33,358 bases of DNA from contig JABDMC010000032.1 of assembly GCA_013001695.1 (NCBI GenBank), forward strand, positions 1-33,358. The letters run 5' to 3'. The stretch comes from Akkermansiaceae bacterium. GTDB taxonomy: Bacteria; Verrucomicrobiota; Verrucomicrobiia; Verrucomicrobiales; Akkermansiaceae. Position numbers and translations under genes: made by a program. The notes below the pieces were generated by a model. The model did no database searches and was not told the DNA's origin. It saw nothing but the letters and a program-made list of their open reading frames with translations. Positions 1-33,358 of this stretch are shown one piece after another (within the stretch, counting starts at the first letter, position 1; every line of letters begins with the position of its first letter).

Positions 1-87
1 CGCCCATCCGCCCGGCGGGCGCCCATTACTCCCAGCGTCCCGGGCTTGATTCTTGCTCCGCGCCACCGGCTGATCCTAAATCGTCCC

Positions 88-2613
88 GTGGCAGCGACCG
101 GTCAGAAGGAGGGCAAGCTCACCCCGATGATGGCGCAATACCAGGCGATGCGCCGCTCGCTGCCGGGCGACGTCCTCCTCCTTTACCGCCTCGGCGACTT
201 CTACGAGATGTTCTTCGAGGACGCCAAGCAGGCCGCGGGCCTGCTGAACGTGGCCCTCACCAAGCGCGGCGGGGTGCCGATGTGCGGCGTGCCGCATCAC
301 GCCGCGGAAGGCTACATCGCGAAACTCATCAAGCAGGGCCGGCGCGTCGCCATCGCCGAGCAGACCTCCGACCCGGTCCCCGGCAAGCTCGTCGAGCGCG
401 AGATCGCCCAGATCATCTCGGCGGGCACCATCGACAACCTCACCCTCCTCGACGACACCCGCCACAACTACCTCGCGGCGGTGTGCCACGAGCGCGGGTC
501 CTTCGGTCTCGCGGTCGTCGACCACTCCACCGGCGAGTTCACCGTCTCGGAGTTTCCCGACCGCCAGGCGCTCGAGGACGAACTGACCCGCCTCGCCCCC
601 TCCGAGCTCCTCGTCCCGGATGAACAGCTCGAGGTCCTGGGCGGGCTCCGCCACAACCTCCCCTACGACAGCTACGCCTTCCTCCGCGACCAGGCGGTCC
701 ACACCCTGCGCGACCACTTCAAGGTCCAGTCCCTCGACGGCTTCGGCTGCGCCGGCCTGCACCCGGCCCTCGGGGCGGCGGGCGCCATCCTGCACTACCT
801 CTCCTACCAGCTCCGCCGGTCGTGCGACCACCTCCGCACCCTCGCGGTGCGCCATCCCGGCGAGCAGGTCGCCATCGACTCCGCCTCGCAGCAGAACCTC
901 GACCTCGTCGACAGCCGCTCCGGCCGCGAGCACACCCTCCTCGGCGTCCTGGACCGCACCGCCACCCCCATGGGGGCCCGCAAGCTGCGGCACTGGATCC
1001 TGCACCCCACCGCCGACCTCCCCACCCTCACCGCCCGCCACGACCTCATCGCCTCGTTCCTCGCGGAGCCCTTCCTGCTCACCAAGTGCCGCGAGTCGCT
1101 CAAGAACATCCGCGACATCGAGCGCGCCACCGGCCGCCTCGCCCAGGGCTCCGGCAACCCCCGCGACCTTCAGTCGCTCCAGACCTCCCTCGCCCAGATC
1201 CCCGCCCTCAAGGAAGACGTGGCGGCGGTTTCCAACCGCCATGCCCAAAGCGGCGAAGCCGCCCCCCAGGATCTCAAATCCAAAATCCAAACTCAGCTCC
1301 ACGAGTTTCCCGACCTCGTGCAGCTCCTCGACCGCGCCCTCGTCGACGAACCCCCCGCCGCGCCGAAGGACGGCGGCATTCTCCGCGACGGATTCTGCCC
1401 GGAACTCGACGACCTCCGCAACGCCTCCCGCGACGGCAAGGAGTGGATCGCGCAATTCCAGAAGACCGAGCGCGAGCGGACCGGGATCGACTCCCTGAAG
1501 GTCAAGTTCAACAACGTCTTCGGCTACTTCATCGAGATCACCAAGGCCAACCTCACCAAGGTCCCCGACGACTACCAGAGGAAGCAGACCATGGCGAATG
1601 CCGAGCGCTTCATCACGCCCGGCCTGAAGGAGGTCGAGAACAAGGTCCTCGGCGCCGACGAACGCGCCAAGGCGCTCGAATACGACGAGTTCCTCAAGCT
1701 CCGCAAGGAGGTCACCGAACACCTCGACGAACTCCAGCAGACCGCCGACGCCCTCGCCACCCTCGACGTCCTCCTCGGCCTCGCCGAAACCGCCCAGCAC
1801 TACCAGCACACCCGCCCGGTCCTCGACGAGAGCCGCGACCTCGAGATCGTCAACGGCCGCCACCCAGTCCTCGAGCAGACCATGATCGAGGAGAAGTTCG
1901 TCCCGAACGACTCGCACCTCGCCCACGACACGGCGCGTCTCCTCATCATCACGGGCCCCAACATGGCAGGGAAGTCGACCTACATCCGCCAGGTGGCCCT
2001 CATCGTCCTCATGGCCCAGATCGGCGCCTACGTCCCCGCCGAGTCGGCCCGCATCGGCGTGGTGGACCGCATCTTCTGCCGCGTCGGGGCCAGCGACGAC
2101 CTCGCCAAGGGCCAGTCGACCTTCATGGTCGAGATGAACGAGACCGCCCTCATCGTCAACAACGCCACCGACCGCTCCCTCGTCATCCTCGACGAGATCG
2201 GCCGCGGCACCGCCACCTTCGACGGCCTCTCGATCGCATGGTCCGTCGCGGAACACCTCCACGACACCATCCAGTGCCGCGCCCTCTTTGCGACGCACTA
2301 CCACGAACTCTGCGAACTCGAACGCACCAAGGCCGCCGTCAAGAACCACAACGTCGCCGTGCGCGAGTGGAACGACGACATCATCTTCCTCCGCCAGATC
2401 CTCCCGGGCCCGGCCGACAAGAGCTACGGCATCCAGGTCGCCAAGTTGGCGGGCCTCCCGAAACCCATCATCGACCGCGCCAAGGACATCCTCGCGCACC
2501 TCGAGGGCAACGCCGTCAAGCCGGAGGCCGGGAAGAAGAAGGCGAGGAAGAAGCCCAAGGCCCCCGCCATGCCCGAGTCCAAGGCGCCGCAGATGGACCT
2601 CTTCGGGGAGTGA
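88..2613 (+). CDS. mutS: DNA mismatch repair ATPase MutS
   Basis: MutS recognises base mismatches and small loops in new DNA and recruits the rest of the repair machinery in an ATP-dependent way. The mismatch-probing F-Y-E lies in GDFYEMFFEDA near the N-terminus. The Walker A motif TGPNMAGKST is encoded at 1951-1980 and the Walker B/signature DEIGRGTATFDG at about 2194-2229. The protein ends in a Lys-rich tail followed by QMDLFGE, which resembles the beta-clamp-binding peptide found at MutS C-termini. About 841 residues is normal for the family. I chose GTG at 88 because the conserved KLTPMM segment must be included, which makes the ATGs at 127 and 130 too late. TTG at 46 is an in-frame alternative, and no start has a convincing Shine-Dalgarno sequence. 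No partner such as mutL is in view. The last 19 or so codons recur downstream at 2826-2881. Confidence 0.97.
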   Translation: MAATGQKEGKLTPMMAQYQAMRRSLPGDVLLLYRLGDFYEMFFEDAKQAAGLLNVALTKRGGVPMCGVPHHAAEGYIAKLIKQGRRVAIAEQTSDPVPGKLVEREIAQIISAGTIDNLTLLDDTRHNYLAAVCHERGSFGLAVVDHSTGEFTVSEFPDRQALEDELTRLAPSELLVPDEQLEVLGGLRHNLPYDSYAFLRDQAVHTLRDHFKVQSLDGFGCAGLHPALGAAGAILHYLSYQLRRSCDHLRTLAVRHPGEQVAIDSASQQNLDLVDSRSGREHTLLGVLDRTATPMGARKLRHWILHPTADLPTLTARHDLIASFLAEPFLLTKCRESLKNIRDIERATGRLAQGSGNPRDLQSLQTSLAQIPALKEDVAAVSNRHAQSGEAAPQDLKSKIQTQLHEFPDLVQLLDRALVDEPPAAPKDGGILRDGFCPELDDLRNASRDGKEWIAQFQKTERERTGIDSLKVKFNNVFGYFIEITKANLTKVPDDYQRKQTMANAERFITPGLKEVENKVLGADERAKALEYDEFLKLRKEVTEHLDELQQTADALATLDVLLGLAETAQHYQHTRPVLDESRDLEIVNGRHPVLEQTMIEEKFVPNDSHLAHDTARLLIITGPNMAGKSTYIRQVALIVLMAQIGAYVPAESARIGVVDRIFCRVGASDDLAKGQSTFMVEMNETALIVNNATDRSLVILDEIGRGTATFDGLSIAWSVAEHLHDTIQCRALFATHYHELCELERTKAAVKNHNVAVREWNDDIIFLRQILPGPADKSYGIQVAKLAGLPKPIIDRAKDILAHLEGNAVKPEAGKKKARKKPKAPAMPESKAPQMDLFGE

Positions 2614-2619
2614 GGTGGC

Positions 2620-2636
2620 GGCGGATTTCATCCGCC
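2620..2636 (+). terminator. hairpin directly after mutS
   Basis: Seven bases after the mutS stop there is a perfect 7-bp inverted repeat, GGCGGAT and ATCCGCC, with a TTC loop. Its position suits a transcript-end hairpin. No T-run follows, so it is not a textbook intrinsic terminator and may only stabilise the 3' end. Confidence 0.3.
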
Positions 2637-2654
2637 CTGCCCAAGACCACATTT

Positions 2655-2718
2655 CACTCTCCAGCCCCGGTGAAGCGACGAATTCTTCACCGCAGAGAAC
2701 GCAGAGGTTCGCAGAGGG
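2655..2718 (+). repeat. interspersed repeat A, single arm
   Basis: This segment contains GTGAAGCGACGAATTC, then CACCGCAGAG, then GCAGAGGTTCGCAGAGG. The same series recurs in this orientation at 9191-9440 and 21455-21723, where it forms part of longer composite elements. Here only one arm is present, lying between the mutS stop and the duplicated mutS tail. Confidence 0.75.
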
Positions 2719-2825
2719 GCCCGCCCCGGTCCAAGCAAGGCCCATAGATAAAATCAGCCCCCACCGGGCTTGCCCCGGTGGAGCCAAGGCAGCCGCCGGA
2801 CAGCGGACAGCGGGCGGCGAAGACA

Positions 2826-2881
2826 AAACCCAAGGCCCCCGCCATGCCCGAATCCAAGGCGCCGCAGATGGATCTCTTCGG
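2826..2881 (+). repeat. duplicated 3' end of mutS
   Basis: About 56 bp repeat the end of mutS (2552-2608) with only a few differences. Two internal ones, GAG to GAA and GAC to GAT, are synonymous in the mutS frame. The copy still encodes KPKAPAMPESKAPQMDLFG, including the clamp-binding-like QMDLF, but is not joined to a MutS body. The 5' flanks do not match. Repeat A lies between the two copies, so an insertion or recombination event at the gene end is the likely cause. Confidence 0.8.
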
Positions 2882-2979
2882 GCGCCATTCGTCTATCCCC
2901 CTGGGCAGCCCAGCAACATCCGATATCCAACAAGGAATGCTGAATTTCGAATTGCAGGAATCACACCCGGTTCCGCAAT

Positions 2980-3423
2980 CTATGCCGAACCAGGTTCGAG
3001 CAACTCGAGCTTCAGCCCATCCGCGGTAAACCGCCTGAAGTCGCGATCACGGGTGACCCACCGGCACGCGTGCTCGATGGCGACGGCCGCATGTTGCGCG
3101 TCGGCAACCGCCTTACCCGTGCATTCCAGCTTGCGGCATAGCTGGGACGTGAGTTCCCAGTGCCTGCGACCCGGCGCAATCCAGTGGCAGTGATTCAGAG
3201 ACGCGAGGGCGTCGATGACCGCCAGGGCCTGCGACAACGGGGTGGGACCGTTTGGAAATCCGGGATGGGTCACGATTCGGACAAAGCCCACCGCCACCAG
3301 GGTCGAGAGCCCGAAGGCGCCCGATGCATTGACGAGCCCCTCGACATGCTCGCGGTAATAATCATGAGAGACCTGGTCCTCCCGATGAGCGTAGATGAGG
3401 ACATTGACGTCGAAGAGCGTCAT
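2980..3423 (-). CDS. vapC: VapC-type PIN-domain toxin ribonuclease
   Basis: This 147-residue PIN-domain protein is the probable RNase toxin of a type II toxin-antitoxin pair, acting in the cytoplasm on specific RNAs. The PIN acidic residues are visible as D5 in MTLFDVNVLIYAH, D108 in AVADAQHAA and the D126/D128 pair in TRDRDF, which would bind the catalytic metal. Length and architecture are typical of VapC. The ATG overlaps the stop of the upstream antitoxin in the four bases ATGA, so translation is probably coupled. The GFVRIVTHPGFP stretch places it in the subgroup annotated as 'TA system VapC family / PIN domain'. The cellular target cannot be read from the sequence. Confidence 0.9.
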   Translation of the reverse strand: MTLFDVNVLIYAHREDQVSHDYYREHVEGLVNASGAFGLSTLVAVGFVRIVTHPGFPNGPTPLSQALAVIDALASLNHCHWIAPGRRHWELTSQLCRKLECTGKAVADAQHAAVAIEHACRWVTRDRDFRRFTADGLKLELLEPGSA

Positions 3424-3671
3424 GGCCGGTATGCATCCCGCTCGTCCCCTTCCTCGAGCGTCGACAACTCCGCCGGGGAGGTATCGACCGGCCCGCCCTC
3501 GCCGCGGAACCGCAGCATCCGGAAGGGCGGCGCCTCAGCCACCCGCCCCGCGGGTTTCAAGGCAACCCGCAGGGCCTCGTTGACGATCTCACTCAGGCTG
3601 CATTGACGGACCGCCGCGACTCGTTTCGCCTCCGCGAAGAGCTCGTCATTGATGACCAAGGTGGTGCGCAT
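3420..3671 (-). CDS. vapB: VapB-type ribbon-helix-helix antitoxin
   Basis: This 83-residue antitoxin starts MRTTLVINDELFAEAKRVAA and continues CSLSEIVNEALRVAL, the usual pattern of a ribbon-helix-helix antitoxin: one DNA-binding strand and two helices. The rest is an acidic, proline-rich tail that would wrap the toxin. The frame is open for 19 further codons upstream, but I chose the ATG at 3671 because the family motif begins there and because the longer version would run through the promoter. It overlaps vapC by ATGA. A sigma-70-like promoter with a palindrome on its -10 element lies directly upstream, as expected for an autorepressed toxin-antitoxin operon. Confidence 0.88.
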   Translation of the reverse strand: MRTTLVINDELFAEAKRVAAVRQCSLSEIVNEALRVALKPAGRVAEAPPFRMLRFRGEGGPVDTSPAELSTLEEGDERDAYRP

Positions 3672-3679
3672 GGATATGC

Positions 3680-3712
3680 TGCATATATATGCAACTTCCT
3701 GGCATCTGTCAA
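3680..3712 (-). promoter_or_regulatory. vapBC promoter with overlapping operator palindrome
   Basis: Reading the minus strand, TTGACA (3712-3707) is followed after exactly 17 bases by TATATA (3689-3684). The -10 element lies inside the perfect 14-bp palindrome TGCATATATATGCA (3680-3693). The vapB ATG starts about 12 bases downstream of the -10, so the transcript would be leaderless or nearly so. A palindrome covering the -10 is what an antitoxin-bound autoregulatory operator should look like. Binding itself is inferred. Confidence 0.7.
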
Positions 3713-3789
3713 GCAGCTGTCTTCGCACTCGCCGAGCCGGGGCTTCCGGGCCGCAATCTGGCCATCGATCCCCGGCCCGGGGCCCGGGG

Positions 3790-4256
3790 CTAATCGCCTC
3801 CGCCCCTTCGGGGCTTCACCTCCAGCGGATTCCACATCCGCTCGAATCCGAACTCCGCGAAGTCCTTCCCGTTCGCGGTGGCGAACTCCGTCACCCCGTG
3901 ATGCCGAAGCGTCATCGCCAGGCGCACATCGAACCCCTCGCGCCGCGGAAGCTTCGCGGTCGCAGCCTGCTCCCACACCGCATCCATCACCCTCGCCGCC
4001 GGCCCGGGATAGTCGAGAACATCCCAGCGCGGATTCGACCGCAGCGCCCGGATGATCCCCCCGCCTCCCGGGACCCCAACGGCTTCCGCGCCACCACCGG
4101 GTTGCGCAGCAACATGTAGAGATCGATCAACACCAACTCGCAGATCCCGAACTCCGGGTCGTCGCGACGGGCGTCCAGGAAAGCGCGCGCCTCCGCATGC
4201 CCCGGGCGGCTCGACTCCAGCGCCACGAAGAGAATGTTGGTGTCGCAGCTGATCAT
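3790..4256 (-). pseudogene. frameshifted PIN-domain (VapC-like) toxin
   Basis: A second PIN-domain gene starts MISCDTNILFVALES at 4256, with the first PIN Asp at position 5, and continues through FGICELVLIDLYMLLRNP. It then changes frame near 4057-4070. The other frame supplies the second half: IIRALRSNPRWDVLDYPG, then FDVRLAMTLRHHGVTEFAT, then GKDFAEFGFERMWNPL, ending at 3790. These two pieces together make one complete PIN domain of about 150 residues. The break falls at a run of six C on the plus strand (4057-4062), so either a natural slip mutation or a sequencing error is possible. Its antitoxin is also damaged (see 4257-4361), which favours real decay. Confidence 0.75.
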
Positions 4257-4361
4257 TCCCCCGCCTCCCGCTGCCGGATACCGGAGCGTCATCTGCTCCA
4301 AACCGCGACGCACCAACTCCGCGAAGGACCGTTCCTTCTCCGCCGCCATCCGCTTGGCCCG
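4257..4361 (-). pseudogene. C-terminal remnant of an antitoxin fused in frame to flanking genes
   Basis: The peptide AKRMAAEKERSFAELVRRGLEQMTLRYP looks like the second helix and tail of a ribbon-helix-helix antitoxin. Its N-terminal DNA-binding strand is missing and is replaced in frame by transposase sequence (4362-4613). Downstream it reads without a stop into the PIN toxin start. The assignment rests on pattern similarity and on its position before a PIN gene. Confidence 0.5.
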
Positions 4362-4613
4362 CTCGTCCCAGTCCTGCGGCTGCACCACCAGGTTGCGAAC
4401 TCCCATCGCCACCAGCTTGCGGTGCAGGTGGTAGCCGAAGGCCCCCGCCTCGTAGCAAGTATGCACCTCTCTCGCCAGGCCCTGCTGTTTCGCCACGAAG
4501 TGCAGGAGGCCATCGAAGGCCATCTTCTGCACCGGCTGCGGGGTCGCCCCGTCGAGCTGCCGGGCCACGTATTGCCAATTCGCGTGGGCGTCGATCCCGA
4601 GCTTGGTCGTGTC
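4362..4613 (-). pseudogene. N-terminal fragment of an IS110-family transposase
   Basis: From just after a TGA at 4614-4616 the minus strand reads TKLGIDAHANWQYVARQLDG, and further on CYEAGAFGYHLHRKLVAMGV and VVQPQDWDE. The first Asp in GIDAH and the EAG-x-x-GY-x-L-x-R-x-L pattern are those of the N-terminal DEDD nuclease domain of IS110-type transposases. The sequence leaves the family after DWDE, where the antitoxin tail begins. The rest of the transposase is absent, so the element is dead. An unrelated C-terminal IS110 remnant lies at 18270-18580. Confidence 0.7.
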
Positions 4614-4787
4614 TCAGGCTTTGGCAGGAGCCAGGTTGTATTCAATCATTACGGTTGTCAGGTTTGCGGGTTCCGCCCCGGCCTGGCAACCTCATGTGAT
4701 CCGGCAATTCAGCCCGGAGCGGGACCTCGCATGCATTTTTGACGAACGAATTTGAAACGATGGCGGAATCGTGACGAACTAGTGGCT

Positions 4788-6227
4788 ATGCCCGCTTGGA
4801 AGCTTGTCGTCACGCCGATGCTCGTTGTCGGGTCTCTTGCCGGGGCCGATGATCTCGCGCCCTTGAGTGACGAGTTCGATGACTCCGCCAGCATCGCCGC
4901 CTGGCAGGATCTCGGGGTGGTGGAAGGCTGGGGCACTCCGTCTTACGAGATGGCGGACATCAACACCACTGCGCCGGGACGATTCCACGTCGTTCCGGGG
5001 GCGCTCACCTGGTTCAACCATTTGCGCGGCCTGCTGTTCTTCAAGGAAGTGAGCGGTGATTTCGTGGCGACGCTGCGGGTGCGGATCCTGAGCCGCCATA
5101 ATCCGGGCGATCCGGAGGAGCCGCCGAACCGGAGTTTCTCCCTGGCGGGAATTCTCGTGCATGGTCCGCGGGCCATCACGCAGGCCGCGCCGGATCCCTA
5201 CACGACCAATGCGGTCTGGCCGCCGGGCGACTTCGGGAGCGATTATGTGCCGAACACCGAGAACTTCGTGTTTCTCAGTTACGGCAGCGCCGGCAGTCCG
5301 GGGACGCGGCAGTTCGAGATCAAGGCGACGCGCAACAGCAACTCGCAACTCTACTTTTCCTCGGTGGGAATCGACCAGGGGGAGACCGAAGCCTGGCTGC
5401 AAATGGTCCGCGTCGGGGATACCATTGTGTGCCTCCGCAAACACAGCCTCGCCGGCGAATGGATCGTGGAGAATCGTTATCCGAATCCGGATCACCCCTT
5501 CCCCGACTTTGGCCCCGACCTGCAAGTGGGCATCACGGCCTACACCGACTGGCCGACGGCCGCGCCGTTTTCGGGGAATGTCGAGGATGCCTACCACTTC
5601 AACTACGCCCCGCCCGTCAACGGGCAACCGGACCTCATCGCGCAGGTCGACTACTTCCGTCTCCGCCGCCCGGACCCGGCGCTCACCGAGGGGGCGCTGC
5701 AGGCCATGAACGTGAGTTACGATCCGGCCGCCAATGCCACCGCCGATCCGCCGGTCCTCTTGTCGGCCTCACCTGGGGCGGCCCCGTACCTCGGCGAGGT
5801 GCCGAACGTCGCCTATGATCCCTACGGCGATTGGCAGACGGCCCAGTTCGGGGGAGATGCCGGCCTGCCGCACGCCTTCCCCGGGGCCGACCCGGACGGC
5901 GACGGCCTCGTGAATCTCCTCGAGTTCTTCCTCGGGGCGAATCCCCTCGCGAGCTCTCCCGGTTCCCTGCCGCGCCTCGCGGGAGCCGGCACGGATTTCG
6001 CTTACGCATTCACCCCGGGCATCACCGACGGCGCCCGCGCCGAGGTGCGGATCAGCGACGACCTTGCGAACTGGACGACGGTGGCTTCACGGCCGGTCTG
6101 TGGCGGTGACTGGGAAGTCCATCTCGCGGAAGCGTCGGTCGAGGTCGATGCCGGCACCGCCGAGGTGAGCGTGACCCTCCCGCCGGGAGCGGAGCGCGCC
6201 TTCGTGCGGCTCGAGGTCGCGCTGTAA
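4788..6227 (+). CDS. secreted protein with DPDGDG linker and C-terminal FVRLEV domain
   Basis: This exported protein of about 479 residues has no recognised function. ATG 4788 is preferred over the upstream in-frame TTG at 4752, because MPAWKLVVTPMLVVGSLAGA is then a clean signal peptide. The first roughly 330 residues contain NHLRGLLFFKEVSGDFVATL and FSLAGILVH followed by Trp/Tyr-rich strands, which resembles the concanavalin-like folds found in exported carbohydrate-associated proteins. DPDGDGLVNLLEFFLGANP near residue 367 is a thrombospondin-3-like, probably calcium-binding linker. The last 100 or so residues form a beta domain ending FVRLEVAL. The same ending closes the RCC1 protein at 27471-30122. 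No sorting signal of the PEP-CTERM kind is present. The gene stands alone between the decayed toxin locus and repeats. Confidence 0.85.
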   Translation: MPAWKLVVTPMLVVGSLAGADDLAPLSDEFDDSASIAAWQDLGVVEGWGTPSYEMADINTTAPGRFHVVPGALTWFNHLRGLLFFKEVSGDFVATLRVRILSRHNPGDPEEPPNRSFSLAGILVHGPRAITQAAPDPYTTNAVWPPGDFGSDYVPNTENFVFLSYGSAGSPGTRQFEIKATRNSNSQLYFSSVGIDQGETEAWLQMVRVGDTIVCLRKHSLAGEWIVENRYPNPDHPFPDFGPDLQVGITAYTDWPTAAPFSGNVEDAYHFNYAPPVNGQPDLIAQVDYFRLRRPDPALTEGALQAMNVSYDPAANATADPPVLLSASPGAAPYLGEVPNVAYDPYGDWQTAQFGGDAGLPHAFPGADPDGDGLVNLLEFFLGANPLASSPGSLPRLAGAGTDFAYAFTPGITDGARAEVRISDDLANWTTVASRPVCGGDWEVHLAEASVEVDAGTAEVSVTLPPGAERAFVRLEVAL

Positions 6228-6381
6228 AGGAACGATCATCGGGGACAGGTCCTTTGTGCGGCACCCGCCCACCCCGGCTTGCCCTCCGAAGTCTCCTTGA
6301 CCTCCGTCGCCTCGGCGAAGGGGGCGACGAAGGAGCGGGTCTCAGCAGGCGGGAAAAGCAGGGATGAACGAGCGAATTCCT
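6228..6381. other. gene-free gap with a degenerate copy of repeat B
   Basis: This gap contains GCTTGCCCTCCGAAGTCTCC, then GGCGACGAAGGAGCGGGTCTC, and ends CGAGCGAATTCCTG. This is recognisably the same series as repeat B, but diverged. No gene is supported here. Confidence 0.5.
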
Positions 6382-6552
6382 GCACCCCCACCATCCGCCT
6401 CAGGCGGACCGGCTTGCCCTCCGTAGTCTCGACGACTTGTCCTCCGAAACCTCTTGTCGGTCGAAGCCTCGGCGAAGTCGGATGGCGAAGGATGAAGGAC
6501 GGAGTCTGACAGGGGCTCAAAAACAGGACTGAAAAAGCGATTTCCCAGCAGT
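6382..6552 (+). repeat. interspersed repeat B, long copy
   Basis: The copy runs from TGCACCCCCACCATCCGCC, with the small hairpin CCGCC-TCA-GGCGG, to AAAAAGCGATTTCCCAGCAGT. It is nearly identical to the copies at 6981-7092 and 9068-9178 but carries about 57 extra bases after CTCGACGA. All three copies point the same way. Confidence 0.85.
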
Positions 6553-6567
6553 AAAGGGGGTTAGTCA

Positions 6568-6939
6568 TCAGGAAAAGATGTCGTAAAGGAAGCTTCCCAC
6601 CTGGAACACCACGAAAACTGCGGCCGGGACCGCGTAAATCAGCATTTGCGATTGCCGCGCCGCGATGGAAATCAGGGGGTTGACGATCGAGATGATAAAG
6701 CAACCGAGGAGCAGCAAGATCGCCATGGGTGCGAACTCCAAATAGGGTGCAGGGCTACCATCGTGAGGATAAAGCAAAGGAATCAAGAACCACTCAGCCC
6801 AGGCGATCAGTGCCCAGATTAGCGAAAGCACGCCCAGAACATGGGAGACTGTCCGCAACGATCGTTTGCTTGACCCGTTACTGCTGAGATCCTGTGACGG
6901 AAGATCCGACGTTGTACTACTTTCTGTTGAACTGTTCAT
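6568..6939 (-). CDS. small three-helix membrane protein of unknown function
   Basis: This 123-residue protein has a Ser/Thr-rich, polar N-terminus of about 30 residues and then three hydrophobic segments: roughly VLGVLSLIWALIAWAEWFLI, MAILLLLGCFIISIVNPL and MLIYAVPAAVFVVFQVGSFL. It is probably an inner-membrane protein with a cytoplasmic or periplasmic Ser-rich tail. I do not recognise the family. The gene is visibly less GC-rich than its neighbours and lies between two same-direction copies of repeat B, with almost nothing else in the interval. It may therefore have arrived by transfer or by recombination between repeats. A 15-bp direct repeat sits immediately before its ATG. Confidence 0.7.
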   Translation of the reverse strand: MNSSTESSTTSDLPSQDLSSNGSSKRSLRTVSHVLGVLSLIWALIAWAEWFLIPLLYPHDGSPAPYLEFAPMAILLLLGCFIISIVNPLISIAARQSQMLIYAVPAAVFVVFQVGSFLYDIFS

Positions 6940-6940
6940 G

Positions 6941-6976
6941 GCTGCTAGTAATTTGGCTGCTGCTGCTAGTAATTTG
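6941..6976 (-). repeat. 15-bp direct repeat just upstream of the small membrane gene
   Basis: GCTGCTAGTAATTTG (plus strand) occurs at 6941-6955 and again at 6962-6976, a period of 21 bp, separated by GCTGCT. On the coding strand the second copy ends one base before the ATG at 6939. Two turns of helix between copies would suit a dimeric regulator, but a chance tandem duplication is equally possible. Confidence 0.6.
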
Positions 6977-6980
6977 CTTT

Positions 6981-7092
6981 TGCACCCCCACCATCCGCCT
7001 CAGGCGGACCGGCCTGCCCTCCGTAGTCTCGACGAAGGACGGAGTCTGACAGGGGCTCAAAAACAGGGCTGAAAAAGCGATTTCCCAGCAGT
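6981..7092 (+). repeat. interspersed repeat B
   Basis: This copy is nearly identical to 6382-6552 apart from the absence of its extra 57 bp. Its right end overlaps the 3' end of the beta-helix gene on the minus strand and supplies that gene's last codons and stop. Confidence 0.85.
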
Positions 7093-8814
7093 CAGTTCGT
7101 TACCGGAGATCACGCCTTTCTCGCCCTCGATCGAAATTACTTCCGCTTTCGGATCATCCGTGATGGCGATGTTGTTGAAGATGTTGGCTGGGGTGGAGGA
7201 GTTCTTCACGACGAAGGCGTTTCGGAAGAAATCACTCACCGTGTTGTTGCTCGCGTTGACCGTTGCCCCGGTCGCGCTGAGAGCGTGGCGGTACGTTTTG
7301 ACCTGGTTGCCCTCCATCGTGACGATCGAACCTTCCAGGCCCCAGATTGCAAAACTGGGCGGTCCGACTTTTCTCATCTTCAAGGCCTCGAAATGATTTT
7401 CGGTGGCATTCACCGTCCCGGCCACCCGGATCCCGGCAACGCCTTCCCCTCGAATCGTATTGTTGGAAAAGGTCGCTTCGGCTCCCGCGAAGACCATCAC
7501 GATGGGGGGCAGCCCGCCCTTGCGCGAAAGCTCGTTGCCGGACAGGTTTACTTTCCAACCGGAATGAATTCCCACGGCGACGAGGGCATTGTCGATGACC
7601 CGGTTGTTCATCACAGTGGCCCGGCCGGATTGGCATTCGTCGAATCCGATACCAGTCGTCCCGTTGTGATGACAGTAGTTGCCGATCAGCGTCGTTTCCG
7701 CATCCCCGCGTTGACCGATGCCGGCCAGCTTATTTTCGTAGCACTCGTTACCGACGATGAGAGGTTTCGCGCCGCCCCGGCTCCCGATTCCGGCCTGCTC
7801 GTTGCGGTAACACTTGTTGCCGATGATGGTGGGCTGCGATTTGTCCCGGGTTCCTATTCCCGCCAGGACGTTGTCGTAGCAGCGATTGCCGCGGATGATC
7901 GGCGATGCGTGTTCGTCTGTTCCAATTCCGGCCATCTCATTCTCGTAGCAGTCGTTGTCCTCGATGACTGGCCTCGTGTCTTTCCCGGTTCGGATCCCGA
8001 TTCCGGCGCGGCGATTCCGGTAGCACTTGTTGCCGCGCACGACCGGCCTGGAATGCTCGCTCACGCCGATTCCCGCGCGGAGATTGGCGTAGCAGGTGTT
8101 GTCGACGACCAGGGGACTGGCGTTGTCGTGACCGATCCCGGCATAGAAATTTTCGAAACAGACATTCTCCGCAATGATAGCGGTCGACTCTCTCATTGAA
8201 CCAATTCCACCGCCCATGTTGCGATAGGTGACATTGCGCACGATGTGAGGTGAGACCCGTTTGCCTTCCGTGCCCATGATTGCAATCCCGGTGTAGCCGA
8301 TGTGGTGGACAATGTTGTTTTCAACCCTGCAGTGCCCGATTCCCACGACGGAGATACCCGCGACCCCGGGGATCCCGATGTGTTCGTGCGACTGCTGATT
8401 TCCTTGTGTGGCATGGTGCCTGTTCCAGAGCGCCTCGTCGTATTTCCCGACTCCCGTCACGGTGAAGCCATCGAGAATCGAATCCTCCGCCATGGCTACT
8501 CCCGGATCCTTTTCATCGCCGCCGGTCCCGTCAATAATCGTCGCTTCGGCCCGTTTCAATCCCAGCTCGCCCCTCGCATCGTCGCCTGCGCTTTTCACGG
8601 TGATCCCCGTCTTCAGCTGAATGCGTTCCTTATAGGAGCCCGGGTCAACCAACACCACATCACCGGCTACCGCCGCATCGATCGCCGCCTGAATGGTGGG
8701 ATGACCGCCGGGAACCCGGAGTGTCTTCTGGCGGGCTTCTGCCTCTTTGCCCTGACCATACAGGCCAGCGGCAAGAGCGATCGAGATTGGAAATATTCCG
8801 AGGATTCTTTTCAT
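7057..8814 (-). CDS. secreted right-handed beta-helix protein with nine NxCYxN..AGIG coils
   Basis: This 585-residue exported protein starts at ATG 8814 (MKRILGIFPISIALAAGLYG is a signal peptide; the 31 codons upstream are not signal-like). Residues 30-75 read LRVPGGHPTIQAAIDAAVAG and then VLVDPGSYKE, the usual opening of pectate-lyase/NosD-type beta-helix proteins. Residues about 194-391 hold nine coils of about 23 residues on the pattern N-x-C-Y-x-N-x-x-A-G-I-G, giving stacked Asn and Cys ladders. Further irregular coils follow. The role is unknown: surface polysaccharide binding or cleavage is plausible for the fold, but no catalytic residues can be named. The final residues, about TAGKSLFQPCF, are encoded by repeat B, so the native C-terminus has probably been lost. 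Confidence 0.9.
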   Translation of the reverse strand: MKRILGIFPISIALAAGLYGQGKEAEARQKTLRVPGGHPTIQAAIDAAVAGDVVLVDPGSYKERIQLKTGITVKSAGDDARGELGLKRAEATIIDGTGGDEKDPGVAMAEDSILDGFTVTGVGKYDEALWNRHHATQGNQQSHEHIGIPGVAGISVVGIGHCRVENNIVHHIGYTGIAIMGTEGKRVSPHIVRNVTYRNMGGGIGSMRESTAIIAENVCFENFYAGIGHDNASPLVVDNTCYANLRAGIGVSEHSRPVVRGNKCYRNRRAGIGIRTGKDTRPVIEDNDCYENEMAGIGTDEHASPIIRGNRCYDNVLAGIGTRDKSQPTIIGNKCYRNEQAGIGSRGGAKPLIVGNECYENKLAGIGQRGDAETTLIGNYCHHNGTTGIGFDECQSGRATVMNNRVIDNALVAVGIHSGWKVNLSGNELSRKGGLPPIVMVFAGAEATFSNNTIRGEGVAGIRVAGTVNATENHFEALKMRKVGPPSFAIWGLEGSIVTMEGNQVKTYRHALSATGATVNASNNTVSDFFRNAFVVKNSSTPANIFNNIAITDDPKAEVISIEGEKGVISGNELTAGKSLFQPCF

Positions 8815-9067
8815 GATGTCTGATTCTTTCTGTCGTTCATCGGAGGAGAACCGGGAGGCTGGAAGAACAAAACCTGGGAAGCCTGATGCGCTGAGAAAGA
8901 TTGCCAAGTGGTTGGGGTATTCGCCATTTGAGGAACCTAAAATTAGGCAGGAGTATTTGTATCAGCAACGGATTTTGCGAGGTCTTATTATTTCTGAGGT
9001 TGCTGATCATCCTGAGACATACGGAAAATATGAGAATCGATACAGGAGCTTGAAGCGGCACTATTTC
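8815..9067. other. AT-richer gap upstream of the beta-helix gene
   Basis: This stretch of about 250 bp is clearly richer in A and T than its surroundings and probably carries the promoter of the divergent beta-helix gene. A plus-strand reading frame (8813-9187) crosses it, with a plausible-looking middle part (DALRKIAKWLGYSPFEEPK, then QEYLYQQRILRGLI). That frame starts inside the beta-helix start codon and ends in repeat B, so I do not call it a gene. Confidence 0.4.
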
Positions 9068-9178
9068 TGCACCCCCACCACCCGCCTCAGGCGGACCGGC
9101 CTGCCCTTCGAAGTCTTGACGAAGGAGGAGTCTGACAGGGGCTCAAGAACAGGGCTGAAAAAGCGATTTTCTAGCAGT
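9068..9178 (+). repeat. interspersed repeat B, third copy
   Basis: This copy begins TGCACCCCCACCACCCGCC and ends AAGCGATTTTCTAGCAGT. It is slightly more diverged than the two copies near 6.5-7.1 kb but has the same orientation and length class. Confidence 0.8.
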
Positions 9179-9190
9179 TCAACCTGACCG

Positions 9191-9440
9191 GCCACTCCCA
9201 AGTCCCGATGAAGCGATGAATGTCCCACCGCAGAGGTTCGCAGAGGTCGATATACTATCCCTTCGACAGCAGGACCCGACATCCAAAACCTCCCTGCGCC
9301 CTCTGCGCACTCTGCGGTCAATCTTCCCAACCACAACCGCCCACTCTCCAGCCCCGGTGGAACGACGAATGTCCCACCGCAGAGATCGCAGAGGTTCGCA
9401 GAGGTCGATTGATCGTTCCAAGTTCGTCTGCCCCCATTGC
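9191..9440 (+). repeat. composite repeat A with inverted CGCAGAG/CTCTGCG arms
   Basis: A first arm (GATGAAGCGATGAATGTCC, then ACCGCAGAGGTTCGCAGAGG) is followed by a spacer beginning CCCTTCGACAGCAGGACCCG. Next come an opposite-sense arm CTCTGCGCACTCTGCGGT (9301-9318) and a second direct arm ACCGCAGAGATCGCAGAGG (about 9378-9410). The middle arm can pair with either outer arm. The same order of parts recurs at 21455-21723. Confidence 0.75.
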
Positions 9441-9493
9441 GACCTGGTGATGGTCCGGGGAATCGTCGTGGAAAATCGTCGGGCACTCCGGCC

Positions 9494-10045
9494 CTACTCA
9501 GGCTGTCGCAGCGTCTGCCGCTCGATGCGGAATTCCTCGAGGGCCTTCTTCAGTCCCTCGAGGAACTGCTCTCCCTTCCCGCCGGCGTCCCGGGGAAGGC
9601 GGAGGGTCACGATGAGATGGTGGTGTGGCTCGTGCGGCGGCGCCAGGTAGTAGCGGTATTCCATGAACGCCTTGCGGTCGATGGCCCCCTCGGCCCGGGC
9701 GTAGGCGGCCGCCTTGTCGATTCCGCCATTCTTAACCTCGATGTCGCACCAAACCCCGCCGGCGAGCGGACCCCGCTCTGCCACCATGGGCGGCTTCGCG
9801 TTCTTTGAGATGGCTGGCAGGACATGGAGCGAGGTGGCGTGCTCGAAGTGAATGAGATCCACGAAGGCATGTGTCCGGGCCACGGGATAGTGGTTCTTCA
9901 CGTATGCGCCGATGACCTTGGATGTGGTGCTGAGCACGTTGATTCCCGGGGGGACCGAATACGCCCGGTCGGCAAGGGCCGGACCCGCGAGGACGAGGGC
10001 GAGGACGAGTTTCAGGAAGACGGCAGGGATGGCTTTGAATTGCAT
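9494..10045 (-). CDS. secreted protein of unknown function
   Basis: This exported protein is about 183 residues long. ATG 10045 was chosen because MQFKAIPAVFLKLVLALVLAG is a good signal peptide ending AGPALA; the longer open frame upstream is not signal-like. The mature part starts YSVPPGINVLSTTSKVIGAY and contains HYPVARTHAFVDLIHFEHAT, a YRYYLAPPHEPHHHLIVTLR segment and a charged C-terminal helix (EQFLEGLKKALEEFRIERQT). The His-rich PHEPHHH could bind metal, but I do not recognise a family. The gene is flanked by repeat A on one side and a repeat-filled gap on the other and has no operon partner. Confidence 0.7.
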   Translation of the reverse strand: MQFKAIPAVFLKLVLALVLAGPALADRAYSVPPGINVLSTTSKVIGAYVKNHYPVARTHAFVDLIHFEHATSLHVLPAISKNAKPPMVAERGPLAGGVWCDIEVKNGGIDKAAAYARAEGAIDRKAFMEYRYYLAPPHEPHHHLIVTLRLPRDAGGKGEQFLEGLKKALEEFRIERQTLRQPE

Positions 10046-10346
10046 GGCTGTTGGCGGGTGTGGCTGATCAGGACGTGCGGGATCATAGTTGGCGCCCAGC
10101 TCCGCGGCTGTAAAGAAGTCGTAACCGGGGTGTTGCCGCAGCGGGGGCGATCTCTTCGATTCCGCCGGCAGCGCGTGCGTGGCGGCCATCGAACCTCCCT
10201 GGCCGGCCATCAAGGAATGGATCCCCGACGACGAGCCAAACCCCGACTGGTTCAACCGCCCCAGGAAGCCTGCCCAGCCTGACGAGGACAGCTTCGATCA
10301 GCCTCTGCGCCGGGACACCAGTTCCGCCCCCTTTCCCCCGCACCCC
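10046..10346. other. gene-free gap with a coding-like sliver
   Basis: No complete gene is supported. On the plus strand 10179-10305 reads AAIEPPWPAIKEWIPDDEPN followed by PDWFNRPRKPAQPDEDSFDQ. This has the acidic, Pro/Trp-rich look of a real protein end, but it has no convincing start and runs into repeat C. It may be the remains of a lost gene. Confidence 0.3.
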
Positions 10347-10455
10347 CCCTTTTCCCCGACCTCCGGTCTTCGCCAACCTTCGTCGCTCTGCGGGCTATGA
10401 AGGTCAAGAGGCTGCGACCGGCAGGCCAATCCGGCCCTGCGGCAGTTCCCGAAAA
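10347..10455 (+). repeat. interspersed repeat C
   Basis: The series TCCCCGACCTCCGGTCTTCG, TTCGTCGCTCTGCGGGC, ATGAAGGTCAAGAGG, CGACCGGCAGGCCAATCCGG, GGCAGTTCCCG is shared with 13071-13201 and, in weaker form, with 26537-26640. Confidence 0.75.
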
Positions 10456-10514
10456 AGCGAGTTCCTGGCTGGCAAAGCGCTGTCCCGGCTAGTAAAGCGA
10501 TTTCCTGGCAGTCG
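10456..10514 (+). repeat. three tandem 20-bp units upstream of the sulfatase
   Basis: Units start at 10456, 10476 and 10496, each AAAGCGnnnTCCnGGCnnG(n). Single copies of the same unit end repeats B and C and also occur alone at 19403 and 21776. Here the array ends 55 bp before the sulfatase ATG, so it would lie in its 5' leader or promoter. Confidence 0.75.
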
Positions 10515-10569
10515 CGCCTGGCAACCTTCCTTGCGACCCGGGGCCTCGGGCCCGCCAGCGATCAAGAGA

Positions 10570-12057
10570 ATGAAAGCCATGTCGCTCCGACTTCTTGTTG
10601 CAGCCTGCCTGCTCGCCATCCCCGCGCTCTCCCTTGCTGCGGAGAGACCCACCCCGCGACATGCCCGGGGTTCTCCAAACGTCCTCTTCCTCTTCACCGA
10701 CGACCAGCGGCCCGACACCATCGCCGCCCTCGGCAACGGGCACATCAAGACGCCTCACCTCGACAAGCTGGTCGCCCGCGGCCTCAGCTTCACCAACGCC
10801 TACATCATGGGGGGCACCTCGCTGGCGGTGTGCACGCCCTCGCGGGCCTGCCTCTTCAGCGGGCGCACCCTCTGGAACCTCGAGAACCAGGACATGTGGA
10901 ATTTCGAGCTCGCCGAGGACCACAAGACCATGACCCAGGTCTTCCTCGAGAATGGCTACACCGCCTTCGCCACCGGCAAACACGATCCCGGCTTCGGCAG
11001 GAACGGCCACTTCGCCCGCTCGTTCAATGCCGGCGACAACCTCTACTACCGCGGCGGCCACCGTGGTCAGAACAGGACGCCCCTCTTCTCGGTCACCTTC
11101 GAAAACGGCGGCGTGACCAAGACCAAGAAACCAGCCGATGGCACTTTCAACGCCGAGCTCTTCGCCGATGCCTGCGTCGAGTTCCTCGAGGGGCGGAAAG
11201 GCAACAAGCAACCCTTCTTCGCCTACGTCTCCTTCATGACGCCGCATGATCCATTCAACGCGCCTGGGGAATACCTCGAGATGTATCGCGCGGAGGACAT
11301 GGTCCTGCCGGAAAACTTCCTGCCCGAGCACCCCTTCAACGCCGGCGTGCACCACATCCGCGACGAGAAACTCATGCAGCGCCCCCTCCGCGGGGAGAAA
11401 CTCCGCGCCCAGCTCGCGAGGTACTACGCCCTCGTCACCCACACCGACGCCCAGGTCGGACGCATCCTCGATGCCCTCGAGGAAAGTGGCCACGCCGACC
11501 ACACCATCATCGTCTTCACCTCCGACAATGGCCTCGCCCTCGGCAGCCACGGGCTCACCGGGAAACAGAACGTCTACGAGCACTCCGTGAAGATCCCCTT
11601 CCTCCTCAGCGGCCCCGGCATCCCCGCCGGCGAGAAGCGCGGCCAACTCACCTACCTCTACGACATCTACCCGACCCTTTGCGAGATGACCGGAATCCCG
11701 GTCCCGGAAACGGTCCAGTTCCAGAGCTTCAAGCCGCTCCTCAACGATGCCAAAGCCGAACACCGCCAGCACCTCTCCTTCGCCTTCCTCCAGTGGCACC
11801 GCGCGGTGCGCGACGAGCGCTACAAGCTCATCGAGTACTGCGTCGACGGAGAGCGCCACACCCAGCTTTTCGACCTCATCGCCGACCCGCACGAGACCCG
11901 CAACCTCGCGCAAGAGGACGCCCACGCCGGCACCCTGGCGCGCCTGCGCAAGCTCCTGCAGGATGAGCGCCGGCGCCTCAACGACGGCGAGACTCCTTCC
12001 CCCTTCACCACACAGCTGGGCAAGGACTTCTGGACCACCTGCGAGGGAGCTCATTGA
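10570..12057 (+). CDS. secreted type I sulfatase
   Basis: Members of this family hydrolyse sulfate esters, in this phylum usually from sulfated polysaccharides, and act outside the cytoplasm after export. The start gives MKAMSLRLLVAACLLAIPAL and an AA-E cleavage region; ATG 10579 is an in-frame alternative. NVLFLFTDDQRPD provides the first metal-binding acidic pair. VCTPSRACLFSGR holds the Cys (codon 10831-10833) in a C-x-P-x-R motif that must be converted to formylglycine by a maturation enzyme. GKHDPGF, PHDPFNAP and TSDNGLALGSHGLTGK are the other active-site blocks. About 495 residues is typical. The substrate cannot be deduced. The zinc peptidase gene follows after 61 bp in the same direction, probably co-transcribed. 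Three repeat units precede the start. Confidence 0.93.
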   Translation: MKAMSLRLLVAACLLAIPALSLAAERPTPRHARGSPNVLFLFTDDQRPDTIAALGNGHIKTPHLDKLVARGLSFTNAYIMGGTSLAVCTPSRACLFSGRTLWNLENQDMWNFELAEDHKTMTQVFLENGYTAFATGKHDPGFGRNGHFARSFNAGDNLYYRGGHRGQNRTPLFSVTFENGGVTKTKKPADGTFNAELFADACVEFLEGRKGNKQPFFAYVSFMTPHDPFNAPGEYLEMYRAEDMVLPENFLPEHPFNAGVHHIRDEKLMQRPLRGEKLRAQLARYYALVTHTDAQVGRILDALEESGHADHTIIVFTSDNGLALGSHGLTGKQNVYEHSVKIPFLLSGPGIPAGEKRGQLTYLYDIYPTLCEMTGIPVPETVQFQSFKPLLNDAKAEHRQHLSFAFLQWHRAVRDERYKLIEYCVDGERHTQLFDLIADPHETRNLAQEDAHAGTLARLRKLLQDERRRLNDGETPSPFTTQLGKDFWTTCEGAH

Positions 12058-12118
12058 AACGGGGAATGGGCGATAGGAGCCCTCCTCTCACCGGCGTATG
12101 GAGGAGACTGCCCGAATC

Positions 12119-13045
12119 ATGAACAAGAACCCTCTGCTCCTCCCGACATTCACCCTCGCCGCGCTCCTTTTCACCGCCTCCCCCGCCCCAGCCGCGGATC
12201 AGGCCGAAATGGTCCGCATTCCCCACGAAGTCCGCGAGATTGAAGGCTGGACCGTCCAGGTCGACACCAGCCTGCTCGAGGGCAAGCACAAGCCCTCCGG
12301 TGACCTCGCCCTCAAGGTCCTCGAGCAGCGACTCCACCGCATCGTCATGCGCCTGCCTGAGGAGCCGGTCGCCAGGATGCGGGAAGTTCCCATCTACCTC
12401 GACCGCGCCCACCCGCTCGGAAACGCCCACTACCACCCCAGCGCCAAGTGGCTCGAAAGGCACGGCTACGACCCGGCGATGGCAAGGGCCATCCACATCA
12501 CGCACGCCCGCGACCTCGTCCGCGCCGCCAAGACGCCCCGGGGTGGCTGCGTGGTTCTCCACGAGCTCGCGCACGCCTACCACGACCGCGTCCTCGGCTT
12601 CGACCACAAGGAGATCCTCGCGACCTACCGGAAGTTCGGCGACACCGGAAAGTTCGACATGGTTCCCTACTCCAATGGACGCGTGCGACCCCACTACGGC
12701 CTCACCGACCACAAGGAGTACTTCTCCGAGATCACCGAGGCGTTCTTCACCGGCAACAACATCTACCCCTTCAACCAGCTTCAACTCATGGAGGCCCACC
12801 CGGAGTCCTGCCGCCTCGTCGCGCGCATCTGGGGGGTGAAGCCCAGCGTCTCGATCGAGAAGGATCCCGGCAAGCTCGGCCACCACGACCTTCGCATCCT
12901 CGCGACCCTCAAGTCCCAGCGCGGCGACCACGATGAAGCCCTCGAAATCCTCGGGAAGGCGGAGGAGAAAAGTCCCGGGAACGAGCGCCTTGCCGGCGAG
13001 CGCGAGCGCATCGAAGCGGCCAAGAAGGAGGCGGAAGCGGAATAG
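12119..13045 (+). CDS. secreted zinc metallopeptidase (HExxH)
   Basis: This exported protein of about 308 residues is probably a gluzincin-type peptidase. ATG 12119 gives the signal peptide (LLLPTFTLAALLFTASPAPA-A) and has GGAGGAG at 12100-12106 as a Shine-Dalgarno sequence; the frame is open seven codons further upstream. VVLHELAHAYHD (residues 146-157) contains the zinc-binding HExxH, and EYFSEITEAFF (about 200-210) supplies a probable Glu ligand, so the catalytic site looks intact. The C-terminal part resembles a single TPR-like hairpin (HDEALEILGKAEEKSPGN) and ends in a charged helix. Related exported proteins occur in planctomycetes and verrucomicrobia without a defined substrate. It follows the sulfatase gene and is probably co-expressed with it, which hints at combined attack on sulfated glycoconjugates. 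Confidence 0.85.
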   Translation: MNKNPLLLPTFTLAALLFTASPAPAADQAEMVRIPHEVREIEGWTVQVDTSLLEGKHKPSGDLALKVLEQRLHRIVMRLPEEPVARMREVPIYLDRAHPLGNAHYHPSAKWLERHGYDPAMARAIHITHARDLVRAAKTPRGGCVVLHELAHAYHDRVLGFDHKEILATYRKFGDTGKFDMVPYSNGRVRPHYGLTDHKEYFSEITEAFFTGNNIYPFNQLQLMEAHPESCRLVARIWGVKPSVSIEKDPGKLGHHDLRILATLKSQRGDHDEALEILGKAEEKSPGNERLAGERERIEAAKKEAEAE

Positions 13046-13070
13046 CCTCAACCCGGCCTCTCTCCGACAT

Positions 13071-13201
13071 CAACCCCCTTTCCCCCGAGCTCCAGTCTTC
13101 GCCGACCTTCGTCGCTCTGCGAGCCATGAAGGACAAGAGGCTTCGACCGGCAGGCCGATCCGGTCCTCCGGCCGTTCCCGAAAAAGCGAGTTCCCGGCAG
13201 T
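13071..13201 (+). repeat. interspersed repeat C with terminal 20-bp unit
   Basis: This is the same series as 10347-10470 with a few substitutions (CTCCAGTCTTCGCCGACC, ATGAAGGACAAGAGG, CGACCGGCAGGCCGATCC), ending AAAAAGCGAGTTCCCGGCAGT. It fills the gap between the metallopeptidase and the glycosyltransferases. Confidence 0.75.
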
Positions 13202-13246
13202 TTTGGGCTCGTGCGGCCCGCCATCGTCACCTAAGGAAGTCCCTCC

Positions 13247-14047
13247 ATGAGCGTCCCATCGATTGTCGTATTGACCTGTGTGTACCAACGGCGGGAGCTG
13301 ACCGAATTCGTGCTGCAAACCTACCAACGGATGGCGCAACGCCTCGCGGGGGAGGTCAAACTCCAGCTCCTGGCGGTCGGGTCGGAAGGAACTGCGTCGC
13401 GAGAGCTCTGCGAACGATTCGGCTTCCACTACCTGGAATACGCCAATTCCCCGCTGACCTGGAAGTGGAACGAGGGAGTCCGCGCGGCGCGGCAATTCGA
13501 TCCCGACGCCTTGCTCATCACCGGCTCGGACGATATCCTCTCCGAGAGCTTGCTCCTGGCCTACAAGGAGAAGCTCAACTCCGGTCACGACTTCTTTGGG
13601 CTGACTGATTTTTACTTTCTCAATCTCGCCACGTTACAACTCGGCTACTGGCCCGGTTACCAAGTGTCCGCTCCACACCGTTCCGGAGAGCCGGTAGGCT
13701 GCGGGCGTTGTTATAGCCGTCGGCTGCTGGAACAAACCGATTGGAACATTTGGCCGAAGAAACCGCACCGCAACCGGAGAATCGACAGTTTGTCCCTTGA
13801 ATTTCTCGCGACTCGCGGACTACGGCCCGTTTTGTGGACCCTGGCGGACCTCGGGGCAGCGGCGGTCGACATCAAATCGGCCACCAATATCAACGCCTTT
13901 GATCAGATCGACTATCAACGGGTGATGACCGGCAGCAACGCCACCTCCTACCTCCGCTCAATTCTGGAGGAGTCGGAGCTGGCCGCTCTTTTTGAACTGC
14001 GCGATCGCACAGGCGCTCTCAGGCGCGAAGCGGAGACATGCTCATGA
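13247..14047 (+). CDS. GT-A-type glycosyltransferase, first of a tandem pair
   Basis: This 266-residue cytoplasmic protein probably transfers a sugar from a nucleotide donor. It opens with a strand-loop-helix (SIVVLTCVYQRRELTEFVLQ) typical of the family 2 nucleotide-binding half. It has LLAVGSEG, the WKWNEGV segment and an SDD at residues 94-96 in the place of the metal-binding DxD. A distinctive GEPVGCGRCYSRRLLEQTDW lies in the acceptor half. AAGGA at 13233-13237 is well placed as its ribosome-binding site. The following gene is a full-length paralogue beginning inside this gene's stop (ATGA). Cluster context (uronic-acid enzyme at 15120) suggests surface polysaccharide or protein glycosylation. 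The substrate is unknown. Confidence 0.82.
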   Translation: MSVPSIVVLTCVYQRRELTEFVLQTYQRMAQRLAGEVKLQLLAVGSEGTASRELCERFGFHYLEYANSPLTWKWNEGVRAARQFDPDALLITGSDDILSESLLLAYKEKLNSGHDFFGLTDFYFLNLATLQLGYWPGYQVSAPHRSGEPVGCGRCYSRRLLEQTDWNIWPKKPHRNRRIDSLSLEFLATRGLRPVLWTLADLGAAAVDIKSATNINAFDQIDYQRVMTGSNATSYLRSILEESELAALFELRDRTGALRREAETCS

Positions 14048-14970
14048 ACACACCACGGCTTGCACTCGCCACCACCGTTTGGAAGCGGCCCGAACTGACC
14101 AGAATCGTCCTGGCTTACTACGGCGAGATCCGCCGACGGCTCGCTGATCAAATAGACCTGGTGTTGCTCGCCGTGGGATCCGAGGGTGCGCATTCCCGCA
14201 AGCCCTGTGAAGAGGCCGGCTTCCACTACATTGAACATGAGAACGAGCCCGTGACCTACAAATGGAATCGGGTCATCCAAGAGGCACAACGCTACTCGCC
14301 GGAGGGCATGGTTCTCGTCAACAGCGACGACCTGGTCTCCATGGAGCTGTTTCCCGCTTTTCTCGATTGTTTCCGCCGGGGATTGGATTACGTCGGCCTG
14401 AAGGGAACGGATATCATTGATTTGATGTCGCTCCAGTTCGGGACGTGGCCGGGATACGAGGCTTCCTTCATGAAGTTTCGCATCGGCGAACCCGCCGGCT
14501 GCGGTCGCGGCTTCAGCAAGCGATTGCTGGAAAAGACGAACTGGAGGCTGTGGCCCCCCGTTCCAAAGAAGAACTCCTCGATGGATTTTTGGTGCACGCA
14601 GTTCGTGAAGCTGTGGGGGTTCGAGCCGCGTGCTTTCACGATGGCGGAGCTTGGGGTGCGAGCGGTGCAAATCAAAACCGACTGCAATATCACCACGCTC
14701 AACCGGCTTCCCTTGACCGACGTGGGGCGGGGCGAACAGGCATTCCATTTGCTCGAGGGAATTGTGGGCCCGGAATTCACGGAGCAATTTCGCGACCTGC
14801 AGCGGGAACTCGCTCCGGCGCCTGGCCATGCCGCCCCCTACCACTACTCCAGCGCCAGCCGTGACCCCATTCACAGCATCGAGGAGATCCCGGTTTCACC
14901 AGAGCATGGCTGCACGGTGACCTGGATGAAGGCCATGCGGGAAGCGGTCTTGGGCGAGGAGAGACCTTGA
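14044..14970 (+). CDS. GT-A-type glycosyltransferase, second of a tandem pair
   Basis: This 308-residue paralogue of the preceding gene shares its layout: LALATTVWKRPELTRIVL, LLAVGSEG, YKWNRVI, SDD at residues 94-96, FGTWPGYEASF and GEPAGCGRGFSKRLLEKTNW. It has about 40 extra residues at the C-terminus. ATG 14044 overlaps the upstream stop as ATGA, so coupling is likely; ATG 14038 is the alternative. The two proteins are clearly diverged, which suggests an old duplication and different acceptors or linkages rather than redundancy. A spacer of about 150 bp without a gene separates it from the sugar-modifying fusion enzyme at 15120. Confidence 0.82.
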   Translation: MNTPRLALATTVWKRPELTRIVLAYYGEIRRRLADQIDLVLLAVGSEGAHSRKPCEEAGFHYIEHENEPVTYKWNRVIQEAQRYSPEGMVLVNSDDLVSMELFPAFLDCFRRGLDYVGLKGTDIIDLMSLQFGTWPGYEASFMKFRIGEPAGCGRGFSKRLLEKTNWRLWPPVPKKNSSMDFWCTQFVKLWGFEPRAFTMAELGVRAVQIKTDCNITTLNRLPLTDVGRGEQAFHLLEGIVGPEFTEQFRDLQRELAPAPGHAAPYHYSSASRDPIHSIEEIPVSPEHGCTVTWMKAMREAVLGEERP

Positions 14971-15119
14971 TCGTCCATTTGAGTCGCCAGTCGGGTCACG
15001 CCGTTCATCCTTGCCCGGTGATCGGCCGGCGGCACCAGTCGGACCCGCCCGCGTCTTGCCTCACCATCCAGAGTTGACCGGGCCCGGGTGGAATCACGTA
15101 ATCGAGCCAGGCAACGAGT

Positions 15120-16754
15120 ATGATGGGAAAAAAGATCTGTGTCGTCGGAGCGGGCAAGTGGGGACGAAACCACATCAGCACCCTCCATGAGCTCGGTGCC
15201 TTGGGCGGGATCGTGGAAGCAGACCCTCTCGTTCGCGAGCAGATCGGGAAGCAATACTCCGTTCCGGTCCTGGGCGACATCGAGGCCGCCCTCTCGCAGA
15301 ACTTTGACGGCTTCGTGCTGGCAACGCCGGCTGCAACCCACTTTCCGCTGGCCCGCCGGATCATGGAAGCCAGCTTCCCCGTTCTCGTCGAGAAGCCATT
15401 GGCCCTCACCTTGGAGGAAGGCGTGGCGCTCAAGGAACTCGCCGAGCAACAGGGCGTGCACCTGATGGTTGGCCACGTTTTACTCTTTCATCCCGCCATT
15501 CGGAAGATCCGTGACCTCCTGAACGAGGGGATGCTCGGCCGTCTCCAGTACATCTACAGCAATCGCCTGAACTTGGGCGCAGTGCGCGCGGAGGAGAATA
15601 TTCTTTGGAGCTTTGCGCCCCATGATGTCTCGATTTTTCAGTACCTGATCGGTCGAAAGCCGATGGAGATTGTATCGCGAGGGGGAACCTACCTTCAGCC
15701 CGGGGTCGCTGACATGACGATGACGTTGTTGCGTTACCCTGACAACATCGTGGCGCACATTTTCGTCAGTTGGCTGCACCCCTTCAAAGAGCACCGCATC
15801 GTCGTGATCGGATCCAAGGGCATGCTGGTTTTCGAGGACTCCTCCCCCGATCAGAATCTGCTCTATTACGAGAAGGGGATTGACTGGATTGCGGGGGAAC
15901 CGATCGAACGAAACGGGTCGGAGAGGATCATCGCCTACGATCCTTCCCCGCCTCTCAGGGAAGAACTGCAGTATTTTCTCGATCGCCTGGAGGACAAGGA
16001 ACCGGTCGAGATATCCGGGCCTGCAAGCGGCGTGGAGGTCCTGGAGATCCTGGAACTGGCTTCCGAGAGCCTGCGCGAAGTCGGAGGTGACCGGGGCGCC
16101 ACCAGCCAACTGCCCCGCAATGATTCCGCCCGGGAGGATAGTTACCACCTCCATCCCTCGAGCTTTGTAGATGAGGACGTGGCGATCGGAGAAGGCTCCC
16201 GGATCTGGCATTTCACCCATATCCAGTCGGGAGCAAAGATTGGTCGCAATTGTACCCTGGGTCAGAACGTCAGCATCGGGCCCCGGGTTTGCATCGGCGA
16301 CAACGTCAAGATCCAGAACAACGTTTCCGTCTACGAAGGGGTCGTTTTGGAAGATGACGTCTTCTGCGGCCCTTCCATGGTGTTCACCAACGTGCTCGAT
16401 CCCCGTTGCAGGTATGAGCAAAAGGGCTCGGAGCATTACCACAATACCCTGGTCAGGGAAGGCGCGAGCATCGGGGCCAATGCCACGATCATCTGCGGCC
16501 ATACCATTGGCCGGCACGCGTTCATCGGGGCCGGGGCCGTCATCACCAGCGATGTCCCGGATTACGCGCTCATGTTGGGAGTCCCGGCCCGGCGCCGGGG
16601 CTGGGTGTGCGAGTGCGGCGAACGACTACCCGAGGCAGGATCCGACACGGTGTGCCCGCGGTGTGCCAGGGCCTATCGAGCTGGGAACGAGACCCTTGTG
16701 CCGCTTGATTTCAAGGGCCCCGCAAGGAAGCGCGGAACGAAAAGTGGTGATTGA
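15120..16754 (+). CDS. fused sugar-nucleotide 3-dehydrogenase / N-acetyltransferase with C-terminal zinc ribbon
   Basis: This 544-residue protein has three modules. Residues 3-325 are a Gfo/Idh/MocA oxidoreductase: [10 protein letters not shown] binds [11 protein letters not shown] holds the conserved Lys (K92) and [10 protein letters not shown] the His (H168). This half resembles WlbA/WbpB, which oxidises C3 of UDP-GlcNAc-uronic acid. Residues about 343-490 are a left-handed beta-helix acyltransferase with hexapeptide repeats ([29 protein letters not shown], and so on), like WbpD/WlbB, which acetylates the 3-amino group. Residues 497-515 hold CECG and CPRC, a zinc ribbon. Together with a separate aminotransferase these steps give UDP-2,3-diacetamido-uronic acids used in O-antigens; no aminotransferase is in the window. 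ATG 15123 is an alternative start. The two glycosyltransferases upstream probably belong to the same pathway. Confidence 0.9.
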
Positions 16755-17022
16755 GCGTGCGTTCCATTCAGCTTGCCCCCCGACTTGCGGTTCCTGCCTT
16801 CGCGGAATGGGAACTCTGCTGACCCGGCCTCCGGCCCCTCTTGACCTTGATCACTCGGAGCGAGGCGAAAAGGGGGCCCCGGAGCCTCCAGGAAACCCGG
16901 CCCCGGAAAGGAAGGTCCCGGCAATTGGCGCGAACAAGGCGCCGGCTGCGACGGCCGGCGGCCAGATCGCCGGGACAATCCCCGGTTGCAATTCGGCGCG
17001 GTTCCGCGTTGGGTGACAAGCG
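16755..17022. repeat. gap with a probable inverted, degenerate copy of repeat C
   Basis: No gene is visible. Read on the minus strand, 16790-16875 gives CGCTCCGAGTGATCAAGGTC, then AAGAGG and AGTTCCCATTCCGCG, in the same order as repeat C (CGTCGCTCTGCG, ATGAAGGTCAAGAGG, AGTTCCCG). The match is partial, so this is a tentative assignment. Confidence 0.35.
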
Positions 17023-18048
17023 ATGGATCCCGTCAGTCAAGGTGCGCTCGGAGCAATCGCGGGCGCCTGCTTCGCCCGCCGAGAATCGCTGCGCAAGGCC
17101 GCGGCGATCGGCTGGGCGGCGGGCATGCTGCCCGACGCGGACATCCTCATTTCCTCGGAAACGGATCCCTTGTTGAACATCGAGTATCACCGGCACTTCA
17201 GCCATGCCTTGATCTTCATCCCGGTGGGGGCGCTTCTTTGCGCGGCTGCCGTCTGGCTGCTGACGCGCCGATGGTGGAGATTGCCGTTTCGCCAGGTCTA
17301 CTGGTTCTCCCTGGCGGGATTCGCCACGGCCGGGCTGCTGGATGCCTGCACGAGTTACGGGACGCGCCTCTTCTGGCCCTTCTCGGACGAACGCGTGGCG
17401 TGGAACATCATTTCCATCGTCGACCCCGTGTTCACGGGTGTGATGCTGCTCGCGCTGGCCATCGCCATTCTTCGAAAGCGCCCGGGTTGGACGCGGGCCG
17501 CGCTGGCCTTCGTCTCCGCCTACCTCGTCCTCGGCGTGGTGCAGCGGGAACGCACGCTCGACTTGCAGCGTCAACTGGCCGGGGAACGGGGGCACAACCC
17601 CCTGGAGCGGCCCACCGTCAAGCCGAGCATCGGAAACCAGGTTCTCTGGCGCAGCATCTACCAGCACGGCGATCGCTATTACATCGATGCGATCCGGACC
17701 AGTCTGCTGGGACGGCCGCGCTTTTACGAGGGCGTCTCGGTGCCGGTGTTGACGCTGGAAGCGCTGCAGGATGGATTGCCGCCGGAAAGCGTCCTGGCGG
17801 GAGATCTCGAGCGCTTCGCGCGATTCTCCGACGGATACCTCGCATGGCACCCGGAGCGCGCCGGCGTGGTGGGCGATCTCCGATACGCCGCTCTGCCGCA
17901 GTCCGTCAGGCCGCTCTGGGGGATCCGGGTGGACCCGGAAAAACCCGACGAACACGTTCCCTTCGAGGGCTTTCGCGCCGTCGACGCCGACGAGCGAACG
18001 CAACTCCTGCGCATGCTGAAAGGCGAAGCGCTCCGGTCGGGCCGGTAG
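17023..18048 (+). CDS. YdjM/DUF457-like membrane-bound metal-dependent hydrolase
   Basis: This 341-residue inner-membrane protein starts MDPVSQGALGAIAGACFARR. The N-terminal half has about four hydrophobic segments and the family's polar residues: GMLPDADILI, then EYHRHFSHALIF (His-rich), and later LLDACTSYGTRLFWPFSDER. Those His and Asp residues are the presumed metal site of the 'membrane-bound metal-dependent hydrolase' family; the substrate is unknown for the family. The C-terminal 150 or so residues after GVVQRERTLDLQRQLAGERG are soluble. The start is supported by the conserved opening 'DPVSQGALGA'. Directly past its stop lie a LuxR remnant and an IS110 remnant on the other strand, so its 3' border is a rearrangement point. 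Confidence 0.85.
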   Translation: MDPVSQGALGAIAGACFARRESLRKAAAIGWAAGMLPDADILISSETDPLLNIEYHRHFSHALIFIPVGALLCAAAVWLLTRRWWRLPFRQVYWFSLAGFATAGLLDACTSYGTRLFWPFSDERVAWNIISIVDPVFTGVMLLALAIAILRKRPGWTRAALAFVSAYLVLGVVQRERTLDLQRQLAGERGHNPLERPTVKPSIGNQVLWRSIYQHGDRYYIDAIRTSLLGRPRFYEGVSVPVLTLEALQDGLPPESVLAGDLERFARFSDGYLAWHPERAGVVGDLRYAALPQSVRPLWGIRVDPEKPDEHVPFEGFRAVDADERTQLLRMLKGEALRSGR

Positions 18049-18144
18049 CCGATCGCGAGCACGTCGGCGGCTTCTTCCTTGATCTTGCCGGCGGCGAGAA
18101 GGCGCAGGATCTCCGATTCGCGATCCGTCCGCTTGGCGTCGGGC
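18049..18144 (-). pseudogene. HTH fragment of a LuxR/NarL-type regulator
   Basis: The minus strand reads PPDAKRTDRESEILRLLAAG followed by KIKEEAADVLAIG, close to the LuxR-type DNA-binding pattern (T-x-R-E-x-E-I-L-x-L-L-A-x-G-K-x-x-x-E-I-A-x-x-L-x-I). The similarity stops exactly where the membrane-protein stop codon begins (18046-18048), before the recognition helix. No receiver domain lies upstream. It is therefore a small remnant, not a working regulator. Confidence 0.5.
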
Positions 18145-18269
18145 GGGGGCGGGGAATTCTCCCGAAGACATCGAATATGATCGTGGCGAATCTCGAGTTC
18201 AGTGCGGCGCGGCCATCCACGTGCGGCGGCATCTTTTCGTCATAGCAGGGGTCAGATACGGTGTTGGAG

Positions 18270-18580
18270 TCAAGCTGTCGCTGATGATTCTGCACGGTGG
18301 TTTGGATTGAATGGTTGCCGGGACTTCGGAGGACAAGTCCAGGCGCCGATGATGACCAACGGGGGCTTTCCTTTCTCGCGGAGGCGCTGTGCGAAGTGCT
18401 GGCCGGCGGCATTGTGGCGCATGGCGGACATCGCCGGAAAGAAGAGCGCTTTGCGGAGGCGGCGGCAGCCGGCCTTCGACATGGGTGTGCGGACTCTCCC
18501 ACTGGTGCCGCTGCTGTGATGCCGCGGAGTGACACCCGCAAAGGCGGCCAGCCGGCGGGGCTCGAAGAACGATTCCTGGC
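18270..18580 (-). pseudogene. C-terminal fragment of an IS110/IS1111-type transposase
   Basis: The minus strand reads FFEPRRLAAFAGVTPRHHSS, GTSGRVRTPMSKAGCRRLRK, ALFFPAMSAMRHN and LREKGKPPLVIIGA, the usual C-terminal (Transposase_20) block of IS110 elements. After IIGA the expected M-R-K-L-x-x-x-x-Y-G-x-L segment is missing and WTCPPK is followed by a family-like RQPFNPNH ending, so an internal deletion is also present. The upstream edge coincides with a GATTCCTGGCCAG sequence like the end of the dispersed 20-bp unit. The element has no N-terminal part and is inactive. Confidence 0.7.
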
Positions 18581-18711
18581 CAGGAATTCATCGGCAACCC
18601 ACCAACAGCATGTCTAACAGATTGCTCTCTCCAATCCCGTTCGACGATTCCGTCACTGTCCGAAACATCTTGCGTGAATCGAGATCTCCCGTCTGGCTCA
18701 GGCTGGCGTTG

Positions 18712-19161
18712 ATGGCGTTGCGCCGAACGATGGGCTTGCGTTGCGTGGCCGGGGTAGTCGTCCTGTTGCTTTTCTGCCACACAAGCAGCGCGGGCGTCAT
18801 CGTGGGGATCAATTCTGCCACGACCGACATGGGATTCCTGGACAGCAACTGGGTGCTTGAGCACTCCATCAACCAAAGCGGTCTCAGCGGTTACGATCCG
18901 GGGGTGACCGACTTCGACGGCTGCGTGACAACCGCAGTCCACTCCACCGGGAGACACCGCGCCTGGATGAATTCAAATAGCGTGACGTCGGGCCCGCAGG
19001 CTTCGCATGTCCGTCTGGAGATCCTTTCCGTCCGGCCGGGTGGTCGCAACTTTGCCGGGAACGGGGAACTGGCGTTTGAACAGGTGACGGCCATCCCCGA
19101 ACCGGGTCCGCCTGCCCTGCTCGGGATGGCGATGGTCGTCATGGCTCGCCGCCGGCGCTAG
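18712..19161 (+). CDS. PEP-CTERM exported protein
   Basis: This exported protein is about 149 residues long. ATG 18712 gives MALRRTMGLRCVAGVVVLLL and a SSAG cleavage region; ATG 18610 would give a much longer N-region. The short mature part (VIVGINSATTDMGFLDSNWV and so on) is not recognised. The end, AIPEPGPPALLGMAMVVMARRRR, is a PEP-CTERM sorting signal: P-E-P, a hydrophobic helix and a basic tail, which is cut and processed by an exosortase at the membrane. The presence of this signal implies an exosortase gene elsewhere in the genome. It is adjacent to transposase debris and has no operon partner. Confidence 0.75.
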   Translation: MALRRTMGLRCVAGVVVLLLFCHTSSAGVIVGINSATTDMGFLDSNWVLEHSINQSGLSGYDPGVTDFDGCVTTAVHSTGRHRAWMNSNSVTSGPQASHVRLEILSVRPGGRNFAGNGELAFEQVTAIPEPGPPALLGMAMVVMARRRR

Positions 19162-19447
19162 CTGGCGTTCCCTCCGTTCCTGCAACATGGGTGACCTTGG
19201 AATTTTGGCCATCCTCGGAGGAGGGGGGAGGTGGAACCTTCCGGGGAACCTCGTGAGCCGGCCGTATCAATTCCCTCATCGCCGCCCTTCAATCCGGCCC
19301 GGCCGGATTACCAGACACCCGGGCCGACGCACCAAGAGCCAATTGGGCGCGTCCCAAGGGGACGGCGGACCGGGCCGACACGGCCTTGAGGAACCCGGCG
19401 GAAAAGCGATTTCCTGGCAGCCGGCGGCAAGACGGCGGGAAGCGGTT
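19162..19447. other. gene-free gap with one 20-bp repeat unit
   Basis: No gene is visible. AAAGCGATTTCCTGGCAGC lies at 19403-19421 in the plus orientation, near the 3' end of the sugar dehydrogenase gene that reads in from the right. Confidence 0.6.
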
Positions 19448-21250
19448 CTACGGGCCGGAAGACGGGGGCAGGAGTTCCTCGACCCGGAAAAAGCGGCGAC
19501 CGGTGAGCGGGGCGTCGTCCAAGACGCCGGGATTCCCGTCGCCGGGGGTGGTGTCACCGGAGATGGCCCAGAACCGGAGGTCGGGGGAGAACCAGGAGCG
19601 GTAGGTGGCGCCCACCCGGGTGGGGAAGTGCAGTGAGGCGCTGTTGGCCTCGGCCTCGATGGTGGCGTCCACGAAGGTGCGGGGGACGGGGAGGACGCGG
19701 TAGATCTTCGCGCTTTGCTTGCTGAGGAGGTAGAGTTCTCCTTCGTGATCGATGCCGAAACGGAGGTCGGCGCGGCTGCGGTCGAGAACTGTCAGCAGGT
19801 CGGTAGCGGACCCGGCGAAACGCAGGCCGAGGGTCCGAAGAGTGGCGGGGGCGTCCCCGCTGGCGGCGGGTGGCTCGAGGCGGAGGTCGTCCTCCGGCGT
19901 CACGAAGAGCCCCCCCTTGGCAATGTCGCCGCAGAGGTAACGCCCGTAGAGTTCCGGGATGCTGCTGCCGCGGTAGACAAAACCTCCAACCACGGCCAGG
20001 CCTTCGTCGTGATCGTATTGTGCCGCAGGGTAGCTGTAGGCGGCGGGTGCCGGGGGGCTGGACGGTGGCGCGGTGTCCGGAGCGGGCAGGGGAAAAACGA
20101 AGTCCGGGTCGCCGGGATCAAACAGGTAGGAGCCGGCGCGACTCGGCCAGCCGTAGTGACCGCCCGGTTCCACAACTTCGATTTCCTCGATGTTGTCCTC
20201 GCCGATGACGCCGCAGATCATCTTGTGGCTTCCTTCCGCGTCCCAACTGACGCGGTGCGGGTTCCGGAACCCGTAGGCGTAGATTTCCCGCACCACTCCG
20301 GCACCGTCGCCGGGGGTGGGATCGGTGGCGGCGAGAAATGGATTGGTGTTCGGGATGAAGTAGGCGCCATTGGCACTGGTGGTGTAGGCGGTGGCAGACT
20401 GTCCCGGGCTGAGGACGGGAAGAATGCGGAGAATCGTCCCGAGGGCCGAATCGACGCGCCCGGTGTTGCCGGGGACCTCGACGTAGACCGCGCCGCCGTC
20501 TCCGACGCAGATGAAGAGACAACCGTAGTTCGGGTCGCCCGGCACTGCAGTCGGATCGACGGCGATCTCCTGCAGACCGTGGACCTGAGATGGGAACCCG
20601 ATCCGGAGCAGCTCGCGGCGCGTGAAGTTGGCGGGCCCGTCGGTGAGGGCGTTGTCGGCATGGTTCGTCATGGTCCACTCGGTGACGACGCCGTGTTGCC
20701 TGGTGGACGGGTTGAGCGGGCCGGCAAAATCAGGACCGGGGGCATTGCTGGGATCCTCGACGTGGGTGGTGAAGAATTTGCCGTACCCGGGGGCGCCGGA
20801 CGCGGCGAACTCCGGGTGGAAGGCGAAGCTGGCAAAACCGGTCCCCAGGCCCGGGGAACTGATGAAGTCCGGAAAGTGGCCCGCCATGTCGAGGAACTCG
20901 GCCGGTGCCGTGGCATCCGTGTCCGCGATCACCCAGAACTTTCCGCGCAGGTCGTTGCAGAACAGGCGTGACCCGTCGGGGCAGGGTTTGAGATGGCTGA
21001 TCCGCGCCTGCATGGAGCTCGTGCTGCTCGCCGGGATGGTGATCCATTCCTCGATCTCGATCTCGAGACCGGAATCGTCCATGGGCGGGAGGGGATTGGC
21101 GAGCTGGCCGGGGAGCGGGCCGGTCAGGACGAGGGTGAGCGCGGCGGCGGCCAAGGGCCCCCGGAGGCCATGGGGAGGGGAGGCCGAATGACCACCGGTC
21201 GCATCGACGCCGCGCCAAGGGACTACTGTGCGTTGGGTCTCTGTGCGCAT
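19448..21250 (-). CDS. secreted PQQ-type glucose/sorbosone dehydrogenase-like protein
   Basis: This exported protein is about 600 residues long. The six-bladed beta-propeller of the soluble glucose/sorbosone dehydrogenase family is recognisable from GFASFAFHPEFAA, QVHGLQEIAVDPTAVPGDPN, YAYGFRNPHRVSWDAEGSHK, EIEVVEPGGHYGWPSRAGSY and VYRGSSIPELYGRYLCGDIA. Such enzymes oxidise sugars in the periplasm or outside using pyrroloquinoline quinone, but many environmental members lack proof of activity. The last 90 residues (THE LHFPTRVGATYRSWFSPDLR part to RRFFRVEE) are an extra beta domain common on exported proteins of this phylum. ATG 21250 puts a hydrophobic stretch (LAAAALTLVLTGPLPGQLA) in signal-peptide position, though with a long N-region; ATG 21298 is an alternative. 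Confidence 0.85.
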   Translation of the reverse strand: MRTETQRTVVPWRGVDATGGHSASPPHGLRGPLAAAALTLVLTGPLPGQLANPLPPMDDSGLEIEIEEWITIPASSTSSMQARISHLKPCPDGSRLFCNDLRGKFWVIADTDATAPAEFLDMAGHFPDFISSPGLGTGFASFAFHPEFAASGAPGYGKFFTTHVEDPSNAPGPDFAGPLNPSTRQHGVVTEWTMTNHADNALTDGPANFTRRELLRIGFPSQVHGLQEIAVDPTAVPGDPNYGCLFICVGDGGAVYVEVPGNTGRVDSALGTILRILPVLSPGQSATAYTTSANGAYFIPNTNPFLAATDPTPGDGAGVVREIYAYGFRNPHRVSWDAEGSHKMICGVIGEDNIEEIEVVEPGGHYGWPSRAGSYLFDPGDPDFVFPLPAPDTAPPSSPPAPAAYSYPAAQYDHDEGLAVVGGFVYRGSSIPELYGRYLCGDIAKGGLFVTPEDDLRLEPPAASGDAPATLRTLGLRFAGSATDLLTVLDRSRADLRFGIDHEGELYLLSKQSAKIYRVLPVPRTFVDATIEAEANSASLHFPTRVGATYRSWFSPDLRFWAISGDTTPGDGNPGVLDDAPLTGRRFFRVEELLPPSSGP

Positions 21251-21454
21251 GCCTCCGGGTCGAGCCTCCGTCATTTGATTCATACGATCAAGATTCATTG
21301 ACGACGTGCCTTTTTGAGGAGTCGCGGGCCCGGTTCGGGCCGGATCTCGTCCCATCAAGGGAGGTTCTGTTTCGGAAACCGATGGATTCGTAGCCTCAAG
21401 GACCCGGGTCGTGGTCGGTTCCGCCGCCGCTCTCTCAGAGGGAGATGCCGCCCG
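21251..21454. other. gap upstream of the dehydrogenase, no gene seen
   Basis: This stretch presumably holds the promoter and leader of the minus-strand dehydrogenase. The dehydrogenase frame stays open through it, but the translation is not signal-like and no promoter can be assigned with confidence. Confidence 0.4.
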
Positions 21455-21723
21455 GCGGCAGCCCCGATGAAGCGACGAATTGCCCACCGCAGAGATCGCA
21501 TAGGTTCGCAGAGGTCGATTGATGGTCCCTTTGACAGAAGGACCCGACATCCCGAACAACTCCGCGCACTCTGCGTTCTCTGCGTTCTCTGCGTTCTCTG
21601 CGGTTCAACTATCCAACCATATCCGCCCACTCCCCAGCCCAGGTGAAGCGATGAATTTTCTACCGCAGAGATCGCAGAGGTTCGCAGAGGTCGATTGATC
21701 ATTTCCAGTTCGTCTGTTCCCAT
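21455..21723 (+). repeat. composite repeat A, second copy
   Basis: This copy has the same order of parts as 9191-9440: GATGAAGCGACGAATTG, ACCGCAGAGATCGCATAGG, CCCTTTGACAGAAGGACCCG, an opposite-sense CTCTGCG block, CCGCCCACTCCCCAGCCC, GGTGAAGCGATGAAT and ACCGCAGAGATCGCAGAGG, then TTCGCAGAGGTCGATTGATC. The two copies differ mainly in the number of CTCTGCG units. Confidence 0.8.
21569..21603 (+). repeat. 9-bp tandem array inside repeat A
   Basis: CTCTGCGTT is repeated at 21569, 21578 and 21587, followed by CTCTGCGGTT. The other composite copy has only two comparable units at 9301 and 9310, so the unit number varies between copies. These units are the inverse complement of the CGCAGAG arms. Confidence 0.8.
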
Positions 21724-21849
21724 TTGGACAGGCAGGCCAACCCGGCCCGGCGGCGGTTTCAGGGGCCTTCCCGCCAAAGCGATTTCCTGGCGGGATTCCC
21801 GGGCTCGACAGGGGGCCGGATTGGGCCGAAAACCGGGGCGTCCCCTGGT

Positions 21850-23061
21850 ATGTCTGAACCCCCTCTTCCATCCTCGAATCCACACCTGCCCGCGGTGGAG
21901 GACGTCGAGATCAAAGACGCGGAGATCATCTTCAATGCGGCGTGGTCGGGACTGGAGGCCGAGGTGGGACGCGAGGGGCTGTGCTTTCCGAAGGAGATCA
22001 TCCTCCTTGGCGGGGCGCCGGGGGCCGGGAAGGGGACCAACACGGATTTCATCATGAAGGCGCGCGGGTTCACCTGCCCGCCGATCGTGGTGAGTTCGCT
22101 GCTCGACAGCCCGGAGGCGCGGCGCCTGAAGGACCGCGGCCAGATGGTGGGCGACCGCGAGGTCATCGGCATCCTGTTGCGGAAGATGCTGGAGCCGGAA
22201 TTCCGCGACGGCGCGGTGCTGGACGGCTTCCCGCGCACGGAGGTGCAGGTCGAGTGCATGAAGCTGCTGGTGGACGAGATCAGCGCGTTGCACCGGGAAT
22301 ACGCGGAGACGCCCCTCGCGGGTCACTTCCGGCGGCCGACGATTCACGTGATGGTGCTCTTCGTGGACGAGAAGACGAGCGTCCGGCGCCAGCTCGATCG
22401 CGGGCACAAGGCGCGGATTCACAACGAGGAGGTGCGGGCCACGGGGATCGGCGAACTGCTCCCCGAGCGTCCGACCGACATGGACGAGGCGTCCGCCCTG
22501 AACCGGTATCGCATTTTCAAGGAGCAGACCTGGGAGGCCCTCCAGTCGCTCCAGGAGAAGTTCTTCTACCATTTCATCAACGCGACGGGATCCTTCGAGG
22601 AGGTCGAGGAGAACATTCTCCAGGAGCTCAAGTATCAAAGTTCGCTCGAGCTGGAGCCGGGCACCTTCGAGCAGATTCGCGGGATCCCGCTTGCGAGCCA
22701 GATCGTGGTGCACGCGCGCCAGGACCTGGTGAGGCGCCTCGACAGCTACGCGCGCGACCACGGCGCACTCTTCAAGCGGGTCAGCGAGGTCATTTCGGAG
22801 ATGTTCGTGCCGATCATCAAGCGGCACGCCATCTCGGGGCGGGCGGTGGTCAACACCGAGGACGAGTTGTTTTCCGACCCGCTCGCCCTGGCGATGCTCA
22901 TCGACATCTTTTCGGAGCGCGGGTTCCACGCCGTCGTGGACAAGCAACTGAACCGGGTCCCGGAGCGGGTGAACCGCGAGACCGGCGACATCGAGTTCCG
23001 GCCGAACACGGTGTATCGGATCCGGATCTATTTCGAGGGCTCGGAGATCCGGCGGGGGTAG
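21850..23061 (+). CDS. adenylate-kinase-like nucleoside monophosphate kinase with C-terminal extension
   Basis: This 403-residue cytoplasmic protein starts at ATG 21850; the upstream frame runs through repeats. Residues 54-63, GGAPGAGKGT, form the P-loop. VVSSLLDSPEARRLKDRGQM corresponds to the NMP-binding region and DGFPRTEVQV (125-134) is the family signature. The region RQLDRGHKARIHNEE with the following acidic segment stands where the lid lies. This part would transfer phosphate between ATP and a nucleoside monophosphate. Residues about 285-403 (PLASQIVVHARQDLVRRLDS to the end) are an additional domain not found in standard adenylate kinases, which are about 215 residues. With this extension and unusual lid, substrate and role are open; I would not assume it is the housekeeping adk. 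It converges with the DUF4407 gene. Confidence 0.85.
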   Translation: MSEPPLPSSNPHLPAVEDVEIKDAEIIFNAAWSGLEAEVGREGLCFPKEIILLGGAPGAGKGTNTDFIMKARGFTCPPIVVSSLLDSPEARRLKDRGQMVGDREVIGILLRKMLEPEFRDGAVLDGFPRTEVQVECMKLLVDEISALHREYAETPLAGHFRRPTIHVMVLFVDEKTSVRRQLDRGHKARIHNEEVRATGIGELLPERPTDMDEASALNRYRIFKEQTWEALQSLQEKFFYHFINATGSFEEVEENILQELKYQSSLELEPGTFEQIRGIPLASQIVVHARQDLVRRLDSYARDHGALFKRVSEVISEMFVPIIKRHAISGRAVVNTEDELFSDPLALAMLIDIFSERGFHAVVDKQLNRVPERVNRETGDIEFRPNTVYRIRIYFEGSEIRRG

Positions 23062-23254
23062 GCGCGGGGGAGGGCGGGAACGCCGTCCCGGCTGCCGCGC
23101 GGTGACGCGGGTGCTTTGTCAAACGGGCGCCGGTCGCCTCTGCATCCGGGGCCGCCGCGCCTCGCCGGTCCCCATTGGCCCACACGGCTTTCCTCGTTTT
23201 TCCCGACGAGGAGCTCCTTGGCGCGGGAAGCCTCCGCGATGGTGGGGGCACGCC
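23062..23254. other. gap between converging genes, nothing seen
   Basis: About 190 bp separate the ends of the kinase and DUF4407 genes. I see no gene, named repeat or convincing terminator hairpin with a T-run. Confidence 0.5.
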
Positions 23255-25042
23255 CTAGGTCCGCGCTTCCACGGGTGGTCCGCCGCCGGAGGTCTCGAAG
23301 AAACTCGCCATGCGTTGGCGCATGTCGGCATAAAACGCGTCCGCCATTTCCTCCAGCATGGCGGCCCGGCTGGCGGCCCCGGCGTGGTCCGGTCCCCGGT
23401 CGGTGAGTCGCTGGCGCTCGACTTCCATCTTCTCCTCGAAGGCCCGCTCGAGTTCCATCATCGATTCGAGGAACTCCTTGGCGACGCGGGACCGGTCGAC
23501 GCCATCGACGAGGGCGCGCTCCAGCGGTTGGTTCTTGGTGGCGGTGAGGAGGCGGCTGTCGGAGAGTTCCGACATGTATTCATCGTAGCTTTTGAGGAAG
23601 GCGTTCCGTTCCCGCTCGTAGCGAACCTCCTCGCAGTCCACCAGCGTGTCGTAGGGTCCCGGCTTCGAGAAGAATTTCACGACGATTGGAATGGTGTCCA
23701 CCAGCATGAAGAGGAGGGCCAGCACGACATAGGCGATCAGGGCGAAGCGTCCCCCCTCGTCCCCGGCGAGGAAGATCCCGTGGAGGGCGAGGGTCTGGGT
23801 GAGGAGGTCCCGCCGTGGTTCGGCGAGCATGGAGGCCACGCGCTCGTTCTTGTCGTTCTCGAGGGTCGCCACCTCCTCCTGCAAACGCTTCAGTTCCTCG
23901 TTGCGGGTCTCGATCTGCGTCATGATCGACGCCGCGATGGCGTTCTGTTGCTCGACGAAGGTCGCGGCCTGGGATTCCTTCAGCTTCCGCTCGAGCTGTT
24001 CGTTGAAGGCCCGCTTCTCCTCGAGTTCCGCGGCGAGGGCGCTTTGCTCGACGAGAAATTCCCCGGTAACGGCCTCCGCGGTGGTGGCGACCACGGCGCG
24101 CAACTGGTTGCGCTCCGCGGTGAGGTGCTCGAGCTGCGTGCTGAGGCGCTGGCTCTCGGCCCGGCGGGGGGCGAGTTGATCGTCGCGGATGCTCTTGGCC
24201 CGCGGCCCGAGGCCGACGATACCGCTGCGTTGCCCGTTCACCTCCCTCTCGAACTCGCGTTGCCAGAAGTCCTGCTCGGTCTGGACCTTGGTAAATTCCT
24301 CCTTTCGGGTCGCGATCTCGGCATCGACGGCCGTCACCCGGTCCCGGTTCGGCGCGGTGGCCTCGTCGATCCGCTTCTGCAATTCCGCCTTGGCTTCGTC
24401 CGACAGCTCGTCGCCCGGGCGGGCCGCGATGGTTTCGTCAATTCTTCCCAGCAGGTCGGAGCGCAGGGACTCCTTCCAGTCCTCGCGGCGCCCGGCGATA
24501 TCGCTCTCGACCGCCGCGATCTTCTTCTCGACGGCCATCTTGGCGGTTTCGGCCTCCCCGCGGACGAGGGAGATCTCGGCTTCCCGTTCCGCCTCGATGG
24601 CGGAGTGCACCGTGTCCTTGAACAGCAGCAGGGTGAGCGGGTGCGAAATGGTCAACCCCATCAGGATCGCCACCACGAAGCGCAGGGCGAACTGGCTGAG
24701 CTTCCGGTGAACGCCCTGGAATGATCGGTAGGTGGCCAGGAGGGCCCGGTCGACGGTCAGGATGATGAAGGACCACACCAGCGCGACCGGGACGATGATC
24801 CGCCAATCGGTCGAGATGGTCGAGAGGGCATAGGCGCAGGCCACGAACGCAAAGAGGGTCGGCACGAGGACCGTCGCCCCGAAGGCGACATACTTGCGCT
24901 GCTCCCACTCGGGGCATTGCTCCAACTCGGCGGTTCCCGCCCCGGAGAGCCAGAAAAAGACGCGCTTCACCCCGTTGGACGGCCGGGCGGGGGCGGCAGG
25001 AGCGGGGGATGAGCCGGAAAATCGTGGCGAGTGGAGAGCCAT
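23255..25042 (-). CDS. DUF4407 membrane protein with long coiled coil
   Basis: This protein is about 595 residues long and is probably in the inner membrane. ATG 25042 is used because the frame upstream is promoter-like sequence. Three hydrophobic segments follow a KRVFFWLSGAGTAELEQCPE opening typical of DUF4407: GATVLVPTLFAFVACAYAL, IIVPVALVWSFIILTVDRAL and FVVAILMGLTISHPLTLLLF. About 300 residues of charged heptad-like sequence (AIEAEREAEISLVRGEAETA through ERVASMLAEP) form a long coiled coil. A fourth membrane segment, LIAYVVLALLFMLVDTIPIV, is followed by a KFFSKPGPYDTLV segment and a soluble helical tail. The topology places the coiled coil and the tail on opposite sides or as paired hairpins. 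The family function is unknown; a structural or envelope-sensing role is only a guess. Confidence 0.88.
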   Translation of the reverse strand: MALHSPRFSGSSPAPAAPARPSNGVKRVFFWLSGAGTAELEQCPEWEQRKYVAFGATVLVPTLFAFVACAYALSTISTDWRIIVPVALVWSFIILTVDRALLATYRSFQGVHRKLSQFALRFVVAILMGLTISHPLTLLLFKDTVHSAIEAEREAEISLVRGEAETAKMAVEKKIAAVESDIAGRREDWKESLRSDLLGRIDETIAARPGDELSDEAKAELQKRIDEATAPNRDRVTAVDAEIATRKEEFTKVQTEQDFWQREFEREVNGQRSGIVGLGPRAKSIRDDQLAPRRAESQRLSTQLEHLTAERNQLRAVVATTAEAVTGEFLVEQSALAAELEEKRAFNEQLERKLKESQAATFVEQQNAIAASIMTQIETRNEELKRLQEEVATLENDKNERVASMLAEPRRDLLTQTLALHGIFLAGDEGGRFALIAYVVLALLFMLVDTIPIVVKFFSKPGPYDTLVDCEEVRYERERNAFLKSYDEYMSELSDSRLLTATKNQPLERALVDGVDRSRVAKEFLESMMELERAFEEKMEVERQRLTDRGPDHAGAASRAAMLEEMADAFYADMRQRMASFFETSGGGPPVEART

Positions 25043-25468
25043 GGTCAAGGGGAGTGGTTCAGGGAGAGCGTTGGGAGAACCCCTGCTGACCAACGCCTTG
25101 AATTTCCCGTATCTTTCAGGGAACGAGAGAACGAAATCGGGGTGGCTCCTGGCAAGCGCGATCCGCTCCCGCCGGGAGGCGGCCGGCCCGGGGGTGAAGA
25201 ACTTTCCGCGGTCCGGCAGCGGTCGAGGATCCAATCCGGGCTACTTCCGGCCTTTCCGGGGCTTCCTGTTTCCCGGGACCCCCAGCATCCGCCTCAGCCG
25301 GACCGGCTTGCCCGTCGAAGTCTCGACGAAGAAGGAGCTCAAAAAGGCCGGGAATACCGGGCCGCAAAAGAATGTCCCGGCCCGAGCCGAACCAACCACC
25401 CCCATCGCATCCAGGGGCTGCGCCGCTCGGAGCCCGATTCCCGCGGGATGGGGCCATTCCGGAATGGC
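25043..25468. other. gap with a diverged copy of repeat B
   Basis: No gene is supported. 25278-25345 reads CCCCCAGCATCCGCCTCAGC, then CGGACCGGCTTGCCCGTCGA, AGTCTCGACGAAGAAGGAG, then CTCAAAAAGGCC: a diverged repeat B in the same orientation as the others. The part next to 25043 should hold the promoter of the DUF4407 gene. Confidence 0.55.
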
Positions 25469-26377
25469 CTACGAGGCTTGGAGGCTTTGGAGGAACGCCA
25501 GGTAGGCTTTGGCGGTCCGCCGCGGCTCCTCGACGCCCGGCGTATGACCGATACCCTCCCGCCTTTCGACGTGTATGTCGGGAATGTTCGACTCGAATTC
25601 TTCGGCCCGCGCCGGATCGAGGACCCGGTCTCCCGTGCCCCAAAGAAGGAAGGTCGGCTGCCGAATCCCCTGGAGATCCGTGGCCGCGAGGGGCGCTTCC
25701 TGTCCGAGTTGCTCGAACATCCGCAAGTAGAGGGGCGCGCGCTCCCGGGCCCGGCGCGACAGAACTCCGCTGAAGCAGCGCGCGAAGAGGTGGAGCCACC
25801 AGGGCCCGTTCGTGACGAAGCGGATCCTCTCGCCCCCGCTCCAGTTGCCCGAGACGACGAGGGGATTGACGCCCTTTGCCAGCAGGGCATTGAACTCCGC
25901 AGTGTGTGGATCGGGAAGCCCGGCCGGCGAGATCAAGCCGAGGGAGAGCACCTCTTCCGGGTGCGCGATGGCAAGAGTCGCCGCCACGGCGCCTCCCATC
26001 GAATGGCCGACAACATGATACGTCCCCAGGTGGAGTTGCGCGGCCAAAAGATGGGCGCGCTCGGCCTGACGGACACGGCCGTAATCGTCATCGGCCGCGT
26101 TCGAGCTTGCTCCGTGTCCGGCAAAGTCGAGCGCGATGACGCGGTGGTTCTTTCCCAGCTGCCTGACCATCCGCAGCCACGACCCCTTGTCGGCGGTGAA
26201 ACCGTGGAGAAGCAGAATCGGCGGCCCCGGTCGATTCCCGGCCCGGGGCGACTGCGAATCGAAACAGGCAAGGCGCTCGGACGCGCTGATTTCAACATGC
26301 CCTTTCCTCGGTCGGAGAGCGCGCCGGGGGTGCGCCGCCGGCCGTTCCTCTGGTGCGTTCACTGTTTGGGGGTCCAT
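25469..26377 (-). CDS. alpha/beta hydrolase
   Basis: This 302-residue enzyme of the alpha/beta-hydrolase fold has PPILLLHGFTADKGSW with the oxyanion HGF and DFAGHGAS. The nucleophile elbow GHSMGG gives Ser126. LLWGTGDRVLDP supplies the acidic residue (D250 or D254) and GIGHTPGVEEP the His (H278). The triad is complete, so it should be an active esterase, lipase or lactonase. Sequence resembles the broad lipase/3-oxoadipate-lactonase-like group and does not allow a substrate call. There is no signal peptide, and the first 25 residues are Pro/Arg-rich and may be dispensable, so a later start is possible. It is a single gene between repeat-bearing gaps. Confidence 0.9.
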   Translation of the reverse strand: MDPQTVNAPEERPAAHPRRALRPRKGHVEISASERLACFDSQSPRAGNRPGPPILLLHGFTADKGSWLRMVRQLGKNHRVIALDFAGHGASSNAADDDYGRVRQAERAHLLAAQLHLGTYHVVGHSMGGAVAATLAIAHPEEVLSLGLISPAGLPDPHTAEFNALLAKGVNPLVVSGNWSGGERIRFVTNGPWWLHLFARCFSGVLSRRARERAPLYLRMFEQLGQEAPLAATDLQGIRQPTFLLWGTGDRVLDPARAEEFESNIPDIHVERREGIGHTPGVEEPRRTAKAYLAFLQSLQAS

Positions 26378-26778
26378 GTTGCGGGCCGGGAACCCGGTTG
26401 GATGAAGCGGAAGAGACCGTGTGTCAGGAGGCCGAAGGGGGCGCAGATCGCCGGACCTCCTCTGATATCACCAAGCCGCGCATTCCGAACCCTTATGCCA
26501 TGCGGGCGGCCATGACAACCCGCCCATGACCCCGCCTTTCACGGCCGGTCGCCGGCCAACCCCCTTTTCCCCGGCATTCGCCGCTCTGCGCGCGGTGAAG
26601 GTCGAGAGGCTTCGGCAGGCAGGCCAATCCGACGCCACGGCCGGATCCGGGGAGGGGACTTACGACGACACCACCGCAATCGATGCCGCGGCTTTCTACC
26701 GCGTCGTTGAACGGCACACCGGGAGCCGTTCGCATCGCCGGGCCTCCGCACCCCGCCCCGCGACCTCCGCGCCTACCC
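26378..26778. other. gene-free gap with a partial repeat C
   Basis: No gene is supported over 400 bp. 26537-26640 carries a diverged repeat C (CCCCTTTTCCCCGGCATTCG, CCGCTCTGCGCGCGGTGAAG, GTCGAGAGGCTTCGGCAGGC, AGGCCAATCCGA) in the plus orientation. The rest is GC-rich without a clear signal. Confidence 0.5.
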
Positions 26779-27273
26779 CTACTTGACCGAGCTTCCGGCA
26801 AACGGGATCTTCGTCGTCCGGATGTCGAGGAGAGGCTTCAGCTCATACACGTTCGCGTAACCGTAGGCGTGCAGGTTGATAAAGGTGGGGATATTGAGGG
26901 CCACCGGGCCGCTCTTGCGCGCGAGGAGCCGCGGCTCGCCGTCGAAGTTGTTGTTGCAGTAGATCAGGATGCGGGTCTCGCGATCAGGAATGAGCTTGGC
27001 CAGCGCGTCCTGGGAGAAGTCGGAAAAATTCAGGTGAATGGCCCCCTTCGCGTGGAGCTTGTCGAACTTGTTCTTGCTGCGCGTGTCGAGGATGACGGTG
27101 CCCGGCTCGGCCGCCATGCGCAGGAACTCGGATTCGCTGACGCGCCGCTCGGCGCGAAGTTGGCCGACGTCGACCGTCATCTTCACGAAGCCGGGATAGT
27201 CGATCGCGGGATTGCCCGCGTCGGCAAGGAGGGGAAGCGGAAGAAGGAGGATTGCTGCGTAGATTGGTTTCAT
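26779..27273 (-). CDS. periplasmic rhodanese-like protein
   Basis: This 164-residue exported protein starts MKPIYAAILLLPLPLLADAG, a signal peptide, with GGGGAG about ten bases before the ATG. It contains SESEFLRMAAEPGTVILDTR, then HAKGAIHLNFSDFS, then ETRILIYCNNNFDGEPRLLA, the layout of a single rhodanese domain. Cys106 in IYCNNN sits at the active-site position, although the loop is not the classical sulfurtransferase C-x-x-G-x-R. This is a member of a group of exported rhodanese-like proteins seen in several bacterial phyla. It could carry persulfide sulfur or act only as a binding domain. There is no operon partner: the RCC1 gene upstream-left ends separately on the same strand. Confidence 0.85.
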   Translation of the reverse strand: MKPIYAAILLLPLPLLADAGNPAIDYPGFVKMTVDVGQLRAERRVSESEFLRMAAEPGTVILDTRSKNKFDKLHAKGAIHLNFSDFSQDALAKLIPDRETRILIYCNNNFDGEPRLLARKSGPVALNIPTFINLHAYGYANVYELKPLLDIRTTKIPFAGSSVK

Positions 27274-27470
27274 GACGCCGCAGTCTCCCCCGGATCAGCG
27301 AACCCGTGTGTAAATGGAGGGTAAATCGCGGCAGGCCGGGGATCCCGTGGCGTGACCGTCCCCATGATGCCATTCCCGCCCGGACGGTGTCGGGCAGGTT
27401 GTCCCGATTTCATCGGGGCCACCCCCCTCTTCCCCGCGCCCGGTGCGGTCTCGAGCTCGGGCCCGCGGCA
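27274..27470. other. short gap, weak hairpin only
   Basis: There is no gene. CCCGAT-TTC-ATCGGG (27403-27417) is a perfect 6-bp hairpin with the same TTC loop as the one after mutS, about 55 bases beyond the stop of the RCC1 gene. It has no T-run and is weak evidence for a terminator. Confidence 0.3.
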
Positions 27471-30122
27471 TCAGTTCCGGGTGACCTCGAGGCGCACGAA
27501 GAGCGCCTCGAGCGGGGTGCTGGCGGTCGCGGTGACGGTGGTGGCGGATCCGGCGGTGTCGGGAACCATGGTGACGGTGGCTCCCCCGCCGGGCCCGCCG
27601 CCGCTGGCGTACCAGTCGACGAGGTTCGGCGACCACTGGTAGGAGGCGTTCACGTCGGTGGGCGGGTTGTCGTTCTGCGGGTGGGTGAAGACGGCGGTGG
27701 TGCCGTCCGAAGAGAGGCCCGCGAGACCCGCGTTCGATTCGCCCGGGTGGGTGCCCAGCCACGCCTCGACCCCGTTGGCGAGACCATCGCCGTCCGGGTC
27801 GAGGGCGAAGTCCCGGTCGGCGGGGTCGAGGCCGAAGCCCGCGATCCACGCCGCGTAATCGACCGGCGCCGGACCGACATTCCGCAAGGTGAACCCGTTG
27901 ATCGCCGACTGGTCCAGTCCGGCGGTGTTGGTCATCCCGATGGTGCCGGTGGCGGTCGTCGTGATGTCGAACACCATCGCGAAGGAATCATTGTCAACGA
28001 GGGGGTCCTGGAAATTGACGGAATCCGCCGGGGGGACCCCGGTTCCCCCCGTCACGGTCCACTCCTTGTCGGAGGTGCTCGAGGCCCCCGGATCCCACGC
28101 ATAGAGGGTCAGCCGATAGACGTGGTCCGGCTCGAGGCCGCTGAAGTCGAGGGTCAGGAAGCCGGTCGGCGATGTCGCGTGCAAGAGATCCTCGTAGAGG
28201 TGCTGGAAGCTGTAGCCGGCCGGAATTCCGTCGGTGCTCCCCCGGTTCCCCGGGGTGCCGAAACCGGTGCTCGTCGTCACGGTGACCGTCGTGGCGCCGA
28301 AGACGGCGGTGGACGACGAGTCGGCGAATGCCGCGGGCCAGATGTCGAATCCCGCCTGGTCATCCTGGATGAACTCGATGGAGATGACATCGCTCGCGGT
28401 CGTCGCGGACGCGGGGGCGGAAAAGGCCGTGACGTTCCGGGCGGCGCTCTTGTCGCGAGCCTGCACGCGGTAGGAATAGGCGGTGTCCGGGAGCAGGCCC
28501 GTATCGACGTAGGTCGGGTCGTCCTGCCAGGCGCTGTCGTGGCCTCCGGGGGTCGTGCAGTCGAAGAAATACTCCACCCCGTTCACGTCGGATGCGGTCG
28601 TGGCGGTCATGGTGATGGAGGACGTCCCGAGCGCGGTGGGAGGAACCGCGAAGCTCATGGCGGACGGGGCCGGGGGCGTGGTGTCGGCCTCGGCGACGGC
28701 GTTGGCCACCGCGGACCAATCGGTCACGTTCAGTTCCGCATCGCGCGCCCTGACCCGGAAGCCGTAGCTCTGCCCCGGCGTCAGGCCGGTGTTGGTCCAG
28801 GTCGTGCCCGGGCCCCAGTCGCGGAAGTTTCCGTTGGCGGTGTTCTCGAAATAATACTCCACCGGGCCGGAGATGTCGGTGGCGGTGGTGGCGGTCATGG
28901 TGATGGTGCTTTCGTTCAGCGCGGCCGGCGGATCCGCGAAGCTCATCGGGTTCGGCACCGGCGGGTTCTCGTCGGGGCCCGCGGGATCGATGGTGAGAGG
29001 GGCGGCTTGCGGAGCCACGACCCTCTGGCTGTCGTCCTGGTCGGCGACGCTGCTCCCGTCGAGCTGCCCGTCGGAATTGCTCCCGGTCCCCCAGACGGTC
29101 CCATCGATGAACGCGAAGACGGTGAAGTGATATCCGCACGCCAGGGTGACCGGATCGGCGGGCAAGGTCGTGACGGTTTGCGGCGATGCGTAGCTGACCG
29201 GCGATGCGGCCCCTCCGCCGCATTGGCCCTCGAAGTTCCGCCCCCAGAGGAACACCTGGCCCGATGCATCGAGCGCCGCGGAGTGGTGGTAGCCCGCCGC
29301 GATCGCCGTGATGCCCCCGGGCCCGGCCACCGCCGCGGGAGTGGACGTCGAGGCGGTGGTGCCGGTTCCCAGTTGCCCGAAGGCGTTGTTCCCGGTGGCG
29401 AGCAGCGCCCCGTTGCCGAGCAGGATGAGGGAATGCCGGCCGCCGGCCGCCGCCGCGACGGCCGTCGAGACGCCCGGAACCTGCGTCGGGACGAGTCGAT
29501 CCGCGGTGTCCCCGAGGCCGAGTTGACCGTGGCCGTTGCGGCCCCAGCCCCAGGCGGTGCCGTCGTTCCTGACCGCCAGCGAGAACCCGTCGCCCGCCGT
29601 CATGGAGGCCACCCCGGTCAGGACCAGCACGGGCGTGGAGACATCCAGCAAGCCGCCGTTGCCAACCTGCCCGCTCCCGTTGTGGCCCCACGCAAAGAGA
29701 TCGCCGGTGTCCGCGTCGAGGGCGAGATAGTGCCGGTGTCCGGCGGCGAGCGCCTCGATGCCGCCGAGCCCGGCGACCTGCGCCGGGACGGCGACCGGGT
29801 TCGGGGTGCCGTGCGGGGTGGTGTGCTGCAAGGTGGTTTCGCCGAGGAACCACACCGTGCCGTCCCACTTCAGGACGATGGTGCTGAATCCGCCCGCCGC
29901 CACCTGCGCGACCCCGGTGAGCCCGGCCACCGTGGCCGGGGCGCCGGCGGGACTCGATCCGAGCTGCCCGTAGGTTCCGTCGCCGAGGCCGCGGACTTCG
30001 CCGGCGTTGACGCCGAGCAGGTGATACCCGCCCGCCGAAAGCCTGGTCGCATCGGCGTGGACCGGGCCCGGGCCGAGGTGGGCGGCGATCAGCAGCAGGA
30101 GGGCTGTTCGGAGGGCGGTCAT
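27471..30122 (-). CDS. secreted RCC1-repeat / fibronectin-III protein
   Basis: This exported protein is about 883 residues long and starts at ATG 30122 (TALRTALLLLIAAHLGPGPV, then HA-D). Residues about 28-360 contain RCC1-type propeller repeats of the form A-x-G-x-x-H-S/Y-x-A-L-D-x-x-G-x-V-F-x-W-G-x-N-x-x-G-Q-L-G, for example LFAWGHNGSGQVGNGG and WGWGRNGHGQLGLGD. Two fibronectin-type III domains follow at about 388-478 and 484-577. A beta domain comes next, then a DPDGDGLANGVEAWLGTHP linker, and a final domain ending FVRLEVTRN, the same ending as the protein at 4788-6227. It is probably a surface or secreted binding protein. One base separates its start from the sulfatase stop, so the two are almost certainly translated from one message. 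Confidence 0.9.
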   Translation of the reverse strand: MTALRTALLLLIAAHLGPGPVHADATRLSAGGYHLLGVNAGEVRGLGDGTYGQLGSSPAGAPATVAGLTGVAQVAAGGFSTIVLKWDGTVWFLGETTLQHTTPHGTPNPVAVPAQVAGLGGIEALAAGHRHYLALDADTGDLFAWGHNGSGQVGNGGLLDVSTPVLVLTGVASMTAGDGFSLAVRNDGTAWGWGRNGHGQLGLGDTADRLVPTQVPGVSTAVAAAAGGRHSLILLGNGALLATGNNAFGQLGTGTTASTSTPAAVAGPGGITAIAAGYHHSAALDASGQVFLWGRNFEGQCGGGAASPVSYASPQTVTTLPADPVTLACGYHFTVFAFIDGTVWGTGSNSDGQLDGSSVADQDDSQRVVAPQAAPLTIDPAGPDENPPVPNPMSFADPPAALNESTITMTATTATDISGPVEYYFENTANGNFRDWGPGTTWTNTGLTPGQSYGFRVRARDAELNVTDWSAVANAVAEADTTPPAPSAMSFAVPPTALGTSSITMTATTASDVNGVEYFFDCTTPGGHDSAWQDDPTYVDTGLLPDTAYSYRVQARDKSAARNVTAFSAPASATTASDVISIEFIQDDQAGFDIWPAAFADSSSTAVFGATTVTVTTSTGFGTPGNRGSTDGIPAGYSFQHLYEDLLHATSPTGFLTLDFSGLEPDHVYRLTLYAWDPGASSTSDKEWTVTGGTGVPPADSVNFQDPLVDNDSFAMVFDITTTATGTIGMTNTAGLDQSAINGFTLRNVGPAPVDYAAWIAGFGLDPADRDFALDPDGDGLANGVEAWLGTHPGESNAGLAGLSSDGTTAVFTHPQNDNPPTDVNASYQWSPNLVDWYASGGGPGGGATVTMVPDTAGSATTVTATASTPLEALFVRLEVTRN

Positions 30123-30123
30123 C

Positions 30124-31599
30124 TTACTGCGCGTCCGCCTTGAGCTGGGTCGTGAGGGCGTCGAGCTCGGCCAGCTTCGAGGCGTAGCGCGGGTCATCGG
30201 CGAGATTGGTGCGCTGGTAGGGGTCGACCGTCACGTCGTAGAGCTGCTTCACGTTCCCGTTGTTCGGGTAGCGCGTGTAGCTGAACGCTTCGGTCCGCAC
30301 CCCTTCGTTCTTGAAGACGGTGGGGATCGCGGGGTGGTCGTGGAGGAAGACGGCGCGCCAGTCGGCGGGGGGATTGCCCTCGATGATGGGGCGCAGGGAT
30401 CGCCCCTGCATGACGGCGGGCCGGGGGACCCCGGCGTAGTCGAGGATGGTGGCGGGAATGTCGAGGTTGAGCACCATCTGGGAGACCCGCTTGCCCCTCA
30501 GGGTGGCGGGGAGCCGCGGGTCGCAGATCACGAGGGGGACCCGGATCGACTCATCATGGATGTACCACTTCCCGACCTGGTGGCGCTCGCCGTGGGTGTA
30601 GCCGTGATCCGACCCGAGGATGACAATGGTGTTGTCCGTCAGGCTGTCACTGTTGTCGCCGTCGCCGTCCGGGTCGTCGAGGGCGGCGAGGGCGCGCCCG
30701 ATCTGGACATCGACGCCGTGGACCAGGCGGTAGTACTTCTTGACGCTCGCCTGGTGCTTCGGGTCCGTGTTGAAGTTGTTGTTCCATTCAGCGGTGCCTG
30801 CCGAGCTGGTCGACCTGATGAACGACGGCAGGTCGTCGAACTGGGCCTGCGTGTCGGTCTTGGCGTGGGCGATGGTGTCGGCGGAATACAGGCTGTCGTA
30901 GGCCGGATCGGGCTGCAGGGGGTTGTGGGGGGACTTGAAGCTGATCTGCAGGCAGAACGGCGCCGCGCCCGGATTCTTGGCGGGGTCGACCGCCTCGCCG
31001 AGGAACTCGATGGCGAGGTCGCCCATGAACTTCGTCAGGTGGCGGCCACCGGCGGACTCGCCGTCGATGACCTGGCCGAAGTACGAGCCCTGGACGTCGT
31101 AGCCCTTGTCGAAATCGAACGTGCCGAAGGTGCCGGTGAAGCCGTTGCCGTGGCCGTGCTTGCCGATGAATCCCATGTAATAGCCGTCGGCCTTCAGTTG
31201 GGCCGGGTAGGATTCGGCCCACTGGGCGGCGGTGTACGTTCCCCGCTGGACCGTGATGACTCCGTGCCGTGCCATGTGCTGGCCCATGAAGACCGAGGCG
31301 CGGCTCGGCCCGCAGATCGCAACGGTCGTGAAGGCGTTCTCGAAATTGGTTCCCCGGGTTGCAAGGGAGTCCATGTGAGGCGTGGTGATGACCGAATTGC
31401 CGGTATATCCGACCGCATCCCATTTCATGTCATCGAGGAAGAAGAACAGGATGTTGGGCGGGCCCTGCGCGCAGGCCACCGGGACGAGGGCCGGCAGGAC
31501 CGCCCCGGCAAACAAGAGGGCGAGGCCCGCCCGCCGGAGCGGCCGGAACACCGGGAGGGTCGGTTGACGGGAAGGGCCCTTGTTCGGTTCGGGATGCAT
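30124..31599 (-). CDS. secreted type I sulfatase
   Basis: This 491-residue exported sulfatase has an N-terminus with RRAGLALLFAGAVLPALVPV, a signal peptide ending near ACA-Q. NILFFFLDDMKWDAVGY gives the metal-binding Asp pair. AICGPSRASVFMGQ holds the Cys96 to be converted to formylglycine in C-x-P-S-R. GKHGHGNGF, FKSPHNPLQP and LGSDHGYTHGERHQVGKW complete the active site, and QLYDVTVDPYQRTNLADDPR is the usual C-terminal block. It is full-length and probably active on a sulfated polysaccharide or small sulfate ester, the substrate being unknown. It differs clearly from the sulfatase at 10570-12057. The RCC1 gene follows after a single base. Confidence 0.93.
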   Translation of the reverse strand: MHPEPNKGPSRQPTLPVFRPLRRAGLALLFAGAVLPALVPVACAQGPPNILFFFLDDMKWDAVGYTGNSVITTPHMDSLATRGTNFENAFTTVAICGPSRASVFMGQHMARHGVITVQRGTYTAAQWAESYPAQLKADGYYMGFIGKHGHGNGFTGTFGTFDFDKGYDVQGSYFGQVIDGESAGGRHLTKFMGDLAIEFLGEAVDPAKNPGAAPFCLQISFKSPHNPLQPDPAYDSLYSADTIAHAKTDTQAQFDDLPSFIRSTSSAGTAEWNNNFNTDPKHQASVKKYYRLVHGVDVQIGRALAALDDPDGDGDNSDSLTDNTIVILGSDHGYTHGERHQVGKWYIHDESIRVPLVICDPRLPATLRGKRVSQMVLNLDIPATILDYAGVPRPAVMQGRSLRPIIEGNPPADWRAVFLHDHPAIPTVFKNEGVRTEAFSYTRYPNNGNVKQLYDVTVDPYQRTNLADDPRYASKLAELDALTTQLKADAQ

Positions 31600-31661
31600 G
31601 GCAGTTCGGGGTCCGGGCCGGGGGGGGCGCGCGAACGGGACCTGGCACCCTCGCCTCCCTG

Positions 31662-31796
31662 CTACCGCAAGACAACGGTTTTCGCGTGAAGCTGATTCAA
31701 TTCCCGCACCCGCTCCGGAAAAGCCCCGGCGAGGTCCCTCGGCTCGTTCCGGTCGCGGCGCGGATCATCCAGCTCCGGGCGGGACGTCCTCTCAAC
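31662..31796 (-). pseudogene. C-terminal fragment of a third sulfatase
   Basis: The minus strand reads RPELDDPRRDRNEPRDLAGA, then FPERVRELNQLHAK, and a stop. This matches the final block of sulfatases (E-L-Y-D-L-x-x-D-P-x-E-x-x-D-L-A-x-x-x-P-E-R-V-x-E-L) well. The rest of the gene is missing and the sequence just upstream is the 3' end of the HMA-like gene, in another frame. This looks like a truncated sulfatase gene left in front of the intact one. Confidence 0.6.
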
Positions 31797-32202
31797 GACC
31801 CGCTTCCAGGGGCGCTCGCGCGACCTTGACCTTGAAGGCCGTCTTCTTGTGGAGAATCGCAATCACATCTTCGGCCGCGGCGGTGCCGGTGTATTGAATG
31901 AGCTGTCCCTTGATCTTCACCGCGGGGTGATCCCCGATCTGCCCCGGAACCCTGAGACCGGAGACACCCTCGACGTTTTTGAGTGCGGACCGCACTACTT
32001 CGAACCGGCCGTTCAGTCAGCACATCCCGTCCACACGGAGATACACCGTTCTGGTCCTGGTTCGCAGGTCCTCGGTGGAGGGGTTGAGAATGAGCGAACC
32101 GGCGGCAGGCCCGGCATCGCTCCGGCCTTCTCCCGAGACGCTGCAATAGATCGCGCCCGTCAGGAGCAGGGCGGCGGCGACAGCGATTGACTTCCTGGTC
32201 AT
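31792..32202 (-). CDS. candidate selenoprotein: exported HMA-domain protein with in-frame TGA
   Basis: The frame is one continuous 136-codon gene if the TGA at 32017-32019 is read through. ATG 32202 begins MTRKSIAVAAALLLTGAIYC, a signal peptide possibly with a lipobox-like Cys. Residues 51-61 are RTVYLRVDGMC, the first strand and metal loop of a heavy-metal-associated domain. Then the TGA (codon 62) is followed in the same frame by LNGRFEVVRSALKNVEGVSG, then AVKIKGQLIQYTGTAAAEDV and IAILHKKTAFKVKVARAP, which fit the helix, strands and second helix of that fold. The product would be Cys61-Sec62, with no second Cys in the loop. A hairpin follows the TGA (see 31982-31996). The alternative is a nonsense mutation in a decaying gene. 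No selenocysteine machinery is in the window. Confidence 0.55.
31982..31996 (-). promoter_or_regulatory. SECIS-like hairpin downstream of the in-frame TGA
   Basis: On the coding strand AGUGCG-GUC-CGCACU forms a perfect 6-bp stem with a GUC (or, with one pair fewer, GGUCC) apex. The apex lies about 27 bases after the TGA, and its first bases include the G-U seen in the E. coli fdhF selenocysteine element. Stem, loop and distance fit my recollection of the bacterial SECIS pattern, but hairpins of this size are common in GC-rich DNA. Confidence 0.4.
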
Positions 32203-32514
32203 CGATTCTGTGGATGGAATGTTCAGGCCGGATACCGCTTCCGGCACGCCGGTGTCCGGGCGGTCGGGGATGCAGTGCAAGGCATCGTCCCTTTGCGGCG
32301 AGGTTATTTCAAGCAAGCTTTTTGGAGCGACCCCGGAAACCTGCAATCCTCGAATCGCTTCCACTCGACCGCACGGCGCGGGGCGCAGGCGCGGGAGGCG
32401 CCGTTTCCCGGCAACAACGGCGTCCTGCGCCGCAGGAAATCCGGGCTGAAGGCGGAAATTCCTAGCCGTGGCGGGGGGCATTGTTCATCGTGTCAGGAGC
32501 CATCCACCGATGTC
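32203..32514. other. gap between divergent genes, nothing assigned
   Basis: About 310 bp lie between the HMA-like gene and the TPR-like gene, which read away from each other, so both promoters should be here. I see no gene, no repeat of the families described and no promoter strong enough to call. Confidence 0.5.
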
Positions 32515-33358
32515 ATGAACGAAGACAACACCGATCCATTGGAGACCAAGAACGCGCTGGAGGCGAGGCTCGCCGCCGACGCCGGTGACTGGGACGCCCG
32601 CAAGTCGCTGGCCCACCTTCTCTACAACGAAGGGCGGACGGTCGAGGCCGCGGACCTCGTTTGGGAAGCGCCCGAGATTCCCGCCGTCGATCTCGAATTG
32701 GGCTTCGCCGTGAAGGTCCTCGGAAAGGGGCGGCCCTCCCTCGCGATCCGGCTCCTGAACGAAATCCAGCGGCTCAACCACGGCAAGACCGCGCAGAACC
32801 TCGGCCTCGCCAATGCCCTCCTCCACCACGGCATGGTCATGCAGGCCGCGCGCTTCTACGGCGCCGCGATCGAGCTGGACCCCGAGATCGTCAATGCCGA
32901 CATGGAGCACTTCCTGCTCTGGATCGACGACACCGAGAAGCTCTGGGGCGACTTCAAGGAAGAACTCCCCAAGCTGGAGGAACTCCCCTGGATCAGGCGC
33001 GATGCCGAGCAGGCCGAAGTGCTCAAGAAGTCGATGCAGGGACACACCACGCCCATTTCCATCCCGGGGCTGAAGCGGGCTCTCGCCGAGGAAGCCGTGC
33101 ACGGGATGTATGTCCAATCGGAATATCGTGGCGACGAGGTCACCCCGCCTCCCGCCGTCACGATCCCGATGGACCGCGTCGACCCCGCGCACGTCATCAT
33201 CGACAACGAGCGCGGAGCCGGCCAGCCGGTGACCGCCGAAGAGGCCCGCGCCGCGGAGGGCGCCGTGAGCGAAGCGACGGGCGTGGCCCTGCCGCAGGTC
33301 GCCACGCAGGCCCCCGCCCCGATCGTCCCGCCCGACGGCGGCACGGTCCGCCCCGTGA
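32515..33358 (+). CDS. TPR-like helical protein, 3' end beyond window
   Basis: Starting at ATG 32515 the frame is open for 281 codons to the window edge (last codon GTG at 33355-33357), so the gene is cut. The beginning, ETKNALEARLAADAGDWDAR followed by KSLAHLLYNEGRTVEAADLV, is a tetratricopeptide-type helix pair, and ANALLHHGMVMQAARFYGAA followed by IELDPEIVNAD is another, clear one. The later part is LPWIRRDAEQAEVLKKSMQG, TTPISIPGLKRALAEEAV and a Pro/Ala-rich linker (PQVATQAPAPIVPPDGG). There is no signal peptide, so it is probably cytoplasmic and a protein-interaction factor. It is divergent from the HMA-like gene. I do not recognise a specific family, and the missing 3' part could hold another domain. 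Confidence 0.75.
   Translation, partial: MNEDNTDPLETKNALEARLAADAGDWDARKSLAHLLYNEGRTVEAADLVWEAPEIPAVDLELGFAVKVLGKGRPSLAIRLLNEIQRLNHGKTAQNLGLANALLHHGMVMQAARFYGAAIELDPEIVNADMEHFLLWIDDTEKLWGDFKEELPKLEELPWIRRDAEQAEVLKKSMQGHTTPISIPGLKRALAEEAVHGMYVQSEYRGDEVTPPPAVTIPMDRVDPAHVIIDNERGAGQPVTAEEARAAEGAVSEATGVALPQVATQAPAPIVPPDGGTVRPV

Follow-up and report, generated by a model that had tools for sequence, protein, structure and literature searches.

Does a small gene that is interrupted by one in-frame TGA encode a selenoprotein and, if it does, what would its selenocysteine (Sec) be used for? This question was raised by a locus in a 33,358-nucleotide stretch of DNA from an Akkermansiaceae bacterium (assembly GCA_013001695.1, contig JABDMC010000032.1, positions 1 to 33,358), the whole of which is referred to here as the window. 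A preliminary description of this DNA had proposed a functional Sec codon within an exported HMA-type domain. As model carriers of copper and mercury, HMA domains rely on two cysteines, and a natural HMA domain with one Sec, and with Arg for the other ligand, tests what this fold can do. Our analyses, which start from sequence comparison, indicate that the product of the gene is very probably a small exported selenoprotein of the HMA fold, UGA codon 62 being read as Sec.

A single frame and the machinery to read it

Reading of the minus strand gave one frame consisting of codons 1-61 (32020-32202), the TGA, codons 63-136 and then a second TGA at 31792 (Table 1). With 130 genes of this genome as the training set, codon scores were best in this frame on both sides of the internal TGA, with values of 0.16 before and 0.34 after it. 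Among real gene segments these values rank at the 10th and 17th percentiles, respectively, and among stop-free wrong-frame segments at the 91st and 97th. The frame reading and the codon scores together confirmed the single frame with one internal TGA, and with its next stop at 31792, that had been described previously. The protein is presumably exported, judging by its N-terminal peptide; the ortholog presented below (L201) and the paralogues likewise start with signal or lipoprotein peptides.

Table 1. Coordinates of the candidate selenoprotein gene and its features within the window.
Feature	Position	Strand	Details	Basis or comparison
Candidate selenoprotein gene	31792..32202	minus	136 residues including Sec62; terminal TGA 31792-31794	Frame reading, ortholog L201
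ATG start codon	32200-32202	minus		Frame reading
TGA codon 62, read as Sec	32017..32019	minus		Aligns with first Cys of HMA CxxC motif
Cys61	32020..32022	minus	Adjoins Sec	Gly in ortholog L201; usually Thr or Val in relatives
Arg66	32005..32007	minus	Column of second motif Cys	Arg in L201 too; Cys in nearly all other relatives
Predicted N-terminal signal peptide	32125..32202	minus	MTRKSIAVAAALLLTGAIYCSVSGEG; about residues 1-26	Sequence reading
Predicted HMA-fold domain	31819..32052	minus	Residues 51-128	AlphaFold2, structure matches, weak NF041115 match
Putative SECIS hairpin	31982..31996	minus	AGUGCG-GUC-CGCACU; loop 26 nt after TGA	Identical in paralogue L119

The preliminary description had made its reading depend on the presence of sel genes, and the machinery by which a bacterial selenoprotein is recognised (SelA, SelB and tRNA-Sec) is encoded in this genome. 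The selA and selB matches exceeded their cut-offs by 482 and 286 bits, respectively, and a tRNA-Sec with the anticodon TCA (UCA) scored 69.8 bits. The same genome carries a formate dehydrogenase alpha subunit gene with one in-frame TGA, and selA was detected in 14 out of 15 genomes of the genus. Moreover, 74 out of 130 sampled genes terminate in TGA, indicating that it has not been reassigned throughout the genome. A reassignment of TGA to a standard amino acid, for which nothing was found in support, is hardly conceivable in view of these stops and of the Sec pathway.

An ortholog and relatives with Sec or Cys at codon 62

BLAST of the window protein against 58 relatives and 388 genomes of the phylum returned the protein itself and chance matches, but no homologue. 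The best of these chance matches was antisense to an excinuclease-like gene. Exact peptide scans of the genome_contigs, viral_contigs and plasmids sets produced chance matches alone, and so did the pattern GMC[C/U] in the order and in genome_contigs; the pattern is blind to L201 because L201 has GMGU. Degenerate-query alignments with invented variants (A1 and A2) found nothing and are the basis of no conclusion. An in-frame stop is the starting point of every reading of this kind and, together with the first BLAST searches, it would fit a TGA that is a real stop, in a pseudogene or through a sequencing error. We consider this highly improbable, since a TGA at the same codon, followed by conserved sequence, was found in L201, which belongs to a separate genome and family, and since the hairpin that follows the TGA is conserved in six relatives.

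L201 was the one direct ortholog found and comes from another family of the same order. Its sequence reads RTVYLSVDGMGUVGGRFEAVRSAL... and is 63% identical to the window protein over 83 residues. Downstream of the TGA, 41 out of 67 residues were identical, with a pN of 0.26, a pS of 0.68 and a dN/dS of about 0.17, while third codon positions differed between the two genes far more often than first and second ones (p = 2e-6). As in other bacterial selenoproteins, the in-frame UGA thus lies within coding sequence that is conserved on both sides, and the expectation that homologues would keep codon 62 and the sequence beyond it held for L201. As L201 comes from an independent genome, both a sequencing error and a recent pseudogene are very unlikely explanations. 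In a tree based on 78 columns, the window protein and L201 grouped together (support 100/99) within a six-member clade that also contained GMTUxxGC paralogues (100/100).

When the genus was searched with the HMA family, many of the HMA domains that came up were interrupted by exactly one TGA. Eight relatives and the window genome encode small exported proteins whose motif is TGVTUxGC or TGITUxGC, and the window genome also encodes L119, a lipoprotein-like protein with a GMTUGVGC motif (contig C291). Two further HMA selenoproteins of the window genome, L118 (G000:C229) and L176, lie on contig C229. A profile of HMA selenoproteins matched 239 out of 387 genomes of the order, and 99 domains from the fetched loci were aligned. 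At the Sec62 column, 71 of these domains had TGA and 28 had Cys, a distribution that has to be read with the search in mind, which sought HMA-like motifs and was biased to relatives with Sec or Cys at that column. This exchange of Sec and Cys at one column, typical of bacterial selenoproteins, answered the earlier question about codon 62: the aligned relatives carried TGA or Cys codons there and nothing else. None of the 28 Cys-form domains was a direct ortholog of the window protein, and one of them, L120, has its Sec at the second motif Cys instead. L120 (L120:2527-3246, G006:C125), from a relative within the genus, joins a MerT-type transporter to an HMA domain whose motif reads GMTCEGU. 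At L168 (G053:C79) and L161 (G529:C333), the contig carries two HMA selenoprotein domains side by side, each with its own TGA.

The TGA forms also followed the Sec machinery across genomes. Among the matches listed, selA was present in 16 out of 17 genomes with a TGA-containing form, the exception being a genome that was 70% complete, and in 1 out of 10 genomes with Cys forms only. The association gave a Fisher p of 2e-5 among genomes with both results, a value that is optimistic because the genomes are related and the best-scoring matches were listed.

The alignment also changed the view of the residues around Sec62. The second-Cys column was occupied by Cys in all 99 domains except L120 (Sec), the window protein and L201 (both Arg), which confirmed the earlier remark that the loop has no second Cys. 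The Cys-Sec pair suggested by the preliminary description, on the other hand, did not hold: L201 has Gly in place of Cys61, and the Cys beside Sec therefore does not belong to a conserved pair. As judged from the aligned sequences, the conserved feature is a lone Sec plus Arg, found in the window protein and L201 alone among the 99 domains.

A last alternative was that the short product ending at Cys61 is functional, with the downstream frame forming a small ORF of its own. A GTG start is present at 31995, as this would need. We regard this alternative as very unlikely, given that the predicted HMA domain extends across the TGA and that the sequence directly flanking the TGA shows conservation in a single frame when compared with Cys-carrying relatives.

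The hairpin downstream of the TGA

A perfect hairpin about 27 bases after the TGA had been noted before and taken as a signal for Sec insertion. The hairpin, AGUGCG-GUC-CGCACU at 31982-31996, is real; the TGA is separated from its stem by about 20-21 nt and from its loop by 26 nt, the second being the distance that the earlier figure fits. Published bSECIS limits (PMC13188914) are a loop of 3-9 nt, a stem of 4-16 bp, a G at loop position 1 or 2 and a spacing of 16-37 nt, and the window hairpin falls within them. Under the same limits, 24% of the TGAs sampled in the genome precede a hairpin at least as long, and the 63-nt fold after the TGA was no more stable than shuffles. Since equally long hairpins follow about a quarter of TGAs, the hairpin alone is insufficient for a Sec claim.

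Conservation analyses of the hairpin supported its earlier interpretation. A stretch of 15 nt (AGTGCGGTCCGCACT), located 20 nt after the TGA, is identical in the window gene and in L119, whose protein is only 36% identical to that of the window. In the hairpin region, all five residues shared by the two proteins used the same codons (chance about 0.009), GCA among them, which accounts for 3.4% of the Ala codons of the genome. L201 and three further relatives kept the GUC loop and the stem, the loop-adjacent pair being G-C, G-U or A-U. The covariation score of the six-sequence alignment was reached by 110 out of 500 shuffles and is not significant because six sequences offer too little variation.

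The TGVTUxGC subgroup has a separate, different hairpin, which was assessed by pair counts instead of RNAalifold, whose consensus energy for the whole set was almost nil. All five pairs were formed in 51 out of 59 Sec genes, at least four pairs in 59 out of 59, and GU was found in the loop in 58 out of 59. Among the genes with Cys at the Sec62 column, all five pairs were formed in 0 out of 28 and GU was in the loop in 1 out of 28. The choice of stem followed the Sec consensus, which partly builds in the Sec counts; what is informative is the contrast with the Cys genes. These small exported HMA selenoproteins (L116-L118, L121-L126 and L133-L204) are distributed across the order and amount to 59 distinct Sec genes. 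With their Cys counterparts lacking the hairpin, they look like a sizeable selenoprotein group that ordinary annotation would truncate at the TGA.

Taken together, L201, the hairpin, the Sec/Cys exchange and the sel genes support the functional Sec codon proposed previously. In this mechanism, SelB and tRNA-Sec would decode UGA codon 62 as Sec, guided by the hairpin about 20 nt downstream.

The predicted HMA fold, its possible function and known systems

AlphaFold2 with a 42-row alignment predicted a beta-alpha-beta-beta-alpha-beta arrangement for residues 51-128, the fold that defines PF00403. Most core blocks had pLDDT values of 77-95, with a weak loop around residues 86-100. HMA domains of copper chaperones and ATPases led the structure matches of this model, with MerP among them (Z about 8-9), and the Foldseek E-values were modest (1.3e-3). 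A structure prediction from the single sequence was poor, with a mean pLDDT of 44.7, and the matches that it gave were set aside. At the level of profiles, Pfam HMA (PF00403) did not match the window protein, and the paralogues L119 and L195 exceeded its gathering cut-off. In place of the GMxCxxC metal motif, the window protein has GMCULNGR. Its best NCBIfam match was NF041115, at 22.9 bits against a cut-off of 95 (E 7e-5), which places it outside this family; it also has one Sec only and no UxxU. The curated MerP family, with 18.7 bits against a cut-off of 92.55, does not include it either. The AlphaFold model, the structure matches and the weak NF041115 match nevertheless support the HMA-like domain of the preliminary description.

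What this domain would do is suggested by its fold and by its loop. Sec62 would occupy the site of the first Cys of the HMA CxxC motif, with Arg replacing the second Cys, and its single selenolate may capture or pass on a soft metal or organometal outside the cytoplasm, such as Hg(II), Cu(I) or methylmercury. The nearby Arg perhaps keeps the Sec62 selenolate deprotonated. We favour this soft-metal capture or transfer over redox catalysis as the most likely function, although with a confidence that stays slightly below even. Alternatively, the protein could be a selenoprotein in which Sec62 is a redox catalyst, acting as a peroxidase or reductase with a small thiol or a partner protein; the loss of the second Cys would have ended the metal-chaperone chemistry and Arg66 would lower the selenol pKa. 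A lone Sec plus Arg without a second Cys makes no two-ligand metal site, and bacterial selenoproteins are mostly considered to be redox proteins (PMC9312934), both of which speak for this alternative. However, the fold is that of metal-binding HMA domains, the closest paralogues retain UxxGC and no reductase partner was recognised beside the gene, so that we hold redox catalysis to be a serious but rather improbable explanation.

The gene neighbourhoods gave no hint at soft-metal transfer or at any other function: no operon partner was seen, metal genes were not conspicuous around the window gene, around L201 or around the paralogues examined, and the TPR gene that neighbours the window gene was not detected elsewhere in the genus. 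Downstream of the selenoprotein gene, positions 30124-31599 of the minus strand encode an N-sulphoglucosamine sulphohydrolase-type sulfatase (Pfam), with no evident link to it.

Several known systems resemble the window protein in part. The UxxU metal-binding (seleno)protein NF041115, listed as a putative mercuric reductase in PMC13188914, also has an HMA-like domain with Sec in the metal loop, but it carries two Sec, whereas the window protein has one Sec and Arg at the second position. MerP, the MerTP fusion and the MerT-CopZ selenoprotein NF045683 share an exported or membrane-linked HMA domain, and Sec forms of them are known. In the MerT-type L120, however, Sec replaces the second Cys and not the first, and the window has neither a MerT domain nor recognised mer neighbours. 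CCS domain 1, Atx1, CopZ and PF00403 have the same fold (Z about 8-9), but copper chaperones use CxxC and the window protein has no conserved Cys in the loop. The TGVTUxGC and GMTUxxGC proteins share with it the fold family, the Sec column, a SECIS hairpin and the Sec/Cys exchange; they retain the second Cys, whereas the window protein and L201 have Arg.

The metal-related selenoproteins named in a 2026 review (PMC13188914) include MerT, a P-type ATPase and the UxxU metal-binding protein, and among the entries consulted there we found no small exported HMA protein whose motif is UxGC or UxxGC, or that has a lone Sec together with Arg. Compared with that list, and within the open literature, the wider HMA selenoprotein group is likely to be new. 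Within this large unlisted group, the window protein might be an HMA fold turned to lone-selenolate chemistry, with Sec62 and Arg66 forming a new exported selenoenzyme or a one-ligand soft-metal trap, a proposal that we make tentatively and with the same entries as reference.
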